The notes under the pieces: generated by a model
What the model was told of the DNA's origin: nothing
Databases searched by the model: none
Seen by the model: the letters and a program-made list of their open reading frames with translations, nothing else
Part shown: piece by piece, positions 1 to 64,000 of the stretch
Numbering within the stretch: position 1 is the stretch's first letter
Layout of the letters: each line of letters begins with the position of its first letter
Program-made: the position numbers and the translations under genes
Source of the DNA: Chloroflexia bacterium SDU3-3
Lineage (GTDB): Bacteria; Chloroflexota; Chloroflexia; Chloroflexales; Roseiflexaceae
Assembly: GCA_009268125.1 (NCBI GenBank)
Contig: WBOU01000010.1
Coordinates: 124,001 to 188,000 of the forward strand
DNA: 64,000 bases
Direction of reading: 5' to 3'

Positions 1-59
1 CTCGTTTGTTACTCGGTTCATCTGCTGCGGCACGGGAACAAAAAGCCGCAGGGCGTACC

Positions 60-107
60 CCCACGGCAAAAAGAAAGGCCGTGGGCAATTGATTTCTGCT
101 TGCCCAC
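60..107. terminator. Two overlapping hairpins, possible terminator of the leftmost minus-strand operon
   Basis: An 8-bp stem (60-67 with 78-85) shares its right arm with a second stem, 81-87 (GTGGGCA) with 101-107 (TGCCCAC), so only one can form at a time. The loop of the first is T-rich on the minus strand. It lies about 260 bases past the stop of the HAD gene, so its role as that gene's terminator is uncertain. Confidence 0.3.
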
Positions 108-363
108 AGCCTGGTAGCTCATTCAGTAGCTGAGAATCAGCGCCTGAGCCTCCGGAATTTGGGCACAGCATGGCCATGGGCAGTCGCGATGATCGTCACT
201 TCAAGACGATCACTGGCTGGATAGCTTGTGGTGTTTATGGTCACTATCATAGCCATGTGTCCTACCCGCCTTTCTTCGGAATCTCACGCACGATTACAGA
301 AGGTCTTGTGAATATGCCCAAGAATAGCATGCCGACCTTGGACATGTCAAGCATGCAGCCGTC
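108..363. other. Stretch without a supported gene
   Basis: Bases 1-363 hold no gene I can support. An open frame on the plus strand starts at 170, but it runs on into the antisense of the HAD phosphatase gene and has no ribosome binding site. Only the paired hairpins at 60-107 stand out. Confidence 0.5.
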
Positions 364-1050
364 CTACTTTTGGCCGATGATCGCGGGGGCCTCGGCGGGG
401 TCGACGCGGGCCAGGATCTCGGCCAGCGGCATGTCGGCCAGGGTGCCCAGGCGCAGGGCCACAGGCGGCAGCGCCACGCCCGCGTTCACCGGGATGGGCA
501 CGGCCACGCAGCGCATGCCTGCGGCGGCGGCGGCGCGCATGCCGTTGGGCGAGTCCTCGAACACCAGGCACTCGGCGGGGGGCACGCCCAGCATGGCGCT
601 GGCGCTGAGGTAGAGGTCGGGGGCAGGCTTGACGTGGGCCACGTCCTCGCGGCCACGGAAGCCCTGGAAGAAGTGGCTGATCTCGTGGTGGGCCAGCCAG
701 CCATCCACCCAGCCGCGATCCGAGCTAGATGCGATCACCATGGGCAGGCCCATGTCGCGGCCCTGCTGCAGCAGGGCCACCACGCCGGGGCGCAGCGGCG
801 CGGCCAGGCTGGCCGTGCGGTAGCGGCCCACGAACAGCTCGCGCAGCTCCTCGGCGCTGGGCTGGCCGCCCAGCCGCTGCGACAGCTCCACCGCCGCGTC
901 GAAGGCACCGCGCGTGCCTACGCCCACGATCCACTGTGCGTGGTCAAGCACCTGGCCGTGGCTGGCGTAGATCGCGCCCCATGTCTCAAAATCTATGGTC
1001 TCGGTATCAAAGATCAGCCCGTCAAAATCAAAGATCAGCGCCCGAATCAT
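364..1050 (-). CDS. HAD-superfamily phosphatase (subfamily IA, beta-phosphoglucomutase-like)
   Basis: A 228-aa cytosolic hydrolase of the haloacid dehalogenase superfamily, probably acting on a small phosphorylated sugar or similar metabolite. All four HAD motifs are visible: motif I near the N-terminus (FDFDGLIFDTE, with the nucleophile and acid/base aspartates), motif II (ASSS, about residue 108), motif III (the lysine of VKPAPD, about residue 142) and motif IV (FEDSPNG, about residue 166). The helical cap inserted after motif I matches the beta-phosphoglucomutase/GPH group. Length is normal. Substrate cannot be told from sequence; subfamily members dephosphorylate many compounds. It is the last gene of a minus-strand run that begins at trpC, about 100 bases behind its upstream neighbour. 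Confidence 0.85.
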   Translation of the reverse strand: MIRALIFDFDGLIFDTETIDFETWGAIYASHGQVLDHAQWIVGVGTRGAFDAAVELSQRLGGQPSAEELRELFVGRYRTASLAAPLRPGVVALLQQGRDMGLPMVIASSSDRGWVDGWLAHHEISHFFQGFRGREDVAHVKPAPDLYLSASAMLGVPPAECLVFEDSPNGMRAAAAAGMRCVAVPIPVNAGVALPPVALRLGTLADMPLAEILARVDPAEAPAIIGQK

Positions 1051-1151
1051 GGCGGTTCTTCCTCATGTTGCAGCTTCTCAAACAACAGGGGCACATGGGG
1101 TGTGCGGCCAAGCCACACTGCCCCATGTGCCCCACACGCCCGCGCCTGCGG

Positions 1152-1697
1152 CTATGGTGTCGTCGGCGGCGAGAGCAGCGATGCTGAGGCCCAGCCATCC
1201 ACGCCCGCAGCCACGCCCGCGCCCCCGCGCTCGGCGGCGGGCGCGACGATGCGGATGTGGTACCAGCTGGCATCCTCGTTCTTCTCAAGGAACAGCACCT
1301 GGTCGCCCGGCCAGATCAGGCCGATCACATTCGCCTCGCTCACCGTGGGGTCGCGGCGCAGGTTGCCGCCGTTCGTCACCGTGCCCGTGCCGATGTTCGG
1401 CTCGGGGGTGGGCTGGGCCTCGGCGGTCAGCGCGGCGGCCTGGGCCTCGGCGGTCAGCGCCATGGCCGAGGCGGTGGCCTGGGCATAGGCGGTGGCCCAC
1501 GCGAGCTTGGCCTGCTCGGCGGCCTGCTGCTGCCGCTCGTCGCGGAAGCGCATCAGGTAGCTCCAGCCCACACCCAGCAGGCACAACACCACGATCGTCA
1601 CGATCAGATTCACCAGCACATTGAGCGGGCCGCCCCGCTTTGGTGCGCGCGGGCCAAACAGTTCTTCCCAGTCGCTGTTGCGGATCTTGCTTGGCAC
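1152..1697 (-). CDS. Membrane-anchored SH3-like domain protein
   Basis: A 181-aa protein of unknown role. Residues 1-24 are cytoplasmic and basic. A single membrane helix follows (about 25-48, VLVNLIVTIVVLCLLGVGWSYL), then an Ala/Gln-rich helical stretch (about 55-92) and a C-terminal beta-rich domain (about 100-178). The motif GDQVLFLEKNEDASWYHIRI is typical of bacterial SH3 domains that bind wall or sugar ligands, so the domain probably lies outside the membrane. The start is GTG at 1697, chosen because AGGAGG lies 6 bases upstream. An extended -10 element sits at 1729-1737, so the gene can be expressed apart from trpC. The SH3 assignment rests on pattern only. Confidence 0.7.
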   Translation of the reverse strand: MPSKIRNSDWEELFGPRAPKRGGPLNVLVNLIVTIVVLCLLGVGWSYLMRFRDERQQQAAEQAKLAWATAYAQATASAMALTAEAQAAALTAEAQPTPEPNIGTGTVTNGGNLRRDPTVSEANVIGLIWPGDQVLFLEKNEDASWYHIRIVAPAAERGGAGVAAGVDGWASASLLSPPTTP

Positions 1698-1728
1698 ACC
1701 CTACCTCCTGCGTTCACCGGTCGGGCGC

Positions 1729-1737
1729 AGTATAGCA
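1729..1737 (-). promoter_or_regulatory. Extended -10 promoter element (TGCTATACT)
   Basis: Minus-strand TGCTATACT lies 32 bases upstream of the GTG start of the SH3-like gene. It fits the extended -10 pattern that recurs across this window. Confidence 0.5.
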
Positions 1738-1868
1738 TATCAGCCCGACCATGCGCGATACGGCGCAGCGGTGGCAGGGTGACAACATCATCTCAAAGCA
1801 GCCGCAGCGCGCAAAAAGTAGCCCCGCACAGCGCTATGCCATGCGGGGCTGCCTGTGGGCTGGCGCGA

Positions 1869-2324
1869 TCACATCGAGGTGCCGACCGCCGCCACAAACA
1901 GCAGCATGAAGGCGCACCCGGCCAGCAGAACCAGGCCCATGGCCAGGTAGCCGATGACCAGGCCCGCCACCGCGATGCCATCGCCGGTCTTGGTGCCATA
2001 CGAGTCGCGGATCTCGCGCCGCGCCATATGGCCCAGCACGATCCCCGCCAGCGAGCCGATCAGCGGCAGGGCCACCACGCCTAGGATGCTGAACACTAGG
2101 CTCAGGATCGCCAGCGTGCTGGTGGGCACCACCGCAGGCATGGTCGGCACCACATGCCCCACCGGCATGGGCGGCATGCTGGCCTGCGGGATGTCGTAGC
2201 GCTCCCGCTGCATAGATATGGTCTGCTGGCCCTCGCTCGACCCAGCGGCGGGCACGCGCGCGCCGCAGTTGGTGCAGAACACCGAGCCTGCGACCAGCTC
2301 CATCTGACAAACAGCACATTTCAC
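1869..2324 (-). CDS. Zinc-ribbon plus DUF4190-type membrane protein
   Basis: A 151-aa protein with an N-terminal zinc ribbon (CAVC near residue 3 and CTNCG near residue 18, four cysteines for one zinc), a short linker, and two membrane helices (about 75-98 and 120-147). These flank a polar loop containing GHMARREIRDS, the hallmark of DUF4190 proteins, in which the zinc ribbon is a common partner. Its ATG overlaps the trpC stop by four bases (ATGA), so the two are translationally coupled. That coupling does not show a role in tryptophan synthesis. Function unknown. Confidence 0.8.
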   Translation of the reverse strand: MKCAVCQMELVAGSVFCTNCGARVPAAGSSEGQQTISMQRERYDIPQASMPPMPVGHVVPTMPAVVPTSTLAILSLVFSILGVVALPLIGSLAGIVLGHMARREIRDSYGTKTGDGIAVAGLVIGYLAMGLVLLAGCAFMLLFVAAVGTSM

Positions 2325-3130
2325 CGCTCTGTCCCTCCTGAAAGCTCGCGCGCCTTGGCCGCCACGTCGGGGGCGGTCACTATCGCCTCGCCCACCAGCA
2401 CGGCATCCACGCCCAGGGCGCGCACCTGCTCCACATGTGCCGCCGTAAAGATCCCGCTCTCGCTCACAAACACCGGGCGACCCTTGGCGGGCAGCGCGGC
2501 GGCCACCTGCGCGGTCGTATCCAGCGTGGTCTGGAAGGTGTGCAGGCTGCGGTTGTTCACGCCCAGCACCTGCACGCCCAGGGCCAGCGCGCGGCCCAGC
2601 TCGGCCACGTCGTGCACCTCGACCAGGGCGTGCATGCCTAGGCTGTAGGTCATGCGCAGCAGCTCGGCCAGCTTGGCATCCTCCAGCGCCGCCACGATCA
2701 GCAGCACCGCATCCGCGCCCGCCGCCCGCGCCTCCACCACCTGGTAGGAATCGACCAGGAAATCCTTGCGCAGCAGCGGCGGGATGCCTGGGATCTGGCG
2801 GATGGCGGTCAGGTAGTCGAGGCTGCCCTGAAAAAACCGCTCGTCGGTGAGCACCGAGATGGCGGCGGCCCCGCTGGCGGCGTAGGTGCTGGCCAGCGCC
2901 AGCGGGTCGAAGTTCTCGACCAGCACGCCCTTGGAAGGCGAGGCCTTCTTCACCTCGGCGATCAGCGCGGGGCGGTCGCGGCGCAGCGCGGCGGCGAAGT
3001 CGCGCACGGGCGGGGCGTCGGCCAGCCGCGCCTGCAGCTGCGCGAGCGGCACGCGCTCGGCGCGCTCGGCGACCTCGCGGTACTTATGGCTTAGGATGCG
3101 GGCGAGCACGGTCTCTGAAGGTGTCGTCAT
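2321..3130 (-). CDS. trpC: Indole-3-glycerol-phosphate synthase
   Basis: A 269-aa cytosolic TIM-barrel enzyme of tryptophan synthesis that closes 1-(2-carboxyphenylamino)-1-deoxyribulose 5-phosphate to indole-3-glycerol phosphate, releasing CO2. Family signatures are clear: AEVKKASPSKG (catalytic lysine, phosphate contact), LTDERFFQGSLDYL, LLRKDFLVDSYQV, LVEVHD, GVNNRSLHTF and VSESGI near the C-terminus. Length is normal for a single-function TrpC without a fused TrpF. It heads a minus-strand run and is coupled by a 4-base overlap to the zinc-ribbon gene. No other trp gene is in the window. An extended -10 lies 34 bases upstream. Confidence 0.96.
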   Translation of the reverse strand: MTTPSETVLARILSHKYREVAERAERVPLAQLQARLADAPPVRDFAAALRRDRPALIAEVKKASPSKGVLVENFDPLALASTYAASGAAAISVLTDERFFQGSLDYLTAIRQIPGIPPLLRKDFLVDSYQVVEARAAGADAVLLIVAALEDAKLAELLRMTYSLGMHALVEVHDVAELGRALALGVQVLGVNNRSLHTFQTTLDTTAQVAAALPAKGRPVFVSESGIFTAAHVEQVRALGVDAVLVGEAIVTAPDVAAKARELSGGTER

Positions 3131-3164
3131 TGGTCAGCTATCCTTGCTCCATCGGCTTTGCCCT

Positions 3165-3173
3165 ATTGTAGCA
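3165..3173 (-). promoter_or_regulatory. Extended -10 element (TGCTACAAT) for trpC
   Basis: Minus-strand TGCTACAAT starts 34 bases upstream of the trpC ATG. No good -35 is seen at 17 bases, as expected for an extended -10 promoter. I saw no leader peptide or terminator/antiterminator pair, so attenuation is not supported here. Confidence 0.55.
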
Positions 3174-3363
3174 TGGCGGCTGGCCGCGCCGCCCGCCAGG
3201 GTTCTCTAGCATATACGAGCGTTCGTGGCGAAAAGTTGATCGTCGCTGGCCCTCCATGGACCATGCGTTCTCGATTAGGCCTCTACGCCAAGCACCCAAG
3301 AGCACACGATAAATGCATACCGCAATGATGCAGAAATGCTCTGTGAGGCATGCAAGAAATATC

Positions 3364-3443
3364 CTGAGTATCGCACATCCGTGTTGAGATTAGCGCATCC
3401 AGCTTGAGGTTAACGCATCCAGCCTGGGATTAACGCATCCGCT
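3364..3443. repeat. Four tandem copies of a 20-bp repeat
   Basis: Four head-to-tail units of exactly 20 bp at 3364, 3384, 3404 and 3424. The third unit reads TTGAGGTTAACGCATCCAGC. Units 2-4 are close matches and unit 1 is diverged. The invariant core is CNCATCC preceded by a T/G-rich half. The array lies in the gap between trpC and the two-RCK gene, 76 bases past the stop of the latter. There are no unique spacers, so it is not a CRISPR. The rest of 3174-3518 shows nothing else. Confidence 0.85.
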
Positions 3444-3518
3444 CTAAACTTCATACAGCATCGCATACTATCAAAAGCACCCTGAAGCAATACGATAAAA
3501 GCGCCCGGCCCTGCGTGC

Positions 3519-5330
3519 CTAGTACCGCCGCGCCGCCGGGGCGGGTGCCGCACGGTAGGCGCGCAGGGCCGCCAGCGCATCGAGCGTGCCCAGCACCATC
3601 AGCGCATCGCCCTCGGCCAGAGCCAGGTCGTGCGCGGGCAGGGTCGCCACCTCGCCGCCACGGCAGAGCGTGATCGCCACGATATCGCGCGACTCGCGCA
3701 GCTGGCGGATGGAGCTGCCCAGCAGCGGGTCGCCCTCGGCCAGGGCAAACTCGTCGGTGGCAAACAGCGAATCGCCGCAGTAGAACGCCGCGCGCACATC
3801 GCCCAGCATGCCCGCCGCCGCCAGCGTAGGCGCGGCCAGCGCCGAGGCGCTGTAGACGGTGCGCATGCCGAACAGCGACTCGAACTGCTCGACCAGCACA
3901 TCGCTGAACAGGCGCATCACCAGATGCACATCCTTGCGGGCACGGCGGGCGCTCAGGCAGATCTGCAGGTTCACAAAGTCGTCCGACGTCACGGCCACCA
4001 CCGAGTAGGCCTCGCCCAGCCCGGCATCCTGCAGCAGCGCGGCGCTGCGGGCATCGCCCTCGATCAGCGTCACGCCATCCAGCGCCGCCAGGCTGTGCAC
4101 AAACTCCTGCCGCGTGCGCTCGCTGTAGATGCACACGATGCTGGGCGGGTCGGGCTGCTGGTGCAGCTGGCGCACCACACGGTAGCCCACCTTGCCCAGC
4201 CCGCACACGATCACGCGGTGGTGCTGGCGAGTGGGCCCGTGGGGCGGCAGCGAGCCGAGGATGGCGTGGGCCTTGCTGCGCGGCACGTTCTTCTGCCGCA
4301 GCGCATCCAGCGCCGCCAGCGGGCCAAGCAGCAGCACGTGGTCGCCCGATTCCAGCTGGCGCATGGCCACCGGCGGCAGCAGCTTGCCCCGCGCATTGCG
4401 GTGCTCGATCACGCGGATGCCGTACTCCTCCTCCACCTTGCGCGCGAAGCCCGACATCAGGCTCTCGGGCGCGATCGTCAGCTCCACCACGCCCAGCGCG
4501 CAGGCATCCAGGCCCAGCACGGCGCGCACATCGCGGCTCACGGCGGCGGCGGCGAAGGTGGGCGCGGCCAGCGCCGAGGCGCTGAACACCGAGTTGCGGC
4601 CAAAGGCCTCCTCCAGATTCTGGTCGAGGTCATCGCTGAACACGCGCAGGATAACCCGCAGGCCGGGGCGCAGCGAGCGCACCTTCAGCGCCACCTCGAT
4701 GTTCACCAGGTCGCCGTCGATGCACAGCACCACCGCGCTGGCGCGCTGCACCCCGGCCTGGCGCAGCACCGCCAGCGAGCGCGCGTCGCCCGCCACCACC
4801 GGCACCTTCAGCTCCAGCGCGCGGGGCACAAACGCGCTCTCCCAGCGCTGCTCGACCACCACCACCTTGTGGCCAGCGGCCAGCAGGTGAGTCACCACCC
4901 GCAGGCCCACGCGCCCGATGCCGCACACCACCACATGCCCCTGGTAGGTCGAGGCCAGCGACACCTGCCAGCCCTCCTGGCGGCTGCCCTTGTCCAGCAG
5001 CCGCCGCCCAAAGCGGAACACGCTGTCGAGGATGAGCGCCAGCCCCAGCAGCGGCACCAGGAAGAACAGCGCCATGCCGCCAGGGTCGCGCGGGAAGGCC
5101 AGCCCGCTCTGCAGCGTCAGCATGCGGAACGTCTCGTACAGGCTCTCGGCGTAGCTCAGGCCGAAGGCGAAGTGGATGTAGACCATGCCCACCAGCATCA
5201 CCAGGGCGAAGCCGCCCAGGCCATACCGCGACTCGCGGATCAGCTGGAACAGGTCGAACGCGTTGGCCCGCACCAGCCGCGCCAGCGAGTAGCGGCGGCG
5301 GCCCAGGCTGCGGGGGCGTTGTCGAAACAT
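3519..5330 (-). CDS. Two-RCK (TrkA-N/TrkA-C tandem) membrane protein, ion-channel-like
   Basis: A 603-aa protein built like a ligand-gated K+ channel. A basic N-terminus is followed by TM1 (about 38-58), a pore-loop position (about 64-80) and TM2 (about 85-104). Two RCK units follow, each a Rossmann NAD-binding TrkA-N plus a TrkA-C lobe. GHVVVCGIGRVG (about 131) opens the first and HRVIVCGLGKVG (about 372) the second. RCK domains bind nucleotides and gate channels, and some TrkA-C lobes bind c-di-AMP, which CdaA in this window would make. The pore segment reads LTLQSGLAFP where K+ channels have TVGYGD, so potassium selectivity is doubtful. It could instead be a regulator or a channel of other specificity (CASTOR/POLLUX-like ion channels also carry tandem RCKs). 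Transcribed alone. Confidence 0.8.
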   Translation of the reverse strand: MFRQRPRSLGRRRYSLARLVRANAFDLFQLIRESRYGLGGFALVMLVGMVYIHFAFGLSYAESLYETFRMLTLQSGLAFPRDPGGMALFFLVPLLGLALILDSVFRFGRRLLDKGSRQEGWQVSLASTYQGHVVVCGIGRVGLRVVTHLLAAGHKVVVVEQRWESAFVPRALELKVPVVAGDARSLAVLRQAGVQRASAVVLCIDGDLVNIEVALKVRSLRPGLRVILRVFSDDLDQNLEEAFGRNSVFSASALAAPTFAAAAVSRDVRAVLGLDACALGVVELTIAPESLMSGFARKVEEEYGIRVIEHRNARGKLLPPVAMRQLESGDHVLLLGPLAALDALRQKNVPRSKAHAILGSLPPHGPTRQHHRVIVCGLGKVGYRVVRQLHQQPDPPSIVCIYSERTRQEFVHSLAALDGVTLIEGDARSAALLQDAGLGEAYSVVAVTSDDFVNLQICLSARRARKDVHLVMRLFSDVLVEQFESLFGMRTVYSASALAAPTLAAAGMLGDVRAAFYCGDSLFATDEFALAEGDPLLGSSIRQLRESRDIVAITLCRGGEVATLPAHDLALAEGDALMVLGTLDALAALRAYRAAPAPAARRY

Positions 5331-5418
5331 AGCGCGGCATCCTCACACAACACGGCGGCGCAGCCCGGCTGCAGGCGCGGGCCGTTGCCTCCTCACCACC
5401 AGTTCATCACCAAATCTC

Positions 5419-5459
5419 TTTACCACCAAGACGCCAAGAAAAAAGGGGCAGAGAAAGAG
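5419..5459 (-). repeat. Dispersed intergenic repeat, copy A
   Basis: Read on the minus strand this is CTCTTTCTCTGCCCC, an A/T-rich gap, then CTTGGCGTCTTGGTGGTAAA. Related copies occur at 9203-9245 and 37450-37481. All three are intergenic. Confidence 0.55.
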
Positions 5460-5534
5460 CCATCTTAGCCGACCCCTACAGCAAAGAATCGACTCGCACA
5501 GAGCGGATATCCTCTGCACGGCGATGATATCAAA

Positions 5535-5564
5535 TTGACGGTTCTAACGCTACTATGGTATCAT
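5535..5564 (+). promoter_or_regulatory. Promoter of rplI
   Basis: TTGACG (5535-5540) and TATCAT (5559-5564) are 18 bases apart, with an extended TGG directly before the -10. The start codon is about 100 bases downstream. The rest of 5331-5667 holds one copy of a dispersed repeat and no gene. Confidence 0.65.
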
Positions 5565-5667
5565 ATGGACCGCTTGAATTTTAGATTGTGAATCTACATT
5601 TGGCGACGCTTTGTGAGACAAACCGTTAGAATTTACTCCCGGCGCGTCGAATGTTTGGAGGAAAACT

Positions 5668-6159
5668 GTGGGTTCGAAAATGAAAGTCCTGCTGACCCAG
5701 GACGTGACCAAACTGGGCAGCGCTGGTGAGATCCTCGAAGTCTCGGGTGGCTACGGCCGCAACTACCTCATCCCCCAGGGCTTCGCCGTGATGGCGACCC
5801 GTGGCCAGATCAAGCAGGCCGAGGAGCGCAAGGTAGCCAGCGAGAAGAAGCTGCAGGCGCAGCGCCACATCTTCGAGGCGCAGGCCACCAAGATCAACGG
5901 GCAGACCATCCGCTTCACCGCCCGCACCGGCGACCTGGATCGCCTCTACGGCTCGATCACCAACGCCGACATCGCCGAGAAGCTCTCGGCTCTGGTGGGC
6001 GAGACCATCGACCGCCGCGCCATCCAGCTGGATGAGCCGATCAAGCGCATCGGCATCTACCCGGTCAAGATCCGCCTGATCTCCGGCGTCGAGCCGATGA
6101 TCAACGTCGTGGCCGAGAGCGAAGAGGGCGCGCTGCAGGTTCCCGAGGCTGCCGAGTAG
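5668..6159 (+). CDS. rplI: 50S ribosomal protein L9
   Basis: A 163-aa protein of the large ribosomal subunit that binds 23S rRNA near L1. The N-terminal RNA-binding domain is recognisable (MKVLLTQDVTKLGSAGEILEVSGGYGRNYLIPQGFAV), followed by the long connecting helix and the C-terminal lobe containing RLYGSITNADIAEKL. I chose GTG 5668 because GGAGGA lies 5 bases before it. The internal ATG at 5680 matches the usual L9 N-terminus but would be 17 bases from that site, so the protein probably carries four extra residues. It is followed by a strong hairpin and then dnaB. rpsF, ssb and rpsR, its usual neighbours, are near 34 kb. Confidence 0.95.
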   Translation: MGSKMKVLLTQDVTKLGSAGEILEVSGGYGRNYLIPQGFAVMATRGQIKQAEERKVASEKKLQAQRHIFEAQATKINGQTIRFTARTGDLDRLYGSITNADIAEKLSALVGETIDRRAIQLDEPIKRIGIYPVKIRLISGVEPMINVVAESEEGALQVPEAAE

Positions 6160-6246
6160 CCTCCCCCAGCGCAAAAGAGAAATCTCAGCTGTTATGTAGT
6201 TTTCATCTTTTGCTCTTCCCCTACAACTCATGTGCGTGTACGCTGG

Positions 6247-6280
6247 TAATGTGCCACTCCCCCTGGGGGCTGGCACATTA
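6247..6280 (+). terminator. Hairpin between rplI and dnaB
   Basis: A 10-bp outer stem (6247-6256 with 6271-6280) encloses a 5-bp C/G stem (6259-6263 with 6265-6269). No U-run follows. It may reduce read-through from rplI into dnaB. Confidence 0.5.
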
Positions 6281-6297
6281 TCGCGTCTTAGGGGATT

Positions 6298-6361
6298 TGT
6301 GGATAAGATCTGAACGAGCCGTCGATAACACGGGTATGGCCGTAGGATAACGTATGGATAA
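6298..6361 (-). promoter_or_regulatory. DnaA-box cluster at the dnaB start
   Basis: TGTGGATAA at 6298-6306 is the exact reverse complement of the consensus DnaA box TTATCCACA. TATGGATAA at 6353-6361 is one base off and overlaps the dnaB ATG at 6354. A weaker GGATAA lies at about 6345. This suggests DnaA control of dnaB, which is an inference from sites alone. Confidence 0.5.
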
Positions 6362-9131
6362 AGCACTCCCATCAAACACCGACGCCGAGCGTGCCGTACT
6401 GGGTTCGGTGCTGCTGAACCGCGATGCGATCATCGCGGTGGCGGCGTGGCTCCAGCCAGAAGACTTCTACCTTGAGCAGCACGCCTGGATCTACGAGGCG
6501 ATGGTGACCTGCTACAACAACCGCGTGCCGCCCGACAGCCGCACCGTCTCCGACGAGCTGCGCCGCCACGATCGGCTGGACACCATCGGCGGCCTGCCCT
6601 ACCTGCTGGGCCTGGTCGACTCGGTGCCGTCCTCCTACCATATCGAGTACTACGCCCAGATCGTGCAGCGCACCGCGCTCCAGCGCCGCCTGATCATGGC
6701 GGGCAGCCAGATCGCCCAGATCGGCTACGACGAGAGCAAGGACATCGAGGACACGCTCGACAAGGCCGAGTCGACCCTGTTCGAGGTCTCGCAGCGCCGC
6801 TCGACCCAGGATTTCATCCACATCGGGCAGGTGATCGATAACTACTACGAGCAGATCAACTACCTACAGGAGCACCGCGGCGAGGTGGTGGGCGTGCCCA
6901 CCGGCTTCCGCGACTTCGACGAGATCACCGGCGGCCTGCAGCGCTCTGACCTGCTGATCCTGGCGGCCCGCCCCGCCGTGGGCAAGTGCCTGCCCGGCCA
7001 CACCCTGATCGATAACCCCGCCACCGGCGAGCGCGTGCGGCTCGACGAGTACGTGCGGCGGCAGATCCCCGCCGTGTGCAGCATGGCGGCGGGCGGCCAG
7101 CTGCGCCCGGCCCTGATCGCCAGCTGGGTGGACAGCGGGGTGCAGCCCTGCTTCCGCGTGCGCACGGCCAGCGGGCGCGAGGTGGAGGTGACGGCGCAGC
7201 ACCCCTTCTACACCCGCGCTGGCTGGCGGCCCCTGGCCCAGCTGCGCCTGGGCCAGCCGATCGCGGTGGCGGGCGAGCTGCCGATCTTCGGGCGGGCCGA
7301 GCCGCTGCCGCCCGAGCTGGTGCGGCTACTGGGCTACGCCCTGGGCTGCGGCGCAAGCGACGCTGCGCCGGTGTGCCCCGCCGACCCGCAGATCACCGCC
7401 GAGGCCAGCGCCATCGCCGCGCGGTTCCTGCCCGGCCATAGCCAGCTGGCCGCGTGGCTGGGCCAGTGGGTCGCGCCAGGGCGCGGCTTCCCCGCCGAGG
7501 CCTGGGCCTGGAGCCGCCGCGCCCTGGCCGAGCTGCTACGCGCCGTGGTGAGCAGCGCTGGCCGCGTGGCGCTCGCGCCCCAGGGCGCGCAGATCCACAT
7601 CGCCACACCATCCCGCCAGCTGGCCGCCGACATCCACCACGCGCTGGTGCGCTTCGGCGTGTTCGCCGCGCTGGCCAGCGAGGGCGAGATCTGGCGCATC
7701 CGCATCGCCCAGCCCGCCGATGTGGAGCGCTACCAGCGCCGCATCGGCTGGGCCGGGCAGCCCGCGCCCAGCCCGCTGGCCCGGCGCGCCGCACGCGCCC
7801 TGGCCCCTGCCGCCGCAGCCTACGGCCTGCCCCCCGAGGCTCTGGCCGACAGCCAGGCCGAGCCGAGCATCGCCTGGGATGCGGTGGCCAGCATCGAGGC
7901 CATCGGCCCGCACCACGTCTACGACCTCACCATCCCGCGCGGCGAAAACTTCATCGCCCAGGATGTGGTGGTCCACAACACCTCGTTCGCCATGAGCCTG
8001 GCCCACGGCGTGGCCAGCCACGGCAACGGCGTGGTCGGCATCTTCAGCCTGGAGATGAGCCGCGACCAGCTGGTGCAGCGCCTGATCGCCATGGAGACCG
8101 GCATCGACACCCACAAGCTGCGCACCGGCCACATCCGCGACAACCAGCTGCAGACCGTGATGGAGGCGATGAGCCGCCTGGCATCCATGCCGATCTACAT
8201 TGAGGACACGGCGGGCATGAGCATTATGGAGGTGCGCAGCAAGGCCCGCCGCCTCCAGTCGCGCGTGGGCATCGACCTGGTGATCATCGACTACCTCCAG
8301 CTGATGCAGGGGCGCGGCAAGGAAAACCGCGTGCAGGAGGTCAGCGAGATCTCGCGCGGGCTCAAGGCGCTGGCCCGCGAGCTAAACGTGCCCGTGCTGG
8401 CGCTCTCGCAGCTCTCCCGCGCCGTCGAGGGCCGCACCAGCCACGTGCCGATGCTGTCGGACCTGCGCGAGTCGGGCTGCCTCACAGGCGAGAGCATGGT
8501 CTACCTGCCCGATGAGGGCATATCGCGCCGGATCGATGAGCTTGTCGGCCAGAGCGGATTCCGCGTGCTGGCACTCAATACCGAAACATGGAAGCTTGAG
8601 CCACGCCCTGTCACCAACGCATTCTGCACTGGCGTGAAGCCAGTCTACAAGCTCACCACAAGGCTTGGGCGATCCATCCGAGCAACCGGCAACCACAAAT
8701 TCCTCACCATCCAGGGCTGGAAGCGGCTAGACGAGCTTGAGCAGGGACAGCGGCTGGCAATGCCAAACAGTATGTTGCAGGAACGCGCTATCGCGATTGG
8801 TGAGAACCAAGCCCAAAGCGACGTTTACTGGGATGAGATCATCAGCATCGAGCCAGATGGCGAGGAGGCGGTCTACGATCTGACCGTGGATGAGCTGCAC
8901 AACTTTGTCGCAAACGATATCACGGTCCACAACTCCATTGAGCAAGATGCGGACATCGTGCTGTTCATCTACCGCGAGGAGCTGTACGAGCCGGAGACCG
9001 ACAAGAAGGGCATCGCCGAGATCCACCTGGCCAAGCACCGCAACGGCCCGGTGGGCGTGGTGCCTATGCGCTTCGACGCCGCCACCACGCGCTTCTCCGA
9101 TCTCTCGTACCGCACGCCCGAGGGCTACTAG
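6354..9131 (+). CDS. dnaB: Replicative DNA helicase DnaB with two inteins
   Basis: A 925-aa precursor of the hexameric replication-fork helicase. Removing two inteins (331 and 152 residues) leaves a normal 442-aa DnaB. The N-terminal primase-interacting domain (about 1-150) begins PSNTDAERAVLGSVLL. The RecA-like ATPase holds the Walker A (ARPAVGK, interrupted by intein 1, then TSFAMS), Walker B (LVIIDYLQLM) and the segment LSDLRESG/SIEQDADIV, split by intein 2. Both inteins sit in catalytic segments, so no active helicase exists before splicing. Loader-type genes lie downstream on the same strand. A perfect DnaA box lies 48 bases upstream and a second, near-perfect box overlaps the start codon. 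Confidence 0.97.
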   Translation: MDKALPSNTDAERAVLGSVLLNRDAIIAVAAWLQPEDFYLEQHAWIYEAMVTCYNNRVPPDSRTVSDELRRHDRLDTIGGLPYLLGLVDSVPSSYHIEYYAQIVQRTALQRRLIMAGSQIAQIGYDESKDIEDTLDKAESTLFEVSQRRSTQDFIHIGQVIDNYYEQINYLQEHRGEVVGVPTGFRDFDEITGGLQRSDLLILAARPAVGKCLPGHTLIDNPATGERVRLDEYVRRQIPAVCSMAAGGQLRPALIASWVDSGVQPCFRVRTASGREVEVTAQHPFYTRAGWRPLAQLRLGQPIAVAGELPIFGRAEPLPPELVRLLGYALGCGASDAAPVCPADPQITAEASAIAARFLPGHSQLAAWLGQWVAPGRGFPAEAWAWSRRALAELLRAVVSSAGRVALAPQGAQIHIATPSRQLAADIHHALVRFGVFAALASEGEIWRIRIAQPADVERYQRRIGWAGQPAPSPLARRAARALAPAAAAYGLPPEALADSQAEPSIAWDAVASIEAIGPHHVYDLTIPRGENFIAQDVVVHNTSFAMSLAHGVASHGNGVVGIFSLEMSRDQLVQRLIAMETGIDTHKLRTGHIRDNQLQTVMEAMSRLASMPIYIEDTAGMSIMEVRSKARRLQSRVGIDLVIIDYLQLMQGRGKENRVQEVSEISRGLKALARELNVPVLALSQLSRAVEGRTSHVPMLSDLRESGCLTGESMVYLPDEGISRRIDELVGQSGFRVLALNTETWKLEPRPVTNAFCTGVKPVYKLTTRLGRSIRATGNHKFLTIQGWKRLDELEQGQRLAMPNSMLQERAIAIGENQAQSDVYWDEIISIEPDGEEAVYDLTVDELHNFVANDITVHNSIEQDADIVLFIYREELYEPETDKKGIAEIHLAKHRNGPVGVVPMRFDAATTRFSDLSYRTPEGY
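6987..7979 (+). other. Intein 1 in the DnaB Walker A loop, with degenerate homing endonuclease
   Basis: Residues 212-542 of the precursor. It starts with Cys (CLPGHTLID) directly after the Walker A lysine and ends in VVVHN, followed by extein Thr543 as the splicing nucleophile. Splicing block B is present (TAQH, 280-283). At 331 aa it has room for a LAGLIDADG endonuclease, but both motifs are decayed: LLGYALGCG has Cys332 in place of the catalytic Asp, and LLRAVVSSAG has Ala where the second catalytic Asp belongs. Base composition is as GC-rich as the host gene. Known P-loop DnaB inteins occur in mycobacteria. Confidence 0.9.
8478..8933 (+). other. Intein 2 in DnaB, a mini-intein without endonuclease
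   Basis: Residues 709-860 of the precursor (152 aa). It starts CLTGESMVYL after RESG and ends ITVHN before extein Ser861 (SIEQDAD), the same insertion point as the Synechocystis DnaB intein. Block B is visible as TGNH. The length leaves only the splicing domain. The DNA is visibly less GC-rich than the flanking dnaB and intein 1, which suggests a different or later origin. Confidence 0.9.
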
Positions 9132-9202
9132 CGCGGCCAGGGTCGCTGCGCTCTGTCCGCTGTCTTTTCGCATCTTGGCAGATTGGTGGCAAATCGACCG
9201 TT

Positions 9203-9245
9203 CTCTTTGCCCCTTAGGGGTCTTGGAGCCTTGGTGGTAAAAAAG
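9203..9245 (+). repeat. Dispersed intergenic repeat, copy B
   Basis: CTCTTTGCCCCTT, a short gap, then CTTGGAGCCTTGGTGGTAAA, in the dnaB to 9308 gap. Compare 5419-5459 (opposite strand) and 37450-37481. A -10-like TATAAT at 9279-9284 lies 23 bases before the next gene. Confidence 0.55.
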
Positions 9246-9307
9246 CCGTAAGGCCCTGGTCGGCTGGCCTTTTCGGCGTATAATAGCAACAAACATCCGT
9301 TCGCCCT

Positions 9308-10900
9308 ATGGACATGATCACGCTCGCGCCAACACAGACGAATAGCCCGACCCTGCCGCCCGAGCACCTGCTGCGCGCCACCGGCACCCTGCGCCTAGTG
9401 CTGGTGATCAACCTGGGCAGCTTCGTCGACCCCGCCGACGCCGACATGTTCCGCCACCTGCGCGGCTCCGAGTCCTTCGCCGCCGCCATCCGTGGGCTCC
9501 AGCCCCAGGCCCCCTTCCAGCTCGACGCCGAGCAGGCCGCCGTCGAGCGCACCGGCTACGACCTGCGGATCTTCCGCTCGCGCCTGATCTACAACCACTT
9601 CTTCCCCACCTACCGCGCGGGCTGGGATGCCGACATGCGCCAGCTGATGGCTAGCCAGGGCTGCGCCAACGTGGGCCGCTGGACGCGCTGGACGCCCCGA
9701 CTGCGCCTCACGCGCAATGGCCTGGCCATGATCACGCTCGACCTGCCGCTGGAGGACATGCCGCTGATCGCCTGCACCGAGCAGCTGCTGGAGCTGCCCA
9801 GCCGCCCCGGCGACTGCGCCCCGCAGGACCAGTGGGCGCTGGGCATGCTGATGCTTGAGGCGTTTCTGCGCTCGATCGGGCGGCAGATCACGGTGGCCAC
9901 CGGCGAGTACCGCGGCAAGATCCGCTTCACCGACGCCACCCAGTTCAAGCACACCGTGCGGCTCGACCGCTACGTGGTCTATACGCTGCGCAAGATCACC
10001 CGTGGCGACATCATCCTCACGCCCGAGCAGCTGAAGCGCGAGTACGCGCCCACCATCGCCACCTTCATGGAGGGCGTGATGATCGAGCGCGGCGGCGTGC
10101 GCAGCTACCCCAGCTACGGCGGCAGCCACGCCAGCGACCTGATGGCCAACGATGTCTCGACCTGGGATGACGAGCTGTGCCTGTTCACCGGCGAGAGCGC
10201 GCTGCTCTACGTGCCGCTGATCACCAGCAGCATGGCCTACCTGGGCGGGCCGCGCGGTCTGGATCTGGAGGCCTACCCGACCTACTGGAAGGGCATCATG
10301 CGCGGGATCGAGCACCTGATCGCCTTTCGCTCCGAGGCCCAGCAGATCGAGCGCCGCACCACCGACCTGCTAGTCAGCATCCCAGGGCTGACCCACAAGG
10401 TCACCGACGGCTACCTGAGCAAAAGCGACATCGCCCTGCTTGACCACCTAGCCACCAGCCTGTCCGACATCTTCGACGTGCTGCCCGAGCTGCGCAGCAT
10501 GGCGATCTCGGCTAGCGCCTTCCGCGCCGACTATGTGCGCCACAAGTTCGAGCACCTGATCGGCAAGCTGGCGATCGAGGAGACCCTCGATCTGGTCAAC
10601 ACCAACGTCGAGCAGCTCAACTTTTTTCTCTCGTACTACAACGACATGCGGCTGCAGTGGCAGGGCCAGCGCACCAACGTGCTAGGCATCACGCTGGGCG
10701 TGATCGTCGGGTTCATGGCCATCTCCTCCTTTTTGGCCGACACCTTCAACGTGGTCGATGGCTTCGACAAACATCACAGCGTGATCATCACCATCGTCGT
10801 GGCGGTGGTGGGCCTGGGGCTGCTGGCAGCGGCCATCCGCATCGCGCGCAAGCGCTTCGAGCGCAAGCTGCACCGCCCCAGCCGCCCGCCCAGCCGATAG
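9308..10900 (+). CDS. Unknown protein with two C-terminal membrane helices
   Basis: A 530-aa protein I do not recognise. A large soluble N-terminal part (about 1-440) mixes beta-rich and helical segments. It ends in a long helix (VEQLNFFLSYYNDMRLQWQG) and two membrane segments (about 457-478 and 492-513) followed by a very basic tail. Long helix, then two TMs near the C-terminus, is the layout of CorA-type divalent-cation channels and YfaT/DUF155-like proteins. However, the CorA GMN signature between the helices is absent (FLADTFNV instead), so transport is not claimed. It lies between dnaB and the dnaD-like gene, 14 bases from the latter, so it may be co-transcribed with helicase-loading genes. 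Confidence 0.75.
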   Translation: MDMITLAPTQTNSPTLPPEHLLRATGTLRLVLVINLGSFVDPADADMFRHLRGSESFAAAIRGLQPQAPFQLDAEQAAVERTGYDLRIFRSRLIYNHFFPTYRAGWDADMRQLMASQGCANVGRWTRWTPRLRLTRNGLAMITLDLPLEDMPLIACTEQLLELPSRPGDCAPQDQWALGMLMLEAFLRSIGRQITVATGEYRGKIRFTDATQFKHTVRLDRYVVYTLRKITRGDIILTPEQLKREYAPTIATFMEGVMIERGGVRSYPSYGGSHASDLMANDVSTWDDELCLFTGESALLYVPLITSSMAYLGGPRGLDLEAYPTYWKGIMRGIEHLIAFRSEAQQIERRTTDLLVSIPGLTHKVTDGYLSKSDIALLDHLATSLSDIFDVLPELRSMAISASAFRADYVRHKFEHLIGKLAIEETLDLVNTNVEQLNFFLSYYNDMRLQWQGQRTNVLGITLGVIVGFMAISSFLADTFNVVDGFDKHHSVIITIVVAVVGLGLLAAAIRIARKRFERKLHRPSRPPSR

Positions 10901-10914
10901 CGAGGCCGCCAGCC

Positions 10915-11631
10915 ATGGCATTTACCGAGTTCACAACCGAGCACCTGGTGGGCCTGCCGCCCGAGCTGTTCACCGAGGTCATCCCGGCCATCACCCTGCC
11001 CAGCGAGCTGAAGGTGACGCTGCACATCTTCCACCGGCTCAGCCGCACCCGTGGCCCCACGCCGCGCCGCGTCAGCTGGGACGAGCTGCTGGCCGACCGC
11101 ACCCTAAAGCGCAGCCTGCGGGCCATCTCGAAGCTGCGCCCGCCCGAGGATCTGCTGGCCGAGGGCGTGGAGGCCGCCGTGCGCCGCACCACCATCCTGC
11201 GCGTGGCCCTGCCGGATGAGGGCCGCGTGGCCAGCTGGTACGTGGTCAACACCACCGCCAACCGCACCTGGGCCGAGCAGGCCAGTGCGGCGGGCGCGGC
11301 CCTGGCCCCCAACCAGCCAGCCGAGGACGAGGGCACAAGCCTGATCGCGCTCTACGAGCAGAACATCGGCATCGTCACCCCCATGCTGCTCGACGAGCTA
11401 CGCGAGGCGGAGGACCACTACCCCCGCCACTGGGTCGAAGACGCTATGCGCGAGGCGGTGCGCTCCAACGCGCGCTCGTGGCGCTATATCCGCAAGATTC
11501 TGGAGAGGTGGGCAACCAATGGACGACAACATGCGGCCGATCACGCCGAGCGACCTATCGATATTGAGAAATATACGAACGGCCAGTATGGCGACCTCTT
11601 CCGACGAGGAGGCGACACCAGCGCCGACTGA
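10915..11631 (+). CDS. DnaD-domain primosome-like protein
   Basis: A 238-aa protein. The N-terminal half looks like a winged-helix domain (about 20-110, LPSELKVTLHIFHRLSRTRG). The C-terminal segment (about 140-200, LIALYEQNIGIVTPMLLDEL then NARSWRYIRKILERW) carries the DnaD/DnaB-like domain pattern, where the final Tyr-Ile-x3-W motif mediates DNA and protein contacts. In Firmicutes DnaD helps recruit the helicase loader to origins and restart sites. The setting between dnaB and a loader gene supports the same job. ATG 10915 is chosen because the frame upstream only shadows the preceding gene. It overlaps the loader gene by 113 bases, and its last residues after the Trp motif look unconstrained. 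Confidence 0.8.
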   Translation: MAFTEFTTEHLVGLPPELFTEVIPAITLPSELKVTLHIFHRLSRTRGPTPRRVSWDELLADRTLKRSLRAISKLRPPEDLLAEGVEAAVRRTTILRVALPDEGRVASWYVVNTTANRTWAEQASAAGAALAPNQPAEDEGTSLIALYEQNIGIVTPMLLDELREAEDHYPRHWVEDAMREAVRSNARSWRYIRKILERWATNGRQHAADHAERPIDIEKYTNGQYGDLFRRGGDTSAD

Positions 11632-12352
11632 CGTCTGCCCGATCTGCGGCGGCATCGGCTACTTCAAAGAGGCGGTGCCCTTCGGCCACCCCCACTTCGG
11701 CGTGCTCTTCCCATGCTCGTGCAAGATCGCCGAGAAGGAGCTGCGCGCCCACGCCGAGCTGGAGCGGATCAGCAACCTCGACGCCTTCCGCGACAAAACC
11801 TTCGAGACCTTCAACCCCGACATCCCTGGCATCAAGCTGGCCTACGAGCGCGCCCTGCGCTTCGCCCGCAAGCCGCAGGGCTGGCTCATCCTGTTCGGCA
11901 ACTACGGCGTAGGCAAGACCCACCTGGCCGCATCGATCGCCAACGAGGCCCTGCGCCACCACACCAAGGTGCTGTTCGCGATCGTGCCCGACCTGCTCGA
12001 CCACCTGCGATCTACCTTCGGCCCCTCCAGCGAGTCGGCCTACGACCAGCGCTTCGAGCAGATCCGCGACGCCGCGCTGCTGGTGCTGGATGACCTGGGC
12101 ACCGAGAGCACCACGCCCTGGGCCAAGGAGAAGCTCTTCCAGATCATCAACCACCGCTACAACTACGCGCTGCCCACCGTGATCACATCCAACCGCAAGC
12201 CCGAGGACATCGACCCGCGCATCTTCTCGCGCATGGCCGATAGGCCGCTCAGCCAGGACATCATCCTGATCGACGCGGGCGACTACCGCCGCCTGACGAT
12301 CGAGCAGCGTGTGCAGCGCAAGCCCTACGCGCCCTACCGACGCCGCTACTAG
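11519..12352 (+). CDS. DnaC/DnaI-type helicase loader ATPase
   Basis: A 277-aa AAA+ protein likely to load DnaB onto DNA. The N-terminal zinc-binding segment has CPICGG (about 40) and CSC (about 66), as in many DnaC/IstB-like loaders. The ATPase has Walker A GNYGVGKTH (about 127), Walker B LLVLDDLG (about 182) and sensor 1 VITSNRKPEDI (about 221). There is no transposase nearby, so an IstB role is unlikely. The start ATG 11519 has GGAGAGG 10 bases upstream, inside the end of the dnaD-like gene. An ATG at 11588 lacks a ribosome binding site. A 113-base overlap is long and implies tight coupling. Confidence 0.85.
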   Translation: MDDNMRPITPSDLSILRNIRTASMATSSDEEATPAPTDVCPICGGIGYFKEAVPFGHPHFGVLFPCSCKIAEKELRAHAELERISNLDAFRDKTFETFNPDIPGIKLAYERALRFARKPQGWLILFGNYGVGKTHLAASIANEALRHHTKVLFAIVPDLLDHLRSTFGPSSESAYDQRFEQIRDAALLVLDDLGTESTTPWAKEKLFQIINHRYNYALPTVITSNRKPEDIDPRIFSRMADRPLSQDIILIDAGDYRRLTIEQRVQRKPYAPYRRRY

Positions 12353-12363
12353 CGCCTCGCCGG

Positions 12364-12400
12364 GCCATCCCAGGCCCGCCCCGCATACGCCTGGGATGGC
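12364..12400 (+). terminator. Terminator hairpin after the loader gene
   Basis: A perfect 12-bp stem (12364-12375 with 12389-12400) lies 11 bases past the loader stop. There is no U-run. Confidence 0.5.
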
Positions 12401-12469
12401 CGCGCCGCGACCCCGCGTAAAATACCAAGAGCTTGCAACCTTCCTGCAATGCGCTGGCTTCCGAATATG

Positions 12470-12478
12470 TGCTATCAT
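12470..12478 (+). promoter_or_regulatory. Extended -10 element (TGCTATCAT) for the TPR gene
   Basis: TGCTATCAT lies 83 bases upstream of the ATG of the TPR gene, in the gap after the loader terminator. Confidence 0.45.
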
Positions 12479-12561
12479 ATGCACAACACGCCGCCAGACG
12501 TGGATTCCTTGCATGTAGTGAACATTGCAGTCATCGTTACGCCAGTATTGGGAGGCGCTCA

Positions 12562-15500
12562 ATGGCAGGCAACCGAGCCCTGTATGACCGCGCGATGGAG
12601 CAGAGCCGCGAGGCGGCGCGACAAGCACAGTGGGAAGACGCGCTGAAACAAGCTGTTCGCGCTCTGCAGGAGTTTCCGCAGGATCTAGACGCGCGATCGG
12701 CAGTGGCAGTTGCGCTGTTCAACACCAATAAATACTCGCAGGCCCTCCAGATCTTCGAGGAGCTGCGCGCCGCCGACGCCAACAACCCCTTCTTCCTAGA
12801 ATATATCGCCCGCGTCAACGAGCAGATGGGCAACATCGTCCCTGCGGTGGCGGCCTACACCCAGCTGGTCGACCTCCAGCTTAGCCGCCGCCTGACAATG
12901 AAGGCGATCGAGGCCCTGCACGATGTGCTGCGGCTCCGCCCCGGCGCGGATGACCAGCGGCTGCGGCTGGCCAAGATGCTGCAGGATGCGGGCAACACAT
13001 CCGACGCGGCCAACGAGTACATGGCGCTGGCCAAGAGCCATCAGGACCACGGCCAGCTGCAAGAGGCCGAGCGCTACGCCGACGAGGCCCTGCGGCTCAG
13101 CCCCAGCAGCCGCGAGATCAAAGAGTACATGGCCTCGCTCCACAGCGCCATCGAGTCGGCGGCCTCGGCCTCGTTCGACAGCGCGCCCGCGCCCGGCCAG
13201 CGCCGCCCCACCGGCGGCCTAGGCACCGGCGGCCTGGGCGCGCTGGGCGGCTCGGGGGCCACCGGCAGCCTGCGCGGCCAGCAGTTCACCATCGAGAAGA
13301 TCGTGGCCCAAGCCCAGGAGCTGCAGGAGCGCGGCGACAACAGCGGCGCGATCGAGCAGTACGAGCGCGCCGCCAAGCTGGGGGCCGACCGCCCCGATGT
13401 CTACTATAGCCTCGGCCTGCTCTACCAAGAGCGCGGCGACCACCAGCCCGCCGTCGAGATGCTGCAGAAGGCATCCGCCGACAGCGAGTACGCGCTCTCG
13501 GCCCACTATTCGCTTGGCACATCCTACGAGGCCCTCGGCCAGCTGCCCAAGGCCGCCCAGGAGTACGAGCAGACCATCCGCCTGGTCGACCTCCAGTCGA
13601 TCGGTAAGGCCGAGTCCGAAGACCTCATCCAGATGTATGAGAGCGCGGCCAACATCTACATCCAGATCAACGACATCGCCCGCGCCGCCTCGCTCTACTC
13701 GACCCTCGCCAACTTCCTCGGCTCCAAGCGCTGGGGCCGCGAGCGCGCCGAGGACTTCCGCCGCAAGGCCAAAGAGCTGACCGAGCGCAACATGTTCGCC
13801 AAGCTGCGCACGCTGGGCACCGGCGCGCTGGTCGCCCCCGATCCCGCCGCGCCGCCGCCCGCCGCCCCGCCAGCCAGCGAGCCGATGCCCGAGACATGGG
13901 GCAAGATCCGGCCTATCACCGACTTCCTGCGCCCTGACCGCACCCCTGCGCCCAGCAGCGGCGACGATCTGTTCGCATCCACCCCCGCCGCACCAGCAGC
14001 GCCCGCCGACCCGCTCGGCGATCTGGCCAGCCTGCCCGCGCCGATCAAGCCAGACTTCAAGCCGCTCGCCCCGCTCGACACCGCCGGGCTGGATGATGTG
14101 GCCGAGAAATATGTGGCCGCCAGCGAGAAGTACATCGAGCAGAACCTCATGCTGGCCGCCATCGATGCCTGCATGGAGGTCATCCGGCTTGAGCCAAACT
14201 ACCTAGCCATCCACCTGCGCCTAGGCGAGATCTACGAGCGCGAGGGCAAACCCGAGGAGGCGCTGACTAAATACCAGCTGCTGATCGATACCTACATGGC
14301 CCGCAGCGAGCCGCGCCGCGCAATCGATGTCTACTACCGCCTGATCGACCTCTCGCCCGACACGATCAACGCCCGCGCCCGCCTCGCCGAGCTGCTCAAG
14401 AACGACACCCGCGTCGACGAGGCCGCCGAGCAGCTGGCCCAGGTGGCCAGCGCCTACTTCCGCATGGGCCAGACCAACAAGGCCCTTGAGGAGTACCGCC
14501 GCGGCCTGCAGTGGGCACCCAACAGCGCGCCGCTGCACGGGCAGTACGGCCAGGCCCTGCTCAAGCTTGAGCGCTACGAGGCCGCCCTCGACGAGTTCCG
14601 CCGCGCTCTTGAGCTCGACCAGACCAACGTCGTGGGCATCGCCCGCGTCAACGCCGCGCTGGCCCTGATGGGCGACCAGCCCGCCGCCGTCTGGCAATCG
14701 CTGGCCACCCTGCTCGATCGGCTCAAGGGCCTGCAGCACGGCGCGGCCCTGGCCGATGTGCAGGCCGAGTACCGAAGCACCCTGCTGGTGCAGGATGTCG
14801 CCATCTTGCACTACATCCTCGGCATCATCCAGCAGGCGGCTAGCCAGCACCCCTCGGCGCTGCTCGAGTTCGAGCAGGCCATCGACCTGCTGCAGTCCGA
14901 CGAGGATCCGATGCTGCCGCTCACCCTGGTTCACCAGGCCCTGGCCGACAGCTATATCGCCCTCGGCCAGGCCGACGACGCGCTGGAGCAGCTGAAGCGC
15001 GGCCAGGCGGTGGCATCGGCCAACCCGCCCAGCCCCGAGTTCGCCCGCTACCCCTTCGCCACACCGCTCTCGCAGGGCGATATCGTGCGCCGCATGGCCG
15101 AGGCGTTCGCCGCCTCGGGCGATCTCGAAGGTGCCGAGCGGGCGCTTCAGGAGGCCAAGCAGCACCTGCCCTACGACCGCACAATCTACACCAAGCTGGC
15201 CGATATCTACTTCCGCCAGGGTAAGCTGAACGAGGCGATCACCCAGCTTGAAGAGCTGGCCACGCACTACGAGCGCCAGCAGGATCTCGATAAGGCCATC
15301 GAGTCGCTAGAGTACGGCCTGCAGATCGCCCCGAACAATATACCGGTCGGCCTACACTGGGCGCAGCTCAACATCCGGCGCGGCTACCTCGACAAGGGTA
15401 TCGAGGGCCTCACCAAGGTGGCCGAGCAGCAGCGCAAGGCCGGCCAGATCAAGGATGCCGTGGCCAGCCTGCAGCAGGTGGCCGATGTGCACTGGACGCT

Positions 15501-15897
15501 CGGCCAGCACGACAAGGCCCGCGAGGTCTACGACAAGATCGTAAAGATCGCGCCAAACGATGTCGAGGCCCGCCAGTGGCTCTCGTTTATGTATACCCTG
15601 GCTGGCCGCACAACCGACGCGATCGGGGAAAAGAAGCAGATCGTGCGGCTCTTCCTGCAGCAGCGCGACTACGACAACGCGATCGCCGAGCTGCACCAGA
15701 TCATCGGCATCAACCAGAACGATGTCGAGGCCTACTTCCAGCTGGGCGATGTGCTGATGCGCCGCGAGGAGTACGAGCAGGCCGTGCGCATCTACTCGCG
15801 CCTCTCGAAGATGCCCGACGTGGAGGCCGAGCGTGTCGAGGCACTCCAGTCGGCGGCCAAACGTATGCTCGACCAGCAGCAGATGCGCGCCAAATAG
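12562..15897 (+). CDS. Large TPR-repeat protein
   Basis: A 1,111-aa protein made almost wholly of tetratricopeptide repeats, such as YYSLGLLYQERGDHQPAVEML, AIHLRLGEIYEREGKPEEAL and YTKLADIYFRQGKLNEAI. A Gly-rich linker (about 213-245) and a Pro/Ala-rich linker (about 420-500) split it into three TPR blocks. No signal peptide, membrane helix or enzyme domain is seen, so it is probably a cytoplasmic scaffold. ATG 12562 is chosen for GGGAGG 6 bases upstream; an in-frame start 43 codons earlier lacks one. The hairpin at 15948-15986 separates it from the c-di-AMP genes. Its partners cannot be inferred from sequence. Confidence 0.85.
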   Translation: MAGNRALYDRAMEQSREAARQAQWEDALKQAVRALQEFPQDLDARSAVAVALFNTNKYSQALQIFEELRAADANNPFFLEYIARVNEQMGNIVPAVAAYTQLVDLQLSRRLTMKAIEALHDVLRLRPGADDQRLRLAKMLQDAGNTSDAANEYMALAKSHQDHGQLQEAERYADEALRLSPSSREIKEYMASLHSAIESAASASFDSAPAPGQRRPTGGLGTGGLGALGGSGATGSLRGQQFTIEKIVAQAQELQERGDNSGAIEQYERAAKLGADRPDVYYSLGLLYQERGDHQPAVEMLQKASADSEYALSAHYSLGTSYEALGQLPKAAQEYEQTIRLVDLQSIGKAESEDLIQMYESAANIYIQINDIARAASLYSTLANFLGSKRWGRERAEDFRRKAKELTERNMFAKLRTLGTGALVAPDPAAPPPAAPPASEPMPETWGKIRPITDFLRPDRTPAPSSGDDLFASTPAAPAAPADPLGDLASLPAPIKPDFKPLAPLDTAGLDDVAEKYVAASEKYIEQNLMLAAIDACMEVIRLEPNYLAIHLRLGEIYEREGKPEEALTKYQLLIDTYMARSEPRRAIDVYYRLIDLSPDTINARARLAELLKNDTRVDEAAEQLAQVASAYFRMGQTNKALEEYRRGLQWAPNSAPLHGQYGQALLKLERYEAALDEFRRALELDQTNVVGIARVNAALALMGDQPAAVWQSLATLLDRLKGLQHGAALADVQAEYRSTLLVQDVAILHYILGIIQQAASQHPSALLEFEQAIDLLQSDEDPMLPLTLVHQALADSYIALGQADDALEQLKRGQAVASANPPSPEFARYPFATPLSQGDIVRRMAEAFAASGDLEGAERALQEAKQHLPYDRTIYTKLADIYFRQGKLNEAITQLEELATHYERQQDLDKAIESLEYGLQIAPNNIPVGLHWAQLNIRRGYLDKGIEGLTKVAEQQRKAGQIKDAVASLQQVADVHWTLGQHDKAREVYDKIVKIAPNDVEARQWLSFMYTLAGRTTDAIGEKKQIVRLFLQQRDYDNAIAELHQIIGINQNDVEAYFQLGDVLMRREEYEQAVRIYSRLSKMPDVEAERVEALQSAAKRMLDQQQMRAK

Positions 15898-15947
15898 CCC
15901 GGTAGCGGCTGCAAACCTGGTGGGCTTCCGCCTAGATCTTTTCATGA

Positions 15948-15986
15948 CAGCCTGCTGTCGCCTCACCGAGAGGAGGCAGCAGGCTG
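15948..15986 (+). terminator. Hairpin between the TPR gene and cdaA
   Basis: A 10-bp perfect stem (CAGCCTGCTG at 15948-15957, complement ending at 15986) is extended inward with mismatches. It is weakly T-rich downstream. The only good Shine-Dalgarno-like AGGAGG before cdaA (15970-15975) lies inside it, so it could also affect cdaA translation. Confidence 0.5.
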
Positions 15987-16008
15987 CCTTACCATAGTGC
16001 TAAATCTC

Positions 16009-16824
16009 ATGGATAGTATCACCGAGGTCATACGACGCATAAATTCCTCTATTGATTTTTTCGCCCTCCTCGATATTGCCACCGTCGCGCTCATCTTCTA
16101 CTGGCTCTTCGGGGTCATCCGCGGCACCCGCGCCGTACAGCTGCTGCGCGGATTCGGCATCCTGCTGGCGCTCTCGTTCCTGCTGAGCTCGGTGCTGCGC
16201 CTCCAGACCCTCGACTGGCTGATCGAGCGCGTCATCCAGCCCGCGCTGTTTGTCGCCATACCCGTGATCTTCCAGCCCGAGCTGCGCCGCGCCCTTGAGA
16301 AGCTGGGTGGCACCAACGACCTCTTCGCTCGCCCATTCTCGCGCACCAACCACTCCGAGAGCCTTGAGACTATCAACGGCATCGCCCGCGCCGCCCAGCA
16401 GCTCTCGCAGCAAGGCGTCGGCGCACTGATGGTGATCGAGCGCGAGACCGGGCTGCAAGAATACGCCGACCGCGGCGTCACGCTCGACTCGCGGCTGGCG
16501 GTGCCGCTGCTGCTCAACATCTTCTACCCCAACTCGCCGCTGCACGACATGGCCGTAATCATCCGGGGCAACCGCATCCTGGCCGCCAACGTGGTGCTGC
16601 CGCTCTCCGAAGATGTGGTCGGCCAGCGCCGCTATGGCACCCGCCACCGCGCTGCCAAGGGCATCACCGAGCAGTCCGACGCCATCGCCGTGGTTGTCTC
16701 CGAGGAGACCGGGGCAATATCGCTGGTGAACGATGGGCGCATGGTCAGCTACCTCAACGAGGCGCGGCTCAAGAGCCTGCTCGCGGGGCTGTTGAAAGTA
16801 CCCCTTGAGGAGGCGGCAAAATGA
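16009..16824 (+). CDS. cdaA: Diadenylate cyclase CdaA (c-di-AMP synthase)
   Basis: A 271-aa membrane-bound DAC-family enzyme that joins two ATP into cyclic di-AMP, a messenger controlling K+ and osmolyte transport and the envelope. Three N-terminal membrane helices lie at about 18-36, 43-62 and 72-88. The DAC domain follows, with GALMVIERETGL, PNSPLHD and YGTRHRAAKGITEQSDA. The RHR motif is intact (212-214). The usual DGA motif reads Asp180-Met-Ala, an unusual change of the glycine beside the metal-binding aspartate. ATG 16009 is preferred over GTG 15997; neither has a clear ribosome binding site. It overlaps the next gene by 4 bases, the standard cdaA-cdaR pairing. Confidence 0.92.
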   Translation: MDSITEVIRRINSSIDFFALLDIATVALIFYWLFGVIRGTRAVQLLRGFGILLALSFLLSSVLRLQTLDWLIERVIQPALFVAIPVIFQPELRRALEKLGGTNDLFARPFSRTNHSESLETINGIARAAQQLSQQGVGALMVIERETGLQEYADRGVTLDSRLAVPLLLNIFYPNSPLHDMAVIIRGNRILAANVVLPLSEDVVGQRRYGTRHRAAKGITEQSDAIAVVVSEETGAISLVNDGRMVSYLNEARLKSLLAGLLKVPLEEAAK

Positions 16825-18272
16825 TGCACTGGCTACGCAGCACCGGCCTGCGCCTGATCCTCTCGATCGGGCTGGCCTTCGCGCTCTGGGTCTATGTCTC
16901 GTTCCGCGAAAATCCCAGCGACACTGCCGTCTACCAAGATGTGCCTGTCAAAATAGACAACCTTGGCCCCAGCCTGATCACCGTAGACCGAAATGGCCTG
17001 CCGACCGCCAACCAGGCCACCATCACGGTCAGCGCCGAAGGCCCTCAGAATCTGCTGCAGAGCCTACGGCAGAGCGATGTGCACGCCTTCGCCGATGTCA
17101 CCAACCTAGGCGCAGGCGACCACCAGGTGCCGATCAACGTATCGACCACCCGCGACGGGCTCTCGCGCATCCTGTTCAAAGCCGACCCAAGCCTCATCCC
17201 CATCCGCATCGAGCAGGTGATCACCAAGACGGTTCCGCTCACCGTGGAGGTGGAAGGCAACGTGCCCTTCAGCTTCGAGCAGCGCGAGCCGGAGCTGTCC
17301 AGCGCCGGAAAGCGGATCGAGCGCATCACCGTCAGCGGGCCAGAAAATCGGATCGAGCGCATTGCTACCGCGCAGATCAGTGCCAATGTGAATCAGCTCA
17401 CCGCCAACTACAACTCGCCGCGCCCCATCGAGCCGGTGGATGAGAACGGCAATGTTATCACCGGCGTGACCATCACGCCAGCCTCGGTCGATGTGCTCAT
17501 CCCGATCGTCTCAAGCGTGGGCATCAAGCGCGTGCCGATCATCCCGATGGTAGAAGGCAGCCCGGCCAGCGGCCAGCTGGTCAGCTCGATCGCGGTCACG
17601 CCCGAGTTCGTGACGCTCACCGGCAGCTCTGGCTCGCTCGACGCTGTGCAGAGCATCGCCACCGAGCCAGTGCCCATCGCAGGGGGCAGCGGCACCATCT
17701 CGCGCACCGTGAAGCTCCAGCCGCCCGCCGGGGTCACGCTGCTCGCCAGCGAGCCATCCAGCGTCGAGGTGGTGATCAACACCGAGCCGATCGCCCAGGC
17801 ATTTAGCACCACCCTGCCTGCCGAGGTGGTCGCCATTAACGTTGGGCAGGGTCTTACGGTCAGTATAAGCCCCAACATTGTGCAGCTGCGCCTAAGCGGC
17901 GATACCAGCACGATCAGCACGCTCAACACCCGCCAGATCCAGGGCACGGTCGACATGTCGGGCAGTGGGCCAGGCGTCTATACGCTCACACCCAGCTTTA
18001 GCCTGCCCGAGGGCATCACGCTCAGCGGGCTGCCGCGCGTCACCGTCACCCTGCGGCAAGAGCCGACGGCCACCAGCACGCCCGCGCCACCCACAGGTAC
18101 GCCCGTGCCAGACACCACTGCCGAACCACCCACCAGCACGCCCGCGCCTGCCACCACCGCCGAGCCGCCCACCAGCGCGCCTGCCGAGCCGCCCACCAGC
18201 GCGCCCGCCGAGACCACCCAGGCCCAGCAGGAAGCGCCTGCGGCGACCGCCGAGCCGACCAGCACGCCCTAG
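16821..18272 (+). CDS. cdaR: YbbR/CdaR-type extracytoplasmic regulator of CdaA
   Basis: A 483-aa protein with one N-terminal membrane helix (about 9-27, LRLILSIGLAFALWVYVSF) and several YbbR repeats facing outside. Examples are YQDVPVKIDNLGPSL and VPLTVEVEGNVPFSF, with repeated PTVTVSGP-like turns up to about residue 400. CdaR binds CdaA in other bacteria and modulates its activity. Four-base overlap with cdaA and a GAGGAGG 7 bases before the ATG support coupled expression. The last 70 residues are a Pro/Thr/Ala-rich, probably disordered tail (TSTPAPATTAEPPTSAPAEP), common on exported proteins in this phylum but unusual for CdaR. Confidence 0.88.
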   Translation: MMHWLRSTGLRLILSIGLAFALWVYVSFRENPSDTAVYQDVPVKIDNLGPSLITVDRNGLPTANQATITVSAEGPQNLLQSLRQSDVHAFADVTNLGAGDHQVPINVSTTRDGLSRILFKADPSLIPIRIEQVITKTVPLTVEVEGNVPFSFEQREPELSSAGKRIERITVSGPENRIERIATAQISANVNQLTANYNSPRPIEPVDENGNVITGVTITPASVDVLIPIVSSVGIKRVPIIPMVEGSPASGQLVSSIAVTPEFVTLTGSSGSLDAVQSIATEPVPIAGGSGTISRTVKLQPPAGVTLLASEPSSVEVVINTEPIAQAFSTTLPAEVVAINVGQGLTVSISPNIVQLRLSGDTSTISTLNTRQIQGTVDMSGSGPGVYTLTPSFSLPEGITLSGLPRVTVTLRQEPTATSTPAPPTGTPVPDTTAEPPTSTPAPATTAEPPTSAPAEPPTSAPAETTQAQQEAPAATAEPTSTP

Positions 18273-18288
18273 CGCCACAGGTGGCCTA

Positions 18289-18297
18289 TGGTACAAT
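18289..18297 (+). promoter_or_regulatory. Extended -10 element (TGGTACAAT) for gatC
   Basis: TGGTACAAT lies 29 bases upstream of the gatC ATG. Confidence 0.55.
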
Positions 18298-18326
18298 ACG
18301 CCAATCGAGACAAATGGAGAAAAACC

Positions 18327-18626
18327 ATGCCGCTGACAAAAGAGGATGTCGCGCACGTTGCGCATCTTGCCCGCCTCAAGCTTTCCGACAGCGAGCTTGA
18401 GACCATGCAGCACCAGCTCTCAAATATTCTCAGCTATATCGACAAGCTCAGCGAGGTGGATGTCGAGGGCGTCCCCCTCACCGCGCAGGTGACCGATCTG
18501 GTGAACGTCATGCGCGATGACACCATCCGCCCATCCATGCCGGTCGACGAGGCGCTTGCCAATGCGCCGCGCCAGAGCCAGAACATGTTCCGTGTCAAGG
18601 CCATCTTCGACGAAAACAATAGCTAG
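18327..18626 (+). CDS. gatC: Glutamyl/aspartyl-tRNA amidotransferase subunit C
   Basis: A 99-aa small subunit of GatCAB, which converts misacylated Glu-tRNA(Gln) or Asp-tRNA(Asn) to the amide form. The family pattern is plain: VAHVAHLARLKLSDSELE, LSNILSYIDKLSEVDVEGV and a C-terminal DEALANAPRQSQNMFRVKAIF. ATG 18327 is chosen because GGAG lies 7 bases before it; the in-frame start at 18288 overlaps the -10 element. Its own extended -10 makes it independent of cdaR. gatA and gatB are not in the window. Confidence 0.95.
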   Translation: MPLTKEDVAHVAHLARLKLSDSELETMQHQLSNILSYIDKLSEVDVEGVPLTAQVTDLVNVMRDDTIRPSMPVDEALANAPRQSQNMFRVKAIFDENNS

Positions 18627-18776
18627 CGCGCCCAAGTGCGCCATGCCATCGGGTATGGCGCACCTCCTCATTTCCCTGCAACAAACCACACGCCCCAATC
18701 GTACCAACATAACAGAGCTATTGAACAGCTGCGCAAGCACGGCGCATATCAGGTATAGACAGAGAGGGGCTTTCTC

Positions 18777-19232
18777 ATGAACGGCTCGAATGGCAATAAC
18801 TACAGGTATCAGAGCGGCACGCGCACACCTTTTGGCATCAAGCCGCTCTACCTCTACATCGGCATCGGCATCCTGGCGCTCATCGCCCTGTGGTTCATCG
18901 GCAGCCTGCTCACCGCAGGGCTGAACGCCTACTTTGCGCTGGCCGCAGGCGTGCTGCTGGTGCTGGGCAACCTGCGCGACGTGATCGCTAACCCCTACCC
19001 CCAGCGCTCGAACACCGCGCTGCTCAATACCCTGGTGGGCGCGGGCCTGATCATGTTCTTTGTGGGCAGCGCCTTCGGTGCGATCTGGTTCGTTCCCGCC
19101 GTGCTGCTGCTGCTCGCATCGGCCCCGCTCATCTTGGGGCGATCCGATGTGTACGCCACCTACATCCTAGCGGCGCGCAACACCGCCGACAGCGTCCGCC
19201 GCGTGATCACCAACGTCACCATTCGCCCGTAA
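18777..19232 (+). CDS. Small integral membrane protein, unknown
   Basis: A 151-aa protein with about four membrane helices (roughly 24-43, 47-66, 84-102 and 104-122) and polar termini. I do not recognise a family. The N-terminus (NGSNGNNYRYQSGTRTPFG) is Asn/Gly-rich. AGAGGGG lies 7-8 bases upstream of the ATG. It ends 22 bases before a strong hairpin shared with the convergent sigma-factor gene. No neighbour suggests a role. Confidence 0.7.
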   Translation: MNGSNGNNYRYQSGTRTPFGIKPLYLYIGIGILALIALWFIGSLLTAGLNAYFALAAGVLLVLGNLRDVIANPYPQRSNTALLNTLVGAGLIMFFVGSAFGAIWFVPAVLLLLASAPLILGRSDVYATYILAARNTADSVRRVITNVTIRP

Positions 19233-19254
19233 GCTGCTGGGCCAGCGGCGCAAA

Positions 19255-19289
19255 AAACCGGCACCGAGCCTTGTGCTCGGTGCCGGTTT
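19255..19289. terminator. Bidirectional terminator
   Basis: A perfect 15-bp stem (19255-19269 with 19275-19289) with a 5-base loop, A-rich on the left and T-rich on the right. It serves the convergent membrane-protein and sigma-factor genes. Confidence 0.85.
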
Positions 19290-19306
19290 CGTATTCGGAA
19301 GGGAAG

Positions 19307-19855
19307 CTAGGCCGCGTTGGTCTGCATCCGGCGGGCCAGCGACTGGATGCCGCGGTGCTGCAGCGCCTTGACCGAGCCCTCGGTGCGGCCTAGGCGCTCG
19401 GCAACCTCTTGCACCGACATGTCGGACATAAAGCGCAGCAGGATGACCTCGCGCTGGTCGTCGGTGAGATCGGCCAGGGTGCGGCGCAGCTCCTCGTGCT
19501 CTAGCCGCGCGCTGACCGCCTGCTCGGGGCCTTCGCAGCTGCCCTCCCAGTTCTCTAGAGGCACCTGGTGGCGCTTCCGGCGGCGGCGGATGATGTCGAC
19601 GGTGCGGTCGTGGGCGATCCGGTAGAGCCACGCCGAGATCGGCCAGCCGCGATCTTCATAGCGATCCAGCCCTTCAAACATACGAAGGAATACCTCGGCC
19701 TGAAGATCCTCGGCCAGCTCGACCTCGCCAACGCGGAAATAGATGTAGCGATAGATCGCCGATGCGTAGCGCTCGTAGATCTGGGCAAACGCACCATGAT
19801 CGCCTGCTTTGGCGCGCACCACGAGCTCTGCATCTGTGGTAGTAGTGGGCTGCAT
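19307..19855 (-). CDS. ECF-type RNA polymerase sigma factor
   Basis: A 182-aa group 4 sigma factor. Region 2 (about 20-90) includes YERYASAIYRYIYFRVGEVE, DLQAEVFLRMFEGL and the DNA-contact segment AWLYRIAHDRTVDIIRRRR. Region 4 (about 120-175) has LTDDQREVILLRFMSDMSVQEVAERLGRTEGSVKALQHRG, a clear helix-turn-helix. ATG 19855 is chosen because AGGAAG sits 5 bases upstream; the GTG two codons earlier overlaps that site. No anti-sigma gene is adjacent, unlike the second ECF factor in this window. Its regulon and signal cannot be read here. Confidence 0.92.
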   Translation of the reverse strand: MQPTTTTDAELVVRAKAGDHGAFAQIYERYASAIYRYIYFRVGEVELAEDLQAEVFLRMFEGLDRYEDRGWPISAWLYRIAHDRTVDIIRRRRKRHQVPLENWEGSCEGPEQAVSARLEHEELRRTLADLTDDQREVILLRFMSDMSVQEVAERLGRTEGSVKALQHRGIQSLARRMQTNAA

Positions 19856-20068
19856 AATCACTTCCTAGAACGTGCGAGGTGGGGCTAGTCAGCCGCCAGT
19901 CCGAGTACGTGGAAGGAGTATAGCGAGCGCACGCTACCCACCTGTAACCAGCGCCGCATGGGGTCTCCATGGGCTATACACCGTGCGAGGCGACGACATG
20001 GATGCACTGCCCTGTCAAATATGATGATAGAATAGAGCGATAATCCGACTCATCGCAGGGAGATTTCC

Positions 20069-20764
20069 TTGAATAACTGGCTCAACACCCCAAGCAATGC
20101 GACCCTCAACAGCCGCCAGAGCGACCTGCCAGATCTGGCGCTGGCCTGGGCTGGCACCACGCTGGCCTTCTCGCTCTCAAGCATCGGGGGAAACCTCAGC
20201 TTGGTTATGACCCCAGTGTTTCTGAGCATCCTCGCCATCGCATCAGTGGTGTGCGGGCTTGGGTTTGTGCTGCACGAGCTGGCCCACCGCGTGGTGGCAC
20301 GCAGCTACGGCGCCGAGGCCCACTTCATCGCCGACAAGCGCATGCTGGGCCTGTCGCTGCTGATCGCGCTGGCCGGAGCGTTTCTGGCCGCACCTGGGGC
20401 GGTATGGTACCGCGGCATGCTCTCGAAGGCGCAAAATGGCAAGATCGCACTGGCTGGGCCAGTGTCCAACTTCGTGCTCTCGCTGATCTTCTTCCTGACA
20501 ATCTCTGTGCTCCTGCTCTCGGGGCAACTGGCCAACACGCCCGACTGGCTGCAGCGGCTCTGCTACATGGGCTTTACGCTGAATGCCTGGCTGGGCCTGT
20601 TCAACATGATCCCAGCTGGCCCCTTCGATGGCGCAAAGGTGTTTGCCTGGAACAAGATCGTGTTTGCGGTGACGATAGCCGTGGGGCTTGTGCTGGTCTT
20701 TGTGCTGCAGAACGAAACCGTGCTCAGCACCCTCTACGCCCTGGCCAGCGGCCTGCTGCGCTAG
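20069..20764 (+). CDS. Site-2-protease-like M50 membrane metallopeptidase
   Basis: A 231-aa integral membrane protein with the zinc motif HELAH (about 70) inside a membrane helix and the second motif NMIPAGPFDGAKVF (about 185), which supplies the third zinc ligand (Asp). The family cuts membrane-embedded substrates such as anti-sigma factors. The layout, a compact core without PDZ or CBS domains, matches the short archaeal/bacterial YwhC-like group. The start is TTG 20069 with AGGGAGA 6 bases upstream, and no better start is available. It stands divergently next to an ECF sigma gene, a suggestive but unproven link. Confidence 0.85.
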   Translation: MNNWLNTPSNATLNSRQSDLPDLALAWAGTTLAFSLSSIGGNLSLVMTPVFLSILAIASVVCGLGFVLHELAHRVVARSYGAEAHFIADKRMLGLSLLIALAGAFLAAPGAVWYRGMLSKAQNGKIALAGPVSNFVLSLIFFLTISVLLLSGQLANTPDWLQRLCYMGFTLNAWLGLFNMIPAGPFDGAKVFAWNKIVFAVTIAVGLVLVFVLQNETVLSTLYALASGLLR

Positions 20765-20871
20765 CTGGCAGCGTTGCAGCTTGCCCGCCTGATGTTGCCC
20801 TTCGTCTACACAACACCTGGCCAAAATTAGGTACAATAGGCCAAGGTCGTTTTAACATGGAGTATTGAGCT

Positions 20872-21624
20872 ATGCGAACCCCGCTTATCGCTGGGAACTG
20901 GAAAATGCACAAGACCGTGGCCGAGGGCGTCGAGCTGGTCGAGGCCCTGCTGCGCGAGCTGCCTGATACGTCGGACCGCGAGGTGCTGGTGTGCCCGCCC
21001 TACACCGCGCTCTACGCCCTCAACCCGCTGCTCCAGAACACGCCCATCCGCCTGGGGGCGCAGGATGTGTTCTATGAGGAGCAGGGCGCCTATACCGCCG
21101 CCATCGCACCCGCCATGCTGAAGGAGCTTGGCTGCAGCTACACGATCGTGGGCCACAGCGAGCGCCGCCAGATCTTCGGCGACACCGATGCGATCATCCA
21201 GAAGAAGGTGGTCGCGGCGCTGAAGCACGGCATCCGCCCGGTGCTGTGCGTGGGCGAGACCAAGCCCGAGCGCGACAGCGGCCGCGCCGAGGATGTGGTG
21301 CTAGGCCAGCTGAAGGCCGGCCTGGCCGGGCTGACCGCCGAGGGCCTGCGCGAGGTGGTGATCGCCTATGAGCCGGTGTGGGCCATCGGCACCGGCGACA
21401 CCGCCAGCAGCGCCGATGCTCAGGCGATGCACGCGGCTATCCGCAAGACCCTAGTGGAGATCGCGGGCGCCGAGCTGGCCGAGGAGATCCGCATCCTCTA
21501 CGGCGGCAGCGTGAAGCCCGACAACATCGACGAACTGATGGCCCAGCAGGACATCGATGGCGCGCTGGTAGGCGGCGCGGCGCTGAGCGCCAGCAGCTTC
21601 CTGCGGATCATCGGCTACCGCTAG
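20872..21624 (+). CDS. tpiA: Triosephosphate isomerase
   Basis: A 250-aa TIM-barrel enzyme of glycolysis that interconverts dihydroxyacetone phosphate and glyceraldehyde 3-phosphate. The catalytic residues are visible: Lys in AGNWKMHK (about 11), His in VGHSERR (about 95) and Glu in AYEPVWAIGTG (about 167), with the phosphate-binding YGGSVKPDN near the C-terminus. Length is normal. It is transcribed alone, with a -10-like TACAAT at 20832-20837, and ends at a 19-bp hairpin. pgk is also in the window but in a separate unit. Confidence 0.97.
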   Translation: MRTPLIAGNWKMHKTVAEGVELVEALLRELPDTSDREVLVCPPYTALYALNPLLQNTPIRLGAQDVFYEEQGAYTAAIAPAMLKELGCSYTIVGHSERRQIFGDTDAIIQKKVVAALKHGIRPVLCVGETKPERDSGRAEDVVLGQLKAGLAGLTAEGLREVVIAYEPVWAIGTGDTASSADAQAMHAAIRKTLVEIAGAELAEEIRILYGGSVKPDNIDELMAQQDIDGALVGGAALSASSFLRIIGYR

Positions 21625-21645
21625 GCTCGATTGACTGACATACAG

Positions 21646-21686
21646 AAAGAAGATGGCGCGCAGCAACGCTGCGCGCCATCTTCTTT
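21646..21686. terminator. Bidirectional terminator
   Basis: A perfect 19-bp stem (21646-21664 with 21668-21686) with a 3-base loop, A-rich on the left flank and T-rich on the right. It serves tpiA and the convergent receiver gene. Confidence 0.9.
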
Positions 21687-21709
21687 GCAAAATCGGCCAT
21701 ATTCAACGT

Positions 21710-22093
21710 TCAAAGATGTAGGAGCGGTGTGCCGATCGTTGTTGCAGTCAAGCAGCGCAGCACCTTGATCGGTACTGGCTTGGCAAGGTAGTGATCGACC
21801 TGCAGATCCTGCGCTGCCTCCATCAGCTCGGGCGAGCTGTAGGCCGTCATCATGATGATGTGCGAGCTGATGCCATGCTGGCGGAGGGCGGTCACTAGCT
21901 CAAGACCATTCATAGAGAGCATATGGTAGTCGGTGATGATCAGATCGGGGAGCTGCTCAAGCGCGTGGGCAAGCGCCTCTGGCCCGCTCGATACTGTCTT
22001 GATCGACCACTTGTCCGGCGAGAAGAGCGCCTGCTCAAGCATAAAACGCTGGTTGGCTTCATCATCGACAATCAGGATAGTGTATTCGGGCAT
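21710..22093 (-). CDS. Stand-alone response-regulator receiver protein
   Basis: A 127-aa CheY-like domain with no output domain. It has the acidic pair in LIVDDEA (about 9-11), the phosphoacceptor Asp in IITDYHM (about 55), the switch Thr in IMMTAYSS (about 83) and the conserved Lys in YLAKPV (about 105). It probably relays phosphate from a histidine kinase encoded elsewhere. It is transcribed alone and shares the hairpin at 21646-21686 with tpiA. Confidence 0.9.
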   Translation of the reverse strand: MPEYTILIVDDEANQRFMLEQALFSPDKWSIKTVSSGPEALAHALEQLPDLIITDYHMLSMNGLELVTALRQHGISSHIIMMTAYSSPELMEAAQDLQVDHYLAKPVPIKVLRCLTATTIGTPLLHL

Positions 22094-22570
22094 TGATCAC
22101 CACCACAAGAGCTAGAACGTCGGTTGTGTCGTGTTATATATAATACCGAGAGACGATCCCAGTGTGCTACACAACATATGATCGGATTGATCACGTAGCT
22201 GTGATTCTTTAGTATGGGACACAAAGTATTGCGATCGCCCGCTTGGGCCACGCGAATCGAGCGCACTACACACCTGGGGGAAGGGTGATCCTAGCGGGCC
22301 AATCAAGCCGCCGACCATCCGCTACGCCAGAAGGTTAGGATAGAACATAGCTGTGATCACGTTGACAATATCACATTTTTGCTTTTTTCTCTAGTCCTAT
22401 TTCTATCTATTCACCGCCGACCCTACCTCTCTCCTACCACGTACCTAACGCAATATCGTGACAAAGGTTGAAGCCTAATCGGCAAAAGCCTGCCAGCACC
22501 CGCAAAAACGCTTACTGCCGAACAGCTGAAAAACAGGCGCTTGGAGAACTACCGCAAACCTATGGTTTTG
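22094..22570. other. Long AT-richer gap before lon, no gene
   Basis: The 637 bases between the receiver gene and lon hold no supported gene. The nonamer AGCTGTGAT occurs twice (about 22198 and 22350). A TTGACA at 22362-22367 has no -10 at the right spacing. No CIRCE element was found. Confidence 0.5.
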
Positions 22571-22656
22571 TGGTACCATGCAGAGAATCATAGCCGCAGA
22601 GCAAAACACTACGTGATGAATCTGTCATTGATACTACTATTGTTCTGTGCTATGAA
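22571..22656 (+). promoter_or_regulatory. Promoter candidates for lon
   Basis: There are two candidates: an extended -10 TGGTACCAT at 22571-22579, and TTGATA (22628-22633) with TATGAA (22651-22656) 17 bases apart. Heat control through HrcA is not supported. Confidence 0.4.
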
Positions 22657-22730
22657 AGAAGACAAATGATCGCCCCAAATCGTTGTTACGTGGATCTACA
22701 GGCGATGATGGCCAAAAAGTGAGGAATACG

Positions 22731-25148
22731 ATGAGCCAAGTCTCGGATCTTCTCGATCACGAGCTTCCCGAAGAAGAATTCAGCGCAGTGGAACGTGAGC
22801 TACCGCTCGTCGTCCTTGGCGAGATGGTGATCATGCCGCACATGACCGTGCCACTTCAGGTCGGTCAGGGCAAGTCGTTCCGCGCGATGGAGCAGGCATG
22901 GGGCGAGGATCAGGAAGTACTGCTCATCTTCGTCTCGGAAGATGAAATTGAAGGCTATAAAACTGGCCAGCCCCAGCAGCTTCCGCCTGTCGGCGTGATG
23001 GCGCGGCTCGGCGAGTTCGTCAAGCTGCCCGATGGGACGGTGCGGATCATCCTAGAAGGGCAGACCCGCGCCGCCACCGGCGATATCGTGCAGAGCGAGC
23101 CGTTCTACCGCGTCAAGTGCACCCCCGTCAACGATGAAGACGTGGTCGGGATGGAGGTCGAGGCGCTGATCGACACGGTCAAGCAGCAGATCGACGAGGT
23201 GGTAGATTATATGGGCGAGGTGCCGCAAGACGCGGTGGCCTTTGTCCACCGGATCGACAAGCCCGGCCACCTGGCCGATATTGTCACCTATGCGCCCGCG
23301 TTCACCTTCACCGAGCGGCTAGAGATCCTCAACGAGCTGGATGCGGTGGAGCGCCTGCGCAAGACCTACCTGCTGCTGGCACGCCAGCTGGAGCTGCTGA
23401 AGCTGCGCCAGAAGATCCAGCAGGATACCAAAGAGGTGCTCGACCAGAGCCAGCGCGAGTACTTCCTGCGCGAGCAGATGCGTGTCATCCGCCGCGAGCT
23501 GGGCGAGGATGACGAGTCGGACGATCCGGTGGATGAGCTGCGCCGCAAGATCAGCGAGCTCAAGGCCCCTGACTATGTCAAAGACCAGGCCACCCACGAG
23601 CTGAAGCGGCTGGCCCAGCAGGGCATGAACAGCCCCGAGTCCAGCGTCATCCGCACCTACCTCGACTGGATCTTGAACCTGCCTTGGGCCGACGAAGAGC
23701 TGCCCGAGATCAGTATCAGCGAGGCCCAGCGCGTGCTGGATGAGGACCACTACGGCCTCGAGAAGGTCAAGGAGCGCATCCTCGAATACCTGGCCGTGCG
23801 CAAGCTGGCCGGCAACAAGATGCGCAGCCCGATCCTCTGCTTTGTGGGGCCGCCCGGTGTGGGTAAGACCAGCCTGGGCCGCTCGATCGCCAAATCGCTG
23901 GGGCGGCAGTTTGTGCGCACCAGCCTCGGCGGCATCCGCGACGAGGCCGAGATCCGCGGGCACCGCCGCACCTACATCGGCGCGATGCCGGGCCGGATCA
24001 TCCAGGGCATGAAGACGGCCAAATCGCGCTACCCACTCTACATCATGGACGAGATCGACAAAGTCGGACAGGATTTCCGCGGCGACCCGACATCGGCGCT
24101 GCTGGAGGTGCTGGACCCCGAGCAGAACAACGCGTTTTCGGACCACTACCTGGAGATCCCCTACGATCTCTCGCAGGTGGTGTTTATCGCCACCGCCAAC
24201 CAGCTTGAGCCGATCCCTGGGCCGCTCCGCGACCGCATGGAGGTGATCGAGATCGGCGGCTACACCGAGGACGAGAAGCTGGGCATCGCGCAGGGCTTCC
24301 TGGTGCCCAAGCAGCGCGAGTTCCACGGCCTGACCGAGGAGCAGCTGACGCTGACCGACGGGGCGATGCTCAAGCTCATCCGCGAGTACACCCGCGAGGC
24401 AGGCGTGCGCAGCCTAGAGCGCGAGGTGGCCAGCCTGTGCCGCAAAATCGCACGCAAGGTGGCCGCAGCCATCGATGCGGGCGAAGAAGTGACACCATTT
24501 GTGGTCGATGCCGACGGCATTGCCACCTACCTGGGGCCAGAGCGCTTCTCTTATGGCTTGGCCGAAGAGCAGGACGAGATCGGCGTCGCCACCGGCGTCT
24601 CGTGGTCGCCTGCAGGTGGCGATGTGCTGTCGATCGAGGTGCTGCCGGTGCGCGGCAAGGGCGGCATGCAGCTGACTGGGCAGCTCGGCGATGTGATGAA
24701 GGAGTCGGCGCAGACCGCGATGAGCTACGCGCGGTTCCGCGCGTCGGATCTGGGCGTGGACCCGAACTACTTCGACGAGCACAACATCCACATCCACGTG
24801 CCCGAGGGCGCGGTGCCAAAGGATGGCCCCTCGGCAGGCATCACGCTCACCACCGCGCTGATCAGCGCGATGACGGGCAAACCGGTGCGGCGCGACGTGG
24901 CGATGACAGGTGAGGTCACGCTGCGCGGCAAGGTGCTGCCGATCGGCGGCCTGAAGGAGAAGACGCTGGCCGCACACCGCGCCGGTATCCGCACCTTCAT
25001 CCTGCCCAAGGACAATGTCAAGGATATCGTGGATCTGCCGAAGAAAGTACGCGAAGATCTGCAGCTGATCCCGGTCTCATCTATGGATGAGGTGCTGAAG
25101 ATCGCGCTGACACAGGCTGCTCAGCCGCCAGCGCAGCCAGCTGCCTAG
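22731..25148 (+). CDS. lon: ATP-dependent protease Lon
   Basis: An 805-aa AAA+ serine protease that degrades damaged and selected regulatory proteins in the cytoplasm. The N-terminal substrate-binding domain (about 25-215) begins [20 protein letters not shown] coiled-coil linker follows, then the ATPase with Walker [10 protein letters not shown] (about 380) and Walker [11 protein letters not shown] (about 440). The protease domain has the catalytic Ser in PKDGPSAG (about 703) and the partner Lys in [13 protein letters not shown] (about 746). ATG 22731 is chosen because GAGGA lies 5 bases before it; an in-frame start 16 codons earlier is not. It ends at a hairpin. Confidence 0.97.
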
Positions 25149-25161
25149 GTGTAAGCAGCAA

Positions 25162-25208
25162 AGCCCCCTGAGCTACAGCGCGAGAAAGCGCCTACAGCTC
25201 AGGGGGCT
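25162..25208 (+). terminator. Terminator of lon
   Basis: A perfect 13-bp outer stem (25162-25174 with 25196-25208) with a small inner GC stem, followed by TTC. Confidence 0.75.
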
Positions 25209-25248
25209 TCGTATATACCCTCGGTTTGGCACCGTGCCGCAGGTGCGC

Positions 25249-25254
25249 TATCAT
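25249..25254 (+). promoter_or_regulatory. -10 element placing the transcript start at the lipoprotein ATG
   Basis: TATCAT at 25249-25254, with TTTGGC 18 bases upstream, puts the predicted start about 7 bases on, at the ATG itself (25261). The mRNA may be leaderless; no Shine-Dalgarno sequence is present. Confidence 0.35.
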
Positions 25255-25260
25255 AACCCC

Positions 25261-25881
25261 ATGAAAATTATATCTACCACCCTCATCGTGCTGTGCTGCA
25301 CGATTCTCGCGGGCTGCTCCAGCACAACGCGATCAACCCCTACCGTGGCGCCCACCACGGTGCCAACCATCGCCGAGGCACTACTGGCCCCGGAAAAAGG
25401 ACCGCTGGCCACCGCAACCCCCAGGCTGCAGGTCGTGCCGAGCCAGCCCACCGCCATCCCAGGCAGCACGCCGAGCCCAGCCACCAGCGCCTTCGTGTAT
25501 CTCTGGCCAGCATACCTGCCAGATGGCATGTATGTCTCGCCAAGCGAGTCGCGGGTGCCGCATGCGAACGAGATGGGAAGCACATCTACTGGCTTCTATA
25601 TCGTTACGTTCAATAGCGACACGCGCAAGATCATCGTGGGAGGCGGGGCAACAGATAGCCTGGTACTAAACGGCGAGAGCCGCTCGGTGGAGTATGATGG
25701 CGAGATGGCCACATTGACCACAGATGGAGAGCAGCGGGAATTTGTATTTATCAAAAATAAGGTCAAGTACTTTATCTACAGCCGTAATATCAGCGAGCAG
25801 GAGCTGATCCTCGTGGCAGAATCGATGGTTCCCAACGAGCTAACTGCAATTCAAAACATCGTCGCAGGGAAGGAGCAATAG
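25261..25881 (+). CDS. Lipoprotein of unknown function
   Basis: A 206-aa exported lipoprotein. The signal peptide MKIISTTLIVLCCTILAGC has a lipobox (LAGC, Cys19). A Thr/Pro-rich spacer (about 22-80) leads into a folded C-terminal part (about 85-206) containing YLPDGMYVSPSES, a beta-rich core and ISEQELILVAESM at the end. That ending resembles DUF4367-type domains found near anti-sigma factors, but the match is weak. ATG 25261 is chosen for the signal peptide; upstream in-frame codons overlap the -10 element. No partner gene is evident. Confidence 0.75.
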   Translation: MKIISTTLIVLCCTILAGCSSTTRSTPTVAPTTVPTIAEALLAPEKGPLATATPRLQVVPSQPTAIPGSTPSPATSAFVYLWPAYLPDGMYVSPSESRVPHANEMGSTSTGFYIVTFNSDTRKIIVGGGATDSLVLNGESRSVEYDGEMATLTTDGEQREFVFIKNKVKYFIYSRNISEQELILVAESMVPNELTAIQNIVAGKEQ

Positions 25882-25887
25882 CACGCG

Positions 25888-25977
25888 CTAGCCGCAGCGG
25901 GGGCAGTCGTCGCCCGAATGCGGGCCGTGCTCTGGGCAGTCGTCGTTCGCGCAGATAATGGGGCTTTGCTTGTGCAT
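25888..25977 (-). CDS. Cys/His-rich microprotein, copy 2 (29 aa)
   Basis: A 29-aa open frame with a strong AAGGAG (25986-25991) 8 bases before its ATG. The C-terminus reads DCPEHGPHSGDDCPRCG, nearly identical to its upstream neighbour at 26026-26118. The Cys-x2-His-x2-His and Cys-x2-Cys spacing, plus an extra Cys9, could bind one zinc ion. The N-termini of the two copies differ, so selection seems to act on the Cys/His part. I know of no named family. The two look like a tandem duplication of roughly 140 bp, including the ribosome binding site. Confidence 0.7.
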   Translation of the reverse strand: MHKQSPIICANDDCPEHGPHSGDDCPRCG

Positions 25978-26025
25978 TGTGGTAGCTCCTTGGTGTAGTG
26001 TTGCCAAGCCATATCGTGGTGTGCG

Positions 26026-26118
26026 CTAGCCGCAACGGGGGCAGTCGCCGCCCGAGTGCGGGCCGTGCTCCGGGCAGTCGCCACCGTTGCCGTGTGCATA
26101 GATGGTCACGTTTTTCAT
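26026..26118 (-). CDS. Cys/His-rich microprotein, copy 1 (30 aa)
   Basis: A 30-aa open frame with AAGGAG (26128-26133) 9 bases before the ATG. It begins MKNVTIYAHGNGG and ends DCPEHGPHSGGDCPRCG, giving ligands C15, H18, H21, C26 and C29. Its paralogue follows 48 bases downstream on the same strand. No known domain is long enough to cover it; a minimal zinc knuckle or metal-buffering peptide is a guess. Coding status rests on the duplicated ribosome binding site and the conservation of the protein between copies. Confidence 0.7.
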   Translation of the reverse strand: MKNVTIYAHGNGGDCPEHGPHSGGDCPRCG

Positions 26119-26298
26119 AGTGCTGCGCTCCTTGCTGTGTAGGCGTTGCCGTGCGGTTTCAATGAGCACAGCTTAGCAGCATGCCCCTTCGGCGCGGCAT
26201 CGGAGCAACTACGGCAAAACTTCGGCCCTCATTTCTGGCTTGCGAGCGGCATATCCGAGAGCAGCAGATAGGCACAGCGGGTCTGCGCATCTTCATAC

Positions 26299-26342
26299 AA
26301 AAGCGCGGCGAGAAGATCGATGGATCTTCTCGCCGCGCTTTT
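26299..26342. terminator. Bidirectional terminator
   Basis: A perfect 20-bp stem (26299-26318 with 26323-26342), 4-base loop, with A-run and T-run flanks built into the stem. It ends the bactofilin-like operon on the minus strand. The rest of 26134-26372 shows no gene. Confidence 0.9.
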
Positions 26343-26372
26343 GCTGTATACACCTGAAAGAGACGCTGAGGA

Positions 26373-27332
26373 TCACTCGCCCAGGCGTACCGGAGCCGGA
26401 ACAATCAGCCCCGCGCGGCTCAGGATGACCGCGCCCAGGCCAGGGGAGGCGATCGCATAGAACAGCAGCAGCCCACCCAGCGGGTTCAGCGCGCAGACCA
26501 CGGCGACCAGCACGGCCACCCCCGCGAGGGCAGCAATAGCGCCACGGTGTGGCACTGGCGCTGGCCGGAGCGCATCGCCCAGCGCCAGCGATAGCGAGCG
26601 CGCCATGGCGGCAAGGCCATACACATACGGTGCATTAATACCCACCAGCAGCACCAGCAGCAGCGGCAGGCCGACCACCGACGCGGCCAACAGCCCGACC
26701 AGCGGGAGCGAGATAGCGGCAACCGCCACCGTGCTCAGCGCGCCCACCACAATCGCGCGCTGCGGCACGGCCTGAAGCATCAGGGCTGTGGCAAAGGTGC
26801 GATTCGGCCAGATAGCGCTGCCCGCCAGCACAAAGGCCAGCACAAACAAGCCTGCCATCAGACCGAGGATGACCCGGCCCGCCAGCGCCGATGAGGATGC
26901 GGGTGTACCGCCGGAGGGGACGATCACGCCCATCATGCTTGAGAGCGCCACATTCTCATTGGCGTTGCCGATGGTGGCGCGGGCCACCTGGGCCTGCGCG
27001 GCGCGATCGATGCCGCCGCCGATCGACATCACGCTGCCGTCAATGCTGGCGGTTGCCGCGATGTACACATGGCCCGTATAGCTCACCACATCGCCCGATA
27101 CATGGCCGTTCACCATGATATCTCCACTCCAACTGGTGACATCACCCTCGACATCGCCATCCACCACGATCGGCTGTGCGATCGTGGCCACATCGCCCAC
27201 GGCGTGCTCGCCGGGCGGCACGCGGTAGGTATCGCCGCCCCCGGCCAGCGCCGACGCGGGAAGGATAACAAACACCAGCGCCAGCAATATCCACGCGTAC
27301 CAGCGGGTACAGATCGTTTGAAAAATACCCAT
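26373..27332 (-). CDS. Bactofilin-like repeat membrane protein of the ECF operon
   Basis: A 319-aa exported membrane protein. Residues 1-30 form a signal/anchor helix. Residues 45-125 are a right-handed beta-helix-like series (VDGDVEGDVTSWSGDIMVNGHVSGDVVSYTG), the pattern of bactofilin/polymer-forming domains. Four or more membrane helices follow (about 155-310). Its start shares one base with the stop of the anti-sigma-like gene (TAATG). It is the third gene of the sigma/anti-sigma operon and may be the envelope effector or a sensor component. Function not established. Confidence 0.8.
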   Translation of the reverse strand: MGIFQTICTRWYAWILLALVFVILPASALAGGGDTYRVPPGEHAVGDVATIAQPIVVDGDVEGDVTSWSGDIMVNGHVSGDVVSYTGHVYIAATASIDGSVMSIGGGIDRAAQAQVARATIGNANENVALSSMMGVIVPSGGTPASSSALAGRVILGLMAGLFVLAFVLAGSAIWPNRTFATALMLQAVPQRAIVVGALSTVAVAAISLPLVGLLAASVVGLPLLLVLLVGINAPYVYGLAAMARSLSLALGDALRPAPVPHRGAIAALAGVAVLVAVVCALNPLGGLLLFYAIASPGLGAVILSRAGLIVPAPVRLGE

Positions 27333-27820
27333 TACAGCACCTCCGGATCATAGCGCGACTGTAGGCGATGGACGATCTGCCAGACTGCGAGGAGGCTGGC
27401 AATAGTCACGAGCAGCGCGCCTACGAGAAACGATACCTGTGTCGCCCGGATCGTATTCCAGAGCGGCTTCGCCGCCAGCTGGATACTGAGCAGCACAGCG
27501 CTTGGCCCAGTGCGGCCATCGCCAAAGGCGAAGGCTAGCTGCGGGCCATTGCCCACCACGCCCCAGATATTAAACGCCGCCACGGCAAGGAGCAGCGTGC
27601 CCAGCATGCCGAGCACGATAGTGCGCCGCCGCCGCTGCGCTGCGCTGCGCTGTGCCGCAGCGGCGGGTGGTACGGGCGGAAGCTTGCCCAGCGTGCGCGA
27701 AACAAGATCAGAAGTGAGTTGATCGGCATCAGCGAGATCAGCGGCAGGATCAAGGAGCCCTTTCAGCGCCGGATCGGTTAGGGTGTCATCGACATCTAGG
27801 AGGTTATCTCGGTATCCCAT
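27332..27820 (-). CDS. Probable membrane anti-sigma factor
   Basis: A 162-aa protein with a soluble N-terminus of about 65 residues and two membrane helices (about 67-88 and 129-150). It sits directly behind an ECF sigma gene and overlaps it by 25 bases. The N-terminal part lacks the His-x3-Cys-x2-Cys zinc motif of ZAS anti-sigma factors. Assignment rests on operon position, size and topology, the usual layout of sigma/anti-sigma pairs; no domain signature is visible. The Arg-rich run AQRRRRTIVLG sits just before the first helix, consistent with an N-terminus inside the cell. Confidence 0.65.
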   Translation of the reverse strand: MGYRDNLLDVDDTLTDPALKGLLDPAADLADADQLTSDLVSRTLGKLPPVPPAAAAQRSAAQRRRRTIVLGMLGTLLLAVAAFNIWGVVGNGPQLAFAFGDGRTGPSAVLLSIQLAAKPLWNTIRATQVSFLVGALLVTIASLLAVWQIVHRLQSRYDPEVL

Positions 27821-28374
27821 AAACTTGATCTCTCAGAGCCGAGAAATTCGGCGAGCATATTCCGGGCGCGGTGAAGCCGGGTCTTGATCGTGCTTTCGGG
27901 CAGGCCGGTGATCTGGCCGATCTCGTCGTACGAAAGCTCATTCATATAGCGAAGCACCGCAACAAGGCGGTAGGTATCGGGCAGGCGCTGCAGCGCGCCC
28001 CGCACCAGCGCGCGCTGCTCGGTTTCAAGCGCGGTGCGCTCTGGGCCAGCGCGCTCGCTGGGCAGCCAGTAGGCTACGTCGTCGAGCGTCATCCAGTTGT
28101 AGTGCCTGCGGCGCAGCCGATCGATACAGTAGTTCGACGCGATTGACAGCAGCCATGTGGAAAGTTTCCTCGATCGGTCAAACGCACTAAGGTGCGAGTA
28201 TGCCCGCAGGAAGATCTCCTGCGTGGCGTCCTCAGCATCTTGGGGGTTGCCGAGCATCCGGTAGGAAAGCCCGTAGACAGCCCCTGTGTAGCGCTGCATC
28301 AACATGCCGAACGCCTGCTTCTGGCCCCCGAGGGCTTGTTGTATCCATTCAAGCTCTTCGGCTTGTGGATCCAT
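27796..28374 (-). CDS. ECF sigma factor with autoregulatory promoter
   Basis: A 192-aa group 4 sigma factor. Region 2 (about 22-95) has FGMLMQRYTGAVYGLSYRML, DAEDATQEIFLRAYSHL and the -10 contact segment STWLLSIASNYCIDRLRRR. Region 4 (about 125-180) has LPDTYRLVAVLRYMNELSYDEIGQITGLPESTIKTRLHRAR. It heads an operon with the anti-sigma-like and bactofilin-like genes. A TGAAAC-N16-CGTA promoter 27 bases upstream of the ATG matches the SigW/ECF consensus, which strongly suggests the factor drives its own operon. Confidence 0.93.
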   Translation of the reverse strand: MDPQAEELEWIQQALGGQKQAFGMLMQRYTGAVYGLSYRMLGNPQDAEDATQEIFLRAYSHLSAFDRSRKLSTWLLSIASNYCIDRLRRRHYNWMTLDDVAYWLPSERAGPERTALETEQRALVRGALQRLPDTYRLVAVLRYMNELSYDEIGQITGLPESTIKTRLHRARNMLAEFLGSERSSLWDTEITS

Positions 28375-28400
28375 GCTCCACCTTTTGTTCTACTGGGATG

Positions 28401-28426
28401 TACGCTGCGGACTGAAAAAGGTTTCA
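28401..28426 (-). promoter_or_regulatory. ECF-type promoter TGAAAC-N16-CGTA
   Basis: On the minus strand TGAAAC (28421-28426) followed by a T-rich spacer of 16 bases and CGTA (28401-28404). This equals the Bacillus SigW-type promoter pattern. It lies directly upstream of the ECF sigma gene, so autoregulation is likely. Confidence 0.75.
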
Positions 28427-28622
28427 GATTCGTTAGCGCCACCAAATGACAAATCTATGATACCGCAAAAAGCAAAAATCTCCGATACCTTTTAAACCAT
28501 ATATACCGCAAGAACTCATCAGTATATCATTAAATGTTAGGCTTTTGCCTATCTGTCATTTGATTTTACACCTACAGTCTGGTCTACACTGAGCCTATTT
28601 TTCACAATATAGACACAAACAA

Positions 28623-28651
28623 TTGCAATAGACCTCTTTTTGGCTTATACT
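28623..28651 (+). promoter_or_regulatory. Housekeeping promoter of the structured leader
   Basis: TTGCAA (28623-28628) and TATACT (28646-28651) with a 17-base spacer. Transcription would start near 28658, giving a leader of about 160 bases before the UPF0158-like gene. Confidence 0.65.
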
Positions 28652-28657
28652 GTGAGG

Positions 28658-28818
28658 AAGGTATCACAAGATTGGTAAGAACTACAGCTTGCAGAACTAT
28701 AGGGCATCGTGTACCATGCGCGCGGTGGACCGGGGAACCTAAAGCTCCGGTAACGGCGTATCAACCAGGACGTCGAACCGCGCCGTTTATGCGGGTGATA
28801 ACCCGAGGAGATGTTTCA
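28658..28818 (+). promoter_or_regulatory. Structured 5' leader, candidate regulatory RNA
   Basis: Three hairpins lie back to back: P1 28729-28735 with 28745-28751 (7 bp, one G-U), P2 28752-28758 with 28781-28787 (7 bp), and P3 28792-28796 with 28801-28805 (5 bp, GATA loop). P3 abuts the ribosome binding site GAGGAG (28805-28810). P1 and P2 touch without a gap and could stack. I do not recognise a known riboswitch class. Confidence 0.45.
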
Positions 28819-29070
28819 GTGGCAGTAGCGTTCGATCGCGGCGCGATCCGCGCCGCCCTCGCAATGGCTGATCCCGCAATAAGTTCGTATCTCGATCTTG
28901 CAACTGGTACCGTAGTGACCATCAACGAGTCGGACTCCAGCGCTGCGATGGAAGAAATACGCAACAAGGTTATGGATGGGTATGGTGATCAGTATCGCTA
29001 TATCCCCGGGGGCAATGCTGGTGCGGATGATGCCGCAGTAGCTCAGTGGCTGGAAACAGAGGGCCTGTAG
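28819..29070 (+). CDS. Short UPF0158-like protein
   Basis: An 83-aa protein. SSYLDLATGTVVTINES followed by an acidic helix and YRYIPG resembles the core of UPF0158 proteins, which are usually longer and of unknown function. GTG 28819 is chosen because GAGGAG lies 8 bases upstream; the longer open frame starting at 28672 would translate the structured leader. It ends at a strong terminator, so it is a single-gene unit. The family match is by pattern only. Confidence 0.65.
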   Translation: MAVAFDRGAIRAALAMADPAISSYLDLATGTVVTINESDSSAAMEEIRNKVMDGYGDQYRYIPGGNAGADDAAVAQWLETEGL

Positions 29071-29089
29071 TCTTACTACACAAACAGGC

Positions 29090-29140
29090 GCGCACGGTAC
29101 GCGTGGGCGATGCCCACGCATAGCCGTGCGCGGCTTTTTT
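29090..29140 (+). terminator. Intrinsic terminator after the UPF0158-like gene
   Basis: An 8-bp outer stem (29090-29097 with 29124-29131) and a second inner stem, followed by GGC and a seven-T run. Confidence 0.9.
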
Positions 29141-29148
29141 TATGTTGC

Positions 29149-30324
29149 CTACTTGTCGCCCAGCGCAGTGACGCCCGGCAGGGCCTTGCCCTCCAGCAGC
29201 TCTAGCGATGCGCCGCCGCCAGTGGAGATGTGGCCGATCTTGTCGGCAAGGTTCATCTGCTCTACCGCCGCCACCGAGTCGCCGCCGCCGATCACCGTGC
29301 GGCCCTGGCTCTCGCCCATGGCCTTAGCGACGCCACGGGTGCCCTCGGCAAAACGATCATCCTCGAAGTAGCCCATCGGGCCGTTCCAGAACACCGTCTT
29401 CGCGCCGCGCACCTTCTCGCCAAACAGCTTGACCGACTCGGGGCCGATATCCAGCGCGCGCCAGCCGTCGGGGATGGCATCCGGTGCCACCACCTTGATC
29501 TCTGCGCCCTGCTCCATCTTGTCGGCCACCACCAGATCGACCGGCAGCAGCAGCTTCGAGGCGTACTCGCCCGCCACAATGCCCTTGGCCGTCTCCACAG
29601 CGTCGCGCTCCACCAGCGAAGCGCCCAGGTTCTTGCCCTGCGCCAGGAAGAAGGTGTTGGCCATACCGCCGCCGATCAGCAGGTAGTCAACCACCTTGAT
29701 CAGGTTGTTGATCACCTCGACCTTGTCGCTGATCTTCGCGCCGCCCATGATCGCCACATAGGGGCGGGCGGGGTTGCCAAGCAGGCTACCAAGCTCCTCG
29801 ATCTCTTTCTCCAGCAGCAGGCCGCTCACGGCGGGCAGGTAGTGGGCCACACCCTCGGTCGAGGCGTGGGCGCGGTGTGCAGCGCCGAAGGCGTCGTTCA
29901 CATACACATCGCCCAGCTTGGCCAGCTCCTGCGACATCTCGGGGTCGTTGGCCTCTTCGCGGGCGTCGAAGCGGGTGTTCTCCAGCAGCAGCACATCGCC
30001 GGCCTTCAGCGCGGCGGCGGCGGCCTCGGCCTCGGCACCGGTGGTGGTCTTCAGCGCCGTCACCGGGCGGCCAAGCAGCTCGGCCAGGCGCGCGCCCGCC
30101 GGGGCGAGCCGCATGGTCTCCACGACCTTCTTCTTGGGGCGGCCAAAGTGCGACATCAGAACAACGGCGGCACCATTCTCCAGCAGGTACTGGATGGTGG
30201 GGATAGCTGCGCGGATGCGGGTATCATCGGTGATCTTGCCATCTTCCATGGGGACGTTAAAATCAACGCGCACCAGAGCACGTTTGCCGCCCCACGAGAT
30301 GTCGCGCACGGTCTTCTTCGCCAT
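29149..30324 (-). CDS. pgk: Phosphoglycerate kinase
   Basis: A 391-aa glycolytic enzyme that transfers phosphate from 1,3-bisphosphoglycerate to ADP. The N-terminal substrate domain has RVDFNVP (about 16), SHFGRP (about 58) and LLENTRF (about 112). The hinge and C-terminal nucleotide domain hold the [17 protein letters not shown] segment, [11 protein letters not shown] and [14 protein letters not shown] 30324 is chosen because AAGGAG lies 9 bases upstream; the start six codons earlier overlaps that site. It is transcribed alone from an extended -10 at 30363-30371. The terminator at 29090-29140 points the other way. Confidence 0.97.
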
Positions 30325-30362
30325 ATGAAATGTCTCCTTCAAAGTACATTTTGGGCGCTCCT

Positions 30363-30371
30363 ATTGTAGCA
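30363..30371 (-). promoter_or_regulatory. Extended -10 element (TGCTACAAT) for pgk
   Basis: Minus-strand TGCTACAAT ends 38 bases upstream of the pgk ATG and is identical to the element before trpC. Confidence 0.6.
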
Positions 30372-30440
30372 CAGGGTCTGCGGGTGGCCGTTTAGAATGG
30401 GGGCGAGTTGGTTATGATCTTGCAAGCGCATCCAAACACG

Positions 30441-30479
30441 CCAGAAGCGCCAGCTGCATTGTGCAGCTGGCGCTTCTGG
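30441..30479 (-). terminator. Terminator of the rpsF-to-PH-domain operon
   Basis: A perfect 18-bp stem (30441-30458 with 30462-30479), 3-base loop, 17 bases past the stop of the PH-domain gene. No T-run. Confidence 0.75.
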
Positions 30480-30496
30480 AAGCGGCGGGGTTTCTG

Positions 30497-31411
30497 CTAG
30501 TGGATAATGGTGAGCACAGCGACGCTGAACATCAGCTGCACCACCACCGAGGCCCCCTGCAGCAGGCGAGCGCCTAGCTTCTGCCGCCGGTAGAGCAGCA
30601 GGCCTAGGCCGGTGTTCACAAGGCTCAGCAGGAAGGCGGCCAGCGGCAGGAACAGCAGATCGTGGCGGGGGCGCAGCGCGGCGGCCTGGCCGACCGCGTT
30701 GAAGCGCATCTCGACCGAGCTAGCCAGCTCGGGGTAGCGCGCCGCCAGCAGGCCCAGCACCACCAGGTTGATCGCGAAAGCCGCGATCAGCAGCCCGCGC
30801 ACGGTGGTGTCGTGCCAGAAGGCGTAGAGGAACATGCGCCCCGGCTCCACCGCAGTGCTGAGCGTCTTGGCCGCGCCTAGATTGCGCCGCTGCTCAAGAT
30901 CTTGCACAAAGGCATCGGTGTCTTTCGGCGAGATAGCATAGATCGCCTCGTCGGTATGCACCACCAGGCTGCGATCGTTGGGAAGCGTGGAGAAGCGGTG
31001 GATTGATCGGCCATCGGCGAGCCACTGCTGGCCCGAGTAGTAGCCAATCGCATGCACCGGCCCCCAGCCCTTGCCCATGTCGCCCAGCCCCACATCCAGA
31101 TGCGAGATCTTTTCCAGCGGCACGACGGCGCGGTTGCCCAGCCAGTTGATATAGAGGCCGTTGCGGTCGAGGTCGTAGCTGAGCGTGAAGGCGGCAGCCA
31201 CCCGATAGGTGAGCGCCGCGCAGCAGAGCAGCAGCGCCAAGAAGATCACCACCCGCACATACAGGCCCAGGTTCACAGGCCAGTTCTCGGGCGGCGCGGC
31301 GAACACGCGCACGATCTGGAGGCCGTCGAATACGGTCACGCCCAGCAGGATCAGCAGCATCGCCAGGGCGACCCAGCGGCCAGCGCCTGAAAGTGGTTGC
31401 CAGCGTCTCAT
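30497..31411 (-). CDS. Membrane protein with a bacterial PH-like domain
   Basis: A 304-aa protein with two N-terminal membrane helices (about 13-33 and 48-70), a soluble domain (about 73-185) and two further helices (about 210-230 and 248-270), with a final one near the end. The soluble domain, YDLDRNGLYINWLGNRAVVPLEKISHL to YAISPKDTDAFVQDLEQ, fits bacterial PH (bPH) domains, which often sit between membrane helices. Function unknown. It lies 78 bases after the PpiC gene on the same strand and shares its terminator region. Confidence 0.75.
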   Translation of the reverse strand: MRRWQPLSGAGRWVALAMLLILLGVTVFDGLQIVRVFAAPPENWPVNLGLYVRVVIFLALLLCCAALTYRVAAAFTLSYDLDRNGLYINWLGNRAVVPLEKISHLDVGLGDMGKGWGPVHAIGYYSGQQWLADGRSIHRFSTLPNDRSLVVHTDEAIYAISPKDTDAFVQDLEQRRNLGAAKTLSTAVEPGRMFLYAFWHDTTVRGLLIAAFAINLVVLGLLAARYPELASSVEMRFNAVGQAAALRPRHDLLFLPLAAFLLSLVNTGLGLLLYRRQKLGARLLQGASVVVQLMFSVAVLTIIH

Positions 31412-31489
31412 AGGGGTAAAAAAGGCAGAAGGCCGGTGCGGCCAAGGCGGGTGCCCTGAAAGCGCGCTGGCCTTCTGCCCAGCTAATGA

Positions 31490-33160
31490 TTACGGCTGCG
31501 CTGTCGCGGTGGCGGCAGCATCAGCCCCGGTGGTGGCCGTCGCCTCGACTGTCGCCTCGGCGGTGGCCGTCGCCTCGACTGTCGCCTCGGCGGTGGCTGA
31601 TGCCTCGACTGTCGCCTCGGCAGTGGCCGTCGCCTCGGCGGTGGCTGATGCCTCGACTGTCGCCTCGGCGGTGGCCGTCGCCTCGGCGGTAGGCGTGCCA
31701 AGCGCGGTAGTATCGCTCACCACGGTGGGCAAGCCGCCCAGCGGGGCGGTGGGCAGCGGCTGAGCCGTCGCGGCGGCGTCGGTGGGCGCGGCGGTGGCGG
31801 TCGGCGTCTGCGCCGGGAAGCGCGCGACACCGTTCTCCGTACGCTGCTTGGCCACCCAGGCGTCGAACGCCTTGGTACGAGCCTCGCGCAGCTGGTCCTC
31901 CTTGGTGGGAACCACGCGGCTTTCCAGCTGGATGACGTGCCAACCGAACGGCGTGCGCACCACCTCGCTGGCGATCTGCTTCGGCTCGGTCAGCTTCAGC
32001 GCAGCGGCCAGGAAGGCTGGGTCGATCTGGGTGCCGTCCTGGGTCTTGCCATCCTTATCGAAGGAGCCAAGCAGGCCGCCGTTGGGGGCGGTGGTGGCAT
32101 CCTGCGAGTTGGCCTTGGCCAGCTCGGCGAAATCGGCACCGCCCTGGGCCTGGCGCAGCAGCGACTCGGCCTCGGGCTTGGCCTTGGCGAAGGCGGCCTC
32201 TTTGTCGGCGTCGGACGCGCCCTCGGGGGTCGACACCTTCACCAGGATATGGCGCACCTCGATGCTTGAGGGGTCGGTGGTGGCGGTGAAGGACTCCTCT
32301 TTGACCAGCTGGACCTGGATCTTCTCGGTAAGCACCTGGCGGCGGTACTGGTCGACCAGGGCCGTGCGGAAGTCGTCGACAGTCAGGTACGGCGTCATGC
32401 CCACGATCTGGGCGGTGAAGCCATCGTAGAGCCGCTTGACCGCAGCATCGAGCTGGCCGCTAGCCTCTTCGAGCTTGGGTGTAGGCACCGGCGTAGAGGT
32501 GGGGGCGATCGTCGGCATCGTCTCGGTCAGCGCGGCGGTGGCGGTGGCAGCAGCGCTGGGCGCAGCGGTAGCCGTCGGCGCGGCGGCGGTGGCGGTGATG
32601 CCTGTGGTGCTGGACACCGGCGCGGTGAGCGGAGGGAAGGCCTGGTTGAGATCGCCGATCAGGCGCTGGGCCACCTCGGCGTCGCTGGCCTGGATGCTCA
32701 GGGCGGCGGCGCCGTGCTCGATCAGCTTCTGCTCGATCCAGCTCTCGACGGTCGCATCATCCACGGCGGCGGCGCGCAGGGTGCGCGGCTCGGCATCGGC
32801 GTTCAGCTGCGGCACGCGCTGGGCGAACTGGTCGCCGATCTGCGAGCCGTAGCGGTAGATCAGGTCGAGCGTGGCGTTGATATCGCGGGCGATCTGGTGG
32901 CGGCGCTCGCTGGCGTAGTCGCCGCGCGAGAGCGACGCGCCAGCGGCCTGGGCCACCGGGCGCGACGGAATGTAGACTTGGTCGTACAGCACGCCGATAA
33001 GAATTGCGATGATGGCCACACCCACCGCGCCAGCGGCGATGCTGATCACCATGCGCTGGCGGCGGGCTTCACGAAGGCGGCGGGCGCTCGCCCGCCGTTC
33101 GGCGACGGCGACGCGCTGGGCTTCTGCGCTAGTGCGCTGCGTTTTTTTTGTATTTGCCAT
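31490..33160 (-). CDS. Membrane-anchored PpiC-type peptidyl-prolyl isomerase
   Basis: A 556-aa foldase. A basic cytoplasmic N-terminus (about 1-37) leads to one membrane helix (about 38-60). A SurA-like helical region follows, then a Thr/Pro/Ala linker (about 175-230) and a parvulin domain (about 285-400) with VRHILVKVSTPEGASDADK, GADFAELAKANSQD, NGGLLGSF and PFGWHVIQLESR. It probably helps exported proteins fold at the outer face of the membrane. The last 60-70 residues are low-complexity Ala/Thr/Glu repeats (ATAEATVEA). ATG 33160 starts MANTKKTQRTS; a start 17 codons earlier would be encoded by a hairpin. It follows rpsR in the operon. Confidence 0.88.
   Translation of the reverse strand: MANTKKTQRTSAEAQRVAVAERRASARRLREARRQRMVISIAAGAVGVAIIAILIGVLYDQVYIPSRPVAQAAGASLSRGDYASERRHQIARDINATLDLIYRYGSQIGDQFAQRVPQLNADAEPRTLRAAAVDDATVESWIEQKLIEHGAAALSIQASDAEVAQRLIGDLNQAFPPLTAPVSSTTGITATAAAPTATAAPSAAATATAALTETMPTIAPTSTPVPTPKLEEASGQLDAAVKRLYDGFTAQIVGMTPYLTVDDFRTALVDQYRRQVLTEKIQVQLVKEESFTATTDPSSIEVRHILVKVSTPEGASDADKEAAFAKAKPEAESLLRQAQGGADFAELAKANSQDATTAPNGGLLGSFDKDGKTQDGTQIDPAFLAAALKLTEPKQIASEVVRTPFGWHVIQLESRVVPTKEDQLREARTKAFDAWVAKQRTENGVARFPAQTPTATAAPTDAAATAQPLPTAPLGGLPTVVSDTTALGTPTAEATATAEATVEASATAEATATAEATVEASATAEATVEATATAEATVEATATTGADAAATATAQP
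31531..31690. repeat. In-frame 30-bp tandem repeats at the 3' end of the PpiC gene
   Basis: Units such as GCCTCGACTGTCGCCTCGGC recur with period 30 and one 18-bp variant. They encode the Ala/Thr/Glu/Val tail. The repeat number is likely to vary between strains. Confidence 0.85.
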
Positions 33161-33179
33161 CGGTTCGTTACATACAAAC

Positions 33180-33211
33180 ATGGGCATAGGGAGAGACTTC
33201 CCTATGCCCAT
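33180..33211 (-). terminator. Hairpin between rpsR and the PpiC gene
   Basis: A perfect 13-bp stem (33180-33192 with 33199-33211), 6-base loop, no T-run. It may lower transcription into the PpiC gene or stabilise the ribosomal mRNA end. Confidence 0.5.
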
Positions 33212-33295
33212 CGAAGGCGGACCGGCTCGAAGCGCATAGGCCAGCCAGGCGGGCCAACGTGGCGCGCGCTGGCTCTGGTCTATGTGAGAACGCTA

Positions 33296-33568
33296 TCAAC
33301 CGCGGGTATGCGCCGCCACAAAGGGCAGCAGGGCCAGGTGGCGGGCGCGCTTGATGGCGACCGTCAGGCCGCGCTGGTGCTTGGCGCAGGTGCCCGTGCG
33401 GCGGCGGGGCATGATCTTGCCGCGCTCGGACACGAAGCGCTGCAGGCGCTTGACATCCTTGTAGTCGGGGGTCCGGATCTTCTCGGCGCAGTACACGCAG
33501 ACCTTGCGCCGTGCAACAAACTTGCGGCGGTTGGCACCCGCGCCGCCACGCTGTCGTGATTCGCTCAT
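33296..33568 (-). CDS. rpsR: 30S ribosomal protein S18
   Basis: A 90-aa small-subunit protein that pairs with S6 on 16S rRNA. It carries [37 protein letters not shown] and [13 protein letters not shown], with CVYC suggesting the zinc-binding variant (fuller C+ set with Cys in GTCAKHQ). The third gene of rpsF-ssb-rpsR, 50 bases behind ssb. Length is normal. Confidence 0.97.
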
Positions 33569-33618
33569 AGTGCTTCTTATCCTCTATCCAGAGCGTCGCA
33601 AGACGCTACCTTGCATCA

Positions 33619-34068
33619 TTAAAACGGGATATCTTCGTCGCCGATGTCCAGCGAGCTGCGCGATGGTGTGCTGCGCGGGGCTGGGCGCGGCTCGAAATCG
33701 TCGAACGACGAGTCGCGGAAGGCGCGGCCCTCGTTCTTGCCGTCCAGGATGATCATATCGGAGGCGATGACTTCGGTGCGGTAGTGCGTCTGGCCTTCCT
33801 GATCTTGCCACTGACGGGTCTGCAGGCGGCCCTCGATATAGACGCGGCTGGCCTTGCGCAGGTACTCCTTGCAGATCTCGGCGAGCTTATTCCAGGCCAC
33901 GACGTTGAACCACTCGGTCTCCTCGCGGTTCTCGCCACTGCCGTCTTTCCACTGCCGGCTCGCGGCGACGCTAAAGGTCGTCACCGGGCTGCCGCCGGGG
34001 GTATAGCGCATCTCGGGGTCGCGGCCTAGGCGGCCTATCACCATCACTTTGTTCAGATCTCTCGCCAT
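33619..34068 (-). CDS. ssb: Single-stranded DNA-binding protein
   Basis: A 149-aa SSB that coats single-stranded DNA during replication and repair. The N-terminal OB fold (about 1-105) has LNKVMVIGRLGRDPEMRYTP, SRQWKDGSGENREETEWFNVVAWNKLAEI and YIEGRLQTRQWQDQEG. A disordered linker leads to the acidic tip DIGDEDIPF, which recruits partner proteins. It lies between rpsF and rpsR, 29 and 50 bases from each, in the classic order. Confidence 0.97.
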   Translation of the reverse strand: MARDLNKVMVIGRLGRDPEMRYTPGGSPVTTFSVAASRQWKDGSGENREETEWFNVVAWNKLAEICKEYLRKASRVYIEGRLQTRQWQDQEGQTHYRTEVIASDMIILDGKNEGRAFRDSSFDDFEPRPAPRSTPSRSSLDIGDEDIPF

Positions 34069-34097
34069 CGCACTACCTTTTTACACTCCAGCCAAAG

Positions 34098-34520
34098 CTA
34101 CTCCTCGTCCTGGCCGCCCTGCTCGCCACCCTCGGTCTGCGGCTCCAGATCCGAGCCGTCGGAGATGGGCTGCTGGCCGCGCTGATCGACCAGCGTGATC
34201 AGGTAGCGGATGACCGCATCGTTCAGCTTCAGCTGGCGCTCGAACTCGGTGATCTGGGCGGTGGCCAGGGTGAAGCGGATGAGCACGTAGAAGCCCTCGG
34301 TGAACGAGCGGCGGCTCGCCTCGCCCTCGGCGTAGCGGCGGATGGAGTAGGCCAGCTTGCGGCGGCCCCAGGGGGCCGAGAAGTCGGACGACGTGAGCTC
34401 GCCACCCACGCTGCCCAGGCTCTGCTGGATGCGGGTGATGGTGGCGTTCACATCCTCTTCGCTGGAGCGAAGAGGCGAGATGACAATCATGAGTTCGTAA
34501 TCACGCAGACGCTCGCGCAT
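34098..34520 (-). CDS. rpsF: 30S ribosomal protein S6
   Basis: A 140-aa small-subunit protein. The ferredoxin-like core (about 6-105) has RDYELMIVISP, APWGRRKLAYSIRRYAEG and FYVLIRF. The tail (about 112-140) is Gln/Glu/Gly-rich and acidic, a common S6 extension. It heads the rpsF-ssb-rpsR operon. A clear promoter lies about 100 bases upstream. Confidence 0.96.
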   Translation of the reverse strand: MRERLRDYELMIVISPLRSSEEDVNATITRIQQSLGSVGGELTSSDFSAPWGRRKLAYSIRRYAEGEASRRSFTEGFYVLIRFTLATAQITEFERQLKLNDAVIRYLITLVDQRGQQPISDGSDLEPQTEGGEQGGQDEE

Positions 34521-34618
34521 GATTCCTCCTGTGGTGGTACCTCTCTCGCGGTTTCATGCGAACGCGCGACTGTTCGACATGAGCGGAGAGGTAGAAGCTT
34601 CAAAATTCACAAGCGGGC

Positions 34619-34647
34619 ATTATAGCACAGGGGGTGGATGGCTGCAA
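34619..34647 (-). promoter_or_regulatory. Promoter of the rpsF operon
   Basis: On the minus strand TTGCAG (34642-34647), 17 bases, then TATAAT (34619-34624), with the extended TGC before it. It starts just inside the flank of the ugd terminator. Confidence 0.75.
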
Positions 34648-34651
34648 AACG

Positions 34652-34696
34652 CCAATGGCCGCGCCAGCAGCTGGGGTGCGCTGGCGCGGCCATTGG
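34652..34696 (-). terminator. Terminator of ugd
   Basis: A perfect 17-bp stem (34652-34668 with 34680-34696) with an 11-base loop, 25 bases past the ugd stop. A short A-run on the plus strand (34646-34649) gives a short T-run on the minus strand. Confidence 0.8.
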
Positions 34697-34721
34697 GCGA
34701 CGTGCGTTCGGGCGGTGGGCG

Positions 34722-36062
34722 CTAGCCCTCGGCGGCCACCGGGCTGGCCTCGCTGGCCTTGGGCTGCTCTCCGCGGCCCACACCCCAGTAGATAAAGCCG
34801 CGCTTGGCCATCTCGGCCTGCTCGTAGAGGTTGCGGCCATCCACCACGATCGGGCGGCGCATGTAGCGGCGCAGGCGCTCCCAGTCGAGCTGCTTAAACT
34901 CGTTCCACTCGGTCACGATCAGGATGGCGTCGGCCTCCTTCGCGGCGTCGTAGGCGGTGGCGCAGAAGGTGACGCTGGGCAGCATGTCGTCGGCGTGCTC
35001 CATGGCCACTGGGTCGTAGGCCTTCACGCGCACGCCGCGCTCCTCCAGGGTCTTGATGATCTCGATCGAGGGGGCCTCGCGCATGTCGTCGGTGTTGGGC
35101 TTGAAGGCCAGGCCCAGCACGCCCACGGTGGTGCCCTCCAGCTCGCCCAGCAGAGTCTCGACCTTGCTGACAAAGCGGGTGCGGGCGTCGTGGTTGATGT
35201 CCATCACAGCCTGGAGCAGCTGGGGGTGGCAGCCTGCGCTGGCGGCCATGTGGTGCAGCGCCAGCACGTCCTTGGGGAAGCACGAGCCGCCGTAGCCAAT
35301 GCCTGCATCTAGGAAGTGCGGCCCGATGCGCTTGTCCACGCCCATGCCGCGCGCCACTTCCTTCACATCCGCGCCCAGCTTCTCGCAGATCTGGGCGATC
35401 TCGTTGATGAACGAGATGCGGGTGGCCAAGAAGGCGTTGGATGCGTACTTGATCATCTCGGCGGTGCGCAGGTCGGTGATGATCACGGGCGCGCCCAGCA
35501 CCTCGTGCAGGCTGGCCACGCTCTCCGCCGAGGCGCGATCCGAGCAGCCCAGCACGATACGGTCGGGCTTGAAGAAGTCGCTCACCGCCGAGCCCTCGCG
35601 CAGGAACTCGGGGTTCGAGACCACCTGGAAGGGGATGTCGGCGCGGGCGTGCTCGCGGATGATCTCGGCCACCATGTCGCCGGTGCCCACCGGCACGGTG
35701 CTCTTGTCGATCACGATGATCGGGCCAGAGATGGCCTCGCCGATGCTGCGGGCTGCGGCGCGGATGTACTTCAGATCGGCAGCGCCGTCGTTGCCCATGG
35801 GCGTGCCCACGGTGATGAACACGAAGTCTGCGCCATCCATCCCAATCGTGTAGCTGTCGGTGAACGAGATGCGCCCGGCGCGGATGTTGCGCTCAAGCAG
35901 CTCTTCCAGCCCCGGCTCATAGATCGGCGACTTGCCGCCGCGCAGCATCTCAAGCTTGCGCGGGTCGACATCGACGCATGTCACGTTGTTCCCAAGATCG
36001 GCAAAGCAGACGCCTGTCACCAGGCCGACGTAGCCCGTCCCAACAACGCAGATATTCCTCAA
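34722..36062 (-). CDS. ugd: UDP-glucose 6-dehydrogenase
   Basis: A 446-aa NAD-dependent enzyme that makes UDP-glucuronate from UDP-glucose for surface polysaccharides. The Rossmann motif is [14 protein letters not shown] at the N-terminus. The catalytic region has [14 protein letters not shown] (Cys nucleophile, about residue 260), and the C-terminal domain has [17 protein letters not shown]. The start is TTG 36062 because GAGGAGG lies 5 bases before it and the Rossmann strand starts at once; the longer ATG form at 36128 would add 22 residues without family likeness. It ends at a strong hairpin. The substrate could also be UDP-N-acetylmannosamine in related enzymes, but length and motifs favour glucose. 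Confidence 0.93.
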
Positions 36063-36370
36063 CTTAGCCTCCTCGTGTAGTTTCGTACAGTGCTCGTGCC
36101 AGCATACGCCGTGGGTATGAACAAGCAATGACGCCGGTCACCGCCGCCACCCCAAGCGCACGGATTGTGCCGCTGTTGCTTGACGATTCTGTACTGCATC
36201 ATTATAGAGCGCTCTGCGCATTTGCAAGTAACAAAAATGTCATCCGCCATGCCCAGGTAGGCCGCAGAAGCCCTGGCACAAGCGCGGGCTATTGTACCCT
36301 ATTGCAGGGATCTGCGCATAGTGATAGGATCTCCCACGTATTCGCTCTTGTAACCATCGCTGCTTCGACT
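36063..36370. other. Divergent intergenic region of ugd and the FabG-like gene
   Basis: About 300 bases without a gene. Minus-strand TATAAT at 36201-36206 with TTGCAA 15 bases upstream (36222-36227) is a sub-optimally spaced promoter for ugd. No plus-strand promoter of comparable quality was seen. Confidence 0.45.
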
Positions 36371-36382
36371 GGGGAGGATGTC

Positions 36383-37129
36383 ATGGATCTTGCGGGCCAG
36401 GTGGGCGTTGTGACCGGCGCGTCGCGGGGGATCGGGCGCGCTATCGCGTTGGATCTGGCCCGCCAGGGGGCGCGCGTGCTCGTGAACTACCAGCGGAACG
36501 AGGCCGCCGCACGCGATGTGGCCGAGCAGATCGCCCAGCTGGGTGGCGAGTGCATGATCTACCCCGCCGATGTGGCCGACGAGGCGGCGGTGGCCGCCAT
36601 GCTGGATGCGGCCCGCGAGCGCTGGGGCAAGATCGACATGCTGGTGAACAACGCGGGCATCACCGCCGATGCGCCGTTCATGCGGCTGAAGGATTCGCAG
36701 TGGGATGCGGTGCTGGAGACCAATCTGACCGGCGTGTTCGTGTGCTGCCGCGCGGTGCTGAGCGCCATGCGCGCCCAGGGCTATGGCCGGATCGTGAACA
36801 TTGGGTCGCTGGCGGGGCTGGCGGGCAATGTGGGCCAGGCCAACTACGCCGCGGCCAAGGCCGGGCTGGTGGGCTTCACGCGGGCGCTGGCCCGCGAGGT
36901 GGCGCTAGATGGCATCACGGCCAACGTGGTGGCCCCCGGCTATATCGAGACCGAGCTGCTGACCGACCTGCCCGCCGCGCTGCGCTCGTGGGCGCTTGAG
37001 GTGATCGCGCTCAAGCGCTTCGGCAGGCCCGAGGAGGTGGCGCACGCGGTGTCGTTCCTGGTGTCGCCGGGGGCGTCGTACATCACCGGCCATGTGCTGA
37101 CGGTGGATGGCGGCTGGGTGATGCCGTAG
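36383..37129 (+). CDS. fabG: SDR-family reductase, FabG-like
   Basis: A 248-aa short-chain dehydrogenase, most like 3-oxoacyl-ACP reductase of fatty-acid synthesis (NADPH-dependent reduction of the beta-keto group). The cofactor motif [12 protein letters not shown] lies at about 11, NNAG at about 88, and the catalytic Ser in NIGSLAG (about 139) with YAAAK (about 152). The end [13 protein letters not shown] is typical of the family. ATG 36383 has GGGGAGG 5 bases before it. It is transcribed alone with no fab cluster around it, so another ketone substrate is possible. Confidence 0.85.
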
Positions 37130-37188
37130 GGTGGCGGTGCGGGCGCGTGGCGCCACGCGTCCGCACAGCTTGCGATATTTTCCTAGCG

Positions 37189-37224
37189 CTCGGCCATTTT
37201 TCACCCGCCCTCGGCCATTTTTCA
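37189..37224. repeat. Direct repeat of 15 bp
   Basis: CTCGGCCATTTTTCA occurs at 37189-37203 and 37210-37224, a 21-base period, 60 bases past the FabG-like gene. Confidence 0.7.
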
Positions 37225-37449
37225 TGTGTATATGCAACACCTCACAATAATGTAGCTATATCAAGCAATCCTTGATCTTTTATACACATACTAAATACAA
37301 TAGTTAATAGAAATAGTCGTTGTGCCATTCATGATAGCGGTGGTTCTTATTTTTGATTGATGGGCTGCTAGTGGTCGTGCATATGGCCAACAAAACATCA
37401 GCAGCACCCTCGCCGCATGGGATGGGTGAGATGCCACTAGTCCCATACC

Positions 37450-37481
37450 CTTTTCTTCCCCTCGCACCTTCGTGGTAAAAA
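37450..37481 (+). repeat. Dispersed intergenic repeat, copy C
   Basis: CTTTTCTTCCCC, a short gap, then CACCTTCGTGGTAAAAA. It is the most diverged of three intergenic copies (others at 5419-5459 and 9203-9245). The gap 37130-37602 holds no gene. Confidence 0.45.
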
Positions 37482-37551
37482 TCCTCCCGGCATCGAAAGC
37501 GCACAGGCCCCAAAGCGGCATGCGGATCTGGGCCGCACCCGATGACACCTG

Positions 37552-37560
37552 TGGTACAAT
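37552..37560 (+). promoter_or_regulatory. Extended -10 element (TGGTACAAT) for the O-methyltransferase gene
   Basis: TGGTACAAT lies 42 bases before the ATG and equals the element before gatC. No -35 is evident. Confidence 0.6.
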
Positions 37561-37602
37561 CTAGCAAACTGTACTGCCCACATGCGCCAGGAGGATGGTC
37601 CA

Positions 37603-38259
37603 ATGCGCGACGACATCACCAACATCGCGATCGAGGATTACCTGCAGGATCTCATGCCCGAGCGCCCAGCCGCCTTTGCCGAGCTTGAGCGCCGCGCGCG
37701 CACCCGTGGGCTGCCGCTAGTCGGCCCGGTCGAGGGGCAGTTTCTGTACCTGATCGCCAAGAGCATGGGCGCTCGCGAGGCGCTGGAGATCGGCACCGCC
37801 ACTGGCTACGCCGCCATGTGGCTGCTGCGCGCCATCGCGCCCTTGGGCGGCAGGCTCGACGCGATCGAGCGCAAGCCCGAGCGCATCCAGCTGGCCCGCG
37901 AGATGATCGGCGCGGCAGGCTACGGCGAGCACTTCTCCATCCACGAGGGCGAGTGGTTCCAGCAGCTACGCCTGCTGGCCGGGCCATACGACCTGATCTT
38001 CCTGGACATCCTGCGTAACCTGACCGACGAGGTCGAGATCCTGCAGGCGCTGGACATGTGCATCCCGCTCATCCGCCCCGGCGGCATGCTGATCGTGGAC
38101 AATGTGCTGTGCAACGCGCTGGTGCTGGAGGAGGAAGATGCGGCCCCCACGGTGCGCGGTATCCAGCAGTTCAACCGCGCGATCATGCAGCACCCCGAGC
38201 TTGAGTCGGTGATCATCCCCGTGCGCGACGGCGTGGCGCTCTGCCGCAAGCTCGGCTGA
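37603..38259 (+). CDS. SAM-dependent O-methyltransferase (catechol-OMT-like family 3)
   Basis: A 218-aa cytosolic methyltransferase. The SAM-binding motif ALEIGTATGYAAMWLL lies at about 60, DAIERKPER (acidic loop binding the ribose) at about 85, and YDLIFLDILRN at about 128, where the family usually has a metal-binding Asp. LIRPGGMLIVDNVLCNALV follows, then RDGVALCRKLG at the end. The fold matches caffeoyl-CoA/catechol O-methyltransferases that use a divalent metal. ATG 37603 has AGGAGGA 7 bases upstream. The substrate is unknown; small phenolics or tRNA (TrmR-like members) are both possible. Confidence 0.88.
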   Translation: MRDDITNIAIEDYLQDLMPERPAAFAELERRARTRGLPLVGPVEGQFLYLIAKSMGAREALEIGTATGYAAMWLLRAIAPLGGRLDAIERKPERIQLAREMIGAAGYGEHFSIHEGEWFQQLRLLAGPYDLIFLDILRNLTDEVEILQALDMCIPLIRPGGMLIVDNVLCNALVLEEEDAAPTVRGIQQFNRAIMQHPELESVIIPVRDGVALCRKLG

Positions 38260-38281
38260 GCCGCCGCCGCAAGCCACGCCG

Positions 38282-38319
38282 AAAAACCGGAGACATCGTG
38301 ACGAGGTCTTCGGTTTTTT
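38282..38319 (+). terminator. Intrinsic terminator of the O-methyltransferase gene
   Basis: A 13-bp stem (from 38282) with one G-U pair, and a six-T run at 38314-38319. Confidence 0.88.
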
Positions 38320-38403
38320 GTCGCCGCCACCTGTCAAACCGCAACGCAGCCCCACGGCATGCGCCTACCAGCGGGCCTCGGCCCAGCTATCTTTCTACCC
38401 TAT

Positions 38404-40239
38404 ATGCCTTCGCAAAGTGACTCGCAGCGCCGGATGACCGAACTGACCACGCTCAACGCACTCTCGCAGGTGCTGAATCAGGCCGAGGATGTGCGCGACG
38501 CGCTTGAGGCGTCGCTGCGCCATGTGGTCGATATGATGCAGCTGAACACCGGCTGGATCTTCCTGCGCGACGAGCACAGCATCTTCCGCCTAGTGGCCCG
38601 CTATGGGCTGCCGCCCGCGATCGACTACCCCGGCCCGGCCTGGAACGACTCGTGCGACTGCCAGGACATGTGCAACGACGGCAAGCTGACCAAGGCCGTG
38701 AACATGGTGCGGTGCAGCCGCCTGCGCTACGCGATCGGCGACAAGCGCGGGCTGTACCAGCACGCCTCGGTGCCGCTGCTGCTGGGCAACGAGCTGCTGG
38801 GCATCCTGAACGTGGCCACCACCGAGTTTGGCCGCTTCAACCCTGCCCAGCTGCAGCTGCTCTCCACCGTGGGCATGATGCTGGGGATCGCGATCACGCG
38901 CATGCGGCTCAACGAGCAGGTGAAGATCCGCCGCGTGCAGGAGCAGGCGATCATCCTGCAGCTCTCGCAGGATCTGCTGGAGTCGGACGCGATCGGATCG
39001 GCGCTGCACCGGATCGCGCGGGTGGGCGCGCGGCTGCTGGAGATCGAGGCCTGCGCCTTTGTGGTGGCCGACGAGGCTGCTGGTGTGGCACGGCTGGTGG
39101 CGGCGCACGGCTGGCGGTTCCTGCCCGCCAGCGGGCTGCCCGCCGCGCTGGATGAGCAGAACCCGCACCTGTGGTACCTGCCCGAGAAGAGCCACAGCCT
39201 GCACGAGGATGCGCTGGAGAGCCTGCCCAAGATGCTGTCGGCCCAGAAGTTCCGCAGCCACCTCTCCAAGGATGTAAGCATCGGCGGCGTGGTGGTGGGG
39301 CAGCTGATGGTCAACACTCGCAGCCACCGCAGCTTCAGCCAGGATGACGAGCAGCTGCTGGCCATGCTGGCTGCGCAGGCGGCGCAGGCGCTAGAGCGCG
39401 AGCGGCTGCAGCAGGAGTCGAACGAGCGGCAGCGGCTGGAGCAGGAGCTCGATCTGGCCAGCGATATCCAGGCCAGCTTCCTGCCCGAGCGCAACCCCAA
39501 CGTGCCTGGGTTCGAGATCGCGGCGTTCTACCGCGCCGCGCGGCAGGTGGGCGGCGACTTCTACGACTTTATCGCGCTGGAGCGGGCCTCCGAGACGCCC
39601 AGCGGGCCACGCGCGCGCTGGGGCAAGCCCAGCGCCAGCCAGCCGCTGGATGGGCGACTGGGCGTGGTGATCGCCGACGTGACTGGCAAGGGCGTGCCCG
39701 CCGCGCTGTTCATGGTGCTCTCGCGCACGCTGCTACGGGCCAGCGCGCTGAGCGGGCGCAGCCCCGAGGATGTGCTGCACTTCGCCAACCGCATGCTGCT
39801 GGAGGATGCGCGCACGGGCCTGTTTGTCACCGCCTTCTACGGCATCATCGACCCGCCGAGCGGCGTGCTGAGCTTCGCCAGCGGCGGGCACTGCTACCCG
39901 GTGCTGTTCCGCGCGGCCAGCGGGCGCGCCCAGCTGCTAGAGGCGCAGGGGATCGTGCTGGGGGTGGTGCAGGAGCCGCGCTTCGAGCAGCGCAGCATCC
40001 GGCTAGACTACGGCGACGTGCTGGTGCTCTACACCGACGGCGTGACCGAGGCCATGAACTCGCGCCGCCAGCTGTTCGAGGATGAGCGGCTGGCCCAGGT
40101 GCTGGAGGCCTACCACCACCTGCCGCCGCAGCAGATCGTCGAGCGGATCACGGCGGCGGTCAGCGCCTTCGCGGGCAGCACGCCCCAGACCGATGACATC
40201 ACCATGATCGTGATCAAGCGGCAGCCGCCCAGCGCCTAG
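38404..40239 (+). CDS. GAF-GAF-SpoIIE (PP2C-type) protein phosphatase
   Basis: A 611-aa signalling protein. GAF1 (about 20-175) contains four clustered cysteines (84, 86, 90 and 104). GAF2 (about 190-340) is followed by a short coiled coil (about 338-360). The phosphatase domain (about 370-605) has RQVGGDFYDF, VIADVTGKGVPAALFMVL, LVLYTDGVTEAMN and PQTDDITMIVIKR, holding the metal-binding aspartates. Such proteins usually dephosphorylate anti-sigma-factor antagonists with STAS domains; an STAS protein lies at 50.8 kb. ATG 38404 is preferred over 38359; neither has a strong ribosome binding site. Confidence 0.88.
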   Translation: MPSQSDSQRRMTELTTLNALSQVLNQAEDVRDALEASLRHVVDMMQLNTGWIFLRDEHSIFRLVARYGLPPAIDYPGPAWNDSCDCQDMCNDGKLTKAVNMVRCSRLRYAIGDKRGLYQHASVPLLLGNELLGILNVATTEFGRFNPAQLQLLSTVGMMLGIAITRMRLNEQVKIRRVQEQAIILQLSQDLLESDAIGSALHRIARVGARLLEIEACAFVVADEAAGVARLVAAHGWRFLPASGLPAALDEQNPHLWYLPEKSHSLHEDALESLPKMLSAQKFRSHLSKDVSIGGVVVGQLMVNTRSHRSFSQDDEQLLAMLAAQAAQALERERLQQESNERQRLEQELDLASDIQASFLPERNPNVPGFEIAAFYRAARQVGGDFYDFIALERASETPSGPRARWGKPSASQPLDGRLGVVIADVTGKGVPAALFMVLSRTLLRASALSGRSPEDVLHFANRMLLEDARTGLFVTAFYGIIDPPSGVLSFASGGHCYPVLFRAASGRAQLLEAQGIVLGVVQEPRFEQRSIRLDYGDVLVLYTDGVTEAMNSRRQLFEDERLAQVLEAYHHLPPQQIVERITAAVSAFAGSTPQTDDITMIVIKRQPPSA

Positions 40240-40253
40240 CGCGGGCCGCCGCG

Positions 40254-40298
40254 AGCAGAAGGGGCGCGTGGCCAGGCTGGCCACGCGCCCCTTCTGCT
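40254..40298. terminator. Bidirectional terminator
   Basis: A perfect 21-bp stem (40254-40274 with 40278-40298) with a 3-base loop between convergent genes. Confidence 0.85.
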
Positions 40299-40319
40299 GC
40301 GCTGCGATCACGGGCGGGG

Positions 40320-41045
40320 CTAGATGCCGCGCGGCCCCTGCTGGCTGGCCAGCACGCTGGCCATGGTGTGCGCGCCCCAGGCCAGCAGCCCGATCGTGCC
40401 CAGCACGCCGATGCTGGTGGCCCAGCCGCTGGTGATGCGGTGCAGCTGCAAAAACAGCGTGGCGTAGAGCGGCGCGCCCAGCAGGCCATGGATGAACAGG
40501 CTGAGCACCAGCGGCGTGGGCAGCAAGATCAGCAGCAGGCTGGTGAGCGCGTAGCGCTGCGACAGGATGAGCACCGAGAGCGTGCCAAGGGTGATCAGGG
40601 CGTTCATCAGCGCCGAGATCACGGCCAGCTGGATGCCGAAGGGCAGGTAGACCGCCGAGTCGTAGCTGAACCACATGGCCTTGGTGCCGAAGACCTCGAT
40701 CAGCATATGGAAGACGACAAACAGCACAAACGCAAGCCAGCCGCTGAGATAGCCCGAGAACCACCATCCCACCCGGGTGAGGTAGAAGATCAGCAGCGCG
40801 GGCAGCACCAGCAGCCAGCCGCCCATCACCACCACGCCGGGCACCCCAAAGCCAAGGTAGGCGACCGCGCGTCCTAGGGCTGGGTCGTAGGAAAAGCGAT
40901 AGAGCAGCTGCCAGAGCGGCGAGGCCAGCGTGCCAAACATACCTGCGAACAGCGCGATGCAGTACATCGGGCTATGCTCGCGCCACCACAGATACACCGA
41001 CAGGGCAAACAGCACTACGGTCAGGATCGTGATCACAAGCTGCAC
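40320..41045 (-). CDS. Polytopic membrane protein, unknown
   Basis: A 241-aa protein with about seven membrane helices and almost no soluble part. Small polar loops include WREHSPM, RFSYDPALGR and GTKAMWFSYDSAVYLP. I do not recognise the family. It starts 6 bases after the DUF1444 gene and is co-transcribed with it, so the two probably work together. It shares its terminator with the convergent phosphatase gene. Confidence 0.75.
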   Translation of the reverse strand: MQLVITILTVVLFALSVYLWWREHSPMYCIALFAGMFGTLASPLWQLLYRFSYDPALGRAVAYLGFGVPGVVVMGGWLLVLPALLIFYLTRVGWWFSGYLSGWLAFVLFVVFHMLIEVFGTKAMWFSYDSAVYLPFGIQLAVISALMNALITLGTLSVLILSQRYALTSLLLILLPTPLVLSLFIHGLLGAPLYATLFLQLHRITSGWATSIGVLGTIGLLAWGAHTMASVLASQQGPRGI

Positions 41046-41051
41046 AGCGCT

Positions 41052-41867
41052 CTACTCCCACTCGTATGCGCGCACCTGCCCGCCCGAAAGCGTGAAGAGC
41101 TGATCGGTCAGGCCGTGCTGGCGCTGGGCGGAATCCGACTGGATCTGGATGGCGATATTGCTCAAGATGTCGGGGTCGGCGTCGCTGAAGGCGATCAGGA
41201 AATCGCGGTTGGGGATGCCGATCACCAAATTACCGGGGGTGTGCTGCGCCCAGCTCTCCAGCAGGTCGAACAGCAGCATCCGGGTGGCGTCGTAGCCATC
41301 CCCGCTGTTGAAGATGAACAGGCGCTGCTCGGCCTGGCCGCTGCTGACCGCGCTGATCTCGCCTGTGCGGCGGCGCAGGTTCTCCACCGCCTGCTCGTGC
41401 AGATCCTGCACGTTCACATCCCAGCGCTCCAGGTGCTCCTCGTTGATATAGGTGACGCCGCCCTGCTCCTCGACCACGTAGGTGATGATCAAGTCGGCGA
41501 GGAAATCGCGGTAGGCCAGCATGGGCAGGTTGCGCTCGCGCACCCCCACCAGCAGATCGACGCGCTTGAGCATAGGGAAGATGCGGTCGGCCAGCGTGGT
41601 GTAGTCGCTCTCGCCCGATGGGCGCTGCTCGCCCTGGATCACGCGCACCAGCGTCTGCACGATCGCATCCAGCAGCTCGGGGCGCTTCTGGTAGGCCTCA
41701 AAGAAGGGCTGCAGATCGCACTCCACCGGCTCATCGGCCACGCTCAGCCGCATCTGCATACCCTCGCGGTAGAGCGGCACAATCTCGTCGAAAAGCGTCA
41801 GCCGCTTCTCTAGGTAGGTGGCAAACTGCTCGGCGTCCATCACGCCAATCACATCATCTGCTTCCAT
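41052..41867 (-). CDS. DUF1444 (YtpQ-like) protein
   Basis: A 271-aa cytosolic protein. The C-terminal NLVIGIPNRDFLIAFSDAD (about 215-235) and the helical N-terminal half with DYTTLADRIFPMLKR match DUF1444/UPF0354, a family of unknown function present in Bacillus as YtpQ. No catalytic motif is obvious. It lies in an apparent operon with the polytopic membrane protein downstream (6-base gap) and 80 bases after purL. Confidence 0.75.
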   Translation of the reverse strand: MEADDVIGVMDAEQFATYLEKRLTLFDEIVPLYREGMQMRLSVADEPVECDLQPFFEAYQKRPELLDAIVQTLVRVIQGEQRPSGESDYTTLADRIFPMLKRVDLLVGVRERNLPMLAYRDFLADLIITYVVEEQGGVTYINEEHLERWDVNVQDLHEQAVENLRRRTGEISAVSSGQAEQRLFIFNSGDGYDATRMLLFDLLESWAQHTPGNLVIGIPNRDFLIAFSDADPDILSNIAIQIQSDSAQRQHGLTDQLFTLSGGQVRAYEWE

Positions 41868-41893
41868 GGGGAACCATTCCTCTAGATAGCGTA

Positions 41894-41926
41894 GGCGAGG
41901 GCGGCGCTTGCCACGCCACCCTCGCC
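41894..41926 (-). terminator. Hairpin after purL
   Basis: A 13-bp stem with one mismatch (41894-41906 with 41914-41926), 22 bases past the purL stop. No T-run. Confidence 0.5.
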
Positions 41927-41947
41927 AGGGAGATCAGGGGTGGGCTT

Positions 41948-44842
41948 CTAGACGACCTGGGTGCCCTGCCAGGCGGCCTGAAGCTCGGTGATCGAGGCCT
42001 GCACCAGCGGCGCGGCACCGTGGGCGATCCGCAGCTCGCCAGCGGCGGTGACCTCGCCGATGTCGGCGGCGGGCAGGCCAGCCAGCGCGGCCTCGAAGGC
42101 GGCGGCGTCCTGCGGGCGCACCTCCACCAGGAAGCGCGTGGGCGACTCGGAGAACAGCAGCGCCTCGCCCGCCAGCGGGCCGCTGGCCGGGGCCTTGGCC
42201 AGATCAAGCGCTAGGCCGAGGCCACCAGCGAAGGACATCTCGGCGGCGGCCACGGCTAGGCCGCCCTCGCTCAGATCGTGGCAGGAGCGCACCAGACCGG
42301 CCTGGATGGCCTGGTGGAGCGCAGCCAGCAGCGCGGGTGCGGTGGCCAGATCGACCTTGGGCAGGCCGGATGCCGCCGGGCTATGCGCGCCCAGCCGCTC
42401 ATCCTTGGTGAGGCCCACCGCGTAGATGCGGTTGCCCGCCTCCTTCACATCCATCGTCACCGACTTGGCCACGTCGGGCACATGGGCTAGGGCGGTGATC
42501 AGCAGCGTGGGCGGGATGGCGTGGCGCGCGCCATCTGCGCCGCGGTACTCGTTGTTCAGCGAGTCCTTGCCGGAGATGAAGGGCGTGCCGTAGGCCAGCG
42601 CGGCGTCGTAGCAGCCCGCCACGGCGCGCACCAGCCCGGCCATCCGGTCGGTCAGGCGCGGGTCGCCCCAGCAGAAGTTGTCGAGCACGGCGGCGCGACG
42701 CGGGTCGCCGCCCACGGCCACCACGTTGCGCAGCGCCTCATCCACCACGGCCAGCGCCATCCAGTAGGGGTCTACCTCGCCGTAGCGCGGGTTGATGCCG
42801 CTGGCCAGCGCGAAGCCCTCGGGGCTGGTGGGCAGTGGCCGCAGCACCGCCGCGTCGCCGGGGCCAGATCGCTCGACGCCCACCAGGGGCTTCACCACGG
42901 TGCGCCCGCCGACCTCGTGGTCGTAGGTGCGGATGATCGGCTCCTTGGATGCGATATTGGGGTGGGCCAGCAGGCGCTTCAGCTCTTGGGTGGGGTCGGC
43001 GGGCGCTGGCGCGGCAGCGGGCGCGGCGGGCGCGGCCCACTCGGCGGCCAGCTGGCGCTGCGGGCGGCCATCGTGCACGAAGGCCATGGCCATGTCCACC
43101 ACGGTCGCGCCGCGATGCAGCACCGTCAGGCGGCCATCGCCGGTGAACTCGCCGATCACGGTGGCCTCGACATCCTCGGCCTCGCAGAGCGCCAGCAGCT
43201 CGGGCAGGTGCGGCTGCGGCACCGAGATGACCATGCGCTCCTGGGCCTCGGAGAGCCAGATCTCCCAGGGCTGCAGGCCAGCGTATTTCAGCGGCACATC
43301 GTCCAAGATCACGCGCACGCCGGTCTCGGCCCCCATCTCGCCCACGGCGGAGGAAAGGCCGCCCGCGCCGCAGTCGGTGATCGCGCTGTAGAGGCCACGG
43401 TCGCGGGCCTGCAGCAGCACATCTAGCACCTTCTTTTCGGTGATCGGGTCGCCGATCTGCACCGCGCTGCCCACATCCTGGGCGGTGGTGTGGGTCAGCT
43501 CCACCGACGAGAAGGTCGCGCCGTGGATGCCGTCGCGGCCAGTGCGGCCGCCCAGCACCACCACGGCGTCGCCGGGCTGGAGGTGGTGGGGGTTGCTGCC
43601 GCGCGGCGCGAGGCCCACGGTGCCGCAGAACACCAGCGGGTTGGCAGTGTAGCCCTCCTCGTACAGCACCGCGCCGTTCACGGTGGGGATGCCCAGCTTG
43701 TTGCCGTAGTCGCGCACGCCCGCCACCACGCCCGACGCGATGGTGCGCGGGTGCAGCACGCCGCTGGTCAGGTCGGCCTCGGGCAGGTCCAGCGGGCCGA
43801 AGCACAGCACGTCGGTGTTGGCGATCGGCTTGGCCGACACCCCCAGCACGTCGCGGATCACGCCGCCCACGCCGGTGTTCGCGCCACCGAACGGCTCAAG
43901 CGCCGAGGGGTGGTTGTGGGTCTCGACCTTGATCGAGACCTCGTGGTCGGGGCCAAACGCCACAATGCCTGCGTTGTCCACAAACACCGAGAGAACCCAC
44001 GGGTCGGTGTGGCTGGCCAGGATCTCGTTGGTGGACTTGATCAGGAAGGTTTTGATCAGGCTGTCGATCGCCACCTCGCCAGGCTGGGCCAGCTGGGCCA
44101 GCGCCGGATAGCGCTGCGCGTCGGCGGGCAGCGAGCTGTCGCCCGCCGAGCGGTAGCGCACCTTGGCCTTGAAGGTCTTGTGCGAGCAGTGCTCGCTCCA
44201 TGTCTGGGCCAGCGTCTCCAGCTCGCCGTCGGTGGGCTGGCGACCCTCGGCGCGGAAGAAGGCCTGGATGGCGCGCATCTCCTCAAGATCCAGCGCCAGA
44301 ATGCCCTCGCGGCTGATCCGCAGCAGCTCCTCGTCGTCCGCGTCCAGCATGTCCACGCGGGCGATGTGCGGCGTGGTGTCGGCAGGCGTCTGCAGCAGGT
44401 GGGTGTAGAACGCGGCGCGCTGGGCCAGCACATCCGCGCCGCCGCGCAGGGTGATGGCGGTCTGCACCAGCGGGTTGCAGACCTCGCGCAGCACGGCCTC
44501 GGCCTGGGCGTCGGGGCTGGCGGCGAGGTGGCGGCGCAGCGTGCGGACCACGTGCGGCACGGGCAGGCCAAGGCGCTCGGCGCCGATGCGGATGCTCTCG
44601 GCCTCGTTGTCGGTCACACCGGGCAGGTAGGCGACCTCGATCCCCCACGCGCCCTCGGGCAGCGCCAGATCGTCAAGCGCGCCCAGCGGCGACACCGCGG
44701 CATCCTGCACCACTGGGTCGTGCAGCAGCTCGGCGGTAAACCGCTGGATGGTCGCGGCGTCCATATCGGCATCGATCAGATAGAGTTGGTGCGGGGCAGC
44801 GCTCGAAAGTCGCGAGCGCACGGTGACGAGGAATTGGGCCAT
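41948..44842 (-). CDS. purL: Phosphoribosylformylglycinamidine synthase, PurS-PurL fusion
   Basis: A 964-aa subunit of the purine pathway enzyme that turns FGAR into FGAM using ATP and ammonia from PurQ. Residues 1-165 contain two PurS-like ferredoxin folds (FLVTVRSRLSSAAP and WGIEVAYLPGVTDNEAESI). The PurL part follows with QTWSEHCSHKTFKAKVRY, VFVDNAGIVAFGPDHEVSIKVETHNHPSA, GGANTGVGGVIRDVLG and GGRTGRDGIHGATFSS. There is no C-terminal glutaminase, so a separate PurQ is required; it is not in the window. An extended -10 lies about 50 bases upstream. Confidence 0.95.
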   Translation of the reverse strand: MAQFLVTVRSRLSSAAPHQLYLIDADMDAATIQRFTAELLHDPVVQDAAVSPLGALDDLALPEGAWGIEVAYLPGVTDNEAESIRIGAERLGLPVPHVVRTLRRHLAASPDAQAEAVLREVCNPLVQTAITLRGGADVLAQRAAFYTHLLQTPADTTPHIARVDMLDADDEELLRISREGILALDLEEMRAIQAFFRAEGRQPTDGELETLAQTWSEHCSHKTFKAKVRYRSAGDSSLPADAQRYPALAQLAQPGEVAIDSLIKTFLIKSTNEILASHTDPWVLSVFVDNAGIVAFGPDHEVSIKVETHNHPSALEPFGGANTGVGGVIRDVLGVSAKPIANTDVLCFGPLDLPEADLTSGVLHPRTIASGVVAGVRDYGNKLGIPTVNGAVLYEEGYTANPLVFCGTVGLAPRGSNPHHLQPGDAVVVLGGRTGRDGIHGATFSSVELTHTTAQDVGSAVQIGDPITEKKVLDVLLQARDRGLYSAITDCGAGGLSSAVGEMGAETGVRVILDDVPLKYAGLQPWEIWLSEAQERMVISVPQPHLPELLALCEAEDVEATVIGEFTGDGRLTVLHRGATVVDMAMAFVHDGRPQRQLAAEWAAPAAPAAAPAPADPTQELKRLLAHPNIASKEPIIRTYDHEVGGRTVVKPLVGVERSGPGDAAVLRPLPTSPEGFALASGINPRYGEVDPYWMALAVVDEALRNVVAVGGDPRRAAVLDNFCWGDPRLTDRMAGLVRAVAGCYDAALAYGTPFISGKDSLNNEYRGADGARHAIPPTLLITALAHVPDVAKSVTMDVKEAGNRIYAVGLTKDERLGAHSPAASGLPKVDLATAPALLAALHQAIQAGLVRSCHDLSEGGLAVAAAEMSFAGGLGLALDLAKAPASGPLAGEALLFSESPTRFLVEVRPQDAAAFEAALAGLPAADIGEVTAAGELRIAHGAAPLVQASITELQAAWQGTQVV

Positions 44843-44890
44843 AGCTTCGTTTTATCCCATCGTGGAAGGCTTGCTATCGACTGCGATGGG

Positions 44891-44899
44891 ATTGTACCA
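44891..44899 (-). promoter_or_regulatory. Extended -10 element (TGGTACAAT) for purL
   Basis: Minus-strand TGGTACAAT ends 48 bases upstream of the purL ATG, between it and the fur stop. Confidence 0.55.
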
Positions 44900-44944
44900 C
44901 AAGTGGGTACGCCGCCTGGGCGCGCGGCGGGGCAGGATGCAGCG

Positions 44945-45409
44945 CTAGGCGCGGGCCTGTCGCTGGCAGAGCTGGCAGAGGCCGTAGGCCTCCAGCCAGT
45001 GGCCCTCGATGCGGAAGTTGAGGCGCTTGGCCAGGCCGCCCAGCAGCGCATCGATGTCGCAGCCCTCGAAGGCGATCACCTGGCCGCAGCTCTTGCACAC
45101 CAGGTGGTGCTGGTGGCCTTGCTCCACCGGCACATAGGCGTGCTCGGCCTCGGCGGCGGTCTCTTTGTTGCGGCTCCAGTGCACGCGGGCCAGCCAGCTG
45201 GCCTCGACCAGCAGGTCGACCGTGCGGTACACGGTGGCCCGCCCGATCACGCAGTCGGCGGCGGGCTGCGCGCCGATGTCGATCCAGAGCTGCTCGGCGG
45301 TGAAGGGCTGGGTGTACTGGCTGATGCGCTCTAGGATCGCGCGGCGCGGCCCAGTCACGCGGTGGCCGCTGGCGCTTAGCGATGCGAGCACTCGATCAAC
45401 CCAGTTCAT
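44945..45409 (-). CDS. Fur-family metal-responsive repressor
   Basis: A 154-aa DNA-binding protein. The winged helix (about 1-85) has HRVTGPRRAILERISQ and VIGRATVYRTVDLLVEASW. The dimer/metal domain (about 90-150) has HQHHLVCKSCGQVIAFEGCDIDALL and CQLCQ, the two CxxC pairs of the structural zinc site. Ferric, zinc (Zur) or peroxide (PerR) sensing cannot be separated safely. ATG 45409 has AAGGAG 7 bases before it; the longer frame to 45583 lacks one. Target genes are not evident nearby. Confidence 0.9.
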   Translation of the reverse strand: MNWVDRVLASLSASGHRVTGPRRAILERISQYTQPFTAEQLWIDIGAQPAADCVIGRATVYRTVDLLVEASWLARVHWSRNKETAAEAEHAYVPVEQGHQHHLVCKSCGQVIAFEGCDIDALLGGLAKRLNFRIEGHWLEAYGLCQLCQRQARA

Positions 45410-45442
45410 CCCCTTGCTCCTTCCTTTAGCGGTGTGCCCTGC

Positions 45443-45451
45443 ATTATAGCA
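45443..45451 (-). promoter_or_regulatory. Extended -10 element (TGCTATAAT) for the Fur gene
   Basis: Minus-strand TGCTATAAT lies 34 bases upstream of the Fur start and is identical to the one before rpsF. Confidence 0.6.
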
Positions 45452-45551
45452 CGGAGCGCCGAGGCTTTGGCCTTCACCATGGCCATATCCACTTATGTCC
45501 ACCACAATCCTTCGTATCGCGAAATGAAATCGCTTGTTTATCTTCACACCC

Positions 45552-45838
45552 TTGAACCTGGGCAGGACTCCCGTATAATGCATGCATGACTGTGGTCCTA
45601 ATTCAGAATAGTACTAGCGTTCATAAAATACGGTTAGAGCCTAGTCCTATTTGGCTATTCCTAACGTTTATGTTTACTATGGAGGAACAAAGGCACCCCA
45701 GATCAATCACCAAAGAGATGATGAGCGGCGCAGCTCGGGATCGCCCCAGAATCGCTGCCGCCATCTCGCCCACGGGGTGGCTTTTTCGCGCCTCGGGCCG
45801 GGCAGCTTATCCGTTCTCACCAAAAGGACAGGTTCTCT
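45552..45838 (+). promoter_or_regulatory. Promoter and long leader of the exported DUF11 protein gene
   Basis: TTGAAC (45552-45557), 16 bases, TATAAT (45574-45579). The start codon at 45839 is about 250 bases downstream. The leader can form a long-range stem from GAGATG (about 45714) to CATCTC (about 45771) enclosing a GC hairpin. An open frame of 88 codons starts at 45586, at the predicted transcript start, but looks non-coding. Confidence 0.5.
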
Positions 45839-47692
45839 ATGCGCTCTGTTGACACCCTCCGCTGGATGTTCTGCGGTGCCCTGCTGGCCGGGCTGCTGCC
45901 TGCCATCACGGCGCACGCGGTCGATCTGCCGCCCAGCAACACCACCGCCTTTGTCCAGACCAGCGGACCAGAGGCGAGCCTTGCCACCGGCGATTTCTAC
46001 ACCAGCACCAGCGGGGGAAACAGCGCGGTAGGCCATGAATTTCAGATCTACGTCCCATGCACGTGGCCCGCTGGGCTTTCGCTCACCTTCGCCCTCTTCG
46101 ACCCCGAGGTTATGGAGCCAGATCCGGCCAGCGGCATCCTGGCCGATGACGAGATCCGCGACAACAGCACCCCGCCCGCCGAGACCACCGACACCAGCTA
46201 CGCCGACAGCACCAGCTTCACGCTGACGACCGCAGGTGGCACGGTGTATAGCCAGACCTACACGCCCAACGGCGGCAGCAACCAGCGCTGGGTCGAGCTG
46301 GCCACACTCACGCCCAGCGCCGCCGCCAGCGGCTGCGGCGAGTACACCCTAACCACCAAGACCGAAAAGAATGACGACAACGCCTGGGTGCTGCGGCTCG
46401 GCCACGACCCCGACTGCGTGGGCGGCGCGTGCGGCGGCATCAGCAGCGCGGCCTCGGCCCTGCTGGGCAACGCCAACCTGGTGGATGACCCCGATGGCGT
46501 GGTGGGCAGCGGCGACGAGCTGGTGCTGGGCATGCTGCACACCTCGTTTCAGCAGTACCCCGACGCCAGCGCCGCGCCCACCGATCTGTCGTGCCAAGAT
46601 TTCTACACCTTCGTGGGCCTCGGGCTGCCCAGCGTCACCTTTAACAACTTCGACCTCGACCGCGATGTGATGGGCCGCGAATCGGTAAGCTACTACCCGC
46701 CCGCTGGCTCCAGCTACCCCAGCGAGATCGTGGGCAGCGTCTCGAAAAATATGCTGTGGAACAACCCGCCCAGCCCCGACACTATCGGCGGCGTGCCCCA
46801 GCGCGGCGGCGACAGCTTCACCATCGGCGCGCAGGATGTGGGCTGGTGGCGCATGCGCGTCTGCGTGGAGTACCCGTCGGCCACCGCGTTCAAGAACCAA
46901 TATGTGGTCGAGGCATCCTCGGGCGTGCTATTCTTCAACCAGCCGCCCACGCCCGTGATCACGCTGGCCAAGAGCGACGGCGTGACCCAGGCGCTACGCG
47001 GCCAGCAGCTGACCTACGCGCTCAACTTCGCCAACACCTCGGACAGCACGGCCACGCCCGGCTCGGCCCACCATGTCGAGCTGGTGGACACCCTGCCCGA
47101 CGGGCTGACCTACCTGGGCTGCGCGATCGACGCGCCGTTCACGGGCAGCTGCGCGCTCAGCGGCCAGCAGGTGCGCTTCAGCCTGAACGAGCCGATCATG
47201 GCCGGACAGCGCGGCAGCGTGCGCGTGATGGCGCAGGTGGATGCCGACGCACCCCAGCAGCTTGAGAACATCGCGCAGATGAGCTTCGACGACTCGATCG
47301 GCAACCCCTACCCGCCGATCATCACCACCGATCTCGACCGCGTGCCCGCCGCAGGGCCGCCCACCGCCATCACCCTGGCCAGCCTCACCGCCACGCGGGC
47401 GGGCGGCAAAGCCACGGTGGCGTGGCGCACCGCTGCCGAGCAAGACACGGTGGGCTTCTACGTGCTGCGCGGCACCACCAGCGCGGGCGCGGCGCGGGTC
47501 TCGCCGCTGGTGGCGGCCCGGGGTGTCCAGGGCGGCAGCTACACCTGGCAGGACAGCGCGCCGGTAGATGGCGAGCGCTACTGGCTGGAGGAGATCACGG
47601 CAGAGGGCGCGGGCCAGCGCTACGGCCCAGCGGCAGTCGGTGGCCCCGCCGCCGCGCCAAGCCACATCTACCTCCCGCTGGTGACGCACTGA
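45839..47692 (+). CDS. Exported DUF11-domain surface protein with LPLV tail
   Basis: A 617-aa exported protein. Residues 1-27 form a signal peptide (FCGALLAGLLPAITAHA). The middle (about 30-370) is Ser/Thr/Gly-rich with paired cysteines. DUF11-type repeat (about 378-500) reads TLAKSDGVTQALRGQQLTYAL to LVDTLPDGLTYLGC and IAQMSF. A fibronectin-like segment (about 510-600) follows, and the chain ends SHIYLPLVTH. DUF11 proteins are large surface or cell-wall proteins of unknown function. The next gene encodes an exported peptidase ending HMFLPLVMR. The AAAGGA 9-10 bases upstream supports the start. Confidence 0.82.
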   Translation: MRSVDTLRWMFCGALLAGLLPAITAHAVDLPPSNTTAFVQTSGPEASLATGDFYTSTSGGNSAVGHEFQIYVPCTWPAGLSLTFALFDPEVMEPDPASGILADDEIRDNSTPPAETTDTSYADSTSFTLTTAGGTVYSQTYTPNGGSNQRWVELATLTPSAAASGCGEYTLTTKTEKNDDNAWVLRLGHDPDCVGGACGGISSAASALLGNANLVDDPDGVVGSGDELVLGMLHTSFQQYPDASAAPTDLSCQDFYTFVGLGLPSVTFNNFDLDRDVMGRESVSYYPPAGSSYPSEIVGSVSKNMLWNNPPSPDTIGGVPQRGGDSFTIGAQDVGWWRMRVCVEYPSATAFKNQYVVEASSGVLFFNQPPTPVITLAKSDGVTQALRGQQLTYALNFANTSDSTATPGSAHHVELVDTLPDGLTYLGCAIDAPFTGSCALSGQQVRFSLNEPIMAGQRGSVRVMAQVDADAPQQLENIAQMSFDDSIGNPYPPIITTDLDRVPAAGPPTAITLASLTATRAGGKATVAWRTAAEQDTVGFYVLRGTTSAGAARVSPLVAARGVQGGSYTWQDSAPVDGERYWLEEITAEGAGQRYGPAAVGGPAAAPSHIYLPLVTH

Positions 47693-47700
47693 TGCACGGC

Positions 47701-47742
47701 GCTCCAGCCCGCCGCGCTCGATCGAGCGCGGCGGGCTGGAGC
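47701..47742 (+). terminator. Hairpin between the two exported-protein genes
   Basis: A perfect 19-bp stem (47701-47719 with 47724-47742) and a GATC loop. No T-run, so read-through into the peptidase gene is possible. Confidence 0.7.
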
Positions 47743-47812
47743 CATGGCGGTAGCGAATCGGTGTATCATAAGAGGGTCATCCTGCCCAAACCACACGCAC
47801 CAAGGGATAGCC

Positions 47813-50476
47813 ATGCGCCACCACCGCCCGCTCGTGCTTTTGATTCTGCTTCTCTGCAGCTGCTGGCCTGCCGCCACCAGCGTCGCCGCCCCCGCATCCC
47901 AGGCCTACGAGATCGCCTGGGATGCGGCGGAAAGCCTACCCCTGGTCGACTATGGGGCCATCCAGCTGCCCATGCGCCTGATCACGCTGCGCACCACGGG
48001 CCAGCCGCAGCAGCCCGCCATCACCCAGCTGCAATCGGCCCCCAGCAACGAGCCGATCCGCCGCGTACCCCAGCCCCCGCCGGGCGCGACCGACCGGCTG
48101 CCCGAGCAGCCCGTGTTCATCATCGCGCGCGGCACACAGCGCGGCGTGAGCATGGTGGTGGTGGCGATCAGCCCGCTCTACCAGAGCGGCGGCGTGGCCA
48201 TGCGAGCCACCGCGCTGCGCGCCAGCCTGGCAGGGGCGCAGGCGCTGGGCGAGGCCCCGGCCATGGGCACGCGCGGCCAGCAGGGCATCGCCGCGCCCAC
48301 GCCCAGCCCGATCACCACGAAGGCCGCCACCAAGCTGGTCGTCTCGACAGCGGGGATCCAGCAGGTCGCCGGAGGGCAGCTGCCCAGCGCGGCGATCGCG
48401 CAGCTGCGGCTCTGGAAGGGCGAGATGCAGATCGCGCTGGAGGTGAACGACGCCGATGGCAATGGCGTGCTGGGCGCGGGCGACACGCTGTTCTTCTACG
48501 CCCCCACAGTCGGCGACCGCTGGAACCGCAGCGACACCTACTGGCTCACCGCCGACGGGCGGCAGGCGGCGCTGCGCATCGGCGCGAGCACGGCGCCCGC
48601 CAGCGGCAGCCCGCGCACCAGCGCCTACGAGCTAGGCACCTGGCGCAGGCCCGCCCTCTACGACTCGCAGTACCCCGGCCCGCAGCAGGATCACTGGTTC
48701 TCGGGGCGGCTCAGCTCGTTCAACCAGTTCCAGGACACCGCGCGGATCACCGCCACGCTCGATCTGCGTCTGCCCCGCATCGCCGGGACCGCCACCTACA
48801 CCATCACTGGCGCAGTGCGCGACGCCCAATCGAAGACCGCCAGCCACACGCTGCGCGTGAGCACCGGCAGCGCATCCGGCCAGATCAGCTGGGCCAGCGG
48901 CGGCAGCTGGTCGCAGCGCATCCCGCTGGCGCAAAATGGCCCGCAGCTGATCATCAGCGCCGTCAACGGGCCGACCTACGACGACATCCTGATCGATCAG
49001 ATCGCATGGGCGATGCCCGCCACCCTCGACTTTAGCGCGGGCGGGGCCTCGTTCCTGACAACGGTCGCAGGGGCCTACCAGCTGGCCGGGCTCGGCGGCG
49101 CGCGGCTCTACGACATCACCAGCCCTGCCGCGCCGGGGCGCATCGCGATCAGCGGCAGCGCCTTCCAGGCCAAGGCCGGGCACCGCTATCTAGTGGCCAA
49201 GGGCGGCACGCTGGGCACTCCCGCCGTGGCTGCCTACACCCCACCCGACCTCGGCGCGGCGCTGACGGCCCAGGTCATCTACATCGCCCCCAGCGAGTGG
49301 GCCAGCGCCCTCGCGCCGCTGGTGGCGCTGCGGCAGGGCCAGGGCTACCAGGTGGCTATGGTCGACCCGCAGGCGATCTACGACACATGGGGCGGCGGCC
49401 AGCTCGGCCCCGAGGCCATCCGCAGCTTCCTGCGCGCGGCCTACGCCCAGGGCGGCGGGCGGCTGGTGGCCGCCACCCTAGTGGGCGACGGCACCAACGA
49501 CCCCTTCGACTACGCGCGCCCGACCAGCGACGAGCAGGCCAACAACATCAATATCATCCCGCCCTATCTCGCGCCGGTCGACCCCTGGATCGGCGAGACC
49601 GCCTGCGAGACCTGCTATGCCCAGCTGGATGGCAGCTCGCCGCTGGATGATACCCTACCCGACATCCTGATCGGGCGCATCCCGGCCAAGGATGCGACCC
49701 AGGTGGGCGATATCGCCGCCAAGATCGTGCGCTATGAGAGCAGCTTGCCCAGCCCGGAGTTCGCCTCGCGCGTCGGCTTCGTGGCCGACAACTACAACCA
49801 GGCCGACGGCAGCCAGGATAGCGCAGGCGACTTCGCGGCCATGGCCGACGAGATCGCCAACATGGCACCTAGTAAGATCACCACGGCCCGCATGTACTAC
49901 GACCCAACGGTAGCGCGCAGCGGCATCTACGAGCCAAGCGCGCAGCAGGCCTACAGCCGCACGCGCAGCCTGCTCGACGGCGGGGCCGCCCTGGTCAACT
50001 ATATCGGCCACGGCTATGTGACCCAGTGGGGCGTGACCGATGTGGCGGCCAGCCCCAACACGCTGCTCTCGCTCTACGACCCGGATAGCTTCACAAACAG
50101 CGCCAATATGCCGATCGTGCTCTCGATGACATGCCTCACCAGCGCATTCCAGGCCCCTAACTTCTACAGCACCTCGATCGACGAGCGGCTGCTGATCCGG
50201 CGCGAGGGTGGTGCGGTGGCCACCTGGGGTTCCAGCGGCGAGGGCGTGGTGCTGGGCCACCGCGCCCTGCAGCGCGGCTTCTACCAGGCGCTGTGGCAGG
50301 GGCTGCCCGCGCAGCCGAGCGTAGGCGCGCTGGCACAGGCGGGCTACGCCGAGCTGCTGAGCAGCGACCCGACCGCAGAATCGGCGATCCGCACCTTCCT
50401 CATCCTGGGCGACCCGCTGACGCCAGCCCGCGTGGCCCAGGCCGACCACATGTTCCTGCCCCTTGTGATGCGTTAG
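47813..50476 (+). CDS. Exported C25 (gingipain-like) cysteine peptidase
   Basis: An 887-aa exported protein. The signal peptide MRHHRPLVLLILLLCSCW is followed by a beta-rich N-terminal domain (about 30-480) with a Ca-like DADGNGVLGAGD loop. A caspase-like C25 catalytic domain (about 485-860) follows, where the catalytic pair would be His in NYIGHGYVTQWG (about 745) and Cys in LSMTCLTSAF (about 785). The chain ends HMFLPLVMR. The family includes gingipains and the PorU signal peptidase of Bacteroidota. ATG 47813 has AGGG 8 bases upstream and gives a proper signal peptide; the longer frame does not. Confidence 0.85.
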   Translation: MRHHRPLVLLILLLCSCWPAATSVAAPASQAYEIAWDAAESLPLVDYGAIQLPMRLITLRTTGQPQQPAITQLQSAPSNEPIRRVPQPPPGATDRLPEQPVFIIARGTQRGVSMVVVAISPLYQSGGVAMRATALRASLAGAQALGEAPAMGTRGQQGIAAPTPSPITTKAATKLVVSTAGIQQVAGGQLPSAAIAQLRLWKGEMQIALEVNDADGNGVLGAGDTLFFYAPTVGDRWNRSDTYWLTADGRQAALRIGASTAPASGSPRTSAYELGTWRRPALYDSQYPGPQQDHWFSGRLSSFNQFQDTARITATLDLRLPRIAGTATYTITGAVRDAQSKTASHTLRVSTGSASGQISWASGGSWSQRIPLAQNGPQLIISAVNGPTYDDILIDQIAWAMPATLDFSAGGASFLTTVAGAYQLAGLGGARLYDITSPAAPGRIAISGSAFQAKAGHRYLVAKGGTLGTPAVAAYTPPDLGAALTAQVIYIAPSEWASALAPLVALRQGQGYQVAMVDPQAIYDTWGGGQLGPEAIRSFLRAAYAQGGGRLVAATLVGDGTNDPFDYARPTSDEQANNINIIPPYLAPVDPWIGETACETCYAQLDGSSPLDDTLPDILIGRIPAKDATQVGDIAAKIVRYESSLPSPEFASRVGFVADNYNQADGSQDSAGDFAAMADEIANMAPSKITTARMYYDPTVARSGIYEPSAQQAYSRTRSLLDGGAALVNYIGHGYVTQWGVTDVAASPNTLLSLYDPDSFTNSANMPIVLSMTCLTSAFQAPNFYSTSIDERLLIRREGGAVATWGSSGEGVVLGHRALQRGFYQALWQGLPAQPSVGALAQAGYAELLSSDPTAESAIRTFLILGDPLTPARVAQADHMFLPLVMR

Positions 50477-50478
50477 GG

Positions 50479-50528
50479 TGAATACCACGGGCAGCTGGTT
50501 TCTTGCATCCAGCTGCCTGTGGTATTCA
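50479..50528 (+). terminator. Terminator of the C25 peptidase gene
   Basis: A 20-bp stem with one G-U pair (50479-50498 with 50509-50528), 10-base loop, just past the stop. Confidence 0.75.
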
Positions 50529-50579
50529 TGCGGCTGGACTGATCACAGAAAAGACACGCTACCAAACTTCTGGCAACAG

Positions 50580-50588
50580 TGGTATACT
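50580..50588 (+). promoter_or_regulatory. Extended -10 element (TGGTATACT)
   Basis: TGGTATACT lies 190 bases before the STAS gene, giving it a long leader in which no clear structure was seen. Confidence 0.4.
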
Positions 50589-50778
50589 GGGCCAGGCTCC
50601 AAAGTTCCAAAACACGCACAGAACTTACGCGTATATCCCTGTATCTCGCTGCTCTTCGCAAGCACACGCAGTGGGGTCATCGCGATCACCTCACCGACCA
50701 AACAAAACCCAGATCCTAACCACCACGACATCGATCACGCTTGTTTCCGCACCTCTCGTATGCAAAGAAGGGCATGCT

Positions 50779-51801
50779 ATGGAACACTTCTTTCTGTCGA
50801 TTCGGTCGAGCAACAACGAGACCGTCATACGAGGGCGGCTGCTCAAAGGCGGGGCGATCATTGTCGCGCTCACCGTGATCATTGTCGCGCTCGTGGTGAT
50901 CAGCAGGCCCCAGAGGCAATCGATCGGCATCCTGACTCCGATCTTCCTGCTCGAGATCGCGATCTGCGCGCTCACCTTTGCTATGGCTCACTATGGCGCA
51001 GTCAACCCCGGCGGGTTCCTGCTCTGCATTACGCTGATTGTAGCCAACGTGGTCATCTCCTGGGTGCTGCGCCAGGTCAACCCGCTGTATGGCCTCACCT
51101 CGGATGTGCACCTCTTTCCCATCCTAATCTCGGGCATGGTCATCGGCAGCTCAGCCGTACCTATCTTCGGCCTGATGCCAGTGTTCGCGCTGCTGCTGCT
51201 CTACGTGATGGGCGAGAACATCCAGACCCAGATCAGCCCCACCATCATCATCACGATGGCGGCTGGCATGTTCTGGCTGATCGTGCGCACGCTTGAGCGC
51301 TCGCTCCACGACGCCCGCGCCAAAACCGCCGAGGCGCAGACCGCCCAGCGCAACCTTGAGCAGCAGCAGCAGGCCCTGCTTGAGGCCAACCAGAGCCTCT
51401 CCAGCAACAACGAGCAGATCAACAAGCTCTTCAGCCTCGTCAACGATCTGGAGACCCCGCTCATCCCGGTGCTCGACGGGGTGCTGGTGCTGCCGCTGGT
51501 GGGGCATATCGACGCGCAGCGCACCAGCCGCATCAGCAGCATGGTGCTGCACCAGATGTACAGCCAGCGCGCCCACACGCTGATCGTCGATCTGACTGGC
51601 GTAACGATGGTGGATGGCGCGGTGGTGGAGTGGATCGACCAGCTGGGGCACGGCATCCGCCTGATCGGGGCACGCACGCTCGTCACCGGCATGCGCGCCG
51701 AGATGGCCTACACCATGGCCATGGAGGATGTGGGCACCGAGGGCATTCGCGCCGTCGGGCGGCTGCAAGATGGCATCCGCATGGTGCTGCGCGGGGCCTA
51801 G
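50779..51801 (+). CDS. Membrane protein with C-terminal STAS domain (RsbR-like)
   Basis: A 340-aa protein with about five or six membrane helices (about 24-180), then a coiled coil (about 178-225, rich in Gln/Glu) and a STAS domain (about 235-338). The STAS strand VLVLPLVGHIDAQRTSRISSMVLHQM and the LIVDLTGVTMVDGAVVEWI motif place Thr where RsbS/RsbR-type proteins are phosphorylated. Such proteins sense stress and act with partner-switching kinases and PP2C phosphatases; a SpoIIE phosphatase gene lies 10 kb to the left. ATG 50779 has AAGGG 7 bases before it. It overlaps the convergent gene by four bases. Confidence 0.85.
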   Translation: MEHFFLSIRSSNNETVIRGRLLKGGAIIVALTVIIVALVVISRPQRQSIGILTPIFLLEIAICALTFAMAHYGAVNPGGFLLCITLIVANVVISWVLRQVNPLYGLTSDVHLFPILISGMVIGSSAVPIFGLMPVFALLLLYVMGENIQTQISPTIIITMAAGMFWLIVRTLERSLHDARAKTAEAQTAQRNLEQQQQALLEANQSLSSNNEQINKLFSLVNDLETPLIPVLDGVLVLPLVGHIDAQRTSRISSMVLHQMYSQRAHTLIVDLTGVTMVDGAVVEWIDQLGHGIRLIGARTLVTGMRAEMAYTMAMEDVGTEGIRAVGRLQDGIRMVLRGA

Positions 51802-53639
51802 CGCAGCGCAAACACGCTGAGCGCGGCCAGCGCAAACAGGGCCAGAAAGCCAAGCTGTGCCGCAGTGGCCTGGCCGCGCAGGCGGGCGGGCAGCGCGGCG
51901 CGCAGGCCCAGCACCAGCACGCAGGCGCTGGGCAGCGCCGCCACCAGCGTGTAGCGGCCAAAGCTCCAGAACATGGTGCCAGGGAAGGGCTGGCTGTGCA
52001 CCCGCAGCAGGGCCACGCCCCAGCCCAGCGCCACGGCGGCGGCGCACAGCAGCCACGGCAGCGGCGCACCGCCCTGCCCCACGCGCCGCACCGCCCAGCG
52101 GCAGGCCCCCAGCAGCGCCAGCAGCACCAGCAGCACCAGCGGCGTAAACCAGCCGGGGCCGACCGCATACTGGCCCCACCCGAAGATCCCCCACGATCCA
52201 ATCAGCAGCAGCCAGAGCTGGCGCGGGTAGACCGCCGCCACCCAGCGCCAGTTGCCCAGGCTGCTCAGGGTCTGGGCCAGCCCGGCCTGGCCCAGCGAGC
52301 GCTCGGCTCGGCGGGCCAGCGGCGCAGGCAGCGGCACGATCCGGCGCTCGGCCTCGGGGTTGCGCGCCAGGTTGGGGCCGCCCGCCGCATCCAGCAAGCC
52401 CGGCTCGAACACACCATCGGGCGCGGGGGTGTCGGCCAGCGGCGCAGCGCCACCTGTCAGCGCCACCCCATCGATCTGCAGCATCACATCCATATCGGCA
52501 CCGCGCAGCGCAATAGCCACCGGCTGCGTATTCTCCGCCAGCTCCAGCGTGGCGCTCACCAGCCGCCACTCGGGGCCGAGCGCCACGGTGGGCTGGGCGC
52601 TCTGGTCGCCCACGTGCAGCGCCAGCGGCTGCGCCTCCAGCGGTCGCTCGGCCCACACCCAGGCGCTCACGGTCAGCGCGCGGGCGTCGAGCGTGCCCAG
52701 GCGATAGGGGTAGACCTGCTGGTTCAGCTGCTCGCCCTGGGCCAGCGCGAAGGCCTCGCCGCCGCTGTAGGCCGCAGGAGCGTGGCGGGTGAGCGCGGCG
52801 GCGCTGCCCTGCCAGTCGGCCAGCGGCCAGGGCTGGGCGACCAGCCAGGCCAGCGCGGCGACCGCCGCAGCGGCGCACGCGCCCAGCGCCGCCCGCCGCA
52901 CCAGCGCAGGCGCCACCCCCAGCCAGGCCAGCGGGATGACCAGCGAGTAGAGCAGCAGTGTGCGCTTGACGTTCCAGGCCAGCAGCAGCACCAGCGCACA
53001 CAGCAGCGCCGTGCGCCAGCCGGGCCGCCGCGTCGCCGCCAGCGCCGCCAGCAGCACCAGGGCCGCCACCGGGCTGGCCAGCACATCGCTGTTCACCCCG
53101 CTCATGTTGTCGGCTAGGGCAGGCTGAAGGGCCAGCGCCGCCAGCACGGCGCAGCGCAGCTGCCAGCGCCCGCCCAGCAGCAGGCGCAGCGCGCCCCAGG
53201 CCGCCGCAAACAGCAGCGCCCCCATGGCCAGGCCCACGCCGCGCGCCGCGTAGAGCTGCGGCTCGATCGGCTGGCCGCGCCAGGGCTGGGTGGCCAGCGC
53301 CACCAGCGCATAGTAGAGCGGCGGGTGGCCGCGCTCGTTGATGCCCAGCGATAGGTCGGGATCATCCAGGTCGGGGGCGGTCAGCGGCAGATCGGGGTTC
53401 TGGTAGAAGCCATGGGCCAGCATCGACGCGGCGATTGTGCGGCGCAGCTCGGGGATCTGCTCGTCGTGGGTGGGCAGGCGGCCCAGATCGCGGATGAGCA
53501 GGGCGTACTCAAGGTGGGTCGGCTCGTCGTAGTGCTGCCAGGGCGGCACCAGCCAGATATAGAGCAGAATGTGCAGCAGAAACAGCGCGCCCAGCGCGAT
53601 CGCAGCTGGCCGCTCGCGGGTAGAGTGAGGCATGGGCAT
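51798..53639 (-). CDS. Large polytopic membrane protein, glycosyltransferase-like (DUF2142/PMT type)
   Basis: A 613-aa protein with about eleven to thirteen membrane helices. The N-terminal HILLYIWLVPPWQHYDEPTHLEYALLI, with an acidic pair just after helix 1, is the classic start of GT-C glycosyltransferases that use lipid-linked sugars. INERGHPPLYYALVAL (about 100) is the second luminal motif. A beta-rich loop (about 310-460) carries a likely carbohydrate-binding segment. Members with this pattern are annotated DUF2142. It may glycosylate exported proteins, several of which are encoded near it. No glycan partner genes are adjacent. Its stop overlaps that of the STAS gene. Confidence 0.75.
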   Translation of the reverse strand: MPMPHSTRERPAAIALGALFLLHILLYIWLVPPWQHYDEPTHLEYALLIRDLGRLPTHDEQIPELRRTIAASMLAHGFYQNPDLPLTAPDLDDPDLSLGINERGHPPLYYALVALATQPWRGQPIEPQLYAARGVGLAMGALLFAAAWGALRLLLGGRWQLRCAVLAALALQPALADNMSGVNSDVLASPVAALVLLAALAATRRPGWRTALLCALVLLLAWNVKRTLLLYSLVIPLAWLGVAPALVRRAALGACAAAAVAALAWLVAQPWPLADWQGSAAALTRHAPAAYSGGEAFALAQGEQLNQQVYPYRLGTLDARALTVSAWVWAERPLEAQPLALHVGDQSAQPTVALGPEWRLVSATLELAENTQPVAIALRGADMDVMLQIDGVALTGGAAPLADTPAPDGVFEPGLLDAAGGPNLARNPEAERRIVPLPAPLARRAERSLGQAGLAQTLSSLGNWRWVAAVYPRQLWLLLIGSWGIFGWGQYAVGPGWFTPLVLLVLLALLGACRWAVRRVGQGGAPLPWLLCAAAVALGWGVALLRVHSQPFPGTMFWSFGRYTLVAALPSACVLVLGLRAALPARLRGQATAAQLGFLALFALAALSVFALR

Positions 53640-53860
53640 TGCAGGGCTTGGCGCGCGGCGTCACCGCGCGCCAAGATAGGCTAGCAGCCCGCAGCGATTC
53701 GCCCGTGCGCCAGGCGCACAGCGGGAGAGTTGGGGGCGCGGCCCCAAGCAACGAACTCCCAGTTTGATCGATCAGCGAGCTGCTCTATCGGGATGAGAAC
53801 GGGTGGTGCATAGGGGATTCAATGCAGGGGAAGTTGGCAGTCCCTATACTAGGCGGATCG
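53640..53860. other. Short gap without a gene
   Basis: Bases 53640-53860 show no supported gene, hairpin or recognisable repeat. Confidence 0.5.
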
Positions 53861-54040
53861 CTACTTATAGATCAACGACAGGTAGACGTTGTACACATAG
53901 TCTGTCGCCACCAGCGCCCGACCCATAAAGGCGTGGCCGCTGGGCGTCGTGAGCAGCGCCAGCAGCACGAGGCCGATAAACAGCACAATGGCAAACCACC
54001 ACCGCGCCACAAAGCTGCTCTGAGTGTGTGTCTGGCTCAT
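53861..54040 (-). CDS. Small single-span membrane protein (59 aa)
   Basis: A 59-aa frame with an excellent AAGGGAGG (54048-54055) 7 bases before its ATG. It has a polar N-terminus MSQTHTQSSFVARWW, one membrane helix (about 15-31, FAIVLFIGLVLLALLTT) and a Tyr-rich amphipathic end (TDYVYNVYLSLIYK). I do not recognise a family. It stands alone, with the AT-rich island 54140-54470 upstream as its probable regulatory region. Coding evidence is the ribosome binding site and the coherent membrane-helix composition. Confidence 0.7.
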   Translation of the reverse strand: MSQTHTQSSFVARWWFAIVLFIGLVLLALLTTPSGHAFMGRALVATDYVYNVYLSLIYK

Positions 54041-54139
54041 TCAGGTACCTCCCTTGGTTGTTCAAACACACGGGCAAATGCACGCATCGCCGCATAGAGA
54101 GCACAAAGAATATTCTCCAGCTCATCTTTGGATATGTGT

Positions 54140-54470
54140 GCCCGACAACCATAGCAGATATTACACCTGCTGAGGTCGCTTACTATCTGACATATTCCTG
54201 ACAATAACAGCAGATATCCTATTTATCACAGTATGTTCATAATTTTCATGATAGTAGATTCTCTATATATTAAATCAATTCTAAAGGTCACTTTAAAAAT
54301 ACTAGCACTATTATATATACAAAAACCATTTTCTTGCATACTAGCCATGATTATTATTTTATTCTCATACATATCACCATATATGAATAGAGAGCCAGAT
54401 ACTCTTTGACCATAACATCTCACACAACCAGACAGCCACTGCTATGCGCCAAAACCCTACTCAATGGCAC
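54140..54470. other. AT-rich island without a gene
   Basis: About 330 bases of visibly AT-rich DNA in an otherwise GC-rich window, with several TATATA/ATTATT runs. Minus-strand TATAAT at about 54307-54312 could serve the 59-aa gene. No coding frame or hairpin stands out. Confidence 0.7.
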
Positions 54471-54503
54471 AAAAAATGCAGTGGGCGCGTTCTGCCCACT
54501 GCA
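54471..54503 (-). terminator. Intrinsic terminator of the exporter operon
   Basis: A perfect 10-bp stem (54477-54486 with 54494-54503). The plus-strand A6 at 54471-54476 gives a T-run on the minus strand. Confidence 0.88.
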
Positions 54504-54536
54504 CGAAAGAGAATACTACCGCCCACCGCAGCGGCG

Positions 54537-57046
<2,510 letters not shown>

Positions 57047-57168
57047 CTGCGAAGCCCTCTGGCCTGCAAGGCGCACGCCGCCCCACGCCTCCAGCAAAGC
57101 TGGCGCTCGGCAGGGGCGCGGCGCGGCGCGTGCGGCTCTCTACAATCTGGCGTGGCCCACCCAGGCAG

Positions 57169-57912
<744 letters not shown>

Positions 57913-57951
57913 TGGCTCACCCCTGTCGTACGCGCCACGCTGGGCGCAAGG

Positions 57952-59844
57952 CTAATTCTCCATCGGGTTCATCACCGAGCTGGCTTCGGCGACCAGCACG
58001 GTGTCACCCGCCTTCAGGCCGCTTGTCACCTCGGCAAACTCGGTGTTGGTCAATCCCAGCGTCACATCGCGGCGCTCGCTGGCTGGGCGGCCTGTGGCAG
58101 GGTCGGGCTGGCCGGATGAGGGTACCCAGACATAATTCTTGCCATTTTCAATCTGTATGGCGCGGCGTGGCACGAGCACCGCATCCGTCTTCTGCTGGGT
58201 GATAATGTCCACCGACGCGGTCATGCCCGACATCACATGGCTGTCACCAGGCGTGATGTTGACTGTGACCTCGTAGGTGGTGGTGCCCTGGGTGTTCTTG
58301 GTGGCCACAGGTGCGATGCTCGCCACTACACCCGTGATATCGCTATCGGGCATGGCATCGAGCGTGATGCGGACGGCTTGCTTGGGCGCAACCTGGGCGA
58401 TATCGAGTTCGTCGATGGGCACATCGATATGATAGGCGCTCAAATCCGCAAAGTCAATCGCGCCGCCACTGCCGCTGCTGCTCGTGCTGCTCGACGAGCT
58501 GACCGAGCCGCTCGATGGCTCGCCGACTTGGATATTGATCTTGGCCACAGTGCCGTCGAAGGGCGCGGAAAGGGTGGCCTGCTCCAGGTTGCGCTGGGCG
58601 CGCTTGAGCGCGGCCTCGGCGCGGGCCACGCCAGCCTCGGCGGTGGCCAGATCGGTGGCCAGCGGGCCAGCGGTGAGCTTGGCCAGCGCCGCCTCGGATG
58701 AGGCCACGCCAGCGCGGGCAGACGCGAGGCTGCCGCTGCGATTCGCGCCAGTCAGCCGATCCAGCTCGGCCTGGGCGCTGGCCACCTGGGCGCGCGCGGC
58801 GGCCAGCTCGTCGGCCTTGGCCCCGGCGTTCAGCTCATCCATGTCGCCCTGGGCCTTGTCCAGCTGCTGCTGGGCGCTCTGCACGCCCACGATCTCGTTC
58901 TGGCGCGCGGTGTCGTAGGCGGCCTGAGCCTGGGCCACCGCCGACTCGGCGTTGTGCAGCGAGGTCTCGGCCTGCACATAGTTGCTGTAGTACTGCTGGC
59001 GCGCGCCATCGTTCAGGGTGTTGGCGCTCTTCTTGCCGTCGGCGCCGGTCACGCTGGGGTTCACCGGGTCGCGCCCGGTCTCCTGCACGTAGTCCCAATT
59101 GTGCTTGGCCACGCTGTAGGCGGCCTGGGCCTGCGACAGCGAGTTGACGGCCTGATCGAGCGAGGCCTTGGCGTTGGTCTTGGCCTGCGAGAGGCTGTCG
59201 CGCTGATTCTGCAGGTTGGCCTGGGCCTGATCGAGCGCCGACTGGTAGCTGCGCTGATCGGCGGACTTCGGGCCAGCCTCAAGCTGAGCCAAAGCCTCTT
59301 TGGCCTTGGTCAGGTTGGCCTTGGCCGCGTCGATGTCGGATTTGGTGACGCTGCCCACCGTCTGGGTATACTGGCCACGGGCCTGGTCGAGCGCGGCCTT
59401 GGCCTGGGCGATCTCCTCGGGGGTGGCCCCGGCCATCAGCTTGTCGTACTCGGCCTTGGCCTGCTTCAGGTCGGCCTGGGCGCTATCGACCGCCAGCTCT
59501 AGGTCGGCCGTATCGAGCTGGGCGAGCGGCTGGCCCGCCTTCACCGCATCGCCCTCTTTGACAAAAATCTGCTTCACGGTGCCGGTGGTGGAAAACTGAA
59601 GCCCCGCCTCGCTCGCGGCGGCCACATTCCCCGTGCCGCTCACCGATGCGTCGATGGTGCCGCTGGTGACCTCGGCGGTCTTCCACTTGGATGCGGCCAG
59701 CTGCTCTGCTGCCGTGCGCGCCGACGACTGGGCCAGAAAGGCCCCGCCGCCGCACAGCCCCACCAGCACCAGGCCCACGATCCCGCCGATGATCCACCGC
59801 CTGTTCCCACGACCTTTTTTCCGCTCTGTTGCGACTGCCGCCAT
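57952..59844 (-). CDS. MacA/HlyD-type adaptor of the ABC exporter
   Basis: A 630-aa membrane-fusion-type adaptor. A basic N-terminus and one membrane helix (about 14-36, WIIGGIVGLVLVGLCGGGAFL) lead to a biotinyl-lipoyl half-motif. A very long coiled-coil hairpin (about 95-405) of Ala/Gln/Lys heptads with internal repeats follows, then the second lipoyl half and a beta-barrel (about 440-620) with VPIDELDIAQVAPKQAVRITLDAMPD. Known MacA proteins are around 370 aa, so the hairpin is about twice as long. ATG 59844 has AGGAG 11 bases upstream. The first gene of the operon. Confidence 0.88.
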   Translation of the reverse strand: MAAVATERKKGRGNRRWIIGGIVGLVLVGLCGGGAFLAQSSARTAAEQLAASKWKTAEVTSGTIDASVSGTGNVAAASEAGLQFSTTGTVKQIFVKEGDAVKAGQPLAQLDTADLELAVDSAQADLKQAKAEYDKLMAGATPEEIAQAKAALDQARGQYTQTVGSVTKSDIDAAKANLTKAKEALAQLEAGPKSADQRSYQSALDQAQANLQNQRDSLSQAKTNAKASLDQAVNSLSQAQAAYSVAKHNWDYVQETGRDPVNPSVTGADGKKSANTLNDGARQQYYSNYVQAETSLHNAESAVAQAQAAYDTARQNEIVGVQSAQQQLDKAQGDMDELNAGAKADELAAARAQVASAQAELDRLTGANRSGSLASARAGVASSEAALAKLTAGPLATDLATAEAGVARAEAALKRAQRNLEQATLSAPFDGTVAKINIQVGEPSSGSVSSSSSTSSSGSGGAIDFADLSAYHIDVPIDELDIAQVAPKQAVRITLDAMPDSDITGVVASIAPVATKNTQGTTTYEVTVNITPGDSHVMSGMTASVDIITQQKTDAVLVPRRAIQIENGKNYVWVPSSGQPDPATGRPASERRDVTLGLTNTEFAEVTSGLKAGDTVLVAEASSVMNPMEN

Positions 59845-60056
59845 GTGTTTAGTCGCTCCTCTGCTAAAAACAATAGCTGCCCTAACCTGTGTGTTTTGAC
59901 GCCATCGCGCTATATCGGGTTGCACATTTCTACACACGTCCTTCATATCTCATACTTTTGTATGATCTCGGGCAGCATTCGTAGATCTTGTGCTCTGCTC
60001 TCATAGCTCCGGATCGCAGCACGGAACCATGTACGCCGAGCGGCGACGAAAGATGC

Positions 60057-60096
60057 AAAAAGGCGGTGGCGAGATCATGATGATCTCGCCACCGCC
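60057..60096 (-). terminator. Terminator of the stress-protein gene
   Basis: A near-perfect 17-bp stem (60062-60078 with 60080-60096). Plus-strand A5 at 60057-60061 gives a minus-strand T-run. Confidence 0.85.
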
Positions 60097-60120
60097 AGAT
60101 TCATAGCTGTTTAGCGCGGG

Positions 60121-61191
60121 CTACTCGGTGGGGCGCACCTGCCCCTTGCGGCTACCAACGTCGTTGGTGGCCTCGCGCTCGGCCTCGTCGCTGGCCGCGT
60201 CGCCGGTGTAGCGGGCCGGGGCCACCGGGGCCACCACGCCGCCGGTGTTGGCGGTGCCCACGATCACCGGGGCGCTGGCCTGCTCGTCCCAGTCGTAGCG
60301 CGCGCCGTCGCCGTAGATCCGCGCGCCGCTGCGGCGCTCGCCGGAGACGATCGGACGGTCGTCGTTGGCGCCGCTCATCACCGGGTCGCGGCCAACCTGG
60401 CGCTCGTACGAGCTGGCCTTCGTGGTATCATCGTCGGTGGCCTCCTCGCCGATGGCGTCGCCAGCAGCGCCAGCCGCCGCGCCGGTGGCCGCGCCAGCGA
60501 TGCCGCCGATCACGGTGCCCACCGGGCCGCCTACCGAGCCGATCGCCGCGCCGGTGGCCGCGCCAGCCGCCGTGCCGGTGGCCGTGCCAACCTTGCTGCT
60601 GCGCTCCCAGGCGTTACCATTGGGGTCGAAGCGCTCCCAGCCCTCCGAGCGCCACTCGCCGCCGCGCTCGTCGATGTCGATCGCACCCTGCTGGCGCAGC
60701 ACGCTGTAGGTCTGGCCCACCAGCGAGTCGTCGACGTGGGCCACCACCAAGGTGCCGCCACGGCGCAGGCCCTCGGCGTAGTAGCTCGCATCCTCCTCGG
60801 GGATGCCCGCGCCCACCAGTGCGCCCAGCAGGCCGCCGCTCACCGCGCCGATGCCCGCGCCCACCAGGGTGGTGGTGCCAGCAGCGCCCAGCGCCGCAGC
60901 CAGCGGGCCGACGGCCAGCACCGGGCCGACGCCCGGGATGGCCAGCGCGCCGATGCCCACCAGCAGGCCCAGCGCCCCGCCCAGCACACCGCCGCCGATC
61001 GCGCCGGTGGTTGCGCCGGTAGCGGCGCTGTCGGTGCTGCTATTATCAACCAGGGTGTTCACATCGTTATCGGTCTCGCCACGGGCAAGCACGCTCAGCT
61101 GATCGCGCGGGATGCCCAGGTCGGTCAGGTGCTGGATGCTATGCAGGGCGGCCTCACGCGTATCGAACAGGCCAACTACTGTCTTCGTCAT
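60121..61191 (-). CDS. Glycine-zipper protein with general-stress (GSP17M/YflT-like) N-terminus
   Basis: A 356-aa protein. The N-terminal domain (about 1-45), TKTVVGLFDTREAALHSIQHLTDLGIPRDQLSVLARG, matches the fold of general stress protein 17M-type domains. Two glycine-zipper blocks follow (about 58-128 and 207-250, GATTGAIGGGVLGGALGLLVG and VGTATGTAAGAATGAAIG), which often insert into or associate with membranes. A charged, disordered C-terminus has short repeats. GIPEEDASYYAEGLRRGGTLVVAHV sits between the two zippers and echoes the N-domain. Probably stress-induced; function unknown. Confidence 0.75.
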   Translation of the reverse strand: MTKTVVGLFDTREAALHSIQHLTDLGIPRDQLSVLARGETDNDVNTLVDNSSTDSAATGATTGAIGGGVLGGALGLLVGIGALAIPGVGPVLAVGPLAAALGAAGTTTLVGAGIGAVSGGLLGALVGAGIPEEDASYYAEGLRRGGTLVVAHVDDSLVGQTYSVLRQQGAIDIDERGGEWRSEGWERFDPNGNAWERSSKVGTATGTAAGAATGAAIGSVGGPVGTVIGGIAGAATGAAAGAAGDAIGEEATDDDTTKASSYERQVGRDPVMSGANDDRPIVSGERRSGARIYGDGARYDWDEQASAPVIVGTANTGGVVAPVAPARYTGDAASDEAEREATNDVGSRKGQVRPTE

Positions 61192-61530
61192 GGTATCGCT
61201 CCTTCATTGTGTTCTGCCGCCGCCACGCCATTGCGGCTGCGGCCTTTCGCTCCATGTTCCTGCCAAGCTCTTATGCAAGAACATTGCCACCATCATCGCG
61301 TGAGCTATCTACACCCCTAGATACCCTCTAAAATCCTTCCAGACATACTCGGCAAACAACCAGCGCTAGCACCCGCCGCCTAGGCCGCACGATCCGGCCT
61401 AACCCGCACGCGGCAACATGACGATATCGTTAGACAAACGACGCGGGCGTTCATCACAGCCAGCATCTTTTTCCGCTATAGTTACTATGGCTTCTACCGC
61501 AGCAGCCGATGTGACAGGAGACCAATCGCT
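61192..61530. other. Intergenic region before the GT4 gene, no gene seen
   Basis: About 340 bases between divergent genes. It holds no hairpin with a T-run and no clear promoter; AGGAG at about 61516 serves the GTG start at 61531. Confidence 0.45.
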
Positions 61531-62724
61531 GTGATAAATGTGATGTTCATGCAGTCGCAGTCGTTCTACGGGGCCGACTCGGAGCTGCACGCGCAGCTCT
61601 TACGCTATATGGATCGCTCGCAGGTATCGCTGAGCGTGGCGCTCACCCAGGCCCTGCGCGAAACGCCCGAGATCTCGGCCAAGCTCTACTTCGAAAAAAT
61701 CCCGGGCATCGTGGTGCGGCCAACCGAATTTGGCCGATCGCGTGAGGACATGCGCGGCGCTGGCGACTACGCGGCCAACCTGGTGCGCACCTTCGGCGGG
61801 CTGCTGGGGCTGGCGGGCTTCATCCGCGCCCACCGCATCCAGGTCATCCACGGCACCGAGAAGCCGCGCGACGCCTTCTATGGCACGCTGCTGGCCAAGC
61901 TCACCGGCGCGCGCAGCGTGGTGCACATGCACGTGAGCTACGGCGACTGGCTGGCATCCAACGTGAAGTGGGCGCTGCGCAACGCCGATGCGATCATCGC
62001 CGTGTCGCCCTTCTCGGCCAAGTCGATTGTGGATGCGGGGTTCGCTGCGGGCAAGGTGCACACCGTGCTGAACAGCCTGGATCTGGCCAGCCAGCGCTGG
62101 AACAGCCGCTCGACCGCGCGCGAGGTGCGCGCCAGCCTGGGCATCCCCGAGGGCGCGGTGGTGATGGGCGTGGTCTCGCGGCTGTTCCTCTACAAGGGCC
62201 ACCGCGACTTGCTCGACGCCCTGGCCCGCGTCAAGGATCAGATGCCCGACTACCGGCTGGTGATTGTGGGCGAGGACGACCCGCGTGCCCACCCCGGCGG
62301 CGGCAGCTTCACCGAGGAGCTGAAGACCCAGGCCGCCGAGCTAGGCATCAGCCAGAACATCATTTTCACTGGCTTCCGCACCGACATCCCCCAGCTGATG
62401 GAGAGCTTCGACATGTACACCATGCCATCCTGGGAAGAGCCGTTTGGCATGGTGTATATCGAGGCAATGGCGCTGAACAAGCCGGTGGTGGCGTGGCGGC
62501 AGGCCGGGCCAGAGGAGATCGTGGTAGATGGCGAGACCGGGTTCCTGCCCGCGCCCAAAGACATCGAGGCGCTCGGCACATGCATCCTCCAGCTGGCCCA
62601 GAGCGCCGAGCTGCGCGCGCAGTTTGGCCGGGCTGGCCGCCAGCGGGTCGAGGATTATTTCTCGTCGAAGCGCATGTGCGCCGACGTGGTGTCGATCTAC
62701 CAGAGCATCGTGGGGCGACCATAG
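61531..62724 (+). CDS. GT4-family glycosyltransferase
   Basis: A 397-aa GT-B glycosyltransferase that moves a sugar from a nucleotide donor. The N-terminal acceptor half is followed by the donor half with VVSRLFLYKGHRDLLDALARV (about 205), FTGFRTDIPQLMESFDMYTMPS (about 285) and EEPFGMVYIEAMA (about 305), the EX7E motif of retaining GT4 enzymes. GTG 61531 has CAGGAG about 10 bases upstream. Acceptor unknown; a surface polysaccharide or lipid is likely. Alone, convergent with a receiver gene. Confidence 0.9.
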   Translation: MINVMFMQSQSFYGADSELHAQLLRYMDRSQVSLSVALTQALRETPEISAKLYFEKIPGIVVRPTEFGRSREDMRGAGDYAANLVRTFGGLLGLAGFIRAHRIQVIHGTEKPRDAFYGTLLAKLTGARSVVHMHVSYGDWLASNVKWALRNADAIIAVSPFSAKSIVDAGFAAGKVHTVLNSLDLASQRWNSRSTAREVRASLGIPEGAVVMGVVSRLFLYKGHRDLLDALARVKDQMPDYRLVIVGEDDPRAHPGGGSFTEELKTQAAELGISQNIIFTGFRTDIPQLMESFDMYTMPSWEEPFGMVYIEAMALNKPVVAWRQAGPEEIVVDGETGFLPAPKDIEALGTCILQLAQSAELRAQFGRAGRQRVEDYFSSKRMCADVVSIYQSIVGRP

Positions 62725-62735
62725 GCCGCATGAAA

Positions 62736-62770
62736 AACGCCGCCTACCAGCGGGGCTGGTGGGCGGCGTT
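62736..62770. terminator. Bidirectional terminator
   Basis: A 15-bp stem with one G-U pair (62736-62750 with 62756-62770) and an A5 on the left flank. It serves the convergent GT4 and receiver genes. Confidence 0.8.
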
Positions 62771-62790
62771 CGCGATCGTGTGGGGAGGCG

Positions 62791-63192
62791 CTAGAGGCCA
62801 AGCTCGCTGGCCTGGGCAGGGATGAGGCTGCGCACCAGATCGATGAACTCATCGATAAAAAATGGCTTCGAGACGAAGCGGTTGACCCCGGCGCTGGTGG
62901 CCTCGCGGCGGATCGTCGCGGTGTCGTAGGCCGTCACCAGGACCGTGGGAATGGTGGAGCCCTCCTGCTTGATCTCGCGGATGAGATCCAGCCCATTTTT
63001 GCCACGTAGATTATAGTCGCTCAGCAGAAGATCGTAGTGATGTTCGTGAAAGAGGGCCAGCGCCTCCTCGGCGGTGAAGGCGTGGTCAATGGTGTGAGTG
63101 ATACCCAGATCACGAAGACCGAGCTTGATGACATTGGCGATCCCGCCGTCATCCTCGATAAGCAAAAGCCGGATCTGTTTCGGCTGGGTCAT
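62791..63192 (-). CDS. Stand-alone response-regulator receiver protein
   Basis: A 133-aa CheY-like domain. It has LLIEDDGG (acidic pair, about 9-14), phosphoacceptor Asp in LLLSDYNLRGKNG (about 58), Thr in VLVTAYD (about 86) and Lys in FVSKPFFIDEF (about 108). ATG 63192 has AAGGG about 8 bases upstream; the longer frame to 63234 does not. No kinase gene lies beside it, as with the other lone receiver at 21.7 kb. Confidence 0.9.
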   Translation of the reverse strand: MTQPKQIRLLLIEDDGGIANVIKLGLRDLGITHTIDHAFTAEEALALFHEHHYDLLLSDYNLRGKNGLDLIREIKQEGSTIPTVLVTAYDTATIRREATSAGVNRFVSKPFFIDEFIDLVRSLIPAQASELGL

Positions 63193-63250
63193 GACAATAC
63201 CCTTCCAATCCTCATTGTGCCCGCAGCCCGCCATTGAGCACGGGCCATAA

Positions 63251-63259
63251 TGGTACCAT
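63251..63259 (+). promoter_or_regulatory. Extended -10 element (TGGTACCAT)
   Basis: TGGTACCAT lies 19 bases upstream of the cruF ATG, implying a very short leader. It also lies just upstream of the receiver gene on the other strand. Confidence 0.45.
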
Positions 63260-63278
63260 AGGCGCTAAGGCCACACAA

Positions 63279-64000
63279 ATGAATAATATGTCATCAAGCT
63301 CGTCTACACGCCACTCATTTTGGCGCTACCTCACCGCCACTCTGTTCTGGTTTTACGCCGTCCTGCTGCCAGGATCGATCGTACTGGTAGCGCTAGATCG
63401 CGTGCCCACGTGGGGCCTGGGCTTCGGCGGGGTGCTGCTGGTACTACAGGGCGGCGCAATGCTGGCCTGGATGGCCTGGGGCTACGGGCGGGCGGGCCTG
63501 GCAGCAGCGCTGCTGGTGCTGGCGCTGGGCTTTGGGGTGGAGTACCTGGGCGAGACCAGCGGGGTGCCCTTCGGGCGCTACCGCTACACCGAGCAGCTGC
63601 AGCCGCAGCTGCTGGGCGTGGTGCCGCTGCCCATCACCATGGCCTGGCTGATGTCCTCCACCGCCGCCTACGAGATCGCGCGGCAGATCGCGCCTGGGCG
63701 GGGCCGCACGCTGCAGCTGCTCGCCGCCGCGACGCTCATCCTGCTGCTCGACCTGCAGATCGAGACGGTGGCCACGCAGATCAACCGCTACTGGGAATGG
63801 ATCGACCACGGCCCCTACTATGGCGTGCCGACCGCCAACTTTGTGGCCTGGTGGTGCGTAGGCCTGATCATGAGCTGGGCGCTCGGCGCGCTGCTGGGCA
63901 CGCGCAAGCCCGCCGCGCAGGCGGCAGCCTACCGCCCCAGCGACCGCTGGCTGCAGCGACATCTGCCCCCGTGGGGCTGGCTGCGGCGCGCTGCCCAGCG
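63279..64000 (+). CDS. cruF: CruF-type carotenoid 1',2'-hydratase, partial at the right edge
   Basis: The first 240 codons of a polytopic membrane protein that runs off the window. Six or seven membrane helices are visible. Signature stretches are GVEYLGETSGVPFGRYRY, LLGVVPLPITMAWLM and WEWIDHGPYYGVPTANFVAW, characteristic of the CruF/DUF422 carotenoid family. CruF hydrates the 1',2' double bond of acyclic or monocyclic carotenoids before glycosylation. This implies carotenoid pigments in the host. ATG 63279 opens MNNMSSSSS; no strong ribosome binding site. No stop before base 64000. Confidence 0.85.
   Translation, partial: MNNMSSSSSTRHSFWRYLTATLFWFYAVLLPGSIVLVALDRVPTWGLGFGGVLLVLQGGAMLAWMAWGYGRAGLAAALLVLALGFGVEYLGETSGVPFGRYRYTEQLQPQLLGVVPLPITMAWLMSSTAAYEIARQIAPGRGRTLQLLAAATLILLLDLQIETVATQINRYWEWIDHGPYYGVPTANFVAWWCVGLIMSWALGALLGTRKPAAQAAAYRPSDRWLQRHLPPWGWLRRAAQ

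Follow-up and report, generated by a model that had tools for sequence, protein, structure and literature searches.

The locus raises the question of whether two very short reading frames, lying in tandem on the minus strand of the window (the whole stretch of 64,000 nucleotides that was analysed), are genes and, if so, how they are expressed and what their products might do. The first-pass annotation had described two micro-ORFs, each with AAGGAG 8-9 bases 5' of its ATG, and both were confirmed when the minus strand was read:

26026..26118, minus strand: microprotein A, 30 amino acids (MKNVTIYAHGNGGDCPEHGPHSGGDCPRCG), read from 26118 to 26026, ATG to TAG; homologs found
25888..25977, minus strand: microprotein B, 29 amino acids (MHKQSPIICANDDCPEHGPHSGDDCPRCG), read from 25977 to 25888; tandem duplicate
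26128..26133, minus strand: Shine-Dalgarno sequence AAGGAG of A, 9 nt ahead of the ATG
25986..25991, minus strand: Shine-Dalgarno sequence AAGGAG of B, 8 nt ahead of the ATG

A microprotein family of Roseiflexaceae and their phages

The near-identity of the two peptide ends, also described earlier, is reflected in the DNA, in which 4 of the 51 core bases differ between A and B (3 synonymous changes and 1 non-synonymous), and only the Cys/His core is conserved between the two peptides. In local alignment the duplicated unit measures approximately 130 nt, extending from the leader GGCAACnCTACAC..CAAGGAGC through CTAGCGC, and takes in the leader and the ribosome site without the promoter array which precedes A. 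Since the flanks of A and B also align, tandem duplication is indicated rather than two chance ORFs.

Homologous frames with ribosome sites were present in 11 of the 26 Roseiflexaceae genomes, other genera included, which places A and B far beyond chance; the named matches were from Roseiflexus, Kouleothrix and unnamed Chloroflexota. A third copy (MAHSEPNDLDEPGNDCPEHGPYADDDCPKC) is found approximately 58 kb from the pair on the same contig, the Roseiflexus form of the peptide reads MDYDDLP..CPDHGPYADEECPKC, and members of the family are acidic and 26-41 amino acids long. Four copies are present in the genome G006, including a tandem pair, together with one decayed copy that was located solely by its promoter. 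In this decayed copy (G006:C12:135889; L173 1500-1700; CPLIH..) the frame is broken and the array promoter is still recognisable.

Substitution was strongly non-neutral, with a pN/pS of 0.068 among eight Cys-type orthologs; among six Cys-less paralogs it was 0.055. No model in Pfam, NCBIfam or PHROG matched the microproteins above its cut-off, and a literature search with the core strings gave no match. The earlier suggestion of a duplicated functional peptide without a named family is thus upheld by the homologous frames, the substitution pattern and the database searches. The third copy, the phage homologs, the array promoter and the stem at the Shine-Dalgarno sequence were absent from the first-pass annotation. 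That the sequences form a conserved coding family, in which a tandem duplication has taken place, is certain, and the family is a real, previously unnamed microprotein family of Roseiflexaceae and their phages. Genes of 30 residues usually escape annotation, and several independent lines here show such genes to be real.

In a 400-genome sample of the phylum only two matches were found outside Roseiflexaceae (G443 and G185), and both were judged to be chance frames. These and two Methanolinea loci were rejected, being judged to arise by chance, to run antisense, to fall within long frames or to lack the CxxC pair.

The surroundings of the pair in the window contain the following features:

22683..25148, plus strand: Lon protease, a neighbour
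25252..25881, plus strand: lipoprotein-like DUF4367 protein, beside Lon and convergent with the pair
26299..26342, minus strand: near-perfect 44-nt palindrome followed by TTTT, read by eye and absent from the terminator scan list
27799..28374, minus strand: ECF sigma factor, encoded 5' of the bactofilin-like gene; a neighbour only

The pair is thus flanked by the bactofilin-like gene of the ECF sigma operon and by the convergent DUF4367 lipoprotein gene, and in G006 a DUF4367 homolog is likewise convergent with a microprotein gene. The palindrome probably acts as a terminator that separates the microprotein transcript from the bactofilin-like gene. The ortholog in four genera is found immediately 3' of an Hsp70-like gene and shares its strand, and in Roseiflexus it is located after a flippase gene; the 3' neighbour of the orthologs is usually convergent and often aspartyl-protease-like. 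Among the neighbours scanned, neither a recurring modifying enzyme nor a recurring co-directional target was found beside the copies.

Conserved motif and predicted metal site

The family core can be written as D-C-P-x-H-G-P-x(5-6)-C-x2-C. Of its positions, D, C, P, H, G, P and the third C never vary among the 20 sequences compared, and the fourth C is present in more than 90 % of them. The ligand spacing proposed at first, C-x2-H-x2-H-x4-C-x2-C, is literally present in A and B, but its second His is not conserved elsewhere: homologs have Y, F, C, S or N in its place, and outside the pair it was kept in one ortholog. The second His was consequently rejected as a ligand and the ligand set revised to C-x2-H-x6/7-C-x2-C, which probably holds one zinc ion. 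Metal binding by the microproteins is moderately likely.

The metal site of the family may not be strict, since a Cys-less paralog and two orthologs short of ligands were found. In the G009 Roseiflexus ortholog (L064 1498-1501) a TGA replaces the third Cys codon and the peptide is cut off there, and the G015 Roseiflexus ortholog (L047) ends in CPKSA, its fourth Cys having become Ser. The Cys-less paralog, MDYDDLPEDAPGGDDENTGPYADEYGGEMF or a near-identical form without the Cys/His pair, was found in all six Roseiflexus genomes (L077, L079-L082, L088), and in the five Roseiflexus regions compared it lies approximately 3 kb from Lon. The C-terminus of a Cys-rich protein of 206 amino acids (L099, G005:C74:3747-3809) reads DYDDLPEAPGEDDPDNGPHAVAA and matches the Cys-less microprotein; the protein is possibly a fusion.

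An AlphaFold model from a 15-sequence alignment had a pLDDT of 54 and a pTM of 0.16, that is, no confident fold, and was not used. The sole profile match in the PDB was the PRDM4 zinc knuckle (2l9z, E 0.1), with which the string DCPEHGP is shared.

Predicted promoter array and ribosome-site stem

The region upstream of A contains a predicted promoter, part of which also encodes one arm of a predicted RNA stem:

26183..26226, minus strand: four 11-bp direct repeats (GCCGAAGTTTT GCCGTAGTTGC TCCGATGCCGC GCCGAAGGGGC), a putative activator array with PhoB/OmpR-box geometry
26170..26178, minus strand: predicted extended -10 (TGCTAAGCT), whose hexamer TAAGCT begins 10 nt past the last 7-bp array core
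26164..26172, minus strand: 5' arm of the stem (GCTGTGCTC), which shares bases with the tail of the -10 and with the segment leading up to the predicted transcription start
26122..26130, minus strand: 3' arm of the stem (GAGCGCAGC), overlapping GAG of the ribosome site

Promoters were scanned for by pattern search only. With up to 3 mismatches allowed, the array was matched 11 times across 82 Chloroflexales genomes: nine matches lie before ECF-like sigma genes and two before microprotein genes. The reversed control pattern gave 0 matches in the same genomes. Looser matches were found before two further microprotein genes and one decayed copy. Repeats of 11 bp ending 10 nt before a TGn-preceded -10 were seen at A, at two G006 copies and at the G010 copy. 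The other orthologs have a common promoter of their own (GTMATNTNNNNATNTTGGTAGTA, an 18-nt spacer and TANNNT), and a pattern search with this motif returned the ortholog genes and three unrelated or weak places. Most orthologs, those at the Hsp70-like or flippase locus, have another promoter, so that the sigma link is limited to A, G006 and G010.

The co-regulated sigma-like gene is located on contig C5 and is distinct from the ECF sigma factor gene neighbouring the pair. It encodes a protein of approximately 250 amino acids, found in Roseiflexaceae and Chloroflexaceae (L179-L208, L217-L224), with a weak ECF signature (TIGR02937, E 2.8e-5, below the cut-off). In several genomes it lies beside a conserved protein and GAPDH, and the conserved neighbour matched zf-HC2 (PF13490) above the Pfam cut-off in the two genomes tested. 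Within Roseiflexaceae the microprotein is present in 11 of the 13 genomes with the sigma-like gene and in 0 of the 13 without it (Fisher p 2e-5, a value confounded by kinship); in Chloroflexaceae the sigma-like gene is present and the microprotein absent. On the pattern matches, the predicted promoter link of A to the sigma-like gene is strong, and the array is a putative activator site of PhoB/OmpR type. A probable metal-binding peptide would thereby be tied to one specific promoter, whose use is otherwise nearly confined to a sigma-like gene. As the duplication left out the promoter array, B, without an array of its own, probably relies on the A transcript and is read from an A-B mRNA.

In most Cys-type genes the ribosome site pairs with the bases right after the -10. 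Computed accessibility of the ribosome site was low, with a mean unpaired fraction of approximately 0.18-0.19 vs 0.42 in 86 control genes (p 4e-4). When arms were swapped among 14 genes, own arms gave -14.4 kcal/mol and swapped arms -9.7 kcal/mol (p 1e-5; 6e-5 when Roseiflexus is represented once, 0.008 when each genus is represented by one ortholog). The pairing had been noticed before the -10 was set for every gene, and the arms were then chosen by -10 position and not by complementarity. No arm-matching effect was seen in nine sigma-like genes that have the array promoter (p 0.34), and B and the G006 tandem pair had no clear arm. Covariation of the stem arms is strong by these computed energies.

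Both the -10 and the transcription start are predicted positions. The predicted start lies within the 5' arm or past it, and an mRNA from a gene's own promoter would consequently miss most of the arm. In folds of the predicted own-promoter mRNAs, with the start site assumed, the mean unpaired fraction rose from 0.18 to 0.40, the value being higher in 10 of 14 genes, unchanged in 2 and lower in 2; the ribosome site stayed shut in own3 and G010. The stem suggests a translational gate, backed by the covariation, whose direction hangs on the predicted start sites. An RNA thermometer is not favoured for the stem, since the 5' arm overlaps the -10.

Proposed role, phage copies and known systems

Gene status, purifying selection, promoter sharing and arm covariation are read from the sequences themselves, and a joint reading of the unnamed family can be put forward tentatively, at close to even chances. 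In this proposal A would be made from a dedicated promoter, in which a fourfold 11-bp activator array is followed by an extended -10, the same array otherwise occurring only before the ECF-like sigma gene, which in several genomes stands beside a zf-HC2 anti-sigma-like gene. B would be translated from the mRNA started at the A promoter. Read-through mRNA from upstream would fold shut over the ribosome site, and mRNA begun at the own promoter, without most of the 5' arm, would leave the site open. The peptide itself would most likely serve as a small adaptor or regulator that binds metal, is produced alongside the sigma-like factor and acts in the response which that factor runs. Taken singly, this role in the sigma circuit is possible rather than probable.

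Stand-alone copies of the microprotein are also found in seven IMG/VR phage contigs (e.g. MIAYEVPPDDGPGDDCPDHGPYGDDECPKC), and in an eighth (L213 4559-4891) the motif forms the C-terminal tail of a frame of up to 110 amino acids (DAPGDDCPEHGPYDGSPGDCPHC). The phage contigs scanned encode integrase, DnaC-like loader, DnaB, methyltransferase or terminase. Relatives of the terminase occur in 10 of 158 Chloroflexia genomes, the window's own genome included, so the phage hosts are probably Chloroflexia. No promoter specific to the phage copies is visible, and several of these copies begin on or near the stop of the preceding gene. The INPHARED phages gave no match and plasmids gave weak matches only (E 6-10). 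Since copies are shared with chromosomes, a link between phage and host is testable. A far-reaching extension of the proposal, which is considered improbable, would have the chromosomal microprotein co-induced with the ECF-like sigma factor and translated solely from promoter-born mRNA, and its phage counterpart tapping or disturbing the host sigma/anti-sigma circuit by metal exchange or direct binding.

Two side observations were made on the phage-related genes. The terminase-like gene in the window's genome (L229, G000:C35:7515-8753) is akin to those of the microprotein-carrying phages and may mark a prophage. The gene before the phage microprotein (L209, L210, L211, L216) has a recurring C-terminus, ..PGWLLSLAQQA.. 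in some, which meets the microprotein start.

Several other explanations were weighed. The peptide could be a domesticated phage early-gene product, a small metal-binding factor for host interaction or nucleic-acid processing of temperate Chloroflexia phages, which chromosomes captured and placed under tight control. The seven stand-alone phage copies and the tail-borne one, the phage genes and terminase relatives described above, and the operon-like starts on or near upstream stops all fit this origin; however, the chromosomal orthologs are vertically kept and syntenic across genera, none lies in an obvious prophage, and the direction of transfer is unreadable from 30 residues, and it is judged somewhat unlikely. 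A similarly low standing is given to an acidic, disordered interaction peptide in which the conserved part DAPGGD..HGPYADE binds a partner, the Cys/His residues are optional and metal merely stiffens some members. The Cys-less paralog of six Roseiflexus genomes, itself under constraint (see pN/pS above), the truncated G009 and CPKSA-ending G015 orthologs, the Cys-less tail of the 206-amino-acid protein and the low-confidence fold are as such a peptide would have them, but the Cys/His residues are invariant or nearly so in the remaining members, phage copies included, with N-termini free to vary, and A and B retain the Cys/His core alone.

The remaining explanations are much less probable. A short, Cys/His-rich frame with a strong ribosome site and an adjoining RNA stem resembles an attenuator leader peptide sensing cysteine or histidine supply, but the downstream genes are mostly convergent or unrelated, which speaks against a leader, the stem lies 5' of the ORF and not 3', and residues are conserved beyond the Cys/His codons while synonymous sites are free; with no conserved co-directional downstream gene, this explanation is largely refuted and retains very little probability. 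The lack of a recurrent modifying enzyme or co-directional target argues against both a leader peptide and the precursor of a ribosomally made modified peptide (RiPP). The latter would account for the short conserved C-terminal core, the variable N-terminus and the tandem copies, but no modifying-enzyme family recurs by the copies and the core is of zinc-knuckle type; a precursor was rejected on the neighbouring genes and is regarded as quite improbable. Reading frames of 30 codons abound in this sequence, yet the homologs, selection, ribosome sites and promoters refute chance ORFs, for which the likelihood is negligible.

As a stand-alone zinc-knuckle type, the microprotein fits no named family. 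The nearest in kind are the C(P)XCG zinc-finger micro-proteins of Haloferax volcanii, which are stand-alone, shorter than 70 residues and have a CPxCG-like knuckle pair with one zinc predicted (PMC11241148, PMC10716476, PMC6562870). The family described here is likewise stand-alone and below 70 residues (26-41 amino acids) with one predicted zinc, but CPxHG comes first and CPxC/CxxC second in place of two C(P)XCG motifs, and its members are approximately 30 residues long, have no second zinc site and are bacterial and phage-borne. No sequence relationship to the Haloferax micro-proteins was shown; the peptide is predicted to function like a C(P)XCG zinc-finger micro-protein without being classed as one.

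The likeness to the PRDM4 zinc knuckle (PF18445, PDB 2l9z) lies in the local string DCPEHGP; only 8-13 residues match, with a Pfam score of at most 12.3 vs the cut-off of 25.8. In PRDM proteins the ligands run C-x2-C..C-x2-H, opposite to the order here, and the likeness is probably convergent.

Boxes for activators of the PhoB/OmpR family are 11-bp direct repeats which end approximately 10 nt before the -10 and replace the -35. The array before A resembles them in its four 11-bp direct repeats, 10 nt before the -10 hexamer, whereas its core is CCG(C/T)AGT and not CTGTCAT. The co-regulated gene, with its weak ECF signature and zf-HC2 neighbour, is similarly reminiscent of ECF sigma/zf-HC2 anti-sigma pairs, but as a putative sigma factor it belongs to a divergent family, seen here in Chloroflexales.

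The closest parallel to the stem is found in genes e, soc, 49 and I-TevI of phage T4, in which a stem enclosing the ribosome site has its 5' strand encoded at the gene's own promoter, so that long transcripts are silent (PMC3014915). As in T4 gene e, the ribosome site here is computed to be paired in long transcripts, and the own promoter, by its predicted -10, overlaps the region encoding the 5' arm. Unlike the T4 gates, the one proposed here is deduced from sequence alone, is chromosomal, and has another promoter type and an unrelated product. The resemblance suggests that the T4 trick of hiding a ribosome site behind a promoter may be used by a bacterial chromosomal gene.
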